Of a stretch of 63,192 nucleotides of DNA, positions 1 to 63,192 are shown piece by piece; the first letter of the stretch is position 1, and each line of letters begins with the position of its first letter. Position numbers and translations under genes: made by a program. The DNA comes from Nitrosopumilaceae archaeon (lineage in GTDB: Archaea > Thermoproteota > Nitrososphaeria > Nitrososphaerales > Nitrosopumilaceae), in contig UYNY03000033.1 in the NCBI GenBank assembly GCA_900620265.3, positions 1 through 63,192 on the forward strand. Reading direction: 5' to 3'. The notes beneath the pieces are model-generated. The model did not search any database. It had not been told where the DNA came from and saw only the letters and a list, made by a program, of their open reading frames with translations.

Positions 1-784
1 CCTCCGTTATGTAGAACGCGTACTCGAGGCCGCCCCTGTACTGGTTCCACCACAGCGTGTGGTGCTTTGAGATGCCTCCCCCGATCATAAGCGCCCCCGA
101 CCTCCCCGCCTTGAAGACCCTGCCGGATAACAGCTCCGCGTCCGCCGCCATGTCCAGCACAAAGTCCCTGTGCTTTTGCGTGAACATCCAGATCTGGCTC
201 CCGACGGCCCCGTCCATGATCCCCGGCACCACCACGTCCGTCCCCCTCTTTGTCGCCCCGTGCAGGAACGAGCCGTCCCCGAGGTTGTCCCCTATCATCC
301 TGCATATCTGGGCGGTTCCCATCCTTCTGACCCCCTTTTGGTACTCTGCCTCCAGGAACCCCTGCATCTTTTCCTCGATGAGCGGCCCGTAGTTCTTCTC
401 CGGGACGAGCACGCTGCCGAGCCTGTGCATGCCGGCCTCTGCCACCTCGACGTCGTCCATCGTGAACGACCCCTCGCGGTACTCTGCAAAGTATCTGGCG
501 ATGTCGTGGTCGAGCGCCCCGCACGTCGTCATTGCCACGTCGAACCACCCCCTGGATAACATGTCCCGTATCACCCCGCGCAGCCCCGTCGAGACGACCG
601 CCCCCACGAACGAGACGAACCGCAGGCACTCCTCGTCCCGGATCATCCTGTCCAGTATGCCGACGCCGTCGGCAAGGTCGACGGAGCCAAAGCCCCCCGA
701 CTCTGACATGGCCCTCACTATCCCGTCGACCGAGGCGCCCGGCCCCGCCCCGATGTCCCTGACCGGCCTGCCCGGGCTTATCAC
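1..784 (-). CDS. dys: Deoxyhypusine synthase, C-terminus cut by window edge
   Basis: Transfers the butylamine moiety of spermidine to a lysine of translation factor aIF5A, the first step of hypusine formation. About 261 codons are present. Near the window edge the protein reads MIGGGISKHHTLWW, which carries the family's catalytic lysine (GGG..KHH), and GTDVVVPGIMDGAVGSQ matches the NAD-binding family signature. Only the last few dozen residues are missing. The start is GTG at 784, chosen because TATAAAAT at 808-815 lies 24-31 bases upstream, as expected for a leaderless mRNA. It is divergent from inositol-phosphate synthase. Assignment is confident from the motifs; the end is unseen. Confidence 0.93.
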   Translation of the reverse strand, partial: MISPGRPVRDIGAGPGASVDGIVRAMSESGGFGSVDLADGVGILDRMIRDEECLRFVSFVGAVVSTGLRGVIRDMLSRGWFDVAMTTCGALDHDIARYFAEYREGSFTMDDVEVAEAGMHRLGSVLVPEKNYGPLIEEKMQGFLEAEYQKGVRRMGTAQICRMIGDNLGDGSFLHGATKRGTDVVVPGIMDGAVGSQIWMFTQKHRDFVLDMAADAELLSGRVFKAGRSGALMIGGGISKHHTLWWNQYRGGLEYAFYITE

Positions 785-861
785 GGGGGCGCGGGGCGCC
801 GCACCCGTATAAAATGCACGCGCCCCGAAGGCTTAAAACCGCCCCGGATCCCACCCCGCCC
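785..861. promoter_or_regulatory. Divergent promoter, dys / ino1
   Basis: This 77-base gap holds two separate TATA-like elements. TATAAAAT at 808-815 (read on the minus strand as ATTTTATA) serves dys, and TTAAAA at 833-838 lies 24-29 bases before the GTG start of the inositol-phosphate synthase gene. Both spacings fit leaderless transcription. Confidence 0.65.
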
Positions 862-1953
862 GTGGCGGGAAGGATAAAGGTCGGGCTGGTCGGCATCGGG
901 AACTGCTTCTCCGGCCTCATCCAGGGGATCGAGTACTATCGGAGGAACCCCTCGCAGCAGGTGATAGGCATCATCCACGACAAGCTCGCAGGATACGGCA
1001 TACACGACATTGACTTTGTCTGCGGGTTCGACGTGGGGGAGAACAAGGTGGGCAGGCCGCTGGTGGAGGCCATATACGAGCCCCCGAACATGGTCGACTG
1101 GATACCGCGGGAGGAGATGCCGGGCACGGAGGCCCGCGTCTTTGAGGGGCCTGCCCTCGACGGGGTCGGCATATGGGTCGAGAACCGCGTAAAGCCGGTC
1201 CAGAGCGGCCGCTCGGCAGACGACCTTGCGGACGAGATAAGGAGGACCATCAGGGAGACGGGTGCCGAGATACTGGTCTCCTACCTGCCGGTCGGCTCCG
1301 ACAAGGCAAGCGAGTTCTGGGCCGGGATCTGCCTCGAGACGGGGGCCGCCTTTGTCAACTGCATCCCCTCGTTCATAGCGTCGGACCCCGGGTGGGCCAG
1401 GAGGTTCGAGGAGAAGGGGATACCCTGCATCGGGGACGACATCAAGGGGCAGGTGGGGGCCACCATAGTCCACAGGACCCTGGCCCGGCTCTGCAGCGAG
1501 CGGGGTACCCGGATCGAGAAGACCTACCAGATCAACGTGGGCGGCAACACCGACTTTCTTAACATGAAGGAGCAGGAGCGGCTCGTCTCCAAGCGGATCT
1601 CAAAGACGGAGAGCGTCCAGAGCCAGCTGGCCGAGCGGCTCGACGACGACAGCATCTACGTGGGGCCGTCGGACTTTATCCCGTTCCTGGGCAACACAAA
1701 GCTGATGTTCATGAGGATCGAGGGCCGGCAGTGGGCCAACATACCGTACAACATGGAGGTCCGGCTGGACGTCGACGACAAGGCCAACTCGGCCGGGATC
1801 GTGATAGACGCCATACGGCTGGCCCGGATCGCCCTTGACAGGGGGATCGGCGGCCCCATACGTCCCGCCAGCGCCTACCTCATGAAGCACCCGATCGAGC
1901 AGATGTCCGATCCGGACGCAAAGGCCGCGTGCGAGGAGTTCGTGGCCGGCTGA
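862..1953 (+). CDS. ino1: myo-Inositol-1-phosphate synthase
   Basis: Converts glucose 6-phosphate to inositol 1-phosphate with an internal NAD redox cycle; in archaea this feeds phosphoinositol lipid head groups and some solutes. The protein opens with a Rossmann motif VGLVGIGNC and carries the family block NVGGNTDFLNM followed by ERLVSKRISKTESVQ. At 363 residues it has the normal length of the archaeal enzyme. The frame is open back to an ATG at 814, but the GTG at 862 is preferred because it starts directly before the Rossmann strand and has TTAAAA at 833-838 at leaderless spacing. It is followed after 77 bases by smc and appears to be transcribed alone. Confidence 0.92.
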   Translation: MAGRIKVGLVGIGNCFSGLIQGIEYYRRNPSQQVIGIIHDKLAGYGIHDIDFVCGFDVGENKVGRPLVEAIYEPPNMVDWIPREEMPGTEARVFEGPALDGVGIWVENRVKPVQSGRSADDLADEIRRTIRETGAEILVSYLPVGSDKASEFWAGICLETGAAFVNCIPSFIASDPGWARRFEEKGIPCIGDDIKGQVGATIVHRTLARLCSERGTRIEKTYQINVGGNTDFLNMKEQERLVSKRISKTESVQSQLAERLDDDSIYVGPSDFIPFLGNTKLMFMRIEGRQWANIPYNMEVRLDVDDKANSAGIVIDAIRLARIALDRGIGGPIRPASAYLMKHPIEQMSDPDAKAACEEFVAG

Positions 1954-1997
1954 CGCGCTGAAAACCCACGATCCTGTCAAGAAAACTTGGCAATATC

Positions 1998-2022
1998 CAA
2001 TTATCGGGGGGATGATCCCCCC
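1998..2022 (+). promoter_or_regulatory. smc promoter with perfect palindrome over the predicted transcription start
   Basis: A TATA-like AATTATC at about 1999-2005 sits about 26-32 bases before the smc ATG. Immediately after it comes a perfect inverted repeat with 8-base arms (GGGGGGAT, one central G, ATCCCCCC) at 2006-2022. The repeat lies between TATA and start codon, so it would either cover the transcription start as an operator or form a hairpin in a short leader. Function is not shown. Confidence 0.5.
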
Positions 2023-2030
2023 CACACGGC

Positions 2031-5000
2031 ATGGCCCACATCAAGAAGGTGGAGATATACGGCTTCAAGTCGTTCGGATCCCGCAACACCCAGATCGCGC
2101 TAAAGCCGGGCCTGACCGCCATATGCGGCCACAACGGGTCTGGCAAGAGCAACATACTCAACGCGATCATATTCGCCACCGGGGAAAAGCAGCCCCGGAT
2201 GATGTCCGCCGACAGCCTCAGGAGCCTCGTCCACCAGGGGGCCGACAGGTCCAAGATGGCCCGGGCCAGCGTCCACTTTGAGAACTCGGACCGGGCCATA
2301 CCGTTTGACGCGGACCTGGTCGAGGTGACCCGGGAGATGGACCGGGAGGGCAAGAGCGAGTACTTTTTGAACCGGAAAAAGTCCACGAGGCAGCAGGTGG
2401 TGGACCTGCTGGGCCTGGTCCACGCGGGGCCCGACCAGATGAACGTGGTCCACCAGGGGATGGTGGGCCAGATATCGAGGGACTCCCCCGAGGAGAGGCG
2501 GGAGCGGATAGAGAGCCTGGTGGGGATCAAGCAGTTTGACGAGGAGAAGGTGGCCGCAAAGGCCAACCTGGACGAGGCGGACAAGCGCTTTGCCGTGGCG
2601 GTCGCCGAGATGAACGTAAAGAAGGACCAGATCGTAGATCTTGGGGCCGAGCGCGACCAGGTCCTGCGAAAGACCCTCCTTGAGGCCGAGATCAAGCGGT
2701 ACCGTGCGGCCGACGCGGCGTCAAAGCTCGGCGGCGTCGTCGCGTCCATAAGGTCAAAGGCCGCCGAGCTCGGATCTGCCGAGAAGGATCTTGGGCGCCT
2801 GCGCGGCGAGATCGCCGGCATGCGCGGGGATATCTCCGCCCACGAAAAGGAGGAGAAGCGGATAACTGCCGGCATCGAGCGCTACAAGGAGGAGGACGCG
2901 CGCATAAAGGGCGCCCTGAGCCAGGCGAGCGCCGACTATGACGCGGCCGGCAGCGCGATAAAGCAGGCGAGGGGCGAGATGTCGCGCCTTGAGCGCAGGA
3001 TCCCCGACCTCGAGTCCGAGATCCTGTCGCTGGAGGCGTCGTCGTCGGACGCCGAGGCGCGCGCGGCCGCCGCGTCAGAGTCGGCCGGGGAGGCGCTGCG
3101 GCGCAGGGACGAGGCGGCCGCCGGCGCGCGCGCCGCCGACGAGAGGCAGGCGAACATGTACGCCGAGCGCGACGCGGCGAGGAGGGCCGTCGCGGAGTCG
3201 GACGCGAGGCTGCGCGGCCTCGAGTCGGAGCTGTCGTCCGCGCGCATGGAGCGCGGCTCTGCCGGCGCCGAGGCGCAGCGCCTCTCAAGGTCGGCCGACG
3301 CGCTTACCGCAAAGATGTCCAACGAGGAGTCCGTCACGAGGGAGTTCTCGCAGCTCGGGGGCGCGCTCGAGTCGCTTGCGGAGAAGAAGAGGAGGGAGGC
3401 CGGCGAGGCGCGCTCAAAGATAGCAAAGCTCCACGCCAGGAAGAGAAAGATGCAGGACTTTATCGGCGATCTCGAGGAGATGCGTGAGAGGTCCAGCACC
3501 GTGGCGAGCAGGTACGAGTCGAAGATAAAGACGGTCAAGGGGCTGATGCACGAGGACTATACCGTCGCGATGCTGATGGGCGACGCCGAGAACCTCGGCA
3601 TACTGGACGTGGCGTACAAGGCCCTCTCGTGGGATCCGGGGTACGAGCGGGCCGTCCTGGCCGCCGCCTCCGACTGGCTCAAGGCGGTGGTCGTGCCCGA
3701 CTTTGCCACCCAGGCCGGCATCGCCGAGGCCGTCCGGAGGAGGGGCCTTGCAAAGATCAAGATAATCCCGCTCGAGGCGCTTGAATCGATAAGGCCAGCG
3801 CGGCCCAAGATGCCCGGCGCGTCGGGGATGCTTGCCGATCACGTGGGGTGCCGGCCCGGGTACGAGGCCCTCAGGTCGTTCCTGCTGGGCGACGTGGTGC
3901 TTGCAGCCGACAGGCCGTCCGCGCAGCAGATGGCCAGGGCCGGCTACCGGGCCGTGACGACGGCGGGCGAGTACTTTGAGGCGGACGCGGGGTCCTCCAT
4001 AGTCGACGTCAGCTCCAGGATATCCCGGATCACGAGGATCATCAACATGAGCGGTGACATTGACGGCCTGTTCCGGTCGGCGGCCGAGCTCAAAAAGTTC
4101 GCCGCCAGGAAAAAGGAGTCCTCGAGGCGCGTCGACAGGTCCATCGAGTCGCTCAACAGCAGGGTCGACAACGCCGAAAAGCTCGCCGCGCAGATATCCG
4201 GCGAGATAGACGGCATCAGGCGCCTCGTGGCAAAGTCGAGGGAAAAGTGCGCCAGCCTGCCGGAAAGGATCGCGTCGCTGCGCCGTGAGTCCGAAGCGGC
4301 GCTAGTCCGCAAGGAGGCGGCCGCGTCGCTGGCAGAATCCCTTGGCGAAAAGGTGCGCGCCGAGCGCGATCTCGGGGCGCGCCGTGACCTTGAGAGGATC
4401 ATGGGCGAGGAGGCCGGCACGAGCTCAAAAAAGTCCGAGGCGGACAGGCTCCACACGGGCGCGGCCGAGGAGTACAACCGCCTGTCCGGCAAGCTGGCCG
4501 ACGCCAGGGGCGAGGCGGGCCGGATCCGCTCGTCGCTCGAGGACGCGCGCAAGGAGATAACCGACGCGCGCTCGAGGATCGCCGATCTCGGGAGGGAGGC
4601 GGAGCGGCTAGAGGCCGCGTCCGCCCCGGCGCTCAAGAGGCTTGAGGAGCTGAGGGGGCAGGAGCAGGACCTCATAAAGGAGGGGTTCTCCACCCAGGGG
4701 CTGCTTGACGCGCAGGAAAAGCTGGCCGGCCTGCGCAGAACAGAGCGCCGCGCCTCGTCCGAGCAGGCGCGCCTCGACCGCAGGTCGGACGACCTGCGCC
4801 GCGAGATCACCGCCATGAGGGAGAGGGAGGCGGAGCTGCGCAAGATAATGGGGCTGTACGTCCCGCCCGACGAGCCGGTGCGCGACGTCACCGGCCTGAT
4901 ATCCGGGCTGGAGGCGGAGCTCGGCAGGATCGGCATGCTCAACTACAACGCGCCCGCCAACTATGCGGCGGTGGCCGACGGGTACAGGTCCATGTCGCAG

Positions 5001-5546
5001 AGGCGCAACGTGCTAGAGTCAGAGCGCAAGAAGATACTTGGGTTCATCGAGAACATCGAGAGGAAGAAGAAGCAGACCTTCGTGGGCGCCTTTGACCTAA
5101 TAGACGCCGAGCTCCGCTCGATATTCTCAAAGGTGACCGGCGGGGAGGCCTGGCTCGAGCTGGAGAACGAGGACGACATATTCGCCGGCGGGGTCATGTA
5201 CAAGACCCAGTTCAAGGGCAAGGCCGCCATGAGCTCCGGCATGGTGAGCGGCGGGGAGCAGGCGGTGGCGGCCATCTCGTTCATACTTGCGCTCCAAAAG
5301 CTCAACTCGGCGCCCTTTTACATATTCGACGAGATAGACGCCCCGCTTGACGCCGTGTACGCAAAGAACGTATCAAAGCTGCTCTCAGAGAGGTCGCGGT
5401 CCAGCCAGTTCCTGATGGTATCGCACAAGGACCTGGTCATCCAGCAGGCCGACCTCATATACGGGGTCATGTCAAAGAGGAACGCCTCAGAGGTCCTCAG
5501 GTACGCCGACCCGAGGGCCGCCGCCAAGGCTAAAATGACAGGCTGA
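2031..5546 (+). CDS. smc: Chromosome segregation ATPase SMC
   Basis: Condensin-type SMC ATPase that organises and segregates the chromosome, acting as a dimer with kleisin partners not seen here. The 1171 residues show the full layout: Walker A GHNGSGKS at residues 33-40, a long charged coiled coil, a hinge around residues 500-650, a second coiled coil, then the signature VSGGEQ and Walker B YIFDEIDAPLD near the C-terminus. The hinge is globular and glycine-rich, as expected. The ATG at 2031 has a TATA-like element at leaderless distance. The 3' end overlaps the convergent ABC-transporter gene by 60 bases, so the two transcripts are antisense at their ends. The length and all motifs look intact. 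Confidence 0.96.
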   Translation: MAHIKKVEIYGFKSFGSRNTQIALKPGLTAICGHNGSGKSNILNAIIFATGEKQPRMMSADSLRSLVHQGADRSKMARASVHFENSDRAIPFDADLVEVTREMDREGKSEYFLNRKKSTRQQVVDLLGLVHAGPDQMNVVHQGMVGQISRDSPEERRERIESLVGIKQFDEEKVAAKANLDEADKRFAVAVAEMNVKKDQIVDLGAERDQVLRKTLLEAEIKRYRAADAASKLGGVVASIRSKAAELGSAEKDLGRLRGEIAGMRGDISAHEKEEKRITAGIERYKEEDARIKGALSQASADYDAAGSAIKQARGEMSRLERRIPDLESEILSLEASSSDAEARAAAASESAGEALRRRDEAAAGARAADERQANMYAERDAARRAVAESDARLRGLESELSSARMERGSAGAEAQRLSRSADALTAKMSNEESVTREFSQLGGALESLAEKKRREAGEARSKIAKLHARKRKMQDFIGDLEEMRERSSTVASRYESKIKTVKGLMHEDYTVAMLMGDAENLGILDVAYKALSWDPGYERAVLAAASDWLKAVVVPDFATQAGIAEAVRRRGLAKIKIIPLEALESIRPARPKMPGASGMLADHVGCRPGYEALRSFLLGDVVLAADRPSAQQMARAGYRAVTTAGEYFEADAGSSIVDVSSRISRITRIINMSGDIDGLFRSAAELKKFAARKKESSRRVDRSIESLNSRVDNAEKLAAQISGEIDGIRRLVAKSREKCASLPERIASLRRESEAALVRKEAAASLAESLGEKVRAERDLGARRDLERIMGEEAGTSSKKSEADRLHTGAAEEYNRLSGKLADARGEAGRIRSSLEDARKEITDARSRIADLGREAERLEAASAPALKRLEELRGQEQDLIKEGFSTQGLLDAQEKLAGLRRTERRASSEQARLDRRSDDLRREITAMREREAELRKIMGLYVPPDEPVRDVTGLISGLEAELGRIGMLNYNAPANYAAVADGYRSMSQRRNVLESERKKILGFIENIERKKKQTFVGAFDLIDAELRSIFSKVTGGEAWLELENEDDIFAGGVMYKTQFKGKAAMSSGMVSGGEQAVAAISFILALQKLNSAPFYIFDEIDAPLDAVYAKNVSKLLSERSRSSQFLMVSHKDLVIQQADLIYGVMSKRNASEVLRYADPRAAAKAKMTG

Positions 5547-6434
5547 GAGGCGCCCGCCCGAGCCCGCAAGCGGCGGGTCCTCCGAGCACTTGTCGGCCAC
5601 GTGCGGGCACCTCGGCGCAAAGGCGCACCCGCCCGGCAGCTCACGGCCCTCCTCCGCAAGCGGCACGCCGCGCCCCCTCGACGCCGGGTCCGGCTCGGGG
5701 ACCGCGGCCGCCAGCGCCGCCGTGTACGGGTGCCGCGGGGAGAGCAGCACGTCGCTGGCCGGCCCCGACTCTACTATGCGGCCCCTGTAGAGGACCGCGA
5801 TGCTCGTGCCAAAGTGGCGCGCCGTGGCAAGGTCGTGCGTGATATAGATGAACGCCATGCCGCCGCTGCGCAGCCTCGAGAATAGCCCCAGTATGCCGGC
5901 GCGTACGGACACGTCGAGCATCGAGACCGGCTCGTCGGCGATTATGACCCGCGGGCGCGGCGCCAGGGCGCGCGCCAGCACCACCCTCTGCCTCTGCCCG
6001 CCGGACAGCGTGTGGGGGAGCCTCTCCGCTATGCCGGGATCGAGGCCCGCCTCGCCTAGCGCCTCGAGCGCCCTCTCCCTCCGCCGCGCCCTCTCCATGC
6101 CGGACACCTCGAGCGACTCCTCCACTATCTGGCACGCGCTCATCCGCGGGTTCACAGAGTCGTACGGGTCCTGGTGCATCATCTGGCAGCACGACCTGAT
6201 CCTGGCCAGCCCCTCCCTGTCGCCGCCGGATCTGACGCCGTCCACGTGGACGGTCCCCTCGTCCGGCTCGATGGAGCGCAGTATCATCCGCGCGATCGTC
6301 GACTTGCCGGACCCGGACTCGCCTGCAAGGACGAGCGCCTCGCCGGCCGAGACGGAGAACGAGACCCCGTCGACGGCCCTCGACCCGGCCCCCCTGTACG
6401 TCTTTGCCAGGCCGCTGGCGCGGAGCACCTCCAT
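5487..6434 (-). CDS. Oligopeptide/dipeptide ABC transporter ATPase (OppF/DppF type)
   Basis: Cytoplasmic ATPase that energises import of peptides, nickel or similar solutes. The 315 residues carry Walker A GESGSGKST, signature LSGGQRQR, Walker B VIIADEPVS and the switch histidine in YITHDLA. The C-terminus has the oligopeptide-family cysteine motif CAFAPRCPHVADKC, which binds an Fe-S cluster or metal in some relatives. The chosen ATG at 6434 begins MEVLRASGLAKTY, a normal family start; an upstream extension lacks family similarity. No permease, binding protein or OppD partner lies in this window, so the substrate is unknown and the remaining subunits must be encoded elsewhere. Its 3' end overlaps smc by 60 bases. 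Confidence 0.88.
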   Translation of the reverse strand: MEVLRASGLAKTYRGAGSRAVDGVSFSVSAGEALVLAGESGSGKSTIARMILRSIEPDEGTVHVDGVRSGGDREGLARIRSCCQMMHQDPYDSVNPRMSACQIVEESLEVSGMERARRRERALEALGEAGLDPGIAERLPHTLSGGQRQRVVLARALAPRPRVIIADEPVSMLDVSVRAGILGLFSRLRSGGMAFIYITHDLATARHFGTSIAVLYRGRIVESGPASDVLLSPRHPYTAALAAAVPEPDPASRGRGVPLAEEGRELPGGCAFAPRCPHVADKCSEDPPLAGSGGRLSACHFSLGGGPRVGVPEDL

Positions 6435-6506
6435 GGGCGGCCGCCGCGCCGCGCGTATTTCAACCCTCACAAGGCATTTATGTAAACGGCCGGGGGCCCG
6501 GCGCAC
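6435..6506. promoter_or_regulatory. Divergent promoter, ABC ATPase / egtD
   Basis: ATTTATGTAAAC at 6476-6487 lies 20-31 bases before the TTG start of egtD and is its likely TATA box. A weaker TATTTC at 6456-6461, read on the other strand as GAAATA, is at leaderless distance from the ATPase start. The gap has no room for another gene. Confidence 0.5.
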
Positions 6507-7508
6507 TTGGTCTCGTACAGGCAGTACGTGGTGGACGAGAGGCTTCGCTACTTCAAGCCTGACGGCGCCGCCCCGTCGGCCCCGTTCGCCCGCGAGGTCC
6601 GGGACGGGCTCGCGGGGCCCGAAAAGCGCATAGACCCGAGGTTCCTCTACGACAGGCGCGGCTCGGGCCTCTTTGAGAGGATCTGCGGGCTCGACGAGTA
6701 CTATCTGACCCGTGCCGAGACGTCGATACTGGAGGCCGCGGCCCAGGAGATAGCGGGGATCGTCGGGGACGGGACGCGCCTGGTCGAGCTCGGGAGCGGG
6801 GCGTCCGTGAAGACGAGGATCCTCCTTGACGCGCTCGGCGGCTCGACAGAGTACGTGCCGGTGGACGTCTCTGACATACTGGAGGAGAGCTCGGAGCTGC
6901 TGCTGCGCGACTATCCGGGGCTGCGCATAACGGGCATACTTGACACGTACGAGGGGGGCCTCGGCCTGCTCGGCGAGCTGGGCGGCGGGCGGTCACTCCT
7001 GGCGTTCCTCGGGTCAAGCTATGGCAACTTTGAGCCGGAGCGGGGGATGCGCTTTCTCGGGGACGTGCGCGGGGCGATGGCCCCGGGCGACCACTTTCTG
7101 GTCGGGCTGGACCTTGTAAAGGACGCCGGCAGGCTGGAGGCCGCCTACGACGACCGGGAGGGCGTCACGGCCGAGTTCAACCTCAACCTGCTGCACAGGA
7201 TGAACGCGGAGCTGGGCGCCGACTTTGACCCCTCAAAGTTCGCGCACCGGGCCATATACCACGGGGCCGAGCAGCGGATCGGCATGTACCTCGTCTCGGA
7301 GTCGGCGCAGAGCGTGTCGGTCCCGGGGGCCGGGCTGCGGGTCGACCTTGCCGAGGGGGAGAGCATCAGGACGGAGTACTCGCACAAGTTCCTCCCCGGG
7401 CAGATAACCGCAATGCTGCGCGAGGCCGGCCTCGAGGAGGCGCGCAGCTGGACCGACCCCGACGGGCTCTTCTCCCTGACGCTTGCTAGGCGTCCCGGGC
7501 GCACCTGA
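6507..7508 (+). CDS. egtD: L-histidine N-alpha-methyltransferase (EgtD family)
   Basis: SAM-dependent enzyme of the EgtD/DUF2260 family, which trimethylates histidine to hercynine, the first committed step of ergothioneine synthesis. Visible family blocks are DPRFLYDRRGSGLFE near the N-terminus, the SAM site VELGSGASVKTRILLDA, then YVPVDVSD and FLGSSYGNFEP. At 333 residues it is full length. The start is TTG at 6507, supported by a TATA-like element 20-31 bases upstream; no ATG is available before the conserved region. It converges with and overlaps egtB by 23 bases, so the two genes are paired in place but on opposite strands. Substrate is inferred from the family and the EgtB neighbour. Confidence 0.88.
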   Translation: MVSYRQYVVDERLRYFKPDGAAPSAPFAREVRDGLAGPEKRIDPRFLYDRRGSGLFERICGLDEYYLTRAETSILEAAAQEIAGIVGDGTRLVELGSGASVKTRILLDALGGSTEYVPVDVSDILEESSELLLRDYPGLRITGILDTYEGGLGLLGELGGGRSLLAFLGSSYGNFEPERGMRFLGDVRGAMAPGDHFLVGLDLVKDAGRLEAAYDDREGVTAEFNLNLLHRMNAELGADFDPSKFAHRAIYHGAEQRIGMYLVSESAQSVSVPGAGLRVDLAEGESIRTEYSHKFLPGQITAMLREAGLEEARSWTDPDGLFSLTLARRPGRT

Positions 7509-8778
7509 ACCCGGCGAACATCCACCTCTCGTCCAGCCGGAAGAAGTTCCTATAGCTCGTCCTGATGGACGCGCGCGGGGTCGCAAAGGAGCCGCCGCGC
7601 AGCACCTTCTGCCCGGTGAACCACTTGTCGTTGTACTCGTCGAACCCCGACCTAAAGCCCGGGTACCCCGTGAACTCGGAGGCCGTCCACTCCCAGACGT
7701 CCCCTATCATCTGGCGGCACCCGGACGGGCTCTGGCCCGCCGGGTATGATCCTGAGCGCGCCGGCCCCCAGTGGTACGACTCGAGCAGGTTGCACGTCCC
7801 CTGGCCGGGGGGCGCGTCCCCCCACGGGAACGCCAGCTTGCCGCGCTCGGGATCCCAGCACGCGGCCTTTTCCCACTCGGCCTCCGTCGGCAGCCTCTTG
7901 CCGGCCCACCTTGCATACGCGTCCGCCTCGTAATAGCTCACGTGGCATACCGGCATGTCCGGATCCACCTCGTGCTCGCCGGCAAAGTCAGATACGTGCC
8001 ACGCGCCGTCCCTCCTCGTCCAGTACATGGGCGCCTCCCAGCCCTCCTCCCTGACGCGCTCCCACCCGTCGGCGAGCCAGTGCTTGTACGTGCCGTACCC
8101 GCCGTCCTCGATGAACCTTGCAAACTCGCCGTTGGTGACGGGCCGCGTGTCTATCTCATAGTCCTCCGTGTACACCTTGTGCTCCGGCAGCTCGATGTCA
8201 TAGCAGAACCCCCCGCCGGCGTTGCCCATCTCGTATATGCCGCCGGGGATCCTGGCCGTGCCGGCGGCCGCCTCCTCCCCCGCCTCCGGTGGCAGGCGCC
8301 TTGCCGGCCTGTACGCGCCTGCAAGCATGTGCTGGAGGTCGTACACCAGCAGCTCCTGGTGCTGGGACTCGTGGTGGCACGCCGTCTCGACGAGGGCCGC
8401 CTCCCCCGGCGACACCCCGCGCAGCAGCCTCGCCCTGACGCTCTCCGTCACCGAGTCGTAATACCGGAGTATCTCGGCGGTGGTGGGCCTCGAGACCGAG
8501 CCCCTGCTCCCCTTGTCGCGCGGCCTCCCGAACTGCTGGTAGTATGAGTTGAGGTATCCGGACATCTCCTCCGAGTACCGCTCGTACCCGCCGCCGATCC
8601 TCTCCAGCACGACCTCGAATATCCAGCTGACGTGCCCCACGTGCCACTTTGGGGGGCTTGAGTACCTTGCAGTCTGGACCGCATAGTCGTCGGCCTCGAG
8701 CGTCCCGACGAGCTCCAGCGTCCTTGCCCGCGTCCTGAGGAACTCCTCCAGGAGGGGCGCGTACTCGAGGGTCGCCAA
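7486..8778 (-). CDS. egtB: EgtB-type sulfoxide synthase (DinB_2 plus FGE-sulfatase domains)
   Basis: Non-haem iron enzyme that joins hercynine to cysteine or gamma-glutamylcysteine with oxygen to form the sulfoxide precursor of ergothioneine. The DinB-like N-terminal domain holds candidate iron ligands KWHVGH (His46/His49) and HHESQHQE (His136/His140, the H-x3-H pair). The C-terminal formylglycine-enzyme-like domain has YEIDTRPVTNGEFARF, GKRLPTEAEWEKAA and VLRGGSFATP. The 430-residue length is typical and there is no OvoA-type methyltransferase tail, which argues against ovothiol. The TTG start at 8778 is chosen from an AATTATAC element near 8800. No EgtC or EgtE is nearby, so the thiol donor and the final lyase are unknown. 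A SenA-like selenium role cannot be excluded. Confidence 0.87.
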   Translation of the reverse strand: MATLEYAPLLEEFLRTRARTLELVGTLEADDYAVQTARYSSPPKWHVGHVSWIFEVVLERIGGGYERYSEEMSGYLNSYYQQFGRPRDKGSRGSVSRPTTAEILRYYDSVTESVRARLLRGVSPGEAALVETACHHESQHQELLVYDLQHMLAGAYRPARRLPPEAGEEAAAGTARIPGGIYEMGNAGGGFCYDIELPEHKVYTEDYEIDTRPVTNGEFARFIEDGGYGTYKHWLADGWERVREEGWEAPMYWTRRDGAWHVSDFAGEHEVDPDMPVCHVSYYEADAYARWAGKRLPTEAEWEKAACWDPERGKLAFPWGDAPPGQGTCNLLESYHWGPARSGSYPAGQSPSGCRQMIGDVWEWTASEFTGYPGFRSGFDEYNDKWFTGQKVLRGGSFATPRASIRTSYRNFFRLDERWMFAGFRCARDA

Positions 8779-8812
8779 CGCGGCGCCGCCCCGCGCGTTG
8801 GTATAATTGTGT

Positions 8813-10261
8813 TTAGTAGCCGCGCGCAAAGACCGGGACCGACGATGCCCCGGCCCCGCAGACGACGCAGGCGGCCCCGTCCGCGCCGCCCGGGGGCACC
8901 ACCCGTATCTCGGCGCCCGTCTCCTCCTTTACCCTCTCCTCGCACTTGCCGCCCCCGCACCACGCCGCGTAGACGAGGCCCCGCCCGGCGAGCTCGGCCA
9001 GCTCCCCATAGCTGCCCGCCCGGTGGGTCAGCCTGCCCGCCGCCTCCTCGGCCCTTGCCAGCATGGCCCGCTGGATCTCCTCCAGCATCCCGGGGATCCT
9101 CCCGAGCTCGCCTGCCCCGAGCTCGGACCTTGACCTGTCGTACCTCCTTGATATGGTGACCTTTGAGGCCGCCGCGTCCCTCGGGCCCACCTCTATGCGC
9201 AGCGGGACGCCGCGCAGCTCCCAGTAGTTGAACTTGTACCCCGGGGAGAACCCCTCCCGCTCGTCGATCACGGCCCTCACGCCGGCCCCCCTGAGCGCCG
9301 CGAGGGCGGCGCGCGCCGCCCCCGCCACGGCGGCGGCGTCCCCCCTTACTATCGGGACGACCACCGCCTGGACCGGGGCGACCCTCGGCGGCAGCACCAG
9401 CCCGTTGTCGTCCCCGTGGACCATTATCATGGCGCCGATGAGCCTCCATGACACCCCCCACGACGTCTGCCACGCCAGGTGCTCCCTGTTCTCCCTGTCA
9501 GAGTACCTTATGCCGAACGGCCCCGAGAAGTTCGTGCCAAGAAAGTGCGACGTGCCCATCTGCAGCGCCCTCCCGTCGGGCATCACCGACTCGATGGCGC
9601 TCGTGTACACGGCGCCGACGAACTTTTCCCTCTCGCTCTTGTCCCCATGTATCACCGGGATCGCAAGCTCGTCGCGCACGACCGACCCGTAGATCCCCAG
9701 CATTGCGGCCACCTCGTCCCTGGCCTCCTGCTCCGTCGCGTGCGCCGTGTGCCCCTCCTGCCAGAGGAACTCGGACGTCCTGAGGAACGGCTTCGTCCCC
9801 TTTATCTCGGCCCTGAGCGCGGTATTCCAAAAGTTCATCCTCAGCGGCAGGTCGCGCCAGCTCTGTATCCACTTGGAGTACATCGTGTACGCGAGGGCCT
9901 CGGACGTCGGCCTGAGCGCCAGCCTGTCGCCTATCTCGTCGTTTCCCGAGCGCGTGACCCAGAAGACCTCCGGGTTGAACCCCTCAAAGTGCTCCTTCTC
10001 CCTGCCCAGCAGCGACTCGGGGATCAGCACCGGGAGGAAGCCGTTCCTCACGCCCCTCTCGGCGAACCTGGCGTCCAGCGCGCCGCGCACGGCCTCCCAT
10101 ATGGCGTACCCGTCGGGGCGCAGCACGATGAGCCCCTTTACGGGGGCATAGTCTGCAAGCTCGGCCCGGGTGACCACCTGCGTGTACCAGGCGCTAAAGT
10201 CCCCCTCCTTTGCGGCGGTGACGCCGGCCCCCCTGTCCCCGCCCGGCCTAGAGGTCGTCAC
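8813..10261 (-). CDS. proS: Prolyl-tRNA synthetase, archaeal/eukaryal type
   Basis: Charges tRNA-Pro. Class II motif 1 region (NGFLPVLIPE), motif 2 with TSEFLWQEGHTAHAT, and motif 3 GDDNGLVLPPRVAP are all present, followed by an anticodon-binding domain and the archaeal C-terminal zinc module (WCGGGKCEERV and CVVCG) ending in Tyr. No bacterial editing insertion is present. The 482 residues match the archaeal length. The GTG at 10261 is used because the apparent valine start just downstream is GTC and cannot initiate; this start overlaps the upstream small gene by 14 bases, so the two are probably co-transcribed. Confidence 0.95.
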   Translation of the reverse strand: MTTSRPGGDRGAGVTAAKEGDFSAWYTQVVTRAELADYAPVKGLIVLRPDGYAIWEAVRGALDARFAERGVRNGFLPVLIPESLLGREKEHFEGFNPEVFWVTRSGNDEIGDRLALRPTSEALAYTMYSKWIQSWRDLPLRMNFWNTALRAEIKGTKPFLRTSEFLWQEGHTAHATEQEARDEVAAMLGIYGSVVRDELAIPVIHGDKSEREKFVGAVYTSAIESVMPDGRALQMGTSHFLGTNFSGPFGIRYSDRENREHLAWQTSWGVSWRLIGAMIMVHGDDNGLVLPPRVAPVQAVVVPIVRGDAAAVAGAARAALAALRGAGVRAVIDEREGFSPGYKFNYWELRGVPLRIEVGPRDAAASKVTISRRYDRSRSELGAGELGRIPGMLEEIQRAMLARAEEAAGRLTHRAGSYGELAELAGRGLVYAAWCGGGKCEERVKEETGAEIRVVPPGGADGAACVVCGAGASSVPVFARGY

Positions 10262-10529
10262 CCTTGCACAGCACCTTTCCCATGACCCTGCTCTGGAAGT
10301 TCCTGCATACGAAGCACTGTATGAAGTGCGTCTGCTCCCCGAGCACGGGGCAGTCCACGTACTCCTGCTTCATCCTCTTTAGCATCTTGGGGCTCACCCC
10401 CTTCAGCTTTAGCTTGCCCCTCTCGTCCATCATCCCCGCCGAGCTCATCTCGGCCTTTACGGCGTCGGGGAGCTTCTGCCGGCCCTCCCGGGTCTTTATC
10501 TCCACCTCGTACTTGAAGTCGAGCTCCAT
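10248..10529 (-). CDS. Conserved-looking small protein with Cys-rich C-terminus
   Basis: Encodes 93 residues of unknown function. The C-terminal third has four cysteines (DCPVLG, then QCFVC, then VLCKG) plus a histidine, arranged like a small metal-binding knuckle. The N-terminal part is charged and lysine-rich. The ATG at 10529 is preferred over an upstream open frame because TATAAATC on the minus strand, centred near 10556, is at leaderless spacing. It overlaps proS by 14 bases and would be the first gene of that unit, which hints at a translation-related role but does not show it. Confidence 0.7.
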   Translation of the reverse strand: MELDFKYEVEIKTREGRQKLPDAVKAEMSSAGMMDERGKLKLKGVSPKMLKRMKQEYVDCPVLGEQTHFIQCFVCRNFQSRVMGKVLCKGDDL

Positions 10530-10633
10530 GCCGGGGCGCCCCTCCTGCTTGGATTTATACCAACGCTTTGCGGCCCCCGGCACGCGGCCCGGGTGCTTAG
10601 ACTTTAATATCATCGGCCGCGCCGGGCCGGCGC
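10530..10633. promoter_or_regulatory. Divergent promoter region
   Basis: This 104-base gap separates the small zinc-type gene and the phosphatase gene. It contains GATTTATACC around 10551-10560 for the minus gene and TTTAATATCATC around 10602-10613 for the plus gene. Each lies about 22-32 bases before its start codon. No other coding capacity is visible. Confidence 0.5.
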
Positions 10634-11284
10634 TTGCTTGTCATATTTGACGTCGAGGGGGTTCTGTACGACGAGGAGTACCTCCCCATCCTGGCGGAGG
10701 AGGTGGGCCGGCAGGACGAGATATGGGAGATCACGAGGCGCGGCATCAGCGGCGCCATCGACTGGGAGGAGGGGCTCCGGACACGCGTCGAGGCCCTCCG
10801 CGGCCTTGACGAGGCCACGTGCAGGCGCGTGGCCGACTCGCTCCCCATAATGACGGGGGCCAGGGAGGCGTGCCGGGCGCTAAAGGCGGCCGGCTGGCGC
10901 CTGATGGCCGTCTCCGGCGGGTTCACGATCATGATGGACCGGCTGCAGCGCGAGCTCGGGCTGGACCGCGTCCTCTCCAACGAGCTGGTCTTCAGGGACG
11001 GCAGGCTGGACGGGGTGCGGGTGGCCGTCGGCGCCGACAAGGCCGCCGCCGCGAGGGGCCCCGCAGGCGAGTGGGGCGAGAAGAAAGAGGACACCGTCTG
11101 CGTGGTGGACGGGGCCAACGACGTAAAGCTGTTCGGCATGTGCGGGCTGGGCATCGCGTACCGCGCCCAGGACGTGGTAAAGGAGATGGCGACGGAGGTC
11201 CTCGAGACGAAGGACCTGGCCATGATAGTGGGCATCATCAACAGGCACTACGGCTTGGAGATAGCCGTGCCGCGCCCGGGATGA
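10634..11284 (+). CDS. HAD-superfamily phosphatase, SerB-like
   Basis: Probable phosphoserine phosphatase, the last step of serine synthesis, or a related small-molecule phosphatase. HAD motif I reads IFDVEGVLYD, motif II VSGGF, motif III lysine lies around GADKAAA, and motif IV is VVDGANDVKLF. The second acidic residue of motif I is Glu where most HAD phosphatases have Asp, so catalysis should be checked. The TTG start at 10634 has a TATA-like TTTAATATC at leaderless distance. The stop codon overlaps the cofE ATG as ATGA, so the two form an operon. The assignment to serine metabolism is moderate because no other serine gene is adjacent. Confidence 0.78.
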   Translation: MLVIFDVEGVLYDEEYLPILAEEVGRQDEIWEITRRGISGAIDWEEGLRTRVEALRGLDEATCRRVADSLPIMTGAREACRALKAAGWRLMAVSGGFTIMMDRLQRELGLDRVLSNELVFRDGRLDGVRVAVGADKAAAARGPAGEWGEKKEDTVCVVDGANDVKLFGMCGLGIAYRAQDVVKEMATEVLETKDLAMIVGIINRHYGLEIAVPRPG

Positions 11285-12075
11285 CCGGCGCGCGCCCCGA
11301 CGACCGGCCCGGCAGGCTGGAGGTGCTGCCCGTGCGCGTGCCCGGGGAGGTGTCCGGCCCCGTCGCCGCCCTGCTCTGCGCGCACGCCGACCTGCGGGAC
11401 GGCGACGTGGTGGTGGTGTCGCAAAAGGCCGTCTCAAAGTCCGAGGGGCGCGTGGTCCTGCTCTCGGACGTCTCCCCGTCGCCGCTCGCCGAGGGGATCG
11501 CCTCCGAGTACGGCAAGGACCCGCGCATAGTCGAGCTCGCGCTCTCCGAGTCAAGGCGCATAGTCCGCATGGCCCGCGGCACCCTGATAATGGAGACGCG
11601 CTCGGGGATCATCTGCGCCAACGCGGGCGTCGACGAGAGCAACGCGGGGGAGGGGCGCGCCGTCCTGCTGCCCGAGGATCCGGACGCGTCGGCGCGTCGC
11701 ATCGCCGAGCAGATACTGGAGATCTCGGGCGCCCGAGTGGCGGTCCTGGTCTCAGACACGTTCGGCCGCGCGTTCCGGGTCGGGCAGACTGACTGCGCCA
11801 TCGGGGTGCACGGGATCCCGCCGGTACTCGAGTACGCCGGCGAGCGCGACGCGGACGGGCGCGAGCTCCGCGTCACGGCCGTCGCCCTGGCCGACGAGGT
11901 ATGCGGCGCGGCCGAGATCGTCATGGGCAAGTCGCTCGGCATCCCGGCCGCCGTGGTGAGGGGCCTCCGGATGCGCGGGGGCGGCGGGGCCGGCCTCCTG
12001 CTGCGCCCAAACGACGAGGACCTCTTCTGCGGCCCGCCGCCGGACGGCATGGCCGGGCGGCCGGGCAGACATTAA
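11281..12075 (+). CDS. cofE: Coenzyme F420-0 : L-glutamate ligase
   Basis: Adds glutamate residues to F420-0 using GTP, giving the polyglutamylated deazaflavin cofactor. Recognisable CofE blocks include DGDVVVVSQKAVSKSEGR near residue 40, the metal-site region ICANAGVDESNAG, and VLVSDTFGRAFRVGQTD. The 264 residues are normal for the archaeal enzyme. The ATG at 11281 overlaps the upstream phosphatase stop in ATGA. F420 is expected in ammonia-oxidising archaea. No other F420 gene lies in the window. Confidence 0.93.
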   Translation: MTGARPDDRPGRLEVLPVRVPGEVSGPVAALLCAHADLRDGDVVVVSQKAVSKSEGRVVLLSDVSPSPLAEGIASEYGKDPRIVELALSESRRIVRMARGTLIMETRSGIICANAGVDESNAGEGRAVLLPEDPDASARRIAEQILEISGARVAVLVSDTFGRAFRVGQTDCAIGVHGIPPVLEYAGERDADGRELRVTAVALADEVCGAAEIVMGKSLGIPAAVVRGLRMRGGGGAGLLLRPNDEDLFCGPPPDGMAGRPGRH

Positions 12076-12101
12076 TATGGCAAGGGGGGTGCCGGGCGGC
12101 G

Positions 12102-12326
12102 TTGCCAGACGTGACGCTTGACGCCCGGGGCCTCTTCTGCCCCGAGCCGGTCTTCCGGACAAAGATCGAGCTGGAAAAGATGCAGGCCGGGCAGACCATC
12201 GAGGTCTCGGCCGATGATCCGGCCGCCGAGGACGACATCACCCGGTGGGCCTCAAGGTCCGGCCACGAGCTGCTCGGCGTCACAAAGGACGGCGGGGCCG
12301 TCACGATCACCATCAAAAAGTCCTAG
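12102..12326 (+). CDS. tusA: TusA-family sulfur carrier protein
   Basis: A 74-residue sulfur relay protein. The defining motif is DARGLFCPEPVF, whose cysteine carries persulfide in the family. The TTG at 12102 is chosen because ATTAATATGG at 12071-12080 is at leaderless spacing and the protein then starts just before the motif; the frame is open further upstream but that stretch duplicates cofE. It ends on a CTAG shared with the convergent trxB. The partner is unknown; a rhodanese and a sulfite reductase lie within 5 kb and could supply sulfur. Confidence 0.88.
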   Translation: MPDVTLDARGLFCPEPVFRTKIELEKMQAGQTIEVSADDPAAEDDITRWASRSGHELLGVTKDGGAVTITIKKS

Positions 12327-13309
12327 TTTGACAGGTACCTGTCCGCATCGATTGCCGCCATGCAGCCGAACCCCGCCGCGGTGACCGCCTGCCTGTACCT
12401 CCTGTCGTGCACGTCGCCGGCCGCAAAGACGCCCCTGACGCTCGTCTCGGACCCGTTCACCGCCACGTAGCCGGCCTCGTCAAGCTCCACCTGCCCCCTG
12501 AAGAGCGCCGTGTTCGGCTCGTGCCCTATGGCGACAAAGAGCGCCCCCGCGCCCACCTGCTCCTCGGCCCCAGTCTTTACGTTCCTGAGGACCACCTGCT
12601 CGACCCTCTCCTTGCCCCTCACGTCGGACACCTCGGTGTCCCAGACGAACCGAATCTTGGGGTTCGCAAGGGCGCGCTCCTGCATCACCTTGCTGGCGCG
12701 CAGCTCGGCCCGCCTGTGCACCACGTGGACCGTGCTTGCGAACTTTGTAAGGAACGTGGCCTCCTCGATCGCAGAGTCGCCCCCGCCGGCCACCACTATC
12801 TCCTGCCCCCTGAAGAACGGCCCGTCGCACGTGGCGCAGTACGAGACGCCGCGCCCGGCAAAGTCCTTCTCCCCCTGCAGCCCCAGCTTGCGCGGGGTCG
12901 CCCCGGTAGCTATGATGACGGCCCGCGCCTCGTACTCCTCGGTTGCGGTGAGCACCTTGAACGGGGGCCCGCGCAGGTCCACGTTGACCGCCTCGTCGTC
13001 TATCATGGTGGCTCCGGTCATCTTGCACTGCTTTCTCATCTCTATCATCAGGTCCGGCCCCATGATCCCCGACTCGAACCCCGGATAGTTCTCCACCTCG
13101 GTCGTGTTGACCAGCTGCCCGCCCGGCAGCGGCCCCGAGAGCACCGCCGTCTTGTGGCCGGCGCGCGAGCAGTAGATGCCCGCGGTATATCCGGCCGGCC
13201 CGGCCCCTATTATCACCACGTCGAACCTTGTCTCCCTGCCGGGCTCGCCCGGCGGCCCGCGCGGGGGAGCCTGCTCCGGCGCCATCTCCGGCCCAGCTGC
13301 CATCATGGC
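12323..13309 (-). CDS. trxB: Thioredoxin reductase
   Basis: FAD- and NAD(P)H-dependent flavoprotein that reduces thioredoxin. It carries the FAD-binding VVIIGAGPAGYTAG, the redox-active CATC in GVSYCATCDGPFF, the nicotinamide-site VVAGGGDSAIEEA, and the closing FAD motif GVFAAGDVHD. The 328 residues include a 25-residue proline-rich N-terminal tail not usual in the family. The start is ATG at 13309 (a second ATG follows at once), selected by CTTAAATT about 25 bases upstream. The stop is shared with tusA on CTAG. Electron donors could be NADPH or F420H2; the sequence does not decide. Confidence 0.93.
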   Translation of the reverse strand, partial: AMMAAGPEMAPEQAPPRGPPGEPGRETRFDVVIIGAGPAGYTAGIYCSRAGHKTAVLSGPLPGGQLVNTTEVENYPGFESGIMGPDLMIEMRKQCKMTGATMIDDEAVNVDLRGPPFKVLTATEEYEARAVIIATGATPRKLGLQGEKDFAGRGVSYCATCDGPFFRGQEIVVAGGGDSAIEEATFLTKFASTVHVVHRRAELRASKVMQERALANPKIRFVWDTEVSDVRGKERVEQVVLRNVKTGAEEQVGAGALFVAIGHEPNTALFRGQVELDEAGYVAVNGSETSVRGVFAAGDVHDRRYRQAVTAAGFGCMAAIDADRYLSN

Positions 13310-13332
13310 GGGGGCGGCATGCCCCCAACAAT

Positions 13333-13977
13333 TTAAGTGAATGTCCGGGGCCCCGGCAGCCCCGGGTGCCGGCCGCACAGGCGCATCCCCGCGGCCTGGC
13401 CGAGCAGCTCCCCCTGCAGGTGCGCATCATACAGGACGCACCCGGGGTCGCCGCACGGCCCCTCCCCCGTCTCGCAGTAGGCGGCGGCCTGGTACGCGCA
13501 GACGCAGGCGGCGCCCGCGATCCGCGGGTCCCCCTCCTCTAGGTACCTTCCCCGCGCGGGCCCGGCCCTGCCGAACTCTGCCAGGTCCGCATAGTATCCG
13601 GGCGGCCTCGCCGGCCCCTCGATTATGCCGCGGATGGATACTATCGCGGGGCTTGGCGCCATCATGGTCCTGGCGTGTATCCTGTCCCCCTCGCGCGTGC
13701 AGACCAGCATGTCAGTCAGCAGCATGTGGACCGTGCCGATCCCCTGGTCCGCCCCTATCGCCCGGGACAGGGCCGAGCGCAGCGCGTGCCCCTCGTACAT
13801 GGCCGCGCCCCCGTGCGCCCCCATCAGGGCGCCCCCAGCGTCGACAGCGGCGCCGCCGCGCGTCTCGACCCCGCCCAGCCCGGACAGGCACGAGGCGACC
13901 GCGCCGGAGATCCGCCCGTCCGCGCAGCCATCATGTATTATGATCCTCCCGACGCGGCGGGGACCCCTACCTCTCAA
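13333..13977 (-). CDS. Uncharacterised protein with Cys/His-rich C-terminus
   Basis: Encodes 214 residues with no function I can assign. The N-terminal half is glycine- and alanine-rich with GRIIIHDGCADG. The last 60 residues are rich in Cys and His (ACVCAY, YCETGEGPCGDPGCVLYDAH, RLCGRHPG), which suggests a metal site; a remote metallopeptidase relationship (DUF6775-like) is possible but no HExxH is present. The start is TTG at 13977, overlapping thi4 by 11 bases, so the two are probably one transcript. An ATG near 13940 is in another frame. Start confidence is moderate. Confidence 0.6.
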   Translation of the reverse strand: MRGRGPRRVGRIIIHDGCADGRISGAVASCLSGLGGVETRGGAAVDAGGALMGAHGGAAMYEGHALRSALSRAIGADQGIGTVHMLLTDMLVCTREGDRIHARTMMAPSPAIVSIRGIIEGPARPPGYYADLAEFGRAGPARGRYLEEGDPRIAGAACVCAYQAAAYCETGEGPCGDPGCVLYDAHLQGELLGQAAGMRLCGRHPGLPGPRTFT

Positions 13978-14782
13978 GCTCCCTTATCTTCTGGGCCGTT
14001 ATCTCGGCCGCCCTCTTTCCGGAGTATAGCATGGATCCGAACGTGGGGCCCATCCTGGCAAGCCCGTGCGTCTCCGTGACGGACATGCCGGCTGCGACCA
14101 GCCCGGGGTACACCTCGCCGGTCTTGTCGACCACGTGCTCCTCCCCCTCGCTCACGTGCATCGGGTCCATCCCCTTCCACTCGGCGAGCCCGCGGTCCAC
14201 CAGCCTCTTTACCGCGACAGAGTCGTGCCCCGACGCGTCTATCACGACCTTTGACTCGAAGGCCACGGGGTCCACGCACGTGATGTTCCTCGGGAGCGCA
14301 GAGACCGGCATCCAGTTTGCCACCACGCCTGCAACGCGCCCGCCGCGCATCACCAGGTCGTCAAACTTTGTCAGGTTCAGGAACTTTACGCCCGCATCAC
14401 ACGCGCCTGCTATGAGCTTTGAGACGGCGTGCGGGCCCGGCGTGATGTACAGCCCCTCGCCGGCCTTTTTGTAGGGGATCCCAAGCTCGTCCCATATCTT
14501 CTGGGCCGGGTCGCGCACGGTGACCGGGTTCATCATGTACCCTCCGAGCCAGTAGCCCCCGCCGAGGTAGTTGTTCTGCTCGATAACCAGCACCCTGAAG
14601 CCCATGTTGGAGAGGTCGCGCCCCGCCGTCAGCCCCGCCGGCCCCGCCCCTATGATGATGACGTCCGACTCTGCCCTCTCCTCCAGCACGCTGTGGAACT
14701 CGGCCGCTATCGCCCGCGTGATCTCGACCTCGCGGACTTCGGCGAACATGCCCCTCCTCTGGGCCGTCACTGCCTCCTGCAT
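13967..14782 (-). CDS. thi4: Thiamine thiazole synthase, Thi4 family
   Basis: Makes the thiazole part of thiamine from NAD, glycine and a sulfur source. The 271-residue protein has the dinucleotide motif VIIIGAGPAGLTAGRDL, EQNNYLGGGYWLGGYM, and the C-terminal GPTFGSMLYSGKRAAE block. In the region where yeast Thi4 carries its sacrificial cysteine the sequence is IDASGHDSVAVKRLVD, with no cysteine. That is the pattern of archaeal Thi4 enzymes that use free sulfide and turn over repeatedly. The start ATG at 14782 has ATTAATA at leaderless distance. It is divergent from a sulfite/nitrite reductase. Confidence 0.9.
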   Translation of the reverse strand: MQEAVTAQRRGMFAEVREVEITRAIAAEFHSVLEERAESDVIIIGAGPAGLTAGRDLSNMGFRVLVIEQNNYLGGGYWLGGYMMNPVTVRDPAQKIWDELGIPYKKAGEGLYITPGPHAVSKLIAGACDAGVKFLNLTKFDDLVMRGGRVAGVVANWMPVSALPRNITCVDPVAFESKVVIDASGHDSVAVKRLVDRGLAEWKGMDPMHVSEGEEHVVDKTGEVYPGLVAAGMSVTETHGLARMGPTFGSMLYSGKRAAEITAQKIRELER

Positions 14783-14880
14783 CGGGCCGGGTGGCCCCAG
14801 CTAACAATTAATACCTTGCCGTTAGCTCCGGCTAAGGGCGTCAAAAACTTATAACCGCACGGCGCGAGCGCGCCCGCGTA
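14783..14880. promoter_or_regulatory. Divergent promoter thi4 / sulfite reductase with GCTAA-type repeats
   Basis: AATTAATA at 14806-14813 is the TATA element for thi4 and TTATAA at 14849-14854 that for the reductase. Around and between them are three copies of a GCTAA(C/G) half-site: GCTAAC at 14800-14805, GTTAGC at 14821-14826 and GCTAAG at 14831-14836. The outer pair AGCTAAC / GTTAGCT is a 7-base inverted repeat flanking the thi4 TATA; the inner pair TTAGC-TCCG-GCTAA is a second palindrome. Position fits an operator shared by both genes. Confidence 0.5.
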
Positions 14881-16662
14881 TTGGATGCAGAGCTTGAGCG
14901 GCGCGCCGAGGGGGGCGCCCCGGACTGGGCGCGACACGAGGAGGCCGACGAGTTCGCAAGGACCGTGAGGCTCTTCAGGGCGGGCAGGTACGACGCGGAC
15001 AGCTTTAGGAGGTTCCGGCTCCAGAACGGCGCCTATGGGACGCGCATGACCGGCGACTATGCGATGGTGCGCATAAAGCTGCCCGCCGGCGAGGTGCGCC
15101 CAGAGCAGCTGGAGCGGATAGCCCGGCTGAGCGAGCAGTACTCGATAGGGAGCGCCCACTTTTCCACCCGCGAGAACGTCCAGCTGCACTGGGTCGTCCT
15201 CGAGGACGTCTCGGAGGTGATGCGCGGGCTGGCCGGCGTGGGCCTGACCTCGAGGGAGGCGTGCGGCAACACGGTGCGCAACGTCATGTGCAGCCCGCTC
15301 TCCGGCGTCTGCCCCGAAGAGGCCTTTGACTCGACGCCGTACGCCCTTGCGACGGCCCGCTTCTTCCTGCGCAACCCCATGTCGCAGAACCTGCCGCGCA
15401 AGTTCAAGTTCAACTTTACGTGCTGCGAGGAGCACGGCATGGCCCGGATAGTGGACGTGGGGCTCGTGCCCCGGATCGAGGACGGGGTGCGCGGGTTCCG
15501 CGTCTACCTCGGCGGCGGGCTGGGCAACAAGTCGTACGTGGGGCACCTGCTCGAGGAGTTCACCCCGGAGGAGGACCTGCTCCACACGTCGATCGCCGTG
15601 ATGCGCATATTCGACCGCCTCGGGGACCGCAAGAACATGGCGCGGAACCGCATGAGGTACCTGGTGCACGACATGGGGTGGGAAAAGTTCCAGGCCCTGG
15701 TGCTAAAGGAGCGCGCCGTGGTAAAGGCGACCCAGTCCGTGGTGACCAGCCTGCAGGTGGACGCGCGGCCCGCCGAGGTCAGGAGGCCGGTATCCGTGAC
15801 GTCGGGCGCCGACCCCGAGCCGGCCGGCTACCAGAGGTGGCTCTCCACGTGCACCGTCCGGCAGAGGCAGCCGGGGTACCGCGCCGTCTTTGTCTCGCTC
15901 GAGGCCGGCGACATCACGTCGGGCCAGCTGCGGTCCCTCGCCGGGCTCGTCAGGGACCACTCGGGCGAGGGACACGCCAGGGCCGGCTTCCTGCAGGACG
16001 TGGTGCTGCGGCACGTCCACGAGGACGACCTGCCCCGCCTCTACGCCGGGCTGGTCTCTGCCGGGCTCGCAAGGCCCGGGGCGCTGACGATGGCCTCCCC
16101 GGTGGGGTGCTCGGGGACGACCTCGTGCAACCTGGCCCTCACCAACTCGCACAGGCTCGCAAAGGAGATCCAGAAAAAGTTCCTCGAGATGGGCCTTGAC
16201 GGCCATGACGACCTGCGCGGCTCGACCATCAAGATAAGCGGGTGCCCCAACTCGTGCGGCCAGCACGGCATCGCCACCATCGGCTTTTACGGCGGCGGCG
16301 CCCGCGTCGGCAAGGACATGTACGCCAACTACCAGATGTCGCTGGGCGGCAGGTCCGACGGAGGGGCCGCGCTCGGCGCCACGTGCGCGCGCGTGCCGGC
16401 AAAGCGCGTGATGCCCGTCATCCTGCGCATAATCGAGATATTCCGCGAGCACAAGTCGGAGGGGGACACGCTGGGCGGGTGGCTCCACCGGCTGGCGGCC
16501 GGGGCGGGCGCCCCCGGCATGGAGTCCGTGTCAGACGTAAAGCGCGCCATCGAGCCGCTCCTCGCCCCGCCGTCCAAGGAGGAGGACCCGGACTTTTACC
16601 TCGACTACGGCTCCGACACCGGGTACCACACCAAGACCGGCAGGGGAGAATGCGCCGCATGA
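14881..16662 (+). CDS. Siroheme 4Fe-4S sulfite/nitrite reductase (ferredoxin type)
   Basis: Six-electron reductase giving sulfide from sulfite or ammonia from nitrite. The two siroheme/cluster cysteine pairs are visible: GCSGTTSCNLA (C-x5-C) and ISGCPNSCGQH (C-x3-C). The protein has the duplicated ferredoxin-like halves, with STRENVQLHWV and RNVMCSPLSGVC in the first. The length of 593 residues is typical. The start is TTG at 14881, supported by TTATAA 27-32 bases upstream. The rhodanese gene overlaps its stop in ATGA and Thi4 is divergent, both of which favour an assimilatory sulfite role, although thaumarchaeal relatives are often named nitrite reductase. Confidence 0.88.
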   Translation: MDAELERRAEGGAPDWARHEEADEFARTVRLFRAGRYDADSFRRFRLQNGAYGTRMTGDYAMVRIKLPAGEVRPEQLERIARLSEQYSIGSAHFSTRENVQLHWVVLEDVSEVMRGLAGVGLTSREACGNTVRNVMCSPLSGVCPEEAFDSTPYALATARFFLRNPMSQNLPRKFKFNFTCCEEHGMARIVDVGLVPRIEDGVRGFRVYLGGGLGNKSYVGHLLEEFTPEEDLLHTSIAVMRIFDRLGDRKNMARNRMRYLVHDMGWEKFQALVLKERAVVKATQSVVTSLQVDARPAEVRRPVSVTSGADPEPAGYQRWLSTCTVRQRQPGYRAVFVSLEAGDITSGQLRSLAGLVRDHSGEGHARAGFLQDVVLRHVHEDDLPRLYAGLVSAGLARPGALTMASPVGCSGTTSCNLALTNSHRLAKEIQKKFLEMGLDGHDDLRGSTIKISGCPNSCGQHGIATIGFYGGGARVGKDMYANYQMSLGGRSDGGAALGATCARVPAKRVMPVILRIIEIFREHKSEGDTLGGWLHRLAAGAGAPGMESVSDVKRAIEPLLAPPSKEEDPDFYLDYGSDTGYHTKTGRGECAA

Positions 16663-17447
16663 GCGGCGTGACCGCGGCGGCCGACGGCATCGAGCAGGCG
16701 GTCCGCGACAACAGCATCCGGCTGGTGGACGTGCGGCACGCCGAGCAGTACGAGGGCGGCCACATACCGGGGGCGGCCAGCCTGCCGCTCGGCGGCCTGC
16801 TGGAGGCCGAGACGCCTGAGCAGATAGCCCGGCTCGCCGGGGAGGCCGGCGTCGGCGACGGCACCCGGGCCGTCATCTATGACGACGCGTTCGGGGCCCT
16901 CGCCTCGAGGGTCGCCTGGGCGCTCGAGTATATCGGGCACCGGGACGTGCTGCTGCTGGAGGAGACGTACTCTGGGTGGGCCGCCGCCGGGAGGAGCACC
17001 GGCACGGGGGGCCCGCGCGGCGCGTCCGAGCGGCACTCCGTTTCAGTCCAGCCGGGCCTGCTTGCGACTGCCGACTATCTCGAGTCCGTGATGCACAGGG
17101 ACGGCACCGTCGTCCTTGACAACCGGGAGCGGCTCAACTATCTTGAGCACCACATACCGGGGGCCGTCAGCCTCCCCTACGTGACCCTCGGCGGCGAGGG
17201 CAGGATACTCCGCCCGCCCGGCGAGCTTGGGCGCCTGCTTGACAACAGGGGGGTCCCCGCGGACGCCGAGATAATCACCTACTGCGGCAGCGTCGGGACG
17301 CTCTCGGGGCTCGCATACTATGCGCTAAAGTCGGCCGGGCGGTCCAACGCGCGGCTGTACGCAAAGTCGTTCAAGGAGTGGCGGGGCCTCTCAAAGCCGG
17401 TCGAGACGCAGGCCGACGCCAACTACTGGGACCTGTCGGCCGGCTAG
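16659..17447 (+). CDS. Two-domain rhodanese (thiosulfate/3-mercaptopyruvate sulfurtransferase)
   Basis: Moves sulfane sulfur from thiosulfate or mercaptopyruvate to an acceptor. Two rhodanese domains are visible: the N-terminal one has RLVDVRHAEQYEGGHIPGA but no catalytic cysteine (its loop reads IYDDAFGA), and the C-terminal one has IITYCGSVGTLSG with the active cysteine. The ATG at 16659 overlaps the reductase stop (ATGA) and has GGGGAG about 10 bases upstream; an ATG nine bases earlier is the alternative. The gene stops on CTAG shared with the convergent TPR gene. Co-transcription with the reductase suggests that sulfide chemistry and sulfur relay are linked. Confidence 0.87.
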   Translation: MSGVTAAADGIEQAVRDNSIRLVDVRHAEQYEGGHIPGAASLPLGGLLEAETPEQIARLAGEAGVGDGTRAVIYDDAFGALASRVAWALEYIGHRDVLLLEETYSGWAAAGRSTGTGGPRGASERHSVSVQPGLLATADYLESVMHRDGTVVLDNRERLNYLEHHIPGAVSLPYVTLGGEGRILRPPGELGRLLDNRGVPADAEIITYCGSVGTLSGLAYYALKSAGRSNARLYAKSFKEWRGLSKPVETQADANYWDLSAG

Positions 17448-18610
17448 CCCTGCTCCGCGCGCATCTCGCTCCTTATCCTCTTCGTGATCGCGGCCTCGAC
17501 GTTTCCAAGCAGCACCAGCATCTTCTCGGCGTTCTCCTCGAGGTAGCCCGTGCCGCCCTCCTTGAGCCTGGCCTTCCAGAGCCTTATCTCCCGGTGCTCG
17601 TCAAGGAAGCCGTCTATCATGTGCTGGCCCGACCTTGCCGGGTCTATGAACTCCTCGAACCTCTCCATCGTCCCTGCCGCGTCGCGCGACTCGATGGCCT
17701 CCCTGGCCGCCTGGATGGAGCGGATCATCTCCTTCATGCCGCTTGCGGGCCTCGGGAGCACCCTCCGCGTTATGCCGAGGATGCTCCTCTTCTTGCCGCC
17801 GACCTTTTCCGCCACGCCCGCCGCCAGGTCGTACACGGGGACCCTCGTGAGCCCCTCGCGCCTCTCGTTCTTCACTATGAGCCCCTTGCCGGCCAGCTTT
17901 CTGAGCGCGTCCTCGGCGTCGGCCTTGTCAAGGAAGGTCGTCCACACTATCGAGCCGATGGTGTGGTAGCCCTGCCGGACCGACTCGAGCACCACCACCT
18001 CCTGTATCCTCTTGAACCCCTCCTCTATCCGCACGTTCGCAAAGTCCTTGTCGCGGACCGACTTTCTGGCGTTCTTCACGTCTATCTCTATGGACCTCTT
18101 CAGGGCCTCGAGCGCCTCGGGCACCTGGTTGAGCAGGGACAGGTAGCACGCCTTGTTGTACCATGCCATCCCGTAGGTGGGATCCGACTCGATGGCCTTC
18201 TCGACAGAGTCGAGGGCCTTTGCATAGTTCTTCTGCTCGTAGTGGACCAGCCCCTTTAGGTTCCACGCCTCGGGGTTGGTGACGTCTATCTCAAAGGCCC
18301 CGTCGTACGCCCTCAGGGCCCCGGCGTGGTCCCCCATGTGGAACCTGGCGTACCCGAGCTTGAGCATCGTCTCGACGCTCCCGGGGTCTATCCGCAGCGC
18401 CTGCTCGAACGCCGAGACGGCGTCATGGAGCTTCTCGTCCGCCATGAGGTTGATCCCCTTCTTGAAGAGCTTCTTGCGGGCATAGTCGGCATCGACGATG
18501 CCCGTGTTCCCGGGCCCGGGCTCGTCGGGCTTTTTGGGCTTTCCGGATCCGGCCCCGTCCTGCTTTTCATGCTTTCCGGATCCGATCTCGTCCCGCTTTT
18601 TGGGCTTCAC
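17444..18610 (-). CDS. TPR-repeat protein with basic proline-rich N-terminus
   Basis: A 388-residue protein. After a Lys/Pro/Gly tail that repeats units like GSGK and KPKK (residues 1-40), three to four tetratricopeptide repeats are visible (for example LHDAVSAFEQALRIDPGS and AGALRAYDGAFEIDVTN). A C-terminal half of about 200 residues has no domain I recognise. TPRs mediate protein-protein contacts; the client is unknown. The GTG at 18610 is chosen because TATTTATC at 18633-18640 on the minus strand is at leaderless distance. It is divergent from the collagen-like gene, which may be functionally related. Confidence 0.75.
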   Translation of the reverse strand: MKPKKRDEIGSGKHEKQDGAGSGKPKKPDEPGPGNTGIVDADYARKKLFKKGINLMADEKLHDAVSAFEQALRIDPGSVETMLKLGYARFHMGDHAGALRAYDGAFEIDVTNPEAWNLKGLVHYEQKNYAKALDSVEKAIESDPTYGMAWYNKACYLSLLNQVPEALEALKRSIEIDVKNARKSVRDKDFANVRIEEGFKRIQEVVVLESVRQGYHTIGSIVWTTFLDKADAEDALRKLAGKGLIVKNERREGLTRVPVYDLAAGVAEKVGGKKRSILGITRRVLPRPASGMKEMIRSIQAAREAIESRDAAGTMERFEEFIDPARSGQHMIDGFLDEHREIRLWKARLKEGGTGYLEENAEKMLVLLGNVEAAITKRIRSEMRAEQG

Positions 18611-18717
18611 GGGCCGGATCGGCACCCGTCTAAGATAAATACCAACTGTTGCGGGAGGCCTGTCCGGATCTGCCCGCAATATAAATACAAAAATAGTTGT
18701 GGGCGCCCGTCCGCCCC

Positions 18718-20271
18718 GTGGCAGCAGCCCGCATGGAGATAACAGGAAAGGCGCCGTTCTCCCAGCCGGGGACGTACGAGGCGAGGATCTCGATATGCGC
18801 GTCCAGGCCGTCGGAGGCCGACGCAGGGTCCGGCAGGCCCGACTCGGTCTGGAGCGGCGAGTTCCACCTACGGGTCAGGTCCGACGGCACGTTCACAGAG
18901 CAGGTGGGCTCGGCCGCGAACCCGCTGCCGGACCTCTCGGGCGAGGTCTGGGTGGTGGTATCCGATATCTTCTCGCCGCGCAGCTCCGTCTTTAGCATCG
19001 AGGCGGGCGGCCGGCCCGCCCCCCGGGAGGCGGCCCCCCCGGATCCCGGGACGGGGCGCGGCCGGCGCGGCCCCCCCGGCGAGCGCGGGTCCCAGGGCCC
19101 GCAGGGCGAGCGCGGCCTGCAGGGGGCTCAGGGCGAGCGGGGACAGCCGGGCCCCCCCGGCGAGCGCGGCGCCCCCGGGATCCAGGGCCCCCCCGGCGAC
19201 AAGGGCCAGCTTGGGAAGAGGGGCGATACCGGCGACAAGGGGATGACCGGCGACAAGGGCGCCACGGGCGACAAGGGGGACCGCGGCGACAAGGGCGTGG
19301 ACGGCCCGCCGGGGCCGGCCGGCGACAAGGGCCCCACCGGCCCCGTGGGCGAGCGCGGCCCCACCGGGATAAAGGGCCCGCAGGGCCCCGCCGGAGAGAA
19401 GGGCCACACCGGTCCCCCCGGCGACAAGGGACCTGTTGGACTCCGCGGCCCGCCGGGCCCGAAGGGTGACGGCGGCCCCACCGGGCCCCCCGGCGACAAG
19501 GGGCCCCCGGGGCTGCGCGGCGCGGCCGGGATAAAGGGCGAAAAGGGCCCCGCCGGCCCGCCGGGCGACAAGGGGATAACCGGGCCTCAGGGGCCCCCCG
19601 GCGACCGCGGCCCGACGGGGCAGGCCGGCATCCAGGGCGAGAAGGGGATCCAGGGCACCCCCGGCGGAGCAGGCGAGAAGGGCCCGCGGGGCATCACCGG
19701 ATCCCCCGGCGACAAGGGACCCGTGGGGCCCGCGGGCGCGCCCGGCGACAAGGGCCCGACCGGCCCGTCAGGCTCCTCCGGCGACAAGGGCCCCCAGGGG
19801 CCGCAGGGCCCGGCCGGCGCAAAGGGGCTCACCGGGGTACCGGGGCCGCAGGGTGAAAAGGGCGAGCGCGGCCCGGCGGGGGCGCACGGCGACAAGGGCA
19901 TCCAGGGGCCGCAGGGCCCGGCCGGTGAAAAGGGCCCCCCCGGCTCGCCGGGCTCGCAGGGCGAGCGCGGCATGACCGGCCCCCCCGGGGAGAAGGGCCC
20001 CCAGGGGCCGCAGGGGATCCAGGGCCCGCAGGGCGAGCGCGGCCAGCGGGGACCGGCGGGCGCGCCCGGCGACAAGGGTGTGCCCGGCGGGCAGGGGCCA
20101 GTCGGCGAGCAGGGCCCGAGGGGCCCGCCCGGCCCGCCCGGCGAGCGCGGCCAGACGGGCGGGATCACCCCCGAGCAGAGGGCCGTCTTCAAGGACCTCA
20201 TAGAGATGCTCACGGACAAGGGGGTCATCACCACCGAGGACCAGATCCGGCTGATGAGCTACCTTTACTAG
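18718..20271 (+). CDS. Collagen-like protein
   Basis: Encodes 517 residues in three parts. Residues 1-117 form a beta-rich head with no signal peptide or membrane segment. About 121 uninterrupted Gly-X-Y triplets follow (363 residues), then a 36-residue helical tail beginning [14 protein letters not shown]. Triplets such as GDK, GEK and GER recur every few units between GPP, GPA, GPT and GPQ; Lys-Gly-Asp/Glu contacts stabilise bacterial collagens that lack hydroxyproline. The tail could trimerise the chains. The GTG at 18718 follows a TATA element ATAAATA at 18681-18687; the ATG at 18733 is the alternative. The location of the protein is unknown since no export signal is seen. It may mediate host or cell-cell contact. 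Confidence 0.9.
19069..20166 (+). repeat. Gly-X-Y coding repeat array
   Basis: A 1.1-kb stretch encodes the collagen triplets without a break. The DNA repeats a nine-base theme of the type GGCGACAAG followed by GGCCC-rich codons. Near-identical blocks recur (for example GGGCCGCAGGGCCC at several places), so slippage, recombination and assembly collapse are all possible here. Confidence 0.9.
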
Positions 20272-20294
20272 TGGCCCCGCGCGCGCACGCCCCC

Positions 20295-20573
20295 ATGAGC
20301 GAAAAGCCCTCCAAGCTGGAGTTTGAGATGCTCGACTATGAGCGCGTCGAGCACGACTATGTCTCGTTCAGGCTCGAGGACGGCACCGTGGTAAAGGTAA
20401 AGGTGGACCTTGACCGGGTGGGGCGGGCCCTGAACCACAGGAACCCCGACGGCACCCCCCACTACGCCATCAGCACGTCGGTAAAGCTCTCCATCATACC
20501 GCAGGACAAGCGGTTCACGGTGGAGAAGAAGGGATCGGCCGGCTCAAAGCCCCCCGGGCAGATGTTCAGCTGA
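20295..20573 (+). CDS. Small uncharacterised protein
   Basis: Encodes 92 residues of unknown function. It is charged, with a central LEDGTVVKVKVDLDRV strand pattern and YAISTSVKLSIIP. No signal peptide, membrane segment or metal motif is seen. The ATG at 20295 is preferred over a GTG at 20271 that directly abuts the collagen stop; the gap of 23 bases makes co-transcription with the collagen-like gene likely. It converges with the GTPase gene, leaving only six bases between them. Confidence 0.68.
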   Translation: MSEKPSKLEFEMLDYERVEHDYVSFRLEDGTVVKVKVDLDRVGRALNHRNPDGTPHYAISTSVKLSIIPQDKRFTVEKKGSAGSKPPGQMFS

Positions 20574-20579
20574 TCCTGC

Positions 20580-21689
20580 TCACGCGCCGCGCTTTTTTAT
20601 GATCGTCAGCACGTCCTCGTCAAGGAGCCGGTGGCCGAGCCCCACCCTCTGGCCGCCGAACTTTACGCTCTCCCCCCACACCATGGCGTACCTAAAGTCG
20701 GCCCTCATCCTCCTGTGGAGCTTGTTGCAGACGTCCTCGACCGTGTCGCCCCGCCTGGCTATGAGCGGCTCCTCGTAGTCCGTCTGCCCCCCCTTGGGGC
20801 GCATGTAGATCCTGATGAACTCGAGCTTTTCGTATATCCTCTCCTTGAGGGCCCCGATGTTCGTCTCGGAGTTGGCCGAGACCTGCACCACCTCGGAGCT
20901 GAGCCTCCCCTTGGCCTCCGTGAGGAACCGGTCGTCGACCAGGTCTATCTTGTTGAGGACCGTCAGGGACTTTGAATAGCTGACGTTGCCCGCTATGTGG
21001 TCTGCAAGCTGCTCTGACGTGACGTCCTCGCGCGTCACCACCCTGGCGCTCGATATCCCGTACAGGTGCAGCAGGTCCCTGACGTGCTTTTCGGTTATCT
21101 TTGTGAGCTTTACCTGCTGGGCGACGGCTATCCCCCCGGAGCCCGCCCTCTCTATGGTGATGTTGGGCGGCAGCTGGTTGAGCCGGATCCCGATGTTGCC
21201 AAGCTCCCCGACGAGCACCCCCTCGTGGTACGGCTGGAAGACGTCGAGGATGAGCAGCACGAGGTCGGCCGACCTTGCCACGGAGAGGATCCTCTTGCCG
21301 AGGCCCCTCCCCGTCGACGCCCCCTTTATTATCCCCGGCAGGTCGAGCACCTGTATGCGGGCCCCCCTGTACTCCATCATGCCGGGCACCACGGTCAGCG
21401 TGGTGAACTGGAACGCCCCGACTGCCGACCTTGCCCCGGTGAGCTTGTTTAGCAGCGTCGACTTGCCCACGCTGGGGAGCCCTATGAATACGACGGTGGC
21501 ATCGCCCGCCCTCCTCACGTCGAACCCGTCTGACTTTGCGGCCGACTTTTTCGCGGCCACCTCCTCCTGCTCGCGCTTTAGCTTTGCTATCTTTGCCTTC
21601 AGGAGGCCGATGTGGTGCTCCGTCGCCTTGTTTATCTGGGTGCGCGCCATCTCGTCCTGGATGGCCTTTATCTTCTCGGGGATCCCCAT
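20580..21689 (-). CDS. DRG/Rbg-family GTPase with TGS domain
   Basis: Ribosome-associated GTPase of the developmentally-regulated (DRG) family, conserved in archaea and eukaryotes and involved in translation. The 369 residues have a helical basic N-terminus (residues 1-55), G1 GLPSVGKST, G3 DLPGIIKGAS, G4 NKID, and a C-terminal TGS domain (residues about 290-369) with VWGESVKFGGQRVG. The ATG at 21689 is about 27 bases downstream of GGTTTTATTTG on the minus strand, consistent with a leaderless mRNA. All GTPase motifs are intact. Confidence 0.95.
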   Translation of the reverse strand: MGIPEKIKAIQDEMARTQINKATEHHIGLLKAKIAKLKREQEEVAAKKSAAKSDGFDVRRAGDATVVFIGLPSVGKSTLLNKLTGARSAVGAFQFTTLTVVPGMMEYRGARIQVLDLPGIIKGASTGRGLGKRILSVARSADLVLLILDVFQPYHEGVLVGELGNIGIRLNQLPPNITIERAGSGGIAVAQQVKLTKITEKHVRDLLHLYGISSARVVTREDVTSEQLADHIAGNVSYSKSLTVLNKIDLVDDRFLTEAKGRLSSEVVQVSANSETNIGALKERIYEKLEFIRIYMRPKGGQTDYEEPLIARRGDTVEDVCNKLHRRMRADFRYAMVWGESVKFGGQRVGLGHRLLDEDVLTIIKKRGA

Positions 21690-21765
21690 GGCGCGGCGGC
21701 CCAGGGGATCAAATAAAACCGTAATTGCACACAGATATTATCGGGGCGGATCGCCGGCCCGCCGT

Positions 21766-22449
21766 ATGGGACGGACCGTGTTCGCAGTCGACATCGACGG
21801 GACGCTCACCGACGACGGGGGCGGGCGCGTCCACCTCGGCGCCCTCGGGGCGCTCCGGGGGCTTGTCGGGATGGGGCACGCCGTTGTGCCCGTCACCGGC
21901 AGGTCGTCCGTCGAGGGGTACCTGCTCGCGGTATTCGGGGGGCTCACGCCCGCCTCCGTCGGCGAGAACGGCGGCTGCATCACGACGGGCGGCTCCGAGC
22001 ACCGCCTCCTCGGTGACATGGCCGCGTGCAGGGCCGCCCTCGGCGTCCTGCGGGACCGGGTGGCGGGCGTGGAGGAGAAGCCCGTCTTTCCGCGCATGAC
22101 AGAGGTGGTGCTCGAGCGCACCTTTGATGCGGGGGAGGGGAGGCGGGCCATCGCCGGCACCGGGACGGCCCTCTCTGACAGCGGGTTCGCGTACCACATC
22201 AACTCCGAGGGCGTCGACAAGGGATCCGGCCTCCGGGAGCTGGCGCGCATGCTGTCCGTTGACACGGCCGACGTGGTCGCGATAGGGGACGGGGAGACTG
22301 ACATACCGCTCTTCCGGGCGGCCGGCTCGAGCGTGGCGCTCGGGAACGCGCCCGGCCACGTCCGGGACGCGGCCTCGATGCGCACGGACGCGCCCGCCGG
22401 GGACGGGGTGCTAGAGGCGCTAGAGATGATCTCGCCGGGGGCGGCCTGA
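21766..22449 (+). CDS. Phosphoglycolate phosphatase, archaeal HAD-IIB type
   Basis: Removes phosphate from 2-phosphoglycolate or a similar sugar phosphate. HAD motif I FAVDIDGTLTDD, motif II VPVTGRSS, motif III lysine in VDKGSGLRELA and motif IV AIGDGETDIPLF are all present, with the C2b cap between. At 227 residues it matches the archaeal family. The ATG at 21766 follows AGATATTA at 21733-21740. The next gene, argS, begins just after its stop, so the two are probably co-transcribed. Substrate is a family inference; sucrose- or mannosyl-glycerate phosphatases are relatives. Confidence 0.85.
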   Translation: MGRTVFAVDIDGTLTDDGGGRVHLGALGALRGLVGMGHAVVPVTGRSSVEGYLLAVFGGLTPASVGENGGCITTGGSEHRLLGDMAACRAALGVLRDRVAGVEEKPVFPRMTEVVLERTFDAGEGRRAIAGTGTALSDSGFAYHINSEGVDKGSGLRELARMLSVDTADVVAIGDGETDIPLFRAAGSSVALGNAPGHVRDAASMRTDAPAGDGVLEALEMISPGAA

Positions 22450-22450
22450 G

Positions 22451-24322
22451 ACGGCGTTTGACTCTTTCCTCAGGGAGGCGCGGGCCGGGATCGACGCGGC
22501 GCTCGAACGTTCCGGGCTGGGGCCGGTCGGCCACTCGACCGTCCCCTCAAAGCCGGGCTTTGGCGATGCCAGCTCCAACGCGGCGTTCCTGCTAGCAAAG
22601 GGGGCCGGCAGGCCGCCGGCCGGGATCGCAGGCGAGGTGGCCGCGGCGTACGGGGGCGGGCGCCTCGTCTCCTCGTGCACGGCGCACCCGTCCGGCTACG
22701 TCAACCTCGCGGCGGACTGGTCGGTGCTCGGCAGGGAGATACTCGAGGAGTCCGCCGCCCCCGGGTACGGGGGCAGCCCGGCGGGGGCCGGCAGGCAGGT
22801 CATAGTCGAGCACACGAGCGTCAACCCGAACAAGGCGCTGCACATAGGGCACGTCCGCAACGTGTCCGTCGGCGACTCGGTATCGCGCATACTCGGCAAG
22901 GCCGGGTACGACGTGCGGGTGCTCAACTACGTGGACGACTCGGGGCTGCAGGTAGCCGACATCGTGCTGGGGTTCCGGCTGCTGGGGATCCCCGAGGAAC
23001 CGCCCGACGGCAAAAAGTTCGACCACTACTGCGGGGACGACGTATACGCGAGGGCGACGGCCGCGTACGAGTCGGACCCGTCACTGGAGGGGAAGCGGCG
23101 GGAGGTGCTGGCCGGCATGGAGGAGGCCGGCTCGGAGGTGGCGCGCTTTGCGGCCCGGATAACCGGCCGGGTGCTCAGGTGCCAGCTCCAGACGTGCTGG
23201 ATGCTTGGCGCCGAGTACGACTGCCTCAACTACGAGTCGCAGATAGTCGGATCCGGCCTCTGGGGATCGCTCTTTGAGCGGATGAAGGGGGAGGGCCTTG
23301 CGCGCCTCGAGGACGGCGGCAAGAACGCCGGCTGCTGGGTTGTCCCCGGCCCCGACGGCGAGGACGACAAGGTGCTGGTGCGCAGCAACGGGACGGCCAC
23401 CTACATCGCAAAGGACATCCCGTACGCGGCGTGGAAGCTGGGCCTCGCCGGCGACCCGTTCGGTTACGCCGAGTACGGGGGGCAGCCGGGGACGCGCAGG
23501 CTCTGGCAGACGGTGCTCGGCGGGGGCGGGACGATGCCGCCGCCGTCCCCCTCGCGCGTCATCACCGTGATAGACTCGAGGCAGGCGCGCCTGCAGGGGA
23601 TCATCTCGGGGATCGTGGAGGGGTTCGGCGCCGGACCCGGCTCGTACGTCCACCTCGGGTACGAGTCGGTGGCACTGAGCCCCGGGACCGCCCGGGATCT
23701 CGGCGTCGACACGGGCGGCAAGAGCGCCCAGATGTCCGGCAGGAAGGGCGTCTATGTATCGGCAGACGCCGTCCACGGGGCGCTCTCAGCAAGGATCTCG
23801 GAGGAGACGCGCCAGCGGCACTCCGGCATGGGGGACGAGGAGGTGGCCCGGATAGCGGCGGACGTGGCGACCGGGGTGATGAGGTACGAGATGATCCGGC
23901 AGGACCTTGACAAGGTGATAGTGTTCGACATGGAGAGATCCAAGGGGCTGGAGGGCGACACGGCCCCGTACATCCAGTACGCGCACGCCCGCGCCGTGCG
24001 GCTCCTCGAGAAGGCCGGGCGCGAGCCCCCCGCCTCGGTCGACTGCTCGCGCCTCGGGGCCGCCGAGCTGGACCTTGTCAGGGAGATCGGCATGTTCGGG
24101 ATCCGGGTCGGCGACGCGGCCGACAACCTCTCGCCAAAGGTGGTCGCCAGGTGCTGCCGGGACCTTGCCGTCCTCTTCAACGCGTTCTATGAAAAGACGC
24201 GCGTCCTTGGCTCGGGCGACGCGGATCTCGAGGACGCCAGGCTGCGCATCGTCGACTCGTTCCGGCGGACGGTCTCCGAGGGGCTCGCCCTGCTCGGGAT
24301 AAGGTCCCCGCCCGTCATGTGA
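22451..24322 (+). CDS. argS: Arginyl-tRNA synthetase, start codon uncertain (ACG?)
   Basis: Charges tRNA-Arg. Class I features include the HIGH motif in NPNKALHIGHVRN, an N-terminal Add-1 domain whose PSKPGFGDASSNAAFLLAK block is clear, and the C-terminal DALR domain with QYAHARAVRLLEKA. The frame is open from just after an in-frame TGA at 22427-22429, but it contains no ATG, GTG or TTG until the GTG at 22637, which would delete the conserved Add-1 domain. An ACG at 22451 is where the family start is expected (then AFDSFLREARAGID). Either ACG is used, or a base differs from the true sequence. The rest of the 623-residue protein looks intact. Confidence 0.85.
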   Translation, partial: TAFDSFLREARAGIDAALERSGLGPVGHSTVPSKPGFGDASSNAAFLLAKGAGRPPAGIAGEVAAAYGGGRLVSSCTAHPSGYVNLAADWSVLGREILEESAAPGYGGSPAGAGRQVIVEHTSVNPNKALHIGHVRNVSVGDSVSRILGKAGYDVRVLNYVDDSGLQVADIVLGFRLLGIPEEPPDGKKFDHYCGDDVYARATAAYESDPSLEGKRREVLAGMEEAGSEVARFAARITGRVLRCQLQTCWMLGAEYDCLNYESQIVGSGLWGSLFERMKGEGLARLEDGGKNAGCWVVPGPDGEDDKVLVRSNGTATYIAKDIPYAAWKLGLAGDPFGYAEYGGQPGTRRLWQTVLGGGGTMPPPSPSRVITVIDSRQARLQGIISGIVEGFGAGPGSYVHLGYESVALSPGTARDLGVDTGGKSAQMSGRKGVYVSADAVHGALSARISEETRQRHSGMGDEEVARIAADVATGVMRYEMIRQDLDKVIVFDMERSKGLEGDTAPYIQYAHARAVRLLEKAGREPPASVDCSRLGAAELDLVREIGMFGIRVGDAADNLSPKVVARCCRDLAVLFNAFYEKTRVLGSGDADLEDARLRIVDSFRRTVSEGLALLGIRSPPVM

Positions 24323-24368
24323 GGGGGCGGCGCCAAGGTTCTTTAGTGCCGGCGGCGGCGGACTCCCC

Positions 24369-24818
24369 GTGAAGGCGACGTTCGGGGCAGGCTGCTTTTG
24401 GCACGTGGAGGACGTGTTCGCCCGGACGCCGGGCGTGGTGTCGACCAGGGCCGGGTACGCCGGCGGCACCGTGCCGGATCCCACGTACGAGCAGGTCTGC
24501 ACGGACAAGACGGGCCACGCCGAGGCCGTCGAGGTGGAGTTTGACCCGGGGCGGATATCCTACTCGGACCTTCTCCGGATATTCTGGAGGTGCCACGATC
24601 CGACCACGCGGGACAGGCAGGGGCCCGACGTGGGCAGGCAGTACCGCTCCGTCATATTCTGCCACTCCGAGGAGCAGAGGCGGGACGCCGAGAGGTCTGC
24701 CTCCGAGGAGGGGGCGTCGGGCAGGCACCGCTCCCCCATAGTGACGGAGGTGGCCGGGGACGAAGAGTTCTATCCGGCCGAGGAGTACCACCAGAGGTAC
24801 ATCGAAAAGCGGCGCTGA
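24369..24818 (+). CDS. msrA: Peptide methionine-S-sulfoxide reductase
   Basis: Repairs the S epimer of oxidised methionine in proteins. The catalytic GCFW motif is at residues 8-11 (GAGCFWHVED), followed by TRAGYAGG and the C-terminal EEYHQRYIEK. Length 149 is short but complete. The GTG at 24369 follows TTCTTTAGTG at leaderless distance. MsrB is encoded about 27 kb away at 51723. The stop is one base from the end of the convergent stress-protein gene. Confidence 0.93.
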   Translation: MKATFGAGCFWHVEDVFARTPGVVSTRAGYAGGTVPDPTYEQVCTDKTGHAEAVEVEFDPGRISYSDLLRIFWRCHDPTTRDRQGPDVGRQYRSVIFCHSEEQRRDAERSASEEGASGRHRSPIVTEVAGDEEFYPAEEYHQRYIEKRR

Positions 24819-25244
24819 CTATCTTACGAGCAGCACCGGCACCCTGGACGAGTGGGCGACATAGCTTGACGTGCCCCCGAATATGGCCCTCCTTGCGCGC
24901 CCCTTGCCGCTGGTCCCGATGACGATCATGCCGTGCCTCGGGCTCTTGGAGGCGGCCACGATGGCGTATCCGGCGTCCCCCCTCGCGAACGTCTCTGTAA
25001 AGTCGATGCCGCTCCTCGCCGCGCGCGTCTTTGCCTCGTCCATGAACCTCTTGGCCTCTGCCGGCGGCTGCTCCCTCGAGCGCCCGGCGCCGAACTCGGC
25101 CCCCTTTTCCGCTATGCAGTGGATCCCGGTGATGGTGGAGCCGCACCCCCTGGCTATCGTGATCGCCGCATCGAGCGCGCGCAGCGAGCTCTCCGATCCG
25201 TCTATCGCGACAAGTATCCTGCGCAGGCCGCCGGCCGGGGTCAT
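24819..25244 (-). CDS. Universal stress protein (UspA family)
   Basis: A single-domain 141-residue Usp protein. It begins RILVAIDGSESSLRALDAA and has the ATP-binding G-x2-G-x9-G-(S/T) pattern in GTSGKGRARRAIFGGTS, so it is likely the ATP-binding class, ending in the typical VPVLLVR. The ATG at 25244 overlaps the TFB stop as ATGA, so it is translated from the same mRNA as TFB. Pairing a stress protein with a general transcription factor suggests a condition-specific TFB, but this is inference. Confidence 0.9.
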   Translation of the reverse strand: MTPAGGLRRILVAIDGSESSLRALDAAITIARGCGSTITGIHCIAEKGAEFGAGRSREQPPAEAKRFMDEAKTRAARSGIDFTETFARGDAGYAIVAASKSPRHGMIVIGTSGKGRARRAIFGGTSSYVAHSSRVPVLLVR

Positions 25245-26146
25245 TGCGACTCTTCTAGCATGTTCCTGAGGCCCGAGCACCTGTTCCGTATGGTGACCTC
25301 GGTGACGCCTGACGCCGACGAGATCTCCTTTTGCGACTTTGGCTCGCCCGTGCTGATGCATGCGAGGTAGAGGGCCGCGGCCGCCATGCCCCTGGGATCC
25401 TTTCCGGCCACGAGGCCGGCCTTTTTGGCCTTTGTGAGTATCGAGTTTGCAAGCCGCCTTGTCTTCTCGCCGAGCCCGGCCAGGCTGGCGATGCGCGAGA
25501 CCCCGAGCGCCGGATCCGCCACCGGCATGCTCATGTCCATCTCGCGGAAGAGAGTCCTGTAGCACCTGGCCACGTCCTTGCGGCGTATGTTTATCCCGTC
25601 GGCGACGTCGTCAAGAGTCCTCGGCGTGTTGCTGTCCCTGCACGCCGCATAGACGCAGGCGGCCACGATCCCGTGTATCGAGCGGCCCCTTACCAGGTTC
25701 TTCTCCATCGCCTTGCGGTACGTGTACGCGGCCATCTCGAGGGACGCCTCCGTAAGCGCCAGCTTGTCCTTTAGCTTGTCCATCTCGGTGAGGGCGTGCC
25801 GCAGGTTCCTCTGCGCGGACGTGCGGGCGTGCGTCCTGCTGTCCCACGTCCTGAGCCTCTCCATCGTGCCCCTCACGTCCGCCGCGATCGGCCTGCCCGT
25901 CGAGTCCCTGTTGGCGGCCCCGATCACGGTCGAGAGCCCCATGTCGTGCATCGCGAGAGTCGACCCGGAGCCGGTCCTCGACTTGTCGTCACCCTCGTCC
26001 CGGAACGACCTCCACTCGGCGCCCGCGTCGGCAAGCCTCTCCTCCGCGACGCACCCGCATTTTGAGCATATCATCTCGCCTGTCTCGTGGTCCTCCACGA
26101 CGCTGGACCTGCCGCACCCTGGGCACTGCAGCTTGCCGTCCTGCAT
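25241..26146 (-). CDS. tfb: Transcription initiation factor TFB
   Basis: Recruits RNA polymerase to TATA-bound TBP. The N-terminal zinc ribbon has CPGCG and CSKCG (residues 8-34), then the B-finger/linker, then two cyclin-fold repeats (residues about 105-300) with RSIHGIVAACVYAACRD and DPRGMAAAALYLACI. The 301 residues are normal for TFB. The ATG at 26146 has TTATTAAAAG about 25 bases upstream. Thaumarchaea often encode several TFBs, so this may be one of a set. The ustream-stress-protein gene follows with a 4-base overlap. Confidence 0.95.
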   Translation of the reverse strand: MQDGKLQCPGCGRSSVVEDHETGEMICSKCGCVAEERLADAGAEWRSFRDEGDDKSRTGSGSTLAMHDMGLSTVIGAANRDSTGRPIAADVRGTMERLRTWDSRTHARTSAQRNLRHALTEMDKLKDKLALTEASLEMAAYTYRKAMEKNLVRGRSIHGIVAACVYAACRDSNTPRTLDDVADGINIRRKDVARCYRTLFREMDMSMPVADPALGVSRIASLAGLGEKTRRLANSILTKAKKAGLVAGKDPRGMAAAALYLACISTGEPKSQKEISSASGVTEVTIRNRCSGLRNMLEESQ

Positions 26147-26222
26147 GGCAAGGGGTAGGCGCGCCCTCCTTTTAATAACTATTCCCGAATTACATCTATT
26201 TGGAACAAACTTATGTAATTAA
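26147..26222 (-). promoter_or_regulatory. tfb promoter region, locally AT-rich
   Basis: The gap between the metallopeptidase stop and tfb is unusually AT-rich for this genome. It contains TTTTAATAAC around 26171-26180, read on the minus strand as GTTATTAAAA, at leaderless distance from tfb. The AT-rich part nearest the upstream gene may act as its transcription terminator. No gene is seen. Confidence 0.5.
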
Positions 26223-27617
26223 CTAGAGCAGGCAGTACGCGAACTGGGGCGTGAACGACGTATACATCACGTCCGAGGGATCCGTCGAGTGCCCGAGCCC
26301 GATCGAGTGCCCGAGCTCGTGCGTCATCACGTACCTGACGCTCTCCACGTCGTAGAGCTGGAACGAGCCGTCGCAGTTATAGTCGCCGAGCACCACCTCG
26401 ACGACCCCCTTCCCGACGTGGGCGTGCCCCAGCACGCCCTCGCCTATGTTGCGCACCACCCACGTCACCCAGACGTTCGCCTCGCTCCTCTTCGGGGTCA
26501 CCTCGAACTCGAACCTGGTCTCCATGTCGCCTATCTTGAACCTCTGCCCCTCCCAGTAGTCAAACGACTCCTCCAGGGTGGCCCTGTGGTCCAGCGGGAG
26601 GGCGGCCGGCTGCTCGTTGATGTACACCGTATAGTATATGATCCTCACGTCGTCTACCACCGCGTACAGCGGGTCCGGAAAGTTCGTGGCGGCGCCCGAC
26701 ACCTCCTCCTCAAAGTTCCACTTGTCATAATCCCGCAGGAACTTCTTTATCACGTCAAAGCTGGGGTTTGGCAGCTCGACGTACCTCTTCTCCCTGTCCA
26801 CCGCCCTTGACAGTGCCTGCACCTGCCTCTTAAAGTCCCTCACCTCGGCCTCCACGTCCTCGGCCGTCCTCGGGGGATCATAGTCGGTGTGGCCGGCCTG
26901 TATCAGGGCGTGCACGAGGGGGGCGATCTCGGCATCACCGGCCCCCCCGGCCCAGGCGGCGGCCTTTTTGCGGGCCGAGTCGGTGGTCCAGCCGCCGCCC
27001 GTCCACGAGACCTCGGCTGCCCCGCCGCCCAGGGCGTACTCGAAGACCGCCCCGAGCTCGGCGTCCGTCATGTTGTTCCGGAGCCAGAGCGAGACGGCCC
27101 CCCCGAGCCAGTCGGGCACGTCGGCCGAGATTATCCTTCCCCCGCTGTCAAGCTCGAACGCCCCGGCGGGGAACTTTGCGGACACCCTCTCCATAAAGTC
27201 CGCATAGTACGAGACGACCCTGTTGCCCGGGTCCGTATCCTCGGCCCGCTCAAAGTAGGAGAGCGCCGTCCTGTACTCGCCCATGTTCCCGAACCCGAGC
27301 CCCAGCCCCGCGAGGGCGGTCGTGTCGTTGGGCCTGTACTGCAGCACGGTGTAGAACTGCACCATCGAGTCGACGTGCCTGCCGGTGTTGCTGTGGATTA
27401 TCCCCTTCTTCTTCAGCGCGTCAAAGTTGCCCGGTATCTCCTCCAGTATGGCGTCGTACAGGCCGAGGGCCTCGTCATACATGCCCTTCTTGAACGCCGC
27501 GTTGGCCTCGGCGTACTTTTCGGCCGGCGTCATCTCCGGCTCCGGAGTCTGGGCGTGCGCGGCCCCGGCCAGAGCCGCGGTCAGCGCTACTGCCAGGGCC
27601 GCCAGCAGGCGTCGCAT
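26223..27617 (-). CDS. Secreted TPR protein with metzincin-type zinc metallopeptidase domain
   Basis: A 464-residue exported protein. Residues 1-22 are a clear signal peptide ending AGAAHA. Three TPR units follow (about residues 30-140), then a helical region, and a C-terminal peptidase with THELGHSIGLGHS, a full HExxHxxGxxH zinc signature, followed by the Met-turn candidate DVMYTSF. It resembles matrixin/pappalysin-type domains but the subfamily is not clear. The ATG at 27617 follows AAAAATAAGG at leaderless spacing. It would act outside the cell or at the surface and could cleave host or environmental protein. The TPR plus metzincin combination is unusual. Confidence 0.83.
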   Translation of the reverse strand: MRRLLAALAVALTAALAGAAHAQTPEPEMTPAEKYAEANAAFKKGMYDEALGLYDAILEEIPGNFDALKKKGIIHSNTGRHVDSMVQFYTVLQYRPNDTTALAGLGLGFGNMGEYRTALSYFERAEDTDPGNRVVSYYADFMERVSAKFPAGAFELDSGGRIISADVPDWLGGAVSLWLRNNMTDAELGAVFEYALGGGAAEVSWTGGGWTTDSARKKAAAWAGGAGDAEIAPLVHALIQAGHTDYDPPRTAEDVEAEVRDFKRQVQALSRAVDREKRYVELPNPSFDVIKKFLRDYDKWNFEEEVSGAATNFPDPLYAVVDDVRIIYYTVYINEQPAALPLDHRATLEESFDYWEGQRFKIGDMETRFEFEVTPKRSEANVWVTWVVRNIGEGVLGHAHVGKGVVEVVLGDYNCDGSFQLYDVESVRYVMTHELGHSIGLGHSTDPSDVMYTSFTPQFAYCLL

Positions 27618-27690
27618 GCGCCCGGCCTGTCCGTCGCCTTATTTTTATCCTGCCAAGTCTTTAAATTCGCGGCACGCCCGCCACGGCGGG

Positions 27691-27954
27691 ATGGACGGGC
27701 TCTACGGGCTGCGGAGGGAGGTGCGCAGGCTATCAAGGGAGGTCGAGGGGATGGCAGGACACGTCGAGATCCCCCAGATGGTAGAGTCGGCAAACCTGCT
27801 CCGCGCCAACGAGAGCCTCCTCCGCTCAGACGCGGCAAAGACGGAGCTGCTGCAGGCCTACCGCAAGTACGCCGGGGCCCTGGAGGGCCTGCTGCTTGAG
27901 ATACTGGACGTGCAGGCCGAGATCGCCCGGCTGAGGCGGGCCGCGATATCCTAG
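27691..27954 (+). CDS. Small coiled-coil protein
   Basis: Encodes 87 residues that are almost entirely helical with heptad character (GLRREVRRLSREVEG, then LLEILDVQAEIARLRR). There is no recognisable domain. The ATG at 27691 follows CTTTAAATTC with a slightly long spacing of about 30 bases. It ends on CTAG shared with the convergent biotin ligase. Function is unknown; such proteins often serve as oligomerisation partners. Confidence 0.72.
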   Translation: MDGLYGLRREVRRLSREVEGMAGHVEIPQMVESANLLRANESLLRSDAAKTELLQAYRKYAGALEGLLLEILDVQAEIARLRRAAIS

Positions 27955-28781
27955 CCCGCGTAGATCCTCCTGCCGTCGACCACGAGGGCCCCGTCCCACT
28001 CGAGGCGCTCGGCGATCCCCTCGGCGCCCCTGATGATCGTCCTCCTGCCGATTATCCCGGACGCGGCCTCCCACATGCCGGCGACCCTGCCGGCCCCGCC
28101 GGAGCCGAGCAGCACGTATAGCCTCCCAAGCTCCGCCAGGAGGGCCCTTGCGACGGCCGGCCTCTGCCCGGCCCCGCACAGCGGCGCCGCCCCGTAAAAC
28201 CCGGCGCTGCCCCCAAGCTCCCCCTCGGCGGCGGCCGCCGTCGCGTCCGTGTTGATCCCTATGCCGACCACGGCGCGCTCGACCCCGCCGGGGCCGGCCT
28301 CGGCATCCACCATGACGCCGGCCGCCTTCCTCCCCCCGACGGTGACGTCGTTGGGCCACCGGAGCCCCGCCGCGGTCCCGGCGGCGCGCGCCGCGGCGCG
28401 GACCGCAAGAGAGGCGGCGGCCGGCAGCAGCCCCGCCTCGAACCCGGATCCGGGGCGCAGCACCACCGAGATGTAGATGCCGCCGCGCGGCGAGACCCAC
28501 CTGCCGCCCGATCTCCCCCTGCCCCCGTCCTGCCGGCCCGCCGCCACGACGCCCCCGTCATCCTCCATGAGTCCTGCCTCCTCCTGGGTCGAGGCGCACG
28601 ACGCCACGTACGCCCTCCTCCCCCCGACGGGCCCGCTGCCCGGGTCGATCTCCCACGGGTAGAGCTCGCCCCCGCCTCCCGTTATGCTCATGCCGCCGGA
28701 CACGTCGTATCCGAGGCCCCGCGCCAGCCCCGCGTACCTGGCCCCGTCCGCCCCGATCACTCCCCGCCTCATGAGTGACAT
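27951..28781 (-). CDS. birA: Biotin-[acetyl-CoA-carboxylase] ligase
   Basis: Attaches biotin to the carrier domain of acetyl-/propionyl-CoA carboxylase, the first enzyme of the thaumarchaeal carbon-fixation cycle. Family motifs are GRGRSGGRWVSP (biotinoyl-AMP loop), GIYISVVLRP, LRWPNDVTVGGRKAAG (KxxG) and VVGIGINTD. The protein is 276 residues with an N-terminal extension of about 50 residues that does not look like a BirA repressor helix-turn-helix. The ATG at 28781 is chosen as the first start after the upstream gene's stop at 28810; ATG at 28772 is also possible. The stop is shared with the coiled-coil gene on CTAG. Confidence 0.9.
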   Translation of the reverse strand: MSLMRRGVIGADGARYAGLARGLGYDVSGGMSITGGGGELYPWEIDPGSGPVGGRRAYVASCASTQEEAGLMEDDGGVVAAGRQDGGRGRSGGRWVSPRGGIYISVVLRPGSGFEAGLLPAAASLAVRAAARAAGTAAGLRWPNDVTVGGRKAAGVMVDAEAGPGGVERAVVGIGINTDATAAAAEGELGGSAGFYGAAPLCGAGQRPAVARALLAELGRLYVLLGSGGAGRVAGMWEAASGIIGRRTIIRGAEGIAERLEWDGALVVDGRRIYAG

Positions 28782-28809
28782 TGCGCCGCATACGGGGCCC
28801 GAGGCGCTG

Positions 28810-29322
28810 TCAAAATCCCACGTCAAAGTCAAATCCGCCGGGATCGCCCGCGTCCGCGTCCTGGCCGGCGTCCTGCGCCGCATCCTCCCCGGCGCCGGCG
28901 TCCGCGCCCGGCACATAGTCGGACATCGAGGAGCCTATCATCCCGAACATGAGCCCGAACATCGCCATGTCCATCACCCCGAAGAACATCATGGCCGGCA
29001 GGATTGACCTGTTATCGTCCATCATCTGCTTTAGCTTGCCCTTCTTCCCATCCTTGTACAGCGAGGCCATCTTGCCCCACGACTCCTGCAGGTCCCTGGC
29101 CCCCTCCTCGACCCTCCTGAACCCGTCCTCCGTCGGATGCATCTCTATCTTCCTGCCGAGCCAGCCCTTCTTCTCCTCGACCCTTATCAGGCCCTGGCCC
29201 TCCAGCCTCTGAAGTATCGCGTCAAGCTCCTTTGGGTCCACGCCGGTCTCCCTCTGGATCTTCTCGAACCGGGTGATCCTCCTTGATATTGCCCCTAGCA
29301 CCATCAGCTCCTCCGGGTTCAC
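28810..29322 (-). CDS. Winged-helix protein with hydrophobic Met-rich segment
   Basis: A 170-residue protein. Residues 1-75 look like a winged-helix DNA-binding domain (VLGAISRRITRFEKIQRE, then LEGQGLIRVEEKKG). A hydrophobic stretch rich in Met and Phe near residue 110-135 (MMFFGVMDMAMFGLMFGMI) could be a membrane segment. The tail is Asp/Ala-rich. It may be a membrane-linked regulator. The GTG at 29322 has a T-rich element TTTTTTTAG about 25 bases upstream. It precedes birA with a 28-base gap, so they may be one unit. Confidence 0.72.
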   Translation of the reverse strand: MNPEELMVLGAISRRITRFEKIQRETGVDPKELDAILQRLEGQGLIRVEEKKGWLGRKIEMHPTEDGFRRVEEGARDLQESWGKMASLYKDGKKGKLKQMMDDNRSILPAMMFFGVMDMAMFGLMFGMIGSSMSDYVPGADAGAGEDAAQDAGQDADAGDPGGFDFDVGF

Positions 29323-29395
29323 GGGCGGGGCCCGGCGCCCGGGCTAAAAAAATCTTTGACATGGCTATATATCCGGGCCCCGCGTCCGGGCGGGC

Positions 29396-29725
29396 GTGTC
29401 GTTCGGGGACCTCTGCTCGGAGATAGAGGAGGCGGCCGGGAGGCACTCGCGGTCGGGCACCCCCGCGAGGGTCGAGCGGACGGGGGACCGGATCATACGC
29501 GTGTACGGGGCGGGCGTGACCCCCGTCGAGGCCGCAAGGGACGGCCTCTCCCGCATACAGGATCTTGCCGAGGGGACCGCCGAGCACCACCCCTACTGGG
29601 CGGCCGTCGCCGGCTGCGCCGGCATACTGGAGGCGCTGCTGGACGGGTGGGACGGCCGGCTGGGGCCCGAGGAGGTGTCAAGGGTGAGGTGGGATCTTGG
29701 CCGGATCGGCAGGGCCGTCGGGTAG
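29396..29725 (+). CDS. Uncharacterised 109-residue protein
   Basis: No domain is recognised. The sequence is helical and charged, with VTPVEAARDGLSRIQDLAEG and a C-terminal EEVSRVRWDLGRIGRAVG. The GTG at 29396 is well supported by CTATATATCC at 29364-29373. It overlaps the start of the NreA-like gene by 29 bases, so the two are likely translated from one mRNA and may work together in DNA repair; that is inference from position only. Confidence 0.7.
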   Translation: MSFGDLCSEIEEAAGRHSRSGTPARVERTGDRIIRVYGAGVTPVEAARDGLSRIQDLAEGTAEHHPYWAAVAGCAGILEALLDGWDGRLGPEEVSRVRWDLGRIGRAVG

Positions 29726-30878
29726 CGCGGCCGCCGCGAGGCGGGCCCTGCTGGAAAGGTGGCAGGCGACCCTCTCTGCGCGCAGGCTGTACGGGTCGAC
29801 CTCGATAGCCGGATCAAGCCCGCCGTCAGTCTTTGTGGGATCTGCCAGGTATCCGGAGGTGTTCGCCGGGCCCATGCTGCCGCCGGTCTACGGCGACACG
29901 AGCCTCCTTGACAGCCCGGAGAGGTGGGGCGGCATGCCGCTTGAGAGGATCGTGGGGTTCCGCCTCGGGCTCGTGCGCGGCATGCGCGCCGTGCGGGCGG
30001 ACCGGCCCGCCGGCAGGTACGTCGAGGGGCTGCAGGATGTGGCCATGTCATCGTCCCCGGCCGACTCGGAGCTCGAGTTCGAGAGGCCGCCGGGCGGGGC
30101 CGGCCTTGACGGGCTGGGGCCGCCCACGGGCCCCTCCGCCCCGGTGCGGTCGGCCCGGCTGTCGGGCGCCTCCCCGCTGCGCTCGGCCGAGCGGGCGTTC
30201 TACGACAGGGACGCGACGGCGCTCGAGTCGATGCTGGAGATGTACCGGGACGGCGCCGGCGTGCAGCGCATACAGCAGTGCCTCAGCGTCGGGATGCTGG
30301 GCCGCGGGCGCAGGATGGTGCCCACCAGGTGGAGCATCACGGCGACCGACTCTGCCATATCAGGGTTCCTGGCCGGGCAGGCGGCCCTCAACCCGCTGGT
30401 CGACTCGTGCAGGGTCTTCCGGCACTCGGGGCTCGGCAACTCGTACGCGGTGGTGCTGTACCCGCGCAGGTGGTCGTTCGAGCTCGTCGAGGCGTGGGAG
30501 ACCGGCGGCGGCCTGGCGTTCGGATCCGACTATGAGGACCCGCGCAGGCCGTGCCGGTCGCCGTCCACGGCGGGCGCCTTTTTCGCGGCAAGGCTCGCCG
30601 TCACGGAGTACCTGGCGGGGAAGGGGCTGCAGGCGGGGGCCCTCGTCCTGCGCAGGATATCCCCCGAGTACTCCGTGCCGGTCGGGGTCTGGCAGGTGCG
30701 GGAGGGCGTGAGGGCCGCCATGCGCGGCGCCTACGAGGCGGCCGGCGGGTTCGGCGAGGCGCTCTTCGTGGCGTCCCTTGCCACCGGCGTGCCGGCCGGC
30801 TCGTGGGCCGCGCACGGGCGCACGGCGCTCGCCCTGCGGCAGGGCGTCATGGACGACTATCTTGGCTGCGCCGCGTGA
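29697..30878 (+). CDS. DNA-repair protein of the archaeal Nre family (NreA-like)
   Basis: Member of the Nre family, PCNA-linked proteins implicated in DNA damage tolerance in archaea. Family blocks are SPPSVFVGSARYPEVFAGPMLPP, the central DSELEFERP region, TRWSITATDSAISGFL and the C-terminal RRWSFELVEAWETGG. The C-terminus QGVMDDYLG resembles a PCNA-interacting box (Q-x-x-M-x-x-Y). The N-terminal cysteine cluster seen in some Nre proteins is absent. The TTG at 29697 overlaps the upstream gene by 29 bases; there is no better start before the conserved ARRALLERWQ. The length of 393 residues is normal. Confidence 0.85.
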   Translation: MAGSAGPSGSAAAARRALLERWQATLSARRLYGSTSIAGSSPPSVFVGSARYPEVFAGPMLPPVYGDTSLLDSPERWGGMPLERIVGFRLGLVRGMRAVRADRPAGRYVEGLQDVAMSSSPADSELEFERPPGGAGLDGLGPPTGPSAPVRSARLSGASPLRSAERAFYDRDATALESMLEMYRDGAGVQRIQQCLSVGMLGRGRRMVPTRWSITATDSAISGFLAGQAALNPLVDSCRVFRHSGLGNSYAVVLYPRRWSFELVEAWETGGGLAFGSDYEDPRRPCRSPSTAGAFFAARLAVTEYLAGKGLQAGALVLRRISPEYSVPVGVWQVREGVRAAMRGAYEAAGGFGEALFVASLATGVPAGSWAAHGRTALALRQGVMDDYLGCAA

Positions 30879-30969
30879 TGCACCGCGCGATGAGCCGCGC
30901 GGCCCGGGCCGGGCGCCCTGATCGGCGCGGCCGCAAGGTTTTAGATGCCTCCCGGGGCCGCCGGCACGC

Positions 30970-31512
30970 GTGGCAAGGCGCACGCAGGTGCTGGTGATAG
31001 GGAGCAACGGGGACTCGTGCACGGACGCGCAGTCGGGGCACGCGCACGCGGCGGGGGCCGCCGTCGCCCGGGCGGGCGCCGTCCTGGTGACCGGCGGGCT
31101 CGGCGGCGTGATGGAGGCCGCCTCGAGGGGGGCGAGCGAGGCCGGCGGGCTGGTCGTCGGCGTGATCCCGTACGAGGACGCCTCGCGGGCCAACGGGTTC
31201 TGCGATGTCGTGATCCCGACCGGCATGGGGATGGCCCGCGACTATGTCAACGCGCACTGCGCCGACGGGGTCGTCGTGGTGGGCGGGGGCTCCGGCACGC
31301 TGTCAGAGGCGTGCGCCGCCTACATGCACGACAAGCCGATGGTCGTCGTGCGCGGCCTAGGCGGCTCCGTGGAGCGGTATATCGACGGGTACCTTGACGG
31401 GCGGAAGCGCGTAAGGGTGCTCGGGGCAGGCTCCGGCGCCGAGGCGGCCGGCGCCCTGCTAGGACTCCTTGGACAGGTAGGGGTCGGGTGCGTACGTGGG
31501 GCCGAACTCTGA
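30970..31512 (+). CDS. LOG-like nucleotide-binding protein (TIGR00725 family)
   Basis: Rossmann-fold protein of the lysine-decarboxylase-like/LOG superfamily. It shows VLVIGSNGDSC at the N-terminus, VTGGLGGVMEAASRGA and the phosphate-binding VVVGGGSGTLSEACAAY. Relatives include cytokinin riboside 5'-monophosphate phosphoribohydrolases and molybdenum-cofactor carrier proteins; the exact role is not known. The GTG at 30970 follows GGTTTTAGATG near 30938 at leaderless distance. The 3' end overlaps the convergent dehydrogenase by 54 bases. Confidence 0.8.
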   Translation: MARRTQVLVIGSNGDSCTDAQSGHAHAAGAAVARAGAVLVTGGLGGVMEAASRGASEAGGLVVGVIPYEDASRANGFCDVVIPTGMGMARDYVNAHCADGVVVVGGGSGTLSEACAAYMHDKPMVVVRGLGGSVERYIDGYLDGRKRVRVLGAGSGAEAAGALLGLLGQVGVGCVRGAEL

Positions 31513-32598
31513 CTCGAGCTTTTTCAGCTCGGAGACCAGCACCGGGAGGCCCGCCTTGCGGGCCGACTCGAACACGGGGATCCTGAGCCCGAGCCCCAGC
31601 CTGGCCGCCCTCTCGACCTCCTCCTCGTCGCTCGCCCCGTTGGTGATGAGCCAGGCGGCGTTGTTGGCGATGTTGGCGACAAGGTGCGCCGGATCCACCC
31701 TGCCGGCAAGCTCCTCCGAGAGGGCCACCCTCTCATAGTTGCCCTCGCCATAGTCGTAGAACCCGCCGCCTGACTTTTGCCCGAGGCGCCCCTTTTCGTG
31801 CAGTTCCGCCACCGACGGGTGCGGCCTCACCACCCCCCGGTCCCGCGCGTGCATCTCGGAGGTGGCCTTGTGGATGACATCAAGGCCAGTAAAGTCGGCA
31901 AGCTCGAGTATCCCCATCGGGAACCCCATCCTGAACCTGACGGCCGAGTCGACCTCCTCCCTGGTGGCGCCGGTCCTGTCCATCAGGTGGCACGCCTCGT
32001 GCACCAGCGGTATGAAGAGCCTGTTGACGATGAAACCCGGCACGTCCCTCCTGCAGATGACTGCCTCCTTGCCGGCCGAGGAGACGAACGCGGACACGGC
32101 ATCCGTCACGTCCTGCCCGGTGCGCTCGCCCGGTATGACCTCGACGAGCTTCATCAGCTGCGGCGGGTTGAAGAAGTGTATCCCGATGAACCTCTCGGGC
32201 CTCGACGTGACCGACGCTATCTCCGTTATGGGCAGGGTGCTGGTGTTTGACGCAAAGACGGCGCCGGGCCCCGCCGCCGAGTCAAGCTCGGCGTACACCC
32301 GCCGCTTTAGAGCCATGTCCTCGGGGACGGCCTCTATCACCAGGTCGGCGCCGGAGACGGCGTCGGCAAGATCCACGACCGGCCTTATCCTGGCGAGGGA
32401 CGCCTCGGCATGAGCCGGCGTTATGCGCCCCTTTGATGCCGTCTTTTCAAGGCTCCACCTTATCTTCCCGATGGCCTTGTCGAGCAGGTCCTGCCTGATG
32501 TCGCGGAGCGCCACGCCGTATCCTGCCATGGCCGCCACCTGCGCGATGCCGTGCCCCATCACGCCGGATCCCAGGACTGCCAGGTTCTTGAACTCCAC
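31459..32598 (-). CDS. hbd: 3-Hydroxyacyl-CoA (3-hydroxybutyryl-CoA) dehydrogenase
   Basis: NAD-dependent oxidation of (S)-3-hydroxybutyryl-CoA to acetoacetyl-CoA. In ammonia-oxidising archaea this is a late step of the hydroxypropionate/hydroxybutyrate carbon-fixation cycle. The N-terminal Rossmann motif is LGSGVMGHGIAQ, the catalytic region includes FASNTSTLPITEIA and GIHFFNPP, and the C-terminal dimerisation domain is present twice in part (the tail after residue 290 resembles a second short copy). The protein has 379 residues. The GTG at 32598 is fixed by TTATAA at 32621-32626. It shares this TATA box with the divergent zinc-finger gene. Confidence 0.9.
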   Translation of the reverse strand: MEFKNLAVLGSGVMGHGIAQVAAMAGYGVALRDIRQDLLDKAIGKIRWSLEKTASKGRITPAHAEASLARIRPVVDLADAVSGADLVIEAVPEDMALKRRVYAELDSAAGPGAVFASNTSTLPITEIASVTSRPERFIGIHFFNPPQLMKLVEVIPGERTGQDVTDAVSAFVSSAGKEAVICRRDVPGFIVNRLFIPLVHEACHLMDRTGATREEVDSAVRFRMGFPMGILELADFTGLDVIHKATSEMHARDRGVVRPHPSVAELHEKGRLGQKSGGGFYDYGEGNYERVALSEELAGRVDPAHLVANIANNAAWLITNGASDEEEVERAARLGLGLRIPVFESARKAGLPVLVSELKKLESEFGPTYAPDPYLSKES

Positions 32599-32620
32599 GG
32601 CCCCCCGGCCCCCGTATCCT

Positions 32621-32626
32621 TTATAA
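32621..32626. promoter_or_regulatory. Palindromic TATA box apparently shared by two divergent leaderless genes
   Basis: TTATAA reads the same on both strands. Its outer edge is 28 bases from the hbd GTG (32598, minus) and 29 bases from the zinc-finger ATG (32650, plus). The 51-base gap has no other strong TATA element, so one box seems to serve both directions. Confidence 0.6.
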
Positions 32627-32649
32627 TGTATTTCCGGTCGGATCCGCGC

Positions 32650-32808
32650 ATGGGTCTCTTCAAGAGGGGAGGCGACGGGGGCACCAAGTGCAAGACGTGC
32701 GGGACGGAGCTGCACGATCCGGAGCGGCTCAGGCGGCACATGAAGAAGGCCCACGGGAACGTGCCGGAGAAGAAGCCCGATGCCGACTCTGGCGGCGGGA
32801 CGTGGTAG
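32650..32808 (+). CDS. Small C2H2-type zinc-finger protein
   Basis: A 52-residue protein with one classical finger, CKTCGTELHDPERLRRHMKKAH (C-x2-C-x12-H-x4-H), followed by a Lys/Asp-rich tail. It could bind nucleic acid or protein. The ATG at 32650 is placed by the TTATAA at 32621. It is followed after one base by the membrane-protein start codon, so these small genes form one unit with the HIT gene downstream. Confidence 0.82.
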   Translation: MGLFKRGGDGGTKCKTCGTELHDPERLRRHMKKAHGNVPEKKPDADSGGGTW

Positions 32809-32809
32809 A

Positions 32810-33088
32810 TTGGAGCTAAGCTCCGGCCAGAAGGGCCTTCTTGTCTTCGGGGGCGCCTTTGTGGCCGTGGGGCTGGTGATGACCACCGTCGTCTTCCCGT
32901 TCTGGAACCTGATCCGCGAGGACGTCTACGAGGAGGTCGTCGTGCTGTCCAACACCGACGGCGTCTGCTATGCCGACACGGCCGATGACACGCCAAAGAC
33001 GATATCCGGGTGCGAGGCGGCGCCCGGCGACACCATCACGATAAAGTTCGGGCGCGGCCTGGCGTGGGCCACGGTGGTGGATCCCTGA
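32810..33088 (+). CDS. Single-span membrane protein of unknown function
   Basis: Encodes 92 residues: a short basic head, one hydrophobic segment (LLVFGGAFVAVGLVMTTVV, residues about 10-30), and an extracytoplasmic domain with two cysteines (VCYADT and SGCEAAPG) that could form a disulfide. The TTG at 32810 directly follows the zinc-finger stop; an in-frame ATG at 32780 inside the upstream gene is the alternative. The 3' end overlaps the HIT gene. Function unknown. Confidence 0.68.
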   Translation: MELSSGQKGLLVFGGAFVAVGLVMTTVVFPFWNLIREDVYEEVVVLSNTDGVCYADTADDTPKTISGCEAAPGDTITIKFGRGLAWATVVDP

Positions 33089-33510
33089 GCGATCCGGGGT
33101 GCCCGTTCTGCGGGATCGCCGGGGGCCGGATACCCGCCAGGATAGTGCGCCGCACGCGCCTGTCCGTCTCGTTCCTTGACGCGTCCCCGCTAGCGAGGGG
33201 GCACGTCCTTGCCGTCCCGTCCTCCCACCGGGAGCGGATCCAGGACATGACGGAGGAGGAGTGCTCCGACCTCTTCGGGCTGGTCCGGTCGCTCGCGTCC
33301 GGCACCGACTCGATTCATGGCTCCACGCTCGTAGCCGTCCACAACGGGCCGGGGGCAGGCCAGGAGGTGCCGCACGTGCACGTGCATCTGGTGCCGAGGC
33401 GCGACGGGGACGGCGCCGGCCCCGTCCACTCGATGTTCGGCGCCGCGGATCCGGGCGCCGATGATCCCGACGAGGTGTGCCGCCTAGTAGGGAAAGAGTC
33501 TCTGCCCTGA
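33064..33510 (+). CDS. HIT-family nucleotide hydrolase
   Basis: Histidine-triad protein that hydrolyses nucleoside phosphoramidates or dinucleoside polyphosphates. The HIT signature is PHVHVHLVPR, and CPFCGI near the N-terminus is the typical zinc knuckle start. Length is 148 residues with the GTG at 33064. Family alignments would start at SDPGCPFC, where the codon is CTG at 33085, forming a CTGA overlap with the upstream stop; so either GTG with a seven-residue extension or a rare CTG start is used. The 3' end overlaps the convergent DnaJ gene by 27 bases. Confidence 0.85.
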   Translation: MGHGGGSLSDPGCPFCGIAGGRIPARIVRRTRLSVSFLDASPLARGHVLAVPSSHRERIQDMTEEECSDLFGLVRSLASGTDSIHGSTLVAVHNGPGAGQEVPHVHVHLVPRRDGDGAGPVHSMFGAADPGADDPDEVCRLVGKESLP

Positions 33511-34344
33511 GGCGATGTCCTCGACGGTGATGGCCTTTGTGGGACACGTCCTTGCGGCGTCCGTTATCACGTCCGCGCGCGCCCCGGCCGGATCCACGAC
33601 CGACGACTTTGGGTTCAGCTGCGTCTTCCTGTCTATGTGGAAGACGCCGGGCGCCATCACCTCGCAGCTGCAGCAGCCGATGCACAGGCTCTCGTCGACC
33701 CGGACGTTCAGGGTCGCGGCCCTGGTGCTCGGCGGCCTCTCCGCGCGCGGCCCTGGCTTCTTCCGCCTGCCTGACTCGCGCGGCCTGCCGGCCTGCCCCC
33801 CGGCCTGCCCCCCGGCCTGCCCCCCGGCCTGCCCCCCGGCCTGCCGGCCTTCCGGCCCGCCGTCCGGCCCGCCGTCCGGATCACCGGCAGACCCGGCGGC
33901 CCCGTTCCGCCTTGACATGCGCGCCTCATAGTCCTCCCAGAACCTCCTCTCGTACTCCTTCCAAAAGCCCGGATCCTCCTCCGCCTCCCTGGTGTACCTT
34001 GACCAGTCCTCCTCGGGCGTCGCCCCGGGGGCGCCCCACTGGGCGCCGTGGTCGCGGCGGCCCCCCTCCGGATCCGCCCGGCCGCCCGACCCGCCGCCCG
34101 ACCTGCCATCCGCCCGGCCATCCTTCCGTCCCTCCGGCCGCCCGGCCTCCTGCCGCGGCGCGTCCCCCGCCCCGTCCCTCAGGCGGTTGTACGCCTCCGT
34201 GATCGTCTTGAACTGCTGGTCGCCGGCAGAGCCGCTCCTGTCCGGGTGGTGCTCCAGCGCTAGCCTTCTGTATGCCGCCTTTATCTCGTCCATTGACGAT
34301 CCGGCGTCGACCCCGAGCGTCCTCTGCGCCTGCCGGGTGTCCAT
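33484..34344 (-). CDS. DnaJ-domain / 4Fe-4S ferredoxin fusion
   Basis: A 286-residue protein. Residues 1-65 are a J domain with the HPD motif in LEHHPDRSG. A long Gly/Arg/Asp/Gln-rich linker of low complexity follows, including tandem GGQA units. The C-terminal 70 residues are a single-cluster ferredoxin with CIGCCSCEVMAP and the remote CPTKAI cysteine. The fusion suggests delivery of an electron carrier or a cluster to an Hsp70-bound client, but this is inference. The ATG at 34344 follows TTTTTAATG at leaderless distance. The linker is the most variable part. Confidence 0.87.
   Translation of the reverse strand: MDTRQAQRTLGVDAGSSMDEIKAAYRRLALEHHPDRSGSAGDQQFKTITEAYNRLRDGAGDAPRQEAGRPEGRKDGRADGRSGGGSGGRADPEGGRRDHGAQWGAPGATPEEDWSRYTREAEEDPGFWKEYERRFWEDYEARMSRRNGAAGSAGDPDGGPDGGPEGRQAGGQAGGQAGGQAGGQAGRPRESGRRKKPGPRAERPPSTRAATLNVRVDESLCIGCCSCEVMAPGVFHIDRKTQLNPKSSVVDPAGARADVITDAARTCPTKAITVEDIASGQRLFPY
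33790..33846 (+). repeat. 12-base tandem repeat in the J-ferredoxin linker
   Basis: The unit GGCCTGCCCCCC occurs four times perfectly (33790-33837) with a partial fifth copy. On the coding strand it encodes Gly-Gly-Gln-Ala units. Being a multiple of three, copy-number change would lengthen or shorten the linker without a frameshift. Confidence 0.92.
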
Positions 34345-34385
34345 GGGATCTCCCCGGACGGCGCATTAAAAAGAATTTGCACGAA

Positions 34386-34814
34386 TCACAGGCGGCCCGT
34401 GATCCGGCCGTCTCCGTCCACGTCGAGCCAGTCCGTCCTGAACGCCCTGCCGCCGCGCCGGACGTTTATGGCGATGTGCGAGAACGCCGACCTGCCCGCC
34501 GAGCCGTGCGCGTGGAGGACGCCGGCCGGTATCCTCGCGATATCCCCCTCCCCGAGGCTGATCCTGGACGCACGCCGGGTCCTGGATCCCGACCTCCTGT
34601 ACGTCTCAAGGACCCCGCCCCCGGAGGTGGCGATCAGCAGCTGCTCGCCGCCGTGGGAGTGCATCTTTGTGCGCGCCCCGCGCGAGAACCTCACGTGGTA
34701 CATGTCGCTGCCCCCGGGCCCCGGCAGCACCTTGAGGGACGTCTTTCCCGTGAACCAGGCCGGATCCACCCTGCGCGTCCTGCCCCCGCCCCTCGTGCTC
34801 CCGGTAGCTATCAT
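34386..34814 (-). CDS. Cupin-domain protein
   Basis: A 142-residue single cupin. Candidate metal ligands are in KMHSHGGEQLL (motif 1, two His and Glu) and the later LHAHGSAG (motif 2). Cupins of this size can be dioxygenases, isomerases or sensors; substrate unknown. The ATG at 34814 overlaps the stop of the SHOCT gene (ATGA), so they are translated together. The tail beyond residue 110 is charged. Confidence 0.8.
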   Translation of the reverse strand: MIATGSTRGGGRTRRVDPAWFTGKTSLKVLPGPGGSDMYHVRFSRGARTKMHSHGGEQLLIATSGGGVLETYRRSGSRTRRASRISLGEGDIARIPAGVLHAHGSAGRSAFSHIAINVRRGGRAFRTDWLDVDGDGRITGRL

Positions 34815-35170
34815 ATCCTGTCAAGTATCCTCTTCTTCTTTTCACGGAACTCCTTCTCCGTGATCACCTTTGACTTGCGGAGCCTGCCGAGCACTTCTAG
34901 CGCCTCTAGGTCGTCCCGCGTGTCCGTCGTCATCCTCTTGGCGGCCGAGACCCCCTTTGAGATGTCCCTGGCGGCGCGGCTCCTGATCTGGTCGCCCTCC
35001 TTCTTTGCCCTGGCGTGGATTCCCCGGCTTGCCCTTGCGGCCTGCCTTGCCGTGATGGTGCCAAGCTCCTCGGCGTCGTCTATCACCCTGTCTGCCTTCC
35101 TGATCCCCTCCTGCAGGGCCCTGTCTGCCTTTTTGAGTAGGCCCTCGATCCGCCTCTTCCCCTGCTCCAT
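34811..35170 (-). CDS. SHOCT-domain coiled-coil protein
   Basis: A 119-residue protein. Most of it is a charged helix (LLKKADRALQEGIRKADRVID and so on). The last 30 residues, EVLGRLRKSKVITEKEFREKK, match the short C-terminal (SHOCT) domain, which in other proteins mediates oligomerisation. The ATG at 35170 is preferred because ATAATAG at about 35196-35202 on the minus strand lies 26-32 bases upstream. The cupin gene follows with a 4-base overlap. No membrane segment is seen. Confidence 0.78.
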   Translation of the reverse strand: MEQGKRRIEGLLKKADRALQEGIRKADRVIDDAEELGTITARQAARASRGIHARAKKEGDQIRSRAARDISKGVSAAKRMTTDTRDDLEALEVLGRLRKSKVITEKEFREKKKRILDRI

Positions 35171-35218
35171 GCGCCGGCGGGCGCGCGGCAATTCTATTAT
35201 CTCTTTCTGATCCGGCCC

Positions 35219-36040
35219 CTACGTCCTTGCTATCGCGCGGAACCCCGGGTCGTTGTGCAGTACCGTGAACGCCTTCTCCTCCCTCGCCCACCTGCGGACC
35301 GTCTTGGGATCCCTGCCGAACGCCTTGCGGAGCAGCGAGAGCGCCTCGCCGTGCCTGCCGAGCGCGGCGCAGCTGCGGGCCTCCGCGTACAGCAGCCCCG
35401 CGCTCCCCCTGTGCTCGGCCCCGAGCCTGCCGAACGCGGCGAGCGCCTCCTCGTGGCGCCCGAGCTCGGCCAGCTGTATCCCGCGCTGGAACGCCGCGTC
35501 GGCGTGGCCGGGATCTGACTTTAGCACGCGCTCAAAGCAGGCCATCGCCTCCCTGTGCCTCTTCATCTTGCCTAGCACGATCCCCCTGTAAAACCGGACG
35601 TTGGGCCTGCGCGGGTCGGCCGCCTGCGCCTTTTCAAGCATCGCGAGCGCCCCCTCGCCGTCGCCTAGCCTGTCAAGCAGCACCCCCCTGTTAAAGTAGG
35701 ATGCGGCATATGACGGGTCGGACCTTATGGCCTCCGCATAGCACCCGTCGGCGTCCTGGAGGTTCCCAAGCTCCGCGAGCGCTATCCCCTTGTTGTTGAG
35801 CGCGGCCGCGTCCCCCGGCCTCGACCTGAGCAGCTCGTCAAGGCACGTCACGGCGTCGGCGTACTTTTTGGCCCCGTTGAGCGCGACGCCGCGCCCCAGG
35901 AGCGCCGTCCTGTTGCCCGGATCCTTCTTCAGGGCCGCGGCGTAGAGCGAGGCGGCCTTTTTGTGGTCGCCGCGCGCGGCCCTCCCCCTCGCCTCCGTTA
36001 TGATCTCCCCCGCGGTCCTCGGATCCCCGAACAGTCCCAT
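35219..36040 (-). CDS. TPR-repeat protein
   Basis: A 273-residue protein built almost wholly of tetratricopeptide repeats; six units are visible, for example KKAASLYAAALKKDPGN, LQDADGCYAEAIRSDPSY and REAMACFERVLKSDPGH. No signal peptide is seen, so it should be cytoplasmic. The ATG at 36040 follows CATTTACGG around 36065-36073 on the minus strand. The last 30 residues depart from the TPR pattern. Its client is unknown. It is the third TPR protein in this window. Confidence 0.85.
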   Translation of the reverse strand: MGLFGDPRTAGEIITEARGRAARGDHKKAASLYAAALKKDPGNRTALLGRGVALNGAKKYADAVTCLDELLRSRPGDAAALNNKGIALAELGNLQDADGCYAEAIRSDPSYAASYFNRGVLLDRLGDGEGALAMLEKAQAADPRRPNVRFYRGIVLGKMKRHREAMACFERVLKSDPGHADAAFQRGIQLAELGRHEEALAAFGRLGAEHRGSAGLLYAEARSCAALGRHGEALSLLRKAFGRDPKTVRRWAREEKAFTVLHNDPGFRAIART

Positions 36041-36116
36041 GTGCCGGTGGTGCCGGCCGGGCCGTAAATGAAAGTTTGTGGAGGCTTTATTTTGGAGCGG
36101 CGGCCGGGCCCCGCCC

Positions 36117-36446
36117 GTGATAGAGTTCTACTCGGACAGGGTCCACGCCCACGCCCTGCCGGGCGGCGCCCCGTGGGGGGAGGCGGCGGCAGCCTCGATA
36201 TCGGGGGCAAACTCGCCGGGCCGCAAGCGGGTGAGGATCGACGGCAGGTCAGTCACGGTGGGGGATCTTGCCTTTGGCCCCGTCTCGAGGGTGGGGGTGA
36301 CCGTCCCCCTCTTCAAGCGGGAGTGCACGATGGTCTTTGAGGGCCGCTTTGGGGGCGGCTCGGCCCACGTCCACATCACGGCAAGGTCAAACTACCGGGA
36401 CGTCTTTGCGGCCCTGACCTCGTGGAGGGACGCCGGATCGCTCTGA
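36117..36446 (+). CDS. Uncharacterised 109-residue protein
   Basis: No known domain. The predicted pattern is mostly beta strands with [15 protein letters not shown] and [16 protein letters not shown], and a His-containing strand [16 protein letters not shown]. The GTG at 36117 is placed by GGCTTTATTTTGG at about 36083-36095. The 3' end overlaps the convergent aminomutase-like gene by 60 bases. It could be a small ligand-binding or structural protein; nothing more can be said. Confidence 0.65.
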
Positions 36447-37712
36447 GGCGGCGACCATCTGGTCGATGTCCCTCCTCGAGTGGGCGTCCGAGACGGCCCC
36501 CATCTTGCCCGGCAGTATGAATATCCCGTCCCTTGCTATCATCCCAAAGTGGTACCTGCGCAGGGCCTCCCGGTCGCACGCGGCGGCCTTTGCCGGATCG
36601 TCCACCGGGCCGTCGGCGCCAAAGTGCGCCATGAAGAGAGATCCCGTCCCGGTGACGCGGGCCCGGCCGGCGAGCGCCCTTTCGAGCCCGTCCCTTGCGC
36701 GCCCGCCAAGCTCGTTGATGCGCCCGTACACCGCCCTGTCAGACTTTAGGCGCCCGAGGGTGGCGGCGCCGGCCACCATTGACGCGGGGTTTGCCGAGAA
36801 CGTGCCGCCCCCGACGTATGCGCGCCCCTCCCTGTCGCCGTCGTCGGCCCGGCGCATCACCTCCTCCTTGCCGCATATGGCGCCGATCGGCATCCCGCCG
36901 CCGATTATCTTTCCGAGCGTCACGATGTCCGGGTCGAGCCCCATCTTCTCGTACGCGCACCCGTACCGCAGCCTGAACCCCGTCACTATCTCGTCTAGTA
37001 TGAAGAGCGCGCCGCACTTTGACGCCGCCTCCTGCACCGCCCTCAGGTAGTCAGGCTCGGCCGGTATGCACCCGCCGCCGCCGAGCAGCGGCTCCACAAC
37101 CACGCCGGCAAGATCGCCGGCGTGCCTGCGCAGGACATCCGCCGCGCCCTGCGGGTCGTTGTACGGGATCGTGACGATCTCCTCCTGCCCGCCCATGCCG
37201 GCCCCCTCCGGCACGTCGAACGGGCGGTTCACCGACTTTAGCAGGTCGCTTGCGTACCCGTGCCACCCTCCCTCGGCCTTTGCTATGATCCTCCTGCCGG
37301 TGTGCGCGCGCGCGATCCTTGCCGCGTACATCACCGCCTCCGTGCCGGACGCCGTGTACCTTGTCTTCTCTGCCGCCGGCACCGCGCCCGATATCAGCGT
37401 GGAGAGCCGGATTGTCTGCTCGTTCACCGTCCCGTACATCCAGCCGCTCCTCACCTGGGACGCCAGCTCGCGCGTGACGCCGGGATCGGCGTGCCCCAGC
37501 ACCAGGCTCCAGTGCCCCATCCAGTAGTCGGTGTACCTGTTCCCGTCGACATCGGTGAGGGACCTGCCGGCCGACGACCTGGTTACAAAGGGGTACGGCT
37601 CAAAGTACCTGATGTTGTGGCTCACCCCCCCGACGTGCATCCTGGCCGACTTTGCAAAGATCCTTGCCGATCCGGGGGTCCTTCTCCTGTACTCCCGGAC
37701 GTCCTCATCCAA
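36387..37712 (-). CDS. Class III aminotransferase, glutamate-1-semialdehyde aminomutase-like
   Basis: PLP enzyme related to HemL. The PLP lysine is in [17 protein letters not shown], the cofactor-site Asp in [15 protein letters not shown], and [13 protein letters not shown] binds phosphate. The N-terminal block reads [20 protein letters not shown], whereas canonical HemL has GGVNSPVR, so this may be a paralogue with another amino-acid substrate. The start is TTG at 37712, about 28 bases from TTAAAATGG on the minus strand; a long upstream open frame reaches into the rRNA leader and is spurious. The product has 441 residues. Whether it makes aminolevulinate for haem/B12 needs a check against the rest of the genome. 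Confidence 0.83.
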
Positions 37713-37784
37713 GGCGATCCGGGGGTCCCCGGGGGCCCATTTTAACCCGCTGATCGCCCCGATCGGCGGGGGTGCCGCGCATGG

Positions 37785-37983
37785 TTTATATGGATTTTCG
37801 CGGGCCCCGCCGACGCATGCGTGACGCATAGGCGGCGCCCGTGACGAGAGCATGGCATCATGCCATTTGGTGACTCGCGGGCCTCCAGTCTCGCATACAA
37901 GATGAGGATCCGACCAAGAGGTCGGCTCTGAGATGTGAAGACTGTGCATCCGTCAATTCTAGTACAGAAATGTGCATATTCAG
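37785..37983 (+). promoter_or_regulatory. rRNA operon promoter and 5' leader
   Basis: TTTATATG at 37785-37792 is a strong TATA element in this GC-rich setting and would start transcription near 37815. The remaining leader of about 170 bases up to the 16S end has no reading frame and carries the 5' arm of the pre-16S processing stem. The 271-base stretch between the aminomutase-like gene and 16S holds nothing else. Confidence 0.75.
37935..37956 (+). other. 5' arm of pre-16S processing stem
   Basis: These 22 bases pair with 39471-39492 over their full length: 19 Watson-Crick pairs plus three G-U pairs. In archaea such a helix next to the 16S ends forms the bulge-helix-bulge cut by the tRNA splicing endonuclease. 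A further AGTAC/GTACT pairing lies just inside. Confidence 0.8.
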
Positions 37984-39455
<1,472 letters not shown>

Positions 39456-39603
39456 AGAAAAGTACTCAGGTTGGCGGGTGCACGGTCTTCACGCATCAAT
39501 GCAATGCGCCACCAACGTGGCGTATGAAGGATGTAGCGGGGACCCCTTCCCGGGGGCCTGCGATGATCGTCGCGCATAGTCGTGTAATAAGTGGCTGAAT
39601 TTG
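39456..39603 (+). other. 16S-23S internal transcribed spacer without tRNA
   Basis: About 148 bases. No tRNA-Ala is present, unlike many euryarchaea. It holds the 3' arm of the 16S processing stem at 39471-39492 and the 5' arm of the 23S stem at 39571-39581 (CGCGCATAGTC), which pairs exactly with 42601-42611. Confidence 0.85.
39471..39492 (+). other. 3' arm of pre-16S processing stem
   Basis: Complement of the leader segment 37935-37956 with only G-U deviations, so both halves of the pre-16S helix are intact. Confidence 0.8.
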
Positions 39604-42582
<2,979 letters not shown>

Positions 42583-42721
42583 TTCAGCCACATACATAGA
42601 GACTATGCGCGGCGCATCATTTTCATAAGCGGTACGGGAGGCTGCGCACGCCCCCGTGTCCGGCGCCTCGTTACGCGGCTATATTGTGCAATATGCACGC
42701 ACAGATACACACGACTATGTC
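42583..42721 (+). other. Post-23S trailer, no 5S gene
   Basis: This 139-base stretch holds the 3' arm of the 23S processing stem, GACTATGCGCG at 42601-42611. It also has a short palindrome ATATTG-TG-CAATAT at 42681-42694. No 5S rRNA or tRNA pattern is seen, so 5S must be elsewhere, as usual in Thaumarchaeota. Confidence 0.75.
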
Positions 42722-43450
42722 TTATGGGGGCCCCTGTGAGGCGCCCTGCCCGGATCCCTCCGCGGCGGCCTCCTCGCACTTTTTTATGCACTCGCACAGC
42801 CGCTCAGCGCCGACCAGCCCGCCGGACTCGATCCTGGCGAACATCTCTGGGTATACGAACTCGCGCTCCGAGTACGCCAGCACCTTGTCGTACTCGCCCC
42901 TGAAGTAGTGGGCCGCCTCGCCGCCCCCCGACGTCCCCTTGGTGGGGAGGCCGTACGCCATGGCCAGCGCGTCGTGCTTGAGGCCCTTTGAGCGGCACGA
43001 GTTGAGCGGGATGTGCATCTGCAGCAGGTCGAGGATCAGCGGCTTCCTGATGAGCCACAGGTACACCCACTTTGGGTCGTTTATCTTGTGGTGCAGGATG
43101 CGGTTGTACAGGAACATCATGTCGAACCCGAAGACGTTGTGGCCGATTATCCGGAGCTTGTCCTCCTTTCCGCGCTGCAGGTCCATCACCACGTCGTAGA
43201 ACTTTTTGAGGATGGCCCGCTCGCCCTCCTCCCACTCCTTGAGCCTGAACAGGTGGCCGCCCCTGACCTGGTATGTTATCAGCATGGTCCTGCCCTCGAA
43301 CGGGGTGAGGCTGCCCGTCTTCAGCTTCCAGAAGAGGGCCGGATCCGACTCCCGGGTCAGCTCGCCCGACTCGGCCCGCTCTGACGCCCGGAGGTACTCC
43401 TCGGGCCCAAAGTCGGGGACCGTCTCAATGTCCACGAAGAGGTCGACCAT
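42722..43450 (-). CDS. DnaQ-like 3'-5' exonuclease related to PolB proofreading domains
   Basis: A 242-residue stand-alone exonuclease. Exo I is DLFVDIETVPD (Asp7, Glu9), Exo II IIGHNVFGFD, and the Exo III region reads YSEREFVYPEM, where the usual Asp is Glu. It resembles predicted 3'-5' exonucleases related to family B polymerases and would trim DNA or RNA ends. The ATG at 43450 follows GTATTTTTCC on the minus strand at leaderless spacing. Its 3' end lies just downstream of the rRNA operon, converging with it. Confidence 0.82.
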   Translation of the reverse strand: MVDLFVDIETVPDFGPEEYLRASERAESGELTRESDPALFWKLKTGSLTPFEGRTMLITYQVRGGHLFRLKEWEEGERAILKKFYDVVMDLQRGKEDKLRIIGHNVFGFDMMFLYNRILHHKINDPKWVYLWLIRKPLILDLLQMHIPLNSCRSKGLKHDALAMAYGLPTKGTSGGGEAAHYFRGEYDKVLAYSEREFVYPEMFARIESGGLVGAERLCECIKKCEEAAAEGSGQGASQGPP

Positions 43451-43541
43451 GGCCCGGGGCCCGCCCGGGGGGAAAAATACCTTGCCATGACTCGACGTCC
43501 CGCTGGAGCTCCTCTGCGAGGCCCTCCCACCACCTGTCCAT
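43425..43541 (-). CDS. Possible 38-residue small protein overlapping the exonuclease start
   Basis: A short frame MDRWWEGLAEELQRDVESW and onward, with an amphipathic Trp-rich helix. CTATTAACCGG on the minus strand lies about 27 bases upstream of its ATG at 43541, the spacing typical here. It ends within the exonuclease gene, in another frame. It may be a genuine micro-protein or a leader peptide for the exonuclease, which has its own TATA element inside this frame. Evidence is promoter spacing alone. Confidence 0.35.
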   Translation of the reverse strand: MDRWWEGLAEELQRDVESWQGIFPPGRAPGHGRPLRGH

Positions 43542-43624
43542 CGCCCTACCCCCCGAAACACCGGTTAATAGATCTGTCGGATTCGACCCAAATCCTATTA
43601 GCGGCGGCCCCCGCCGCGTCACGC

Positions 43625-44446
43625 GTGATCCTAAACCCCGTCGACGTCCTCCTCTGGACGTTCCGGAGGAGCGAGAGGGACGTCGTCCGCCTCTACGAGG
43701 CGCTCTCGCCCGTGATGACGCTGGCTACGGGGGGCCGGATGCTCAACTTTGGGCTCTGGGAGGGCGGCATCGCGGATCCGCTGGATGCCCAGGAGAACCT
43801 GTGCAGGGCGGCCGGCAGGCTCGCCGAGCTAGGCGGCGCCGGGACGGTGGTTGACGCCGGCAGCGGCCTCGGGGCCCCCGCCGACCTGTGGGCCCGGGAG
43901 CACGGGGACCGGATAGTATCGGTCAACACAAGCCTGCGGCAGCTCCTCGACGGGGCCGGGAACTCGATGCGCGCCTGCTCGTCGGCGACGCGGCTGCCGC
44001 TTGCCGGCGGGTGCGCCGACCGCGTGATAGCGCTCGAGTCGGCGCAGCACTTCCGGCCGCTCGGCAGGTTCGCCTCAGAGTCGGCAAGGGTGCTCCGGCC
44101 CGGCGGCCTGCTGGTGGCCGCGATCCCGGTCGCGTCCGGCTCGGCGGGCCTCGGGATGCTCCGGTACACGTGGTCGTCCGAGCACTATACGGCCGCCGAG
44201 GTCGCCGGGGCGCTCGAGGGGGCCGGCCTCGAGGTCGTCTCGGAGGAGATGGTCGGAGGGATGGTGTACCCGCCGCTTGCCGCCTATTACATGCGGGAGC
44301 GCCCAAGGCTGCGGCCCCGGATCCTGGCCGGGTACCCCGGGTACGTGGAGGGGGTGCTGCACGCCTCGATGGCCCGGATGGGGAGGGCGTACGAGGAGGG
44401 GGACATCGACTACCTGATGATAAAGTGCCGAGCCGGGGCAGGCTAG
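43625..44446 (+). CDS. SAM-dependent methyltransferase
   Basis: Class I methyltransferase of 273 residues. It has RMLNFGLWEGG, the SAM motif VVDAGSGLGAPADLWA, ADRVIALESAQHFRPLGRF (post-I acidic loop) and the VLRPGGLLVAAIP strand. The order and MLNFGLW start resemble small-molecule or lipid C-methyltransferases of the sterol/tocopherol type, but the substrate is unknown. The GTG at 43625 follows CCTATTAGC near 43597-43605. The upstream 174 bases hold the divergent promoters and the possible micro-protein only. Confidence 0.8.
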   Translation: MILNPVDVLLWTFRRSERDVVRLYEALSPVMTLATGGRMLNFGLWEGGIADPLDAQENLCRAAGRLAELGGAGTVVDAGSGLGAPADLWAREHGDRIVSVNTSLRQLLDGAGNSMRACSSATRLPLAGGCADRVIALESAQHFRPLGRFASESARVLRPGGLLVAAIPVASGSAGLGMLRYTWSSEHYTAAEVAGALEGAGLEVVSEEMVGGMVYPPLAAYYMRERPRLRPRILAGYPGYVEGVLHASMARMGRAYEEGDIDYLMIKCRAGAG

Positions 44447-44476
44447 GTTTTTATCTTTGGGGGGCGGGGCGACCCC

Positions 44477-44851
44477 GTGCAGGACTCGCTTGAGCTCTTT
44501 GGGAAGAAGTGCGGCCAGCTGCAGGAGGAGCCGGAGATACGGTTTGCCGGCATCATCGACAAGGACGGCAGCCTGGTGGCCGGCGGCTTCAAGGACGGGA
44601 TAATACCCCACGAGGGGGACGAGACCCGCCTGAGGTCGTTCCTCGAGTTCGTCTCAAAGGCGTCGATCAGGAAGGAGTACGACGAGAGCCTGGGCCCCAT
44701 CAACTACCTTGCCGCGAGGCGGGACAAGGCGGTGCTGGTAAGCTTTCCGTTCCCCGTCTCCCAGATACTGCTCCTGGTCTCTGCGGAGCCGACGGCCAAC
44801 ATCGAGGACCTGGCAAAGAAGGTCGTCGGCATATTCACCGACGTCTGCTAG
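44477..44851 (+). CDS. DUF6659-like protein, possible roadblock-type fold
   Basis: A 124-residue protein. The pattern IRFAGIIDKDGSLVAGGF, then LGPINYLAARRDKAVLVSFPF and LLLVSAEPTANIEDLA is typical of a small thaumarchaeal family (DUF6659) and resembles roadblock/LC7 proteins that regulate small GTPases. It has no signal or membrane segment. The GTG at 44477 is at leaderless distance from TAGGTTTTTATC. It is followed by the RNase J-like gene after 34 bases with its own TATA. Confidence 0.72.
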   Translation: MQDSLELFGKKCGQLQEEPEIRFAGIIDKDGSLVAGGFKDGIIPHEGDETRLRSFLEFVSKASIRKEYDESLGPINYLAARRDKAVLVSFPFPVSQILLLVSAEPTANIEDLAKKVVGIFTDVC

Positions 44852-44885
44852 CGTTATATAGGCCCTGCCGGCCCGGGGGTCCGGG

Positions 44886-46370
44886 TTGACTGTGATCACG
44901 TTCCACGGCGGGGTGGGCGAGATAGGCGGGAACAAGTTCATCGTGGAGGACGGGGACACGAGGATCCTCATGGACTTTGGCATGTCGTTCTCGCACGAGG
45001 GCAAGTTCTTTGCAGAGTTCGTCAACGCCCGCGGCTCCAACTATCTGAACGACATGTTCGCCCTGGGGATCCTGCCCAAGATCAAGGGCCTGTACAGGCG
45101 CGATTATGCTAGGCACATGGGGTTTGACGGCCGAGAGGACACCGCGTTTGACGCCGTACTGCTCACGCACGCCCACGTCGATCACTGCGCGTACATACCG
45201 TACCTCCGGGAGGACATCCCGATCTACTGCTCGGAGGAATCCAATCTCATAATGCGTAACTTTGACGAGACGAGCACATCGCAGTACATCACCATGAAGG
45301 AAAAGTTCCGCGTAAAGCACAATGAAAAGTCCGGCAAGTACACCCGCGCCTCCGGCGAGGAGACGGAGATCCCGCGCAGGATAGAGGTGCGCAGGCCCAG
45401 AGACAAGTTTAGCATCGGATCCATAGACGTGGAGATGCTGCCCGTCGACCACTCGATACCGGGGGTGTGCGCCCTGCTCCTCCACACGTCGTCAGGAACC
45501 CTCGCGAACACGGGGGATCTCAGGTTCAACGGGAGGCGTAAAATGGACACCGACGGGTTCGTGGATCGGTGCGCAGAGTCGGATCTGGACCTGCTTCTCT
45601 GCGAGGGGACGCGCGTCGACGTCGAGCGGAGCCTTACGGAGGCCGACGTGGAGACGAGGGTCTCACGCGTGCTGGACGCCACGAGGGAGCTGGCCGTGTG
45701 CACCTATCCGGTGCGGGATCTTGACCGCCTGCTCTCCATCTATAACGCGGCGGTGGCCTCCAACCGGCACCTCGTGATAAGCCTCAACCAGGCCAACCTG
45801 TTGGACCTCTTTGACAGGTCGGAGCACACGAAGGGTATGTACCCGTCCCCCACCGACAAGAACGTCCGGATCTACCTCCCGCGCGGCTCCTGGAGCCTGA
45901 TAGACAAGGATCCGGGGGACTTTCCGGACATGCTCCCCGGCGATTATGGCCGGCTGTGGCAGAGGCGCTTCCTTGACTATTCCAACGCCATAGACTACCG
46001 CCATGTGAGGGACAACCAGCGTGACCTGGTGTTCTTTTGCAGCGACTTTACGCTGCAGGACCTGATCGACGTGCGGCCGAACCCCGGATCGTCGTACGTG
46101 CGGTCCTCGACCGAGCCCTTCAACGAGGAGATGAATCTGTCGAGCGCGCGCATCATGAACTGGCTGGTTCACTTTGGCCTGCTCAAGGAGGGCGGAAAGT
46201 TGGAGCACTTCCACATATCTGGCCACGGGGACGGCCCGCAGATAAAGGGCGTCATAGACGGGACGCGCCCCAAAAAGCTGGTTCCCATACACACGGAGCA
46301 CCCCGAGTACCACCAAAAGTGGCACAAAAAAACAGAGGTGGTAAAAAACGGCGACAGTGTCGCCCTGTGA
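44886..46370 (+). CDS. RNase J / beta-CASP-like metallo-beta-lactamase nuclease
   Basis: A 494-residue enzyme. The metal-binding motif is LTHAHVDHCAYIPY (HxHxDH), with VDHSIPG and NTGDLRFNG as further MBL motifs and a C-terminal HISGHGDGPQIK plus LVPIHTEHPEY, as in RNase J. It probably degrades or matures RNA from the 5' end. An insert rich in aromatic residues between about 330 and 400 may be the beta-CASP domain. The TTG start at 44886 is supported by GTTATATAGG at about 44854-44863, 23-32 bases upstream. The reading frame is intact. Confidence 0.88.
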   Translation: MTVITFHGGVGEIGGNKFIVEDGDTRILMDFGMSFSHEGKFFAEFVNARGSNYLNDMFALGILPKIKGLYRRDYARHMGFDGREDTAFDAVLLTHAHVDHCAYIPYLREDIPIYCSEESNLIMRNFDETSTSQYITMKEKFRVKHNEKSGKYTRASGEETEIPRRIEVRRPRDKFSIGSIDVEMLPVDHSIPGVCALLLHTSSGTLANTGDLRFNGRRKMDTDGFVDRCAESDLDLLLCEGTRVDVERSLTEADVETRVSRVLDATRELAVCTYPVRDLDRLLSIYNAAVASNRHLVISLNQANLLDLFDRSEHTKGMYPSPTDKNVRIYLPRGSWSLIDKDPGDFPDMLPGDYGRLWQRRFLDYSNAIDYRHVRDNQRDLVFFCSDFTLQDLIDVRPNPGSSYVRSSTEPFNEEMNLSSARIMNWLVHFGLLKEGGKLEHFHISGHGDGPQIKGVIDGTRPKKLVPIHTEHPEYHQKWHKKTEVVKNGDSVAL

Positions 46371-46377
46371 TCGTATC

Positions 46378-46512
46378 CTAGTGGCTGTGGCCGCACCCGC
46401 ACGAGTGGCCCCCGTGCGAGGAGCTGTCCGGGCCGGCGCACCTGGAGCACTTGTCAGAGCCCATCGGCGAGAAGAAGGTGATCCCGCACGACACGCATTT
46501 CTGGCTTCCCAT
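46378..46512 (-). CDS. 44-residue zinc-ribbon protein with His-rich tail
   Basis: A very short gene. It has two CxxC pairs (KCVSCG and KCSRCAG) 15-20 residues apart and ends GHSCGCGHSH, a Cys/His tail that could bind zinc, nickel or copper. The ATG at 46512 has GATAAATAGG on the minus strand 23-32 bases upstream, the strong promoter arrangement seen for larger genes here. It stops at TAG, seven bases from the end of the convergent nuclease gene. Length and promoter make it a likely real small protein. Confidence 0.75.
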   Translation of the reverse strand: MGSQKCVSCGITFFSPMGSDKCSRCAGPDSSSHGGHSCGCGHSH

Positions 46513-46536
46513 GCCCCGGCCCCCGGGCGCCCCTAT

Positions 46537-46848
46537 TTATCCCGTTCTCTTGAAGACGCGGTACTCGCCTATGACGTGCCCCTTTTTGCAGGCGTACTGG
46601 CCCCTCTCGGCTAGGGTCAGCCCGTCTGCCACCTTTTCGTCGTCGGCCTGCTCGATCCTGTACTCCGGGGGGCCGTCCGACCCCGCGTCGCACTCCTTGC
46701 AGTGGTACGACCTTATGCTGCCCGCCTCGACCTTGCCTATCGGGGCCAGGAAGAGCTTGCCGACCCCGAGGTCGGCCCTCTTCGCCGTCTCCTCGTCCAC
46801 CTCGGCCGTGATGTGGCCCCCCGACCCGTGGAACTGGCACTCTACCAT
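46537..46848 (-). CDS. Small Cys/His protein, probably zinc-binding
   Basis: A 103-residue protein of unknown function. Candidate metal ligands are ECQFHGSGGH at the N-terminus, YHCKEC in the middle and YACKKGH near the end. A RING-like or double zinc-ribbon fold is possible. The ATG at 46848 follows GTATTTAACGG on the minus strand at leaderless distance. The 44-residue zinc protein lies just downstream under its own promoter, so the two may be related in function. Confidence 0.72.
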   Translation of the reverse strand: MVECQFHGSGGHITAEVDEETAKRADLGVGKLFLAPIGKVEAGSIRSYHCKECDAGSDGPPEYRIEQADDEKVADGLTLAERGQYACKKGHVIGEYRVFKRTG

Positions 46849-46926
46849 GCGGCCCCCGGGGGCGGCGGGCCGTTAAATACCATTGCACGCCAATAGGTTA
46901 TTATCTCAAATTTCCGGGCACCCGGC

Positions 46927-47709
46927 ATGGACGAGATAAGGGCCAACTCACACGTGCTGTTCTTCTTCAACCACTCCAAAAAGTGGCTCACGAGGATAAC
47001 CCGCGACGGGGCCCTCCACACCCACATCGGGGTGATCCGGCACGCCGACGCGATAGGAAAGGAGTACGGCTCCCGCCTGGTCACCAACAAGGAAAAGTAC
47101 GTCTACCTGCTGCGCCCCACCATGTACGACTATACGATGAAGCTGCAGCACGGGACGCAGATCGTCTACCCCAAGGACATCGGGTACATCATAGCCCGGG
47201 CCGGCATCGGGAGCGGGCAGAACGTGCTGGAGATCGGCACCGGGAGCGGCTCGCTCACCTCGTTCATGGCGTCTGTGGTGCGCCCGCGCGGGCACGTCTA
47301 CACGTTCGACGTGGACGAGCGGTTCATCGAGGTGGCAAGGCGCAACATCGAGCGGGCCGGCATGGAAAAGTACGTCACGATGCACAACCAGGACGTGCGA
47401 GAGTCCGATCCGGGGCTCGAGGGGATGGACGTGGCACTTGTCGACCTGGGGGACCCCTGGACGGTGCTGCCCCAGGTGAGGGGGATGCTCCGGAGCAGCG
47501 GGGCCTTCTTCTCCGTCTGCCCCACGATGAACCAGCTTGAGCGCCTCACGGCCTCCCTGGTGGAGCACGAGTTCACCGACATCGAGTGCACCGAGCACAT
47601 CGTGAGGACCATCGAGGCCCGGGAGGGCAAGACCCGTCACTCCTTCCAGGGGGTCGGGCACACGGCGTACCTCTGCCACGCCAGAAAGGCCCACTTTGGC
47701 AGGGACTGA
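46927..47709 (+). CDS. trmI: tRNA (adenine-N1)-methyltransferase TrmI
   Basis: Methylates A57/A58 in the T-loop of tRNA. The 260-residue protein has a short N-terminal domain and the SAM motif VLEIGTGSGSLTSFMA, the acidic FDVDERFIEVARRNIERAG and ALVDLGDPWTVL. TQIVYPKDIGYIIARAGI is a TrmI signature. The ATG at 46927 follows GGTTATTATC. All family features are intact. Confidence 0.93.
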   Translation: MDEIRANSHVLFFFNHSKKWLTRITRDGALHTHIGVIRHADAIGKEYGSRLVTNKEKYVYLLRPTMYDYTMKLQHGTQIVYPKDIGYIIARAGIGSGQNVLEIGTGSGSLTSFMASVVRPRGHVYTFDVDERFIEVARRNIERAGMEKYVTMHNQDVRESDPGLEGMDVALVDLGDPWTVLPQVRGMLRSSGAFFSVCPTMNQLERLTASLVEHEFTDIECTEHIVRTIEAREGKTRHSFQGVGHTAYLCHARKAHFGRD

Positions 47710-47740
47710 ATATTTATGATCCGTGGGGGGACGGCCCCCC

Positions 47741-48595
47741 GTGGCGGAGCAGGTGGACGTGCGGTCGGCGGCGGGGATGATCCCGCCCCGCGCGGCCGGG
47801 TCCCGCAAGGGGGAGAACGGGAGGGTGCTGGTGCTAGGCGGCAGCCGGATCTACCACGGGGCCCCGGTGCTCGCGTCGCTTGCGGCGCTCCGCAGCGGCA
47901 CGGACCTCGTGTACGCGGCGGTCCCCGGGATGATTGCCGACCCCGTTCGCGCCCTCTCCCCCGACCTCATCGTGATCCCGCTTGCCGACCAAAAGCTCAC
48001 CCGAGGCGCGGCCGCCAAGCTGCTCGGCGCCCTGCCGGTGGTCGACTCGGCGGCAGTCGGCATGGGGATGCCGTCCCCCGACCGCGGGGCGCTCGCCCGC
48101 CTAGTGAGGGACCTGGCCGACAGGGACGTGCGGACGTGCCTTGACGCCGGGGCCCTCGTGCCAGAGGTGCTCGATGCCGCCGGCGGGACCTGCTCCGTGG
48201 TGACGCCGCATGCCGGCGAGTTCCGGCGCCTCTTCGGCGAGGATCCCGGATCCGGGGAGGCGCGCGAGAGGGCGGTCCTCGGCTGCGCCAGGCGGCACGG
48301 GGTCACGGTACTGCTAAAGGGCGCAGAGGACGTCATATCCGACGGCGAGTCCGTGCTCTGCTGCAGGGGGGGATCCCCCGCCATGACGGCGGGCGGCACG
48401 GGCGACGTCCTTGCGGGCCTGGTCGCAGGACTGCTCTCAAGGTGCCGCCGGCCGCTCGACGCGGCAGCGGCCGCCGCATGCATCAACGCCGCCGCCGGGG
48501 AGTCAGTCCACGCCAGGCTCGGGTTCCACATGGCCGCCTCCGACCTTGTCGCAGAACTGCCGGCGGTGATGGCCCCGCTGGACCGCGTCTCCTAG
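47741..48595 (+). CDS. nnrD: ADP-dependent NAD(P)HX dehydratase
   Basis: Repairs hydrated NADH/NADPH. The ribokinase-like fold shows KGENGRVLVLGGSRIYHGAP near residue 25, TPHAGEFRRLFG, LLKGAEDVISDG and the closing MTAGGTGDVLAGLVAG with the catalytic Asp. The 284 residues lack the epimerase (NnrE) domain found fused in bacteria. The GTG at 47741 is chosen because AATATTTATG at 47709-47718 lies 23-32 bases before it. It ends on a CTAG shared with the convergent DoxX gene. Confidence 0.9.
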   Translation: MAEQVDVRSAAGMIPPRAAGSRKGENGRVLVLGGSRIYHGAPVLASLAALRSGTDLVYAAVPGMIADPVRALSPDLIVIPLADQKLTRGAAAKLLGALPVVDSAAVGMGMPSPDRGALARLVRDLADRDVRTCLDAGALVPEVLDAAGGTCSVVTPHAGEFRRLFGEDPGSGEARERAVLGCARRHGVTVLLKGAEDVISDGESVLCCRGGSPAMTAGGTGDVLAGLVAGLLSRCRRPLDAAAAAACINAAAGESVHARLGFHMAASDLVAELPAVMAPLDRVS

Positions 48596-49053
48596 TGGAG
48601 CCACCTTGGGAACGTCTTTACCTTGGAGCCTATCAGCTGGGCCAGAGACGCCCTGCCCGGCCCCACCACCATGCACACAAGGGCGGCCGCGAATAGGATT
48701 AGCTGCCACTCGACGCCCGCCTCGCCGGTCAGCGTCGCGCCCTCGAAGAGGCCGTCTATCACTATGAGGATCCCAAACAGCAGCAACGCGAGCACCGCGC
48801 CCGATATCCTGCTCAGCACCCCCGCGATCAGCAGGACGCCCGGCAGGAACTCGCCGAGGGCTATGGGATAGTGCATGGCCACCGGCAGCGACTGTGACTC
48901 GAGAAAGTTTGCAAAGCCCGGCCCGAACTTTGGAATGCCGTGCACGATGAACGTGACGCCGAGCGCTATGCGGATGGCCAGCATGCCGGCGCTCTGGAAG
49001 ACCCCCTCCTTGATCCTGGCGGTCCCCAGCATCCCCGTATCCTCGCCGGACAT
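48592..49053 (-). CDS. DoxX-family membrane protein, copy 2
   Basis: A 153-residue four-helix membrane protein of the DoxX/DoxD-like group. It has LGVTFIVHGIPKFG in helix 1 and YPIALGEFLPGVLLIAGVLSRISG in helices 2-3, ending VCMVVGPGRASL. The family includes thiosulfate:quinone oxidoreductase subunits and redox-stress proteins; the role here is open. The ATG at 49053 overlaps the stop of copy 1 by one base (TGATG), so the two are co-translated. They are clear tandem paralogues. Confidence 0.85.
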   Translation of the reverse strand: MSGEDTGMLGTARIKEGVFQSAGMLAIRIALGVTFIVHGIPKFGPGFANFLESQSLPVAMHYPIALGEFLPGVLLIAGVLSRISGAVLALLLFGILIVIDGLFEGATLTGEAGVEWQLILFAAALVCMVVGPGRASLAQLIGSKVKTFPRWLH

Positions 49054-49484
49054 CAGCTAGCCCACCTCGGCAGCCTTCTTATGAGGCCCGCTATGGATAT
49101 CCTGCCCGGCCCGGTGACAACGAGCATCAGTGCGGTCCCGATGAGTATGAGGTGGAACTCGACCCCGTCGTCCCCGGTCAGGGTCGCCGTCCCGGCCGCC
49201 AGCCCGTGTGCGAACAGCATCGCCCCCAGCATGATTGCCGCGATTATCCCCGCCGACATCCTGCTGAGCACCCCGAGTACCAGCATCACGCCGGGGACGA
49301 ACTCGCCCAGCGCTATGGGATACTGCATGGCGGCGGGTATGGATATGCTCTCAAGGTACCCGGCAAAGCCGGGGTTGTCAAACTTTGGCAGCCCGTGTAG
49401 TATGAATATGAAGCCGAGGGTCGACCTGATCCCGGCCATGGCCACGCTTCCGAATATCGACTCTCTTATCTCGGCAGTCTGCAC
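49053..49484 (-). CDS. DoxX-family membrane protein, copy 1
   Basis: A 143-residue paralogue of the downstream gene, with LGFIFILHGLPKFD, YPIALGEFVPGVMLVLGVLSR and LMLVVTGPGRISI. Four hydrophobic segments are visible. The GTG at 49484 follows AATTATAATACC on the minus strand. Between it and the divergent proteasome gene lie 192 bases, GC-rich apart from the two promoters, with no other gene seen. Confidence 0.85.
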   Translation of the reverse strand: MQTAEIRESIFGSVAMAGIRSTLGFIFILHGLPKFDNPGFAGYLESISIPAAMQYPIALGEFVPGVMLVLGVLSRMSAGIIAAIMLGAMLFAHGLAAGTATLTGDDGVEFHLILIGTALMLVVTGPGRISIAGLIRRLPRWAS

Positions 49485-49647
49485 GGGCGGGCGGCCCGCG
49501 TGGTATTATAATTACCTTTCCTGATCGCCGGGGCCCTGGCAGGCGTCCGGCCCCGATCCGGCGGGTCCGCGCCGGCGGGGCCCCGGCACGGCCCCCCGGA
49601 CTGCCCGGAGGCCCGGTGCCCCGGGAGGGCGGCCCGCCGGGATACCC

Positions 49648-49655
49648 TATTATAT
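49648..49655 (+). promoter_or_regulatory. TATA element of the proteasome beta gene
   Basis: TATTATAT lies 22-29 bases before the ATG at 49677, again leaderless spacing. An ATG at 49654 falls inside this element and is in another frame. Confidence 0.55.
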
Positions 49656-49676
49656 GATGGGCCCGGCGGCGCCGGC

Positions 49677-50270
49677 ATGGCGATGTACATGCCGGGCGCG
49701 ACCGCCGTCGGGATCACCTTCGAGGGGGGCGTCGTCTTTGCAAGCGACAAGCGGATAGCGTTCGGGAACTTTATGGTGAGCAAGACCACAAAGAAGACGT
49801 TCGCGATAACCCCCAAGGTGGGCGCCACGTGCGCCGGCCTCGTGGCCGACATGCAGATACTCTCCCTCCAGATATCGGCGCTCGCAAAGATACGCCGGAT
49901 GGAGCTGAGCAGGGACGTGCCGCCCAACACGGTGGCAAAGATGATGTCCAACATGATGTACGAGCGCAGGTTCTTCCCGCTGCTCACCCAGGTGATCGTG
50001 GGGGGCGTGGTGGCAGAGCCCGTCCTCTACACGCTGGATCCGCTCGGCTCCGTGCTGCCCGACGAGTATGCCGCGGTCGGCACAGGCTCCGAGACCGCGC
50101 TCGGCGTGCTGGATCCGGGGTTCAAGCCCGGGCTCGGCCGCCCCGAGGCCGAGGGCCTTGCAAGGGAGGCCATCCGCGCGGCGGCCCGCCGGGACGCGGC
50201 AAGCGGCGACGGCCTTGACATGATGGTGATAACGGCCGAGGGATCGACTGAGACGTCAGAGCCCCTCTAG
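49677..50270 (+). CDS. psmB: Proteasome beta subunit, atypical N-terminus
   Basis: 20S proteasome beta-type subunit of 197 residues with almost no propeptide. The N-terminus is MAMYMPGATAVGITF. Aligned to the usual G-TTTVGI, the residue after Gly is Ala8, with Thr only in the next position. Asp17 (FASDKR) and Lys33 (KTTKKT) of the active site are at their normal spacing from that Ala. It is therefore either a non-catalytic subunit or one cut after Ala8 with a shifted Thr. Crenarchaeal genomes carry a similar ATAxG-type beta next to a standard one. The stop is shared with the PUA gene on CTAG. Confidence 0.9.
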   Translation: MAMYMPGATAVGITFEGGVVFASDKRIAFGNFMVSKTTKKTFAITPKVGATCAGLVADMQILSLQISALAKIRRMELSRDVPPNTVAKMMSNMMYERRFFPLLTQVIVGGVVAEPVLYTLDPLGSVLPDEYAAVGTGSETALGVLDPGFKPGLGRPEAEGLAREAIRAAARRDAASGDGLDMMVITAEGSTETSEPL

Positions 50271-50740
50271 AGCGACTTTTGCGCCTCCCAAAAGATATCC
50301 GATATGTAGTGCGCGTTCGCGACGGCCCTGCCCCTCTCCATGTTTTCCATCTCCGAGCTCGGCACGAGCGCCCTGCCGACCGCGATGAACTTGCCCCTCG
50401 ACTCCTCCCTCACCGTTATGATCTCCCCCGCCCCGAACTGCCCAAAGCCCGTGATCCCGGGCCTCATGATGTCGGCCCCCTTGCAGACGAACTTTACGGC
50501 GCCCATGTCCACCGTGGCGCTCTGGAACCTCGAGAGCGTTGCCTCGTCGCCTAGGAACGGCAGGTACCTCCCGTCGATCCTCACCATGGAGACGCCCTCC
50601 CCGACAAGGAGCGTCCTGCCCTCGGCCACCTCGTGCGCCGTGAGGTTCCTCACCTTTGGCAGCTCGATGCCCCACTCGGACGACGCGGCGGCCATCGCCT
50701 GGGCCGTCTCCGTCTTTGAGATCTGGTTGGACTTCATCAT
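50267..50740 (-). CDS. PUA-domain RNA-binding protein (MCTS1-like)
   Basis: A 157-residue protein with an N-terminal pre-PUA half and a C-terminal PUA domain. Recognisable parts are VSMVRIDGRYLPFLG, VKFVCKGADIMRPGITGF and FIAVGRALVPSSEM. The arrangement resembles eukaryotic MCTS1/DENR-type translation factors and archaeal homologues. The ATG at 50740 overlaps the homoserine dehydrogenase stop (ATGA). It is the last gene of a four-gene overlapping operon. Confidence 0.86.
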   Translation of the reverse strand: MMKSNQISKTETAQAMAAASSEWGIELPKVRNLTAHEVAEGRTLLVGEGVSMVRIDGRYLPFLGDEATLSRFQSATVDMGAVKFVCKGADIMRPGITGFGQFGAGEIITVREESRGKFIAVGRALVPSSEMENMERGRAVANAHYISDIFWEAQKSL

Positions 50741-51726
50741 GACATCACCTGCCTGACGTCGAGCAGGTCGCGCAGTATCGAGCTTGCCGTCTCGGTGCCG
50801 CCCGCCCCCCTGCCTATTATCGTCTGGGTCCCCGAGTGCTCGGACGTGAACGATATGGCGTTGAGCGTGCCGTTGACGCACAGCGGGTCCTCAAGCGGCA
50901 CCTCCTCCGGCCCCACCTTGAGGCCGTCCTTGCACGATGCCACGAGCTTTACGGCCCTGCCCCTTGACGCCGCGCCCGCGACGTCGTCGCCGGTGACGCC
51001 GCGTATCCCCTCCCTCCCGACGTCCGGCAGGGTCACCTTCATCCCCATCACCCAGTTGGCAAGTATCACCAGCTTTGCGGCAGCGTCGATCCCGTCAAGG
51101 TCCAGCGACTCGTCGGCCTCGACGTAGCCCCTCTTTCTGGCGTCGGCGAGCGCGTCCCCTGCCGAGAGCCCGGATGCCATGCTCGACAGTATGTAGTTGG
51201 TGGTCCCGTTGAGTATGCCGGCAAACGAGGTGATCCTCTCGCCCCTCAGGCTGTTCTTCGCATAGTCCAGTATGGGGGTGCCCCCTCCCACCGTCCCGCT
51301 GAACCTGAGCGCCACGTTGTTGTAGGCTGCGATCTCCGTGAGCGACGGGAACGCCAGGGCCAGCGGGCCCTTGTTCACCGAGACGACGTGCATGCCGCGC
51401 CCCATCGCGGTGGTGATGTGCGATATGCCCGGCTCGGCGTCAGCATAGTTGCTCGCCGTGGCCTCGACCAGCACGTCGGCGTCCACCGACCTTATCATCT
51501 CGACCCCGCCGGGCAGGCCGGCCGAGACCGTCCCGGCGTCGCGCTTTGCGGCAGTTATGGCCGCCGGATCCAGCCCGGCGGGGTCGGCGGCCCCGCCCCC
51601 GCTGTCAAAGACGCCCACGATCCGCGGCTTTAGCGCGTATTCCGTGTACAGGTCCTCTGCCCTCGACGACAGCAGGCCCACCAGGCTCTGCCCCACGGCC
51701 CCAAAGCCGGACAGTATTATCCTCAC
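50737..51726 (-). CDS. hom: Homoserine dehydrogenase
   Basis: Reduces aspartate semialdehyde to homoserine for threonine and methionine. The Rossmann motif is ILSGFGAVGQSL, with VVSVNKGPLA, the substrate-site RFSGTVGGGTPIL and AGILNGTTNYIL, and GYVEADESLDLDGIDAAAK. There is no ACT domain at the C-terminus, so feedback control by threonine through that domain is not expected. Length is 329. The GTG at 51726 overlaps the msrB stop (GTGA). Confidence 0.94.
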   Translation of the reverse strand: MRIILSGFGAVGQSLVGLLSSRAEDLYTEYALKPRIVGVFDSGGGAADPAGLDPAAITAAKRDAGTVSAGLPGGVEMIRSVDADVLVEATASNYADAEPGISHITTAMGRGMHVVSVNKGPLALAFPSLTEIAAYNNVALRFSGTVGGGTPILDYAKNSLRGERITSFAGILNGTTNYILSSMASGLSAGDALADARKRGYVEADESLDLDGIDAAAKLVILANWVMGMKVTLPDVGREGIRGVTGDDVAGAASRGRAVKLVASCKDGLKVGPEEVPLEDPLCVNGTLNAISFTSEHSGTQTIIGRGAGGTETASSILRDLLDVRQVMS

Positions 51727-52115
51727 GGGCCGCCCCCTGCGTCCTTTTCATGTACCAGGGACGCGGAGTTTATGCAGTACCTCTGGCGCCCGGGCCCCGG
51801 GCCGTCGTCAAAGACGTGCCCCAGGTGCGAGCCGCACCTGCAGTTGACCTCGGTGCGCGCCATCCCCATGGACGTGTCGGCCTCGTATGTTACATCCTCC
51901 TCCGAGGCCGGCATCGTAAAGCTGGGCCAGCCTGTCCCCGAGTCAAACTTTGAGCCCGACTCGAAGAGGCGCCTCCCGCAGCAGACGCACAGGTACGCCC
52001 CCTCCGGGCCGGACCTTGCGTACCTGCCGGAGAACGGGGGCTCCGTCCCGTGGTTGACGCAGACCTCGTACTGCTCCGGGGTCAGCCTCCTCCTCAGCTC
52101 GTCCGTGTCCATCAC
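51723..52115 (-). CDS. msrB: Peptide methionine-R-sulfoxide reductase
   Basis: Repairs the R epimer of methionine sulfoxide. Two CxxC zinc pairs (LCVCCG and CRCGSHLG) and the catalytic cysteine in RYCINSASL are present, along with SGTGWPSF. The protein has 130 residues. The GTG at 52115 overlaps the ThyX-like stop (GTGA); an ATG directly after is the alternative. It sits in one operon with homoserine dehydrogenase, both touching methionine metabolism. Confidence 0.94.
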   Translation of the reverse strand: MMDTDELRRRLTPEQYEVCVNHGTEPPFSGRYARSGPEGAYLCVCCGRRLFESGSKFDSGTGWPSFTMPASEEDVTYEADTSMGMARTEVNCRCGSHLGHVFDDGPGPGRQRYCINSASLVHEKDAGGGP

Positions 52116-53737
52116 GCGCCACCCCCGGCGGGGTTACTTATCTTAGTTTTGAGCTTCCTTAGCTCCGCCCTCCTCTCGGACTCGTACCTGCCGGACCCCT
52201 GCCTCTTGGTGTCGGCGAACCTTGCCACCGCGGCGAGGGCCGGGTGCACCTCCGAGATCTGCTCCAGCATGCTGATCGCGACCCTCCTATAGTCCTCGTG
52301 CCCCTGCGGCATCGTGCGCAGCTCTATCAGGTGGCACGCCTCCCTCAGGTTCATGCTCATCACGTACCGATAGTTGTACGCAAAGTTCACCGGGTACTGG
52401 GCAAGATCCGGGTCGTCCCGCCTGATCGCCGACCACGCGTCCCCGGACGCGCCCATGCACTCGCCGAACTCCCTCTCGATCCCAAGGCCCCTGATCTCGT
52501 CCGGCACGTGGTACCCGAGGCCGGCGCCCAGCAGGTGGCGCTGCAGCGTGAGGGCGCGGTGCCTGTGCAGGTCCCGGAACATGCCAAAGTTGGTGCACAT
52601 GTCAAACGTGTACCTGACGTGCTCGAACGCCCTCGGGGGGCGGTGGCGCCGGTTGGCCCTCAGCGAGGCGATCCTCCCGACGATGCCCGCCTTTTTGCCG
52701 CGGTCCATGGCCGCCGCCGCGCCAAGGGCCGATTTGAAGGATGATCCTGACCCCTCGCAGATGATCCCTGCTATGACCCTGTCAAGCTCTGCCCCCTCGT
52801 CGCCGTGCTCGACGAGCTCGACCGGCCCGCCGGGCCCCCCGCCCGCGGCGCCCCCGACCTCCTCCTGCATGGCTCTTACCGCCCCGAGGTACCCCCTGTT
52901 GGCCTCGCCGTGGGGCTCCCCGTGCCTCCTGACGAACGCCCCTATCACCCTGTCAAGCTCCGTCTTTGCCATGGCTGCTATGCCGCGCTCCTCTGCCAGC
53001 CTCGACGACCCTAGCACGTCGAGCATGTACTCAAATGCACGCCCGTTGCCGGTCACCCCCACGTTGGTCAGCGTGGCGGCCGGGAGGAGCGACCGCAGCG
53101 CGTCGAGCGCGCGGGCCCTTGCCATCCCGGCGTGCGCCCTTGCCGCAGCCTCCCTGTCCTCGCCGCCGAGCTCGCTGATCGGCTTCTCCCTCCCGTCAAT
53201 CGAGTCGGGGAACATGAACGACTCCTCCGGGTGCGCCTCTTGGATCATCCTTGTCATCGGGTCGATGCTCCTCGAGTACAGGTCGAACGCCATGTCGCAC
53301 GCGTCCGTGTAGGGGCCGGCGTGTCTTGATCCCATGATGTCGTCCCCCCTGTAGTACATGTATTTGCCGTCCCTCTTTGCGTCCCACTTGACATACCTTG
53401 AGGACTTTTCAAGGTATGAGAGCCCTATGCGCCTGTCCTCGATCTTCTTGACGGCGACGTTTGATACCCCCTCGATGCCCAGCTGCGCCGCGCCAAGCTC
53501 CGCCACGGAGTCGTCGCCGTACCCGGAGAGGACGCGCTCGTAGAACTGCTCGCCCCTCGACTCGTTGCCGAGGAACTCGTCCAAAAAGACGCGCCTCATG
53601 CTCTTTGACGTCCTGCTGTACCTTGACATCAGCGCCCCGCGGTCGGCCTGGCTCGGCGTCGTCACCGCGAACACCCGGCCGTCGGCGTTGGTAAAGTGCC
53701 CCTCGATCTTCCTCCTCTCCTCGTCGGTGAACTCCAA
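52112..53737 (-). CDS. Long ThyX-like (FAD-dependent thymidylate synthase family) protein
   Basis: A 541-residue protein, more than twice the usual ThyX length. The C-terminal half has DLHRHRALTLQRH, matching the RHR core of the ThyX motif, then YRYVMSMNLREACHLIELR. The N-terminal half has SKSMRRVFLDEF and ISYLEKSSRYV-like sequence (LSYLEKSSRYVKWD) that looks like a second, diverged ThyX-type unit, suggesting an internal duplication. Whether it makes dTMP or has another flavin-dependent function is unclear. The TTG at 53737 follows GGTTAATACC on the minus strand. It heads the operon with msrB, hom and the PUA gene. Confidence 0.8.
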   Translation of the reverse strand: MEFTDEERRKIEGHFTNADGRVFAVTTPSQADRGALMSRYSRTSKSMRRVFLDEFLGNESRGEQFYERVLSGYGDDSVAELGAAQLGIEGVSNVAVKKIEDRRIGLSYLEKSSRYVKWDAKRDGKYMYYRGDDIMGSRHAGPYTDACDMAFDLYSRSIDPMTRMIQEAHPEESFMFPDSIDGREKPISELGGEDREAAARAHAGMARARALDALRSLLPAATLTNVGVTGNGRAFEYMLDVLGSSRLAEERGIAAMAKTELDRVIGAFVRRHGEPHGEANRGYLGAVRAMQEEVGGAAGGGPGGPVELVEHGDEGAELDRVIAGIICEGSGSSFKSALGAAAAMDRGKKAGIVGRIASLRANRRHRPPRAFEHVRYTFDMCTNFGMFRDLHRHRALTLQRHLLGAGLGYHVPDEIRGLGIEREFGECMGASGDAWSAIRRDDPDLAQYPVNFAYNYRYVMSMNLREACHLIELRTMPQGHEDYRRVAISMLEQISEVHPALAAVARFADTKRQGSGRYESERRAELRKLKTKISNPAGGGA

Positions 53738-53764
53738 GCAGGCCGCCCCCCATGCCGCGCGGTA

Positions 53765-54076
53765 TTAACCGTCGCGCGCGCCCGGGTCCTCCCGACTCTT
53801 TCCTATCTGTATGAGGTCCGGACCCTTCTTCTCCTCGGCCCCCCTCGACTGCCACCGGAGCAGGACCTCCCTGAACGCGGCCGCGTCCGCCTCGTTCTCC
53901 GTGTACATGAGGGACGTGACCCAGAACCCGCCCTTGGCGGTCCTGCCGCCGACCGAGTTCATCCAGAACCTGCCGGGCAGCCCGACGAGCGGCTTTGGCT
54001 CCCGCCCGTCGGCGACCCTCACCCACCTGTCTGCCACGAACCGCAGTATGCGGCCCATCTCCTCGGAGCCTATCAC
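53765..54076 (-). CDS. Uncharacterised 103-residue protein
   Basis: No domain is recognised. The sequence begins IGSEEMGRILRFVADRWVRVADG, includes PGRFWMNSVGGRTAKGGFWVTSLMY, and ends in a charged tail. The GTG at 54076 is placed by TTTTAAATTCC about 25 bases upstream on the minus strand; the much longer open frame upstream crosses the cdvA gene and is not supported. It is separated by 27 bases from the ThyX-like gene and may precede it in transcription. Confidence 0.65.
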   Translation of the reverse strand: MIGSEEMGRILRFVADRWVRVADGREPKPLVGLPGRFWMNSVGGRTAKGGFWVTSLMYTENEADAAAFREVLLRWQSRGAEEKKGPDLIQIGKSREDPGARDG

Positions 54077-54193
54077 GGGGCCCGGGCAGGGCCCCCGGAA
54101 TTTAAAACATGCTGCCCATGTCAACACAAAGTGACAAGATCGGCCAAGATAGCTGACACGCCCCATGTTATCATCCACGCGGGAGGGGGTGGC

Positions 54194-54964
54194 ATGACCA
54201 AGAACGAGACCGAGATCATCGGCAAGGATGTCAAGGACATGTACGGGACGTTCATGGGCAGGGTCGTCGGGACGATGACCGAGGTCGACGGCACCATACA
54301 GTCGGTCGGTGTTGACTGCGGCTCTGGAGGGCTGCAGCAGATCCGGCACGAGCAGATGGTGGTGCGCGAGGACGTCGTGATATTCATCCCCCGCTGGCGG
54401 CTGGACTCGCAGAAGCTCATACGTGAAAAGCAGCTCACGTTGCGCAGGCTGAGGGCGCTCATGGACATCGTCTCGGAGAACGACGGCATGAAGACGGACG
54501 CCGAGATCATACACGACAAGTACAGGTCGAGGCTCGCCACGCTGGACGAGACCGAGGAGGGAATCAAGGCCGTGCTGGACACCAGGGCGGCCGAGCTCGA
54601 GGAGGAGCTAAAGTCGGCAAAGATGCTGGTCTTTGACGCAAAGCTCCAGTCCAAGAGCAACGAGATCACCCTCGCCGCGTTCGAGACAGTGAGGGCCCGC
54701 TCCGCAGCGGTGATCGAGAGGATCAACAGCGAAAAGTCAGAGATCGCGGACGTCAAGGGACGCATCGCGGATCTAGGGCTGGAGGCAGAGTCCGCAGAGC
54801 CGAGAAGGGTCCAGGAGCCGCCGGTAGTAGCCGGGTCTGGAAGCCATGCCGCCGTCCAGGTGGCAGAGGTGCCGCCGCCCCCCGCCCCCGAGGGGGAGGC
54901 GCCCGTCTTTCCAGAGCCGCCAAGCTCCGGCGGGGACTGGCTGTCCCGGATGGAGTCCCAGTAG
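54194..54964 (+). CDS. cdvA: Cell division protein CdvA
   Basis: Membrane-recruiting component of the archaeal Cdv/ESCRT-like division machinery. The N-terminal 70 residues form a PRC-barrel-like domain (FMGRVVGTMTEVDGTIQSV, DVVIFIPRWRL), followed by a long coiled coil (residues about 75-195), and a Pro/Glu-rich tail ending GGDWLSRMESQ, which could contact CdvB. The 256 residues are in the thaumarchaeal range. The ATG at 54194 has GGGAGGGGG upstream and TTATCAT near 54168. CdvB and CdvC are not in this window. A T11 tract follows directly. Confidence 0.92.
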   Translation: MTKNETEIIGKDVKDMYGTFMGRVVGTMTEVDGTIQSVGVDCGSGGLQQIRHEQMVVREDVVIFIPRWRLDSQKLIREKQLTLRRLRALMDIVSENDGMKTDAEIIHDKYRSRLATLDETEEGIKAVLDTRAAELEEELKSAKMLVFDAKLQSKSNEITLAAFETVRARSAAVIERINSEKSEIADVKGRIADLGLEAESAEPRRVQEPPVVAGSGSHAAVQVAEVPPPPAPEGEAPVFPEPPSSGGDWLSRMESQ

Positions 54965-54981
54965 GCGCGAGCGCACCTACC

Positions 54982-54992
54982 TTTTTTTTTTT
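54982..54992 (+). terminator. Poly-T transcription terminator of cdvA
   Basis: A run of eleven T residues starts 17 bases after the cdvA stop, in a GC-rich setting. Archaeal RNA polymerase terminates at such non-template T tracts without a hairpin. The next promoter (GTTTACAAGC for the acyl-CoA synthetase) begins immediately afterwards. Confidence 0.75.
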
Positions 54993-55027
54993 GCAACGTT
55001 TACAAGCCCCCGCGCGCGCCCCGCGCC

Positions 55028-56800
55028 ATGCCTGGCTGGGGCGAGGAGGCGGGCCGCCTAAAGTGGTCCAGGAGGTGGGACGCCGAGCTGGAGTGGGACC
55101 CGCCCGCCGCCAGGTGGTTCGCCGGCGGCCAGATAAACGCCTCGTACAACGCGCTAGACGTCCAGGACCCGTCCCGGACGGCGATAATCTGGGAGGGCGA
55201 GGACGGCTCCGTGCGCAGGATCACCTACGGGTGGCTGCTTGACCAGGCCTCCAGGCTGGCAGGCGGCCTGCTCTCGATGGGGGTCGGCAGGGGGGACCGC
55301 GTCGCCATCTACCTGCCGATGATCCCCGAGCTGCCCGCCGCGATGCTCGCGTGCGCCCGTATAGGCGCCGTCCACACCGTCGTCTTCTCGGGGCTCGGCG
55401 CCGCCTCGCTGCGCTCCCGGATAGCCGACTCGGGTGCCCGGGTGCTGGTGACGGCCGACGCGGGGTACCGGCGCGGGGCTCGGATCCGCCTCAAGGAGGC
55501 GGCCGACGAGGCCGTCCGCGGGACCGGGGTGCGCACCATAGTGGTGCGCAGGACGGGGGACGCGTCCCTGGGCCCGGGGGACACGTGGTGGGACGACCTC
55601 GTCTCGGGCTCGGCGCCCGCCGATCCGGTCCCGCTTGAGAGCTGCCACCCGCTCTTCATCCTGTACACGTCCGGGACCACCGGGATGCCAAAGGGGATCC
55701 TGCACGGGACCGGCGGCTATCTGGTCCACGCCTGCTCGACGTTCAGGCTGGCGTTCGGGACGCGGCCCGGGGATATCTACTGGTGCACGGCCGATCCGGG
55801 GTGGGTGACCGGCCACAGCTATGTGGTGTACGCCCCGCTCTGCTGCGGGGCCACCCAGGTGATGTACGAGGGGGCGCCCGACCACCCGGACGCCTCGCGC
55901 ATGTGGCAGGTGGCCGAGCGGCACGGCGTCACGATACTGTACACGACGCCGACGGCGATACGGATGCAGATGGCATCTGGCATCCTGCCCGGATCGCACG
56001 ACCTCTCCGCGCTGCGCCTGCTCGGCAGCGTCGGCGAGCCGCTCGGGGCCCCCGCCTGGGCGTGGTACCGCGACGAGGTCGGCGGCGGCAGGTGCCCCGT
56101 GATAGACACGTGGTGGCAGACGGAGACGGGAGGCATGATGGTGGTCGACCCGCCCGGCGGCGGCACCCCCGAGCCCGGCTATGCCGGCAGGCCCGTCCCC
56201 GGCATCGACGTGCGCGTGGTGGACGACGGCGGCCGGCCCGCCCCGGACGGCGAGCGCGGGAGGATCGTCGTGTCAGGGACGTGGCCGGGCATGATGATAG
56301 GGGTCTGGGGCAGCGAGGAGAGGTACGCGTCGTACTGGTCGGGCGACCCGCCGGTGTACCAGGCCGGCGACTATGCGGTGCGCGACGCAGAGGGGCGCAT
56401 ACGGATACTCGGGCGCGCAGACGACGTGCTCAACGTGGCCGGCCACAGGATTGGAACCGCCGAGATAGAGGCGTGCGCGGCATCGCACCCCGGGGTTGCC
56501 GAGGCGGCAGCCTGCGGCGTCCCGGACCCGGTGAGGGGCCAGTCGATAGCCGTCTTTGCGGTCCCGAGGGGCGGCGGGTTCGAGCCGGGCGAGATAAGGT
56601 CGCTCGTGAGGCGGGACGTGGGGCCGGTCGCCTCGCCCCGGATAGTCTGTTCCGTGCCTCGCCTGCCAAAGACGCGCAGCGGCAAGATAATGCGCCGGAT
56701 ACTGGGGGCGCTCGCCGCCGGCTCCGACCCCGGCGACACGAGCACGCTTGAGGATCCGGGCGCCGTGGAAGACGCGGCAAGGGCCCTGCGCGGCGCCTAG
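55028..56800 (+). CDS. AMP-forming acetyl-/acyl-CoA synthetase
   Basis: Activates acetate, propionate or a related acid to its CoA thioester. The 590 residues include the ATP loop [39 protein letters not shown] and the C-terminal [13 protein letters not shown] whose lysine is the acetylation-controlled catalytic residue. This is not the ADP-forming 3-hydroxypropionyl-CoA synthetase known from thaumarchaea, so it probably has a role in acetate or propionate salvage. The ATG at 55028 follows GTTTACAAGC. It stops on CTAG shared with fen. Confidence 0.92.
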
Positions 56801-57807
56801 AGCCACTGGTCGAGGCTCTGGCTGCGCCGCCTCTGCGACCCCTCGAGCTTTGCGAGGGCCTGGGACGCCCTCTCCTCCGAAAAGTCGCGCGACGCAAGGT
56901 ACGAGACCAGCCCGGCGCGGTCCACCGGGCCGTGCTCTATCTCCGGCTCCGCGACCTCCGGCTCTAGGAAGATCCTGCGTATCTCGACATAGTCGGTCCC
57001 CTCCAGGCTGATCTTTGGGATCTCCTCCAGCCTGCCGTGCCTCTTTACGAGCTTTATGGCAGTCTTGGGGCCGATCCTTGCAAACCCGCCTGGGTTAAAG
57101 TCGGTGCCGATGAGTATCCCCACGTCGACTAGCTGCTCCCTTGTGATCCCGAGGGTCGCAAGGGTCCTTGTGGAGTCTATGATCTCGGGCGGAGCCTCGA
57201 TGTACGTGCCCCTGCCCGGCACGCGCCTCCTGCCGCCGTTGGTAAAGTTCCTCGCCAGCCTGGCGGCCCCGAATAGGACGGAGTCAAAGTCCTGGCTTGC
57301 CGCCGCGTACGCCGTCCCCTGGCGCGTCATGGCGGCCGCCGTCGCCTCCCCCTCGGAGGGCGCATCGACGCACGGTATGCCGAGCAGGCCGAGGATCTTC
57401 TTTGACTCTGGGATCATGCCGTCCTCAAGCGAGGTCGTCTGCTGGGCGTACTTTCGCGCCGACTCTTGATCCCCCTCGGAGACGGCCCGCTCGTACTTTG
57501 CGGCCGCGTCCCTCTTGAGGCTCCTCCTCCGCGCGATCTCGGCCGACTTGAGGGACGGCGGCCTGCCGTCAAAGACGTAGACGGGGCGGATCCCCTTTGC
57601 AAGGAAGCTGAGGTTCCTGTAAAAGAGGCCGCTCAGGTGGCTGGTGGTCCGGCCCCGCGTGTCAGTCAGCGGCTCGCCGCCGGGCCCCCTGATCCCGGCG
57701 AGGAACTGGTAGATCGCGTTGTACGCGTCGATGGCGACGACCCTCGAGGAGAACGCGGCAAGGTCGGTCCTCTCGCGCGAGACCAGCTCCCTCAGGTTCA
57801 GCCCCAT
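56797..57807 (-). CDS. fen: Flap endonuclease FEN-1
   Basis: Cuts 5' flaps during Okazaki-fragment maturation and repair. The 336 residues show the N-terminal nuclease domain ([27 protein letters not shown]) and the internal domain (GVPC-type [28 protein letters not shown]), the helix-hairpin-helix [15 protein letters not shown], and a C-terminal PCNA-binding box QSLDQWL. The ATG at 57807 follows ACAAATAAGG on the minus strand. All metal-binding acids are in place. It converges with the acyl-CoA synthetase gene on a shared CTAG stop. Confidence 0.95.
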
Positions 57808-57876
57808 GGGCGGGCGGGGTCCTCCCTCCTTATTTGTAGGCTAGGGATTTATTACGGCCCCACGCCCAGCCCCCCC

Positions 57877-57962
57877 GCCGGGGTAGCCAAGTGGTTAAGG
57901 CGGCCGCCTCGAGAGCGGCTACGCGCAAGCGTGCAGGGGTTCAAATCCCTTTCCCGGCGCCA
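57877..57962 (+). tRNA. tRNA-Ser (anticodon CGA), CCA encoded
   Basis: The 7-base acceptor stem GCCGGGG pairs with TCCCGGC. The anticodon stem GCCGC/GCGGC carries the loop CTCGAGA with CGA at 57910-57912. The long variable arm (TACGCGCAAGCGTGC) is typical of serine tRNA, and the T-arm is GGGGTTCAAATCCC. CCA is encoded at 57960-57962. No intron is seen. GGATTTATTACGG at about 57845-57857 is the likely promoter. It lies next to the AT-rich restriction-modification locus. Confidence 0.97.
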
Positions 57963-58111
57963 AAATAGTATTGTACCCAGCCATGAAGTGATATTAAGGT
58001 ACTGTGCCGTCCGCACCCCACGGGGCTCCCCCGGACCGCCCGCACCTCTCCTGGCATGGGGAGGGTCGGATTGTCCCCGTAAATATAGCTAGCGCGCGTT
58101 GCGTGATCCGG
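57963..58111. other. Gap between tRNA-Ser and the restriction gene
   Basis: These 149 bases hold no convincing gene. They contain a short AT-rich patch after the tRNA and TAAATATAGCTAGC near 58080-58093. No copy of the tRNA 3' end that would mark an attachment site was noticed in the window. Confidence 0.5.
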
Positions 58112-61100
58112 CTAGTCCAGCGTCGTATCGTAAGATTTCGTGTCGACATAGCTGTCAAGCCCCCTGCGCCTTGGCTTCCATTCCTTTGGCTCAAATACGG
58201 GAGGTAGGGCATCGATAATTTTATCAGATTCAACGGCAACGTGCACCATTCTGCGTATTATTGAGCAAATGTCAATGCCGATGCATGGATTGTTTACAAT
58301 ATCGCTCTCCTTGTCTTTGGTAATTTGGTATCTATCTATAATCCATTCAAGTGGTGATCTACCATTGATCATATAGTTGGTTTTAGGCAACTCTTGAAAC
58401 AATACATTATCGTTAATTCTAATCATAGATTTATCTCTAATGTTTTTTCGTTTGCCATCTTTGACAATTATTTTATTTCCCCATAATAATTTTTTAAATT
58501 TATCTGGATTAAATTTTGGTTTTATCGGATATTTTTCACAGTTCTCATAATTAAGATGAATTGCCGCTAGTGACCTTCCGGCTTTTTTAAATTCATGAAA
58601 TTCAGGCGCCATTGGTATATGCGGTAAATCTTTTGTAAGATTACTTGAAAATTTATTTTTATATCCTGAATGATGTAAAATACCATATACATAATAAAAA
58701 ATGTCTTCTTTTGTAATCTTATGATCTTTATAATATTTACGATATTCTTCAAGAGTAGAGTCAAGTATGTTGTCCATTCTGTTTTTGCCATTGTATACGT
58801 ATAACGGAAAGCATTGACATGCAGCGTTAAGTCCTAAATCTGCTATATTATTTGTCATGATTGCTGAAAATACACTTGCCGATTTACCTGAAATAACTAT
58901 CATTAAATTTTTTGTATCTTTATTTGGAAAGAAATGTGAAATTCTATATTGCCTAACATTAAATATTCTATCATAATATAGAAATTGTTTAAAGAATGGC
59001 CGATATGTCGCTATTCGAATTTTCTTAACATCAAATTTTTGTTTCCCCTTTTTTTGACGCTTAACAGTTAGCTCTTCATCCCATTTTCCTCTTGTTAAAT
59101 CTTGCACAATCATTTTTGGATTCATTTCATTATAATACATTATATGTTTTTTCATATTTTCTTCAAGTTTTACTTTTGATGCATTATATGCCCACATATC
59201 TCTAGCAGTTGCAACACCTCTTGAATATTCTCTAAATATAACCGAATTATCTTTATTAGATCTGCCCTCTATGCTACCCATTGGGACATATTCATAGAAT
59301 TCATCGTTACGTTTATCGAGCCAATCATTATGTCTGTCTATATCGATCTCTGTCCAGTCGTCTATGCCTTCTATTGATTTCCATTCTGATATCATGTCAA
59401 TTTTTTGTTGTCTATCAAAATAATTTCCAATATCTTTATAATATATTTTGGCAGGCCTTTTTTTACCTTTTTGTGAATTTTTCACAAGAAATGTAATAGC
59501 TACAGGAGCTCGAGAACCTGATCCAAATATTTTACCACCTTCTTTCTTTGATTCTTCTCCTTTAGTTCTCTGATTTCCTCTTAGATCAAGGCACCATATC
59601 TCATCAAATTCTTCTACTAATGAAGCTCGCATTCCAGATGCGGCATCTGATCTCATGAATGAACCGTTTGTAACAATCCCAATAACTCCACGATCTGATA
59701 TACGATCTGACATCCATCTAATCGATCGAATATATGAATCATAAATTGAATTAACGTTTCCTTTTGTAATATTTTTTAGATATGTATCCTTTATTCTGTT
59801 ATCAATCTCTGGATACTTTGTGTTTGCGTTATCATCACCAAATGATTTTTGTCCTGCAGAATATGGAGGATTGCCTATTATTACATGTACATGTGCCCAT
59901 TTTAGATCTTGGATCTGTTTGTTTACTTTTTCAAATGCACCTGATAACTTTTTTTGAATTTTTCTGGCTTCTTTATCTACTCTGTATTTAGGATGATGAT
60001 TTAATGTGTCAGTAAAATTTGCATGTTTAAATGGTAAAAGGCTGTCTAAACTCATTGCCTGTCTGAATACCATCTCAATGTTAACGGCTGCCACATAATA
60101 TGCGAGTAGAGTTATTTCGTTTGCCCATATATCGTTTTGATACTTGGCCATGATCTTTGAAGGCTTTATTAGACCAGATTCTAGCAACCGCGCCACAAAA
60201 GTACCGGTCCCTGTAAACGGATCAAGCACTTTAACGTTTTGACAGTTAAACCCCGTTCCAAAGTGCCTTCTAACTAGTGACTCTGTGCTGTGTATTATAA
60301 AATCTACCACTTCCACTGGAGTATACACAATCCCCTCTGACTCCTGTTTTTTCTTGTCATAACCTGCCAAAAACGAGCCATAGATCTTCTTTATATATGC
60401 CTGTTTCTGATCGTTTTGAAGTACTTGTACCTCCCTAACTACTTTGTCAAAGTAGTCCTTGTATGGCTTAAGCTCCTGCCTGAACCCGATCCTCCCTGTC
60501 GCGTCATCAAGTACCGCGGATACCGGATTTCTGGCCCTGAACTCCTTCGGAAACAGTGCCTCGAATATTCTGGAGAGCACTAAGTGTTGGGCCAGTACGG
60601 CCATTGCCTGCTGCCTGTCCACAGATTCGTTGATAACCTGCCTCAGTCCGTCTGTAAGGCCGTCTAGCACTGATTTCATGTTGGGGTTTTTCGACCTCTT
60701 CATGATCTCGGCAATCTCGCGGGCCGTCCTGCCGAGCTCCTCCGCCTTTGTATCATAATACTGGAGGTTGACAATCTTGTCGACCATGGCGGTCTTCAAC
60801 TCACCGAACAGCTCCGAAAGCGGTTGCTTGTTAAAGCTGCCCATCCAGATGATCTCCGCGTTGAACCCCTCAATACCGCCCGGTCCACTGCCGCCGGGCC
60901 CGAGCTGGATGCGGCTGAGCTTGGCCTCCATCGTCTCGTCATGGCTCCGGATTGCGTTGATTATGTCCCAGAGCGGGCGCCAGGGCTTGTTCTTCCTGTC
61001 CCGGAACGACTCTGCCAGCGACATCCCCTTGGGCTTTACGATCGGGACGATGATGTATCCCATCTCCTTCTTGCCTGCCTTCCGCATGACGCGGCCCACC

Positions 61101-63017
61101 GCCTGAATCACGTCGACGCGGGACTTGCGGGGCTGGAGAAAGATAACCCCGTCGAGGGCTGGCACGTCGACCCCCTCGGACAGACACCTGGCGTTGGAGA
61201 GGATCCGGCACTGCCCCCTGTCATCACCGCTGTCCCGGAGCCAGTCCAGCTTGCGGTTGCGGATGCTCGACTTCATGGTGCCGTCCACATGCCGGACGGT
61301 CACGGTGTTGTTAGTGGGCTCCCTGTACCGTCCCTCGTAATCTGCCACCGACTTTGCAAAGCTGCGGTCCGTGGACGACTTGCCGGCCTCCCTTGCCACC
61401 TTTTCGGCTGTACTGGCGGACTCGTCGGGCGTCTTGTCGGATCCGGCGTACGCACCCGTGAAGGACTTTGACGCCTTTATGCTGTTGGTAAACGCTATGA
61501 CGCTCTGCAGTAGCTCCCGCCGCTCCTCGTTGCCCTCCTCGTCCGCCCCATAGTTGAGGCCGTGCCAGACGGCCGCCAGCAGCACCCTCTCGTCGATGGT
61601 GCCCTCCGAGTACCCCTCCTCTGACTCGTCCATGAACCGCTCAAGGTCCTCCTCGGGGACCACCGGTACCCGGATCCCCACGTTGGCAAGGTTCCCGTCT
61701 GCCACCGCCCTCGCGAACGAATAGTGGAAGAACCGCTTTCCATAGTCCTCCTCGTCATCCATCGAGAACTTGGCGTTCTCCTCCTCGTCGCCCCCCTTGT
61801 AGACGCGCGGCGTGGCGGTCATGTAGAGCCGCTTCTTGGCGGGGATCCTCCCGTTGTCGTGCACCAGACGGAAGGGCGAGTCGTCCTTTGCGCCAGTCGT
61901 CCTGTGGGCTTCGTCGCAGACCATGAGGTCAAACTTTATGCCCTCCAGCCGGGGCACCGACTGGTACGTGCAGAACACGACGCCCATGTCCCCGTCTGCC
62001 CTTGCGGCCATTCTGGATCGTATCTGCCCGGGATCGGTGGTTGCCGGATACGGGAGATCCAGCACCGAGCCGTCGTCGATCTCTATGGTGTCATCGGAGC
62101 ATACCACCACGTAGTGGTGGCTGATGTTGGCATGCCGTGACCACTCGTCCAGGGTCTGGTGGATGAGCGAGATGGAGGGGACGATATACAGCGCCCACCC
62201 CCCCCCCGACCATTTTTTCAGCTATGGTCATGGCAGTCCTTGTCTTGCCGGTACCACAGGCCATGATGAGCTGGCCCCGGTCCGCCCCCTTGAACCCGCC
62301 CACCACGCTTGAGAGTGCCTCCTTTTGGTGCTCTCGCAGATCCTGCCTCTCGGCCCGGGCAGCCCTGCGGTCGAGGCTCCAGTCCTGTATGTGGCTGGAG
62401 CGCAAATCGTGATAGCCAATAACGGAGCAGTTCGCGTCCCTGAGCATCTTTGCGGCGTTGCTGGATAAATCCCCCCCACTGTGCACGAACATCAGGTGCA
62501 TCTCCCTCTTGTGCTTTTTTGAGAGCGCCTCGGCCCTTGCCGCCAGGGAATGGTCCTCAAGCCGGGTCTGAGACTTGTGCTTTTTTGAGAGCGACTCAGC
62601 CTTTGCCACCAGGCCTTTTACCTCCGACTGGTGCACCGTCTGCGTCCTGTCCTCGTGGTACTTGCACTGGATCGCGCACCATGTGCCGTCCTTTTCCGTC
62701 GCCACAAGGTCGATCCCGGTATCCTGACCGTCGTTGTGCTTCCACTTCTTCCACATCTCGACCTTCTCGAACCGTTTTCCAAGTACCGGGTCGTTTTCAA
62801 GGAACCACTTGGTGAGCCTCTCAAACGCATCGCCCTTTGCCCTTGTGGTCTTGAGGGCCGCGATTGGACCCAATACGTCGTCAAGCGTCCGGGCCTTGCT
62901 CAAGCCCGGCCACCTGCCATCCTTGCAGATCCGTCTCCGGCCTTTTGGCCATTGACATCCGTACGCGCCGTCCCCGCCGACTCTTCCTGCATCGCGCTCG
63001 GGTCTGAAAATGCTCAT
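58112..63017 (-). CDS. Single-polypeptide (type ISP-like) restriction-modification enzyme, frame broken at a C10 run
   Basis: About 1630 residues in two frames. Order on the minus strand: Mrr-like nuclease (DGQDTGIDLVA then CAIQCKYHED), SF2 helicase (CGTGKTRTA, MVCDEAHRTTG, YMTATPRVYKG, QAVGRVMRKAG), coupler, N6-adenine methylase (DPFTGTGTFVARLLE, IIGNPPYSAG), target-recognition region. This is the layout of type ISP enzymes such as LlaBIII. The frame shifts at ten G (plus-strand C10, 62198-62207): nine would join the N-terminal frame to WALYIVPSISLIHQT. ATG at 63017 is used, TTG at 62903 is possible. The part 58230-60440, methylase and target recognition, is strongly AT-rich, unlike the rest. 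It should cut and methylate DNA in one chain, if intact. Confidence 0.88.
58230..60440. other. AT-rich segment inside the restriction gene
   Basis: Base composition drops sharply here; for example only 11 of the 60 bases 58681-58740 are G or C, against about two thirds in flanking lines. It covers the methylase motifs and target-recognition region but not the nuclease-helicase part. This points to recent acquisition or replacement of that half by recombination. Confidence 0.9.
62198..62207 (+). repeat. Mononucleotide run C10 at the frame break
   Basis: Ten consecutive C (ten G on the coding strand) occur just after the helicase Walker A region. The two parts of the restriction gene are in register only if one base is lost. 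The run is either a sequencing/assembly length error or a slippage-prone switch. Confidence 0.9.
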
Positions 63018-63131
63018 GTTATAAGTTGATCCGGGCCGGGCCGCCGTAATGCCCCTGGATTTTATTCCCTGCCCTCTCTGGCCGGGTGGGTTGGAAGGCC
63101 GGCATGCTAGATAAAAAAAGTGGGGTGGACA
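63018..63131 (-). promoter_or_regulatory. Upstream region of the restriction gene
   Basis: Contains GGAATAAAATCC around 63057-63068 on the minus strand, about 45 bases before the ATG, and TTATAA a few bases before the ATG at 63017. Either could be the promoter; the second would imply a start further inside. No other gene is seen in these 114 bases. Confidence 0.4.
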
Positions 63132-63192
63132 CTGTCTCTTATACACATCTGACGCTGCCGACGAGCGATCTAGTGTAGATCTCGGTGGTCGC
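63132..63192. other. Nextera adapter sequence with i5 index (not genomic)
   Basis: CTGTCTCTTATACACATCT at 63132-63150 is the transposon mosaic end. GACGCTGCCGACGA follows at 63151-63164, then an 8-base index GCGATCTA (reverse complement TAGATCGC, the N501/S501 i5 index) and GTGTAGATCTCGGTGGTCGC to the window end. This is unremoved adapter from an Illumina Nextera library and should be trimmed. Confidence 0.99.

Follow-up and report, generated by a model that had tools for sequence, protein, structure and literature searches.

At one end of the window, by which we mean the whole 63,192-base stretch analysed here (contig C33 of a 2.0-Mb Nitrosopumilaceae genome in 113 contigs; archaeal rRNA genes are present), a type ISP-like restriction-modification gene lies next to a tRNA-Ser gene. 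The features of the locus are as follows.

56797..57807, minus strand: flap endonuclease (FEN1-like) gene, a neighbour of the tRNA-Ser that is kept in the genus (comparison of genus loci)
57877..57962, plus strand: tRNA-Ser (CGA), the integration target (ARAGORN; Rfam)
57951..57965, plus strand: attL, TTCCCGGCGCCAAAA, at the 3' end of the tRNA; the other copy (attR) is at 132426-132440 of contig C31 of the same genome (G000), adjoining a tyrosine integrase
58112-63017, minus strand: the whole type ISP-like restriction-modification gene (ORFs and Pfam domains)
58112..62110, minus strand: 3' part of the gene, protein P0001 of 1332 aa, with the remaining helicase, coupler, methylase and recognition domain (ORF, Pfam, PDB matches)
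58283..59239, minus strand: type ISP C-terminal specificity domain (Pfam PF18135, 5.9e-78)
58330..60040, minus strand: AT-rich block, GC3 0.16, residues 691-1261, comprising methylase core and recognition domain (GC3 segmentation, codon usage)
58814..59221, minus strand: segment with recognition loops IV-VI, residues 964-1099 (alignment to a 5ffj chain; LlaGI loop positions from PMC4872093)
59609..60391, minus strand: N6-adenine methylase domain (Pfam PF02384, 6.9e-8), with motif I DPFTGTGTF and motif IV NPPY (motifs by sequence)
60040..60676, minus strand: transition zone, GC3 0.49, residues 479-691 (change-point and ramp fits; 20-codon counts)
60407..60760, minus strand: ISP coupler domain (Pfam PF22240, 1.4e-14)
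62091..63017, minus strand: 5' part of the gene, with Mrr-like nuclease and first half of the helicase motor, up to the frameshift (ORF; Pfam Mrr_cat_2 1.4e-17, ResIII 1e-6)
62198..62207, minus strand: G10 tract (C10 on the plus strand), the frameshift site, just past the Walker A motif GTGKT; nine Gs would leave the frame intact
62376..62795, minus strand: Mrr_cat_2 nuclease domain (Pfam)
63132..63192, no strand: Illumina P5/Nextera adapter remnant at the contig end (sequence)

As judged by Pfam, the gene encodes an Mrr nuclease, an SF2 helicase, an ISP coupler, an N6-adenine methylase and a Type_ISP_C domain, in the single-gene order nuclease, SF2 helicase, coupler, N6 methylase, target recognition domain (TRD) of the type ISP family, here spread over two frames as assembled. 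P0001 matches LlaGI (3e-203) and LlaBIII (1e-195) in the PDB, with homology to both over about 1,290 residues (the LlaGI alignment spans residues 11-1303). The start codon, an ATG, is at 63017-63015; the last 61 bases of the window are adapter and not genome, and the ORF at 62091-63191 runs into them (translated ...VYKRQ). While a first-pass annotation of this DNA had rightly placed a type ISP-like gene with these five domains at 58112-63017, it had treated the gene as a single frame of 1,632 residues. The gene is not one continuous polypeptide: ORFs 62091-63191 and 58112-62110 are in different frames, with the break at the G10 tract. Membership of the type ISP gene family is clear; that the assembled allele gives an active enzyme is not clear, and its out-of-frame G10 is predicted to yield, as assembled, a truncated nuclease and no full enzyme. 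Elsewhere in the genome, a second, distant AT-rich Type_ISP_C ORF lies near the end of contig C26 (14904-15995), with no methylase in view. The window also holds a 524-aa ORF (18697-20271, plus strand) with tandem repeats of 81% GC at 19056-20034, in units of 9, 18, 36, 72 and 108 bases; these units resemble collagen-type Gly-X-Y repeats, and the product may possibly be a surface or host-facing protein.

The G10 tract is the only G/C run of 8 or more within the window, and the loss of a single G restores the frame. It could be a phase-variable switch that slips between G9 (on) and G10 (off) in sub-populations, which is compatible with the explanation of the gene's mosaic composition given below. 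The homologue in G005 (L005; another genus, a single-contig genome) likewise has G10 just past the same Walker A motif, is out of frame and would be in frame at G9, and a second restriction-modification gene of the query genome, an MmeI-like gene on contig C8 (2029-3999), has a G11 tract at its 5' end. However, these genomes have many runs of G10 or longer (about 26 places here and 231 matches in G005), most of them intergenic, so that the coincidence with the G005 homologue is suggestive only. Moreover, most of the other homologues compared have no tract at the Walker A position, and a homopolymer miscall could have produced G10 in the one consensus sequence. We put phase variation forward tentatively, as a possibility somewhat on the improbable side. 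If the tract does vary, this would be a restriction-modification gene with a poly-G switch in an archaeon; a non-exhaustive search of the literature found no such case. We consider it unlikely that the gene is instead a recent pseudogene, fixed in the off state, a reading that concerns the frameshift and not the mosaic. The frameshift as assembled fits it, and inversion or frame changes likewise break up the homologues in G006, G147 and G111; the 4 kb downstream, partly AT-rich, is nevertheless still open with its motifs intact, so any loss of the gene must be very recent.

FEN1 and tRNA-Ser(CGA) adjoin across the genus. In an AT-rich relative (G139), a nitroreductase gene follows about 300 bases after the tRNA-Ser, uninterrupted (order tRNA-Ser then nitroreductase, locus L245). 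In the query genome the nitroreductase is on C31, where TTTTGGCGCCGGGAA and a 556-residue tyrosine integrase (Phage_integrase, 7.6e-10) lie between it and the contig end. While a 20-base tRNA pattern gave no second att site, the shared core is 15 bases long and is seen on C31 by the nitroreductase. This 15-bp repeat of the tRNA 3' end has exactly two copies in the 2.0 Mb, one at the tRNA-Ser of the window and one on C31, which are in direct orientation once C31 is turned; the C31 copy sits, beside the nitroreductase, at the boundary that is uninterrupted in the relative. A small protein gene by the nitroreductase appears to keep the relative's order. A tRNA-integrated element is marked by direct repeats of a tRNA 3' end that are unique in the genome, by an integrase within one of its ends and by a relative in which the site is uninterrupted, all of which are seen here. 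The restriction gene thus belongs to the cargo of such an element, at its tRNA end; the element is visible as two ends of about 5 kb and 3 kb, its middle being on neither contig. That the gene stands beside a tRNA gene had been recorded before; the part played by this tRNA-Ser(CGA) as integration site, with a 15-bp att pair and an integrase, had been missed. At another locus (L041 in G111, 8594-8998), a tRNA-Val lies 0.3 kb beyond the end of a type ISP gene, with its 3' end towards that gene, as in the window; no att repeat was found by this tRNA-Val on its contig.

The composition of the gene changes strongly along its length: GC goes from about 0.62 down to 0.28-0.35 and back up, the window outside the gene being at 0.666. 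In the best segmentation of P0001 (change-point fit, with borders at residues 479, 691 and 1261), GC3 is 0.84 before residue 479, 0.49 at 479-691, 0.16 at 691-1261 and 0.51 after. With a BIC of 1251.6 vs 1276.1, a ramp that has its centre at residue 571 (about 60400) describes the profile better than a single step. Thus the GC shift that the first-pass annotation had put at about 60440, and the return towards the 3' end, are both there, the single joint being replaced by a ramp from about 60676 to 60040. The comparison of codon usage between the two halves that it had suggested bears out its expectation: the first 440 residues follow the resident genome (r=0.91, resident statistics being computed from window genes), while the AT-rich block follows the AT-rich family members (r=0.89) and runs against the resident genome (r=-0.68). 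Amino-acid composition shifts along with codon usage between the helicase half and the AT-rich block, which supports two mutational histories within one gene, at the level of both synonymous codons and amino acids. Uniform amelioration as the cause is incompatible with GC3 values of 0.84 and 0.16 in one gene.

The drop in GC3 from 0.84 to 0.16 is the largest among the homologues measured. As compared to 45 GC-rich bacterial homologues, the query is about six standard deviations away both in the methylase-minus-helicase difference in GC3 (-0.60 vs a mean of -0.04, sd 0.09) and in the recognition-loop difference (-0.70 vs a mean of -0.17, sd 0.09). Bacterial homologues generally show a weaker dip over the recognition loops: GC3 over residues 950-1110 is lower than helicase GC3 in 44 of the 45 GC-rich and 18 of 20 AT-rich bacterial homologues, so that part of the query's dip may have a cause other than transfer. 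Segments of these homologues that are equally variable (residues 161-280, 401-440 and 1201-1240) show no dip, and the methylase parts of other GC-rich homologues keep a GC3 of about 0.64-0.71. Since AT-rich homologues have a nearly flat, low GC profile, the domain as such does not impose the dip, and intrinsic AT-richness is ruled out as its sole cause. AT-rich cores with sharp edges occur in two GC-rich relatives of the same genus, G133 (residues 957-1168) and G147 (residues 948-1100), and coincide with the mapped loops IV-VI; the query's AT-rich block extends further, over the methylase core as well. These loci are related, and the tally is not one of independent events; as far as the sequences go, import of recognition segments looks recurrent in these relatives. 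Most sampled loci of the genus are at about 33% GC, G147 and G133 being near 57-61%; a sponge symbiont, Ca. Cenporiarchaeum stylissum, has 66% GC (PMC6697440), and the window may come from an archaeon of this type. A strong mosaic is also present on a Limnothrix MAG contig (L068), with GC3 of 0.77 in the helicase, 0.32 in the methylase, 0.33 in the recognition core and 0.74 at the C-terminus.

In trees, the query is sister to G006 both for the helicase (100/98) and for coupler plus methylase (100/99), and the two also pair for the methylase inside the AT-rich block (94/92, not starred); for the recognition domain, grouping the query with G006 is not rejected (p-AU 0.136). Trees that place the AT-rich block with the sampled AT-rich lineages are rejected (p-AU 9e-6), which rules these lineages out as donors, and a distant origin of either half is likewise ruled out, every domain falling inside or next to the archaeal set. 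A search for a donor of the block among 400 genomes of the class, viral contigs, phages and plasmids gave no match above about 52% identity. Of the marks of a recombinant mosaic, the parts do differ in composition; neither conflicting phylogenies of the parts (helicase and methylase are both sister to G006) nor an identifiable donor was found. The shared sister and the rejection of the AT-rich lineages mean that any exchange took place among related, unsampled alleles: if it happened, its partners were alleles of a single clade, represented in the sample by the query and G006 only. These results do not support reading the AT-rich source of the first-pass proposal as a distant one. One shared phylogeny, and the same shift in GC-rich relatives, had been named there as telling against a swap; the former is largely what we see, and GC-rich relatives do dip likewise, though more weakly. 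What survives of the proposal is its kind of reading, since a recombinational exchange of the specificity half is still the best explanation, and composition is the one ground for calling it recent.

We infer, with a probability of roughly 0.6, that this is a type ISP restriction-modification gene on a tRNA-Ser(CGA) element, made mosaic by exchange between related alleles; it is possibly phase-variable as well. The nuclease-helicase part would have kept the composition of the GC-rich host, and the methylase core and recognition domain would come from a related allele that had formerly resided in an AT-rich host, this being the direction of exchange that we favour. Two or more crossovers or conversion tracts during homologous exchange could leave the ramp through the coupler and early methylase and the shorter return near the 3' end. 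From its homologues, the enzyme would be expected to recognise a short asymmetric site through its recognition domain and methylase and to methylate a single adenine; where DNA is unmodified, the helicase-like motor would translocate, with cleavage by two converging enzymes. Because the methylase-recognition part of a single chain sets both protection and attack, its exchange would change specificity without uncoupling the two: self and non-self marking would be altered together, with motor and nuclease kept. The common sister G006, the rejected AT-rich sisters, the lack of a donor above about 52% identity and the general, milder dip all speak against exchange, and a ramp is not the trace expected from one clean swap.

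Some of these observations suit a single gene lineage with no swap, in which recombination-linked GC drive raised the freely recombining nuclease-helicase part and left the diversifying methylase-recognition part behind in hosts that were becoming GC-richer. Uneven enrichment of this kind accounts for the one phylogeny common to the domains, for a ramp in place of a step and for a dip that GC-rich hosts generally show, with its centre at the recognition loops. However, it requires that one half was fully converted and the other almost not at all (0.84 vs 0.16), and both the dip-free, equally variable segments of the bacterial homologues and the methylase GC3 kept by the other GC-rich homologues argue against it; we rate it as a minority explanation, with the odds well against it. 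That the assembly joined an AT-rich and a GC-rich type ISP gene of a mixed community into a chimera is very improbable: while the assembly is fragmented and this contig ends in adapter, a chimera requires two in-frame joints plus an intermediate zone (the reading frame continues through both), the exact stretches common to the AT-rich and GC-rich homologues compared are at most about 20 bases, and the milder dip is also present in the single-contig genome G005.

Exchange of recognition segments is a standard idea for how restriction systems change specificity; to our knowledge, direct traces of it are few. If exchange between alleles is the right reading here, composition serves as a dye, an AT-rich stain lying on the mapped recognition loops in several GC-rich archaea of an AT-rich family. 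A much broader picture, which we regard as doubtful, would have the type ISP genes of GC-rich Nitrosopumilaceae travel on tRNA elements, repeatedly take up methylase-recognition parts from AT-rich kin and slip on and off at a poly-G tract past Walker A; were it true, this would be an archaeal restriction system that is both phase-variable and specificity-shuffling. Related loci show further rearrangements. In G006 (L033, 7687-12840), an inversion interrupts the type ISP gene and puts the methylase end and the recognition domain on opposite strands; the break has a 6-base core, CGAGAC, common to both sides and is flanked by two direct copies (1.7 kb) of a radical-SAM-like gene. The inversion is possibly an invertible specificity switch; within the window we found no counterpart to such a TRD inversion switch. 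In G020, two versions of the recognition domain with 81% DNA identity lie on two contigs that end in the same sequence (L045 on C4 and L046 on C2), a layout that an expressed gene and a second cassette with a common 3' end would produce. Finally, a second type ISP gene in G005 (L035, 8755-10082) has an insert of about 1.3 kb in its methylase part, between residues 622 and 626.

Of the known systems, tRNA-integrated elements with tyrosine integrases share with this one the direct repeat of the tRNA 3' end, the integrase inside one end and the uninterrupted site in a relative, the element here being seen from its two ends only (about 5 kb and 3 kb). The poly-G phase-variable restriction-modification genes of Campylobacter and Neisseria likewise have a G tract in which one base decides the frame (PMC6321876, PMC6789123); the query, in contrast, is archaeal and known here from a single assembly with one tract length. 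In the type I and type III systems of Helicobacter pylori, domain movement and TRD exchange similarly recombine recognition segments while the enzyme core stays; there, however, near-identical TRDs are seen in different genes, whereas in the query the evidence is compositional, with no donor known (PMC3983042, PMC3077401). The closest architecture is that of LlaGI and LlaBIII (PDB 5ffj and 4xqk), which have the same order of Mrr nuclease, SF2 helicase, coupler, gamma-class N6 methylase and TRD; unlike them, the query is archaeal, chromosomal at a tRNA, strongly mosaic in composition and frameshifted at G10 in the assembly. LlaGI and LlaBIII are about 80% identical overall and 58% identical in the methylase-TRD unit (PMC4872093), and this concentration of divergence in the methylase-TRD part provides a precedent for reading the query gene as a product of exchange.
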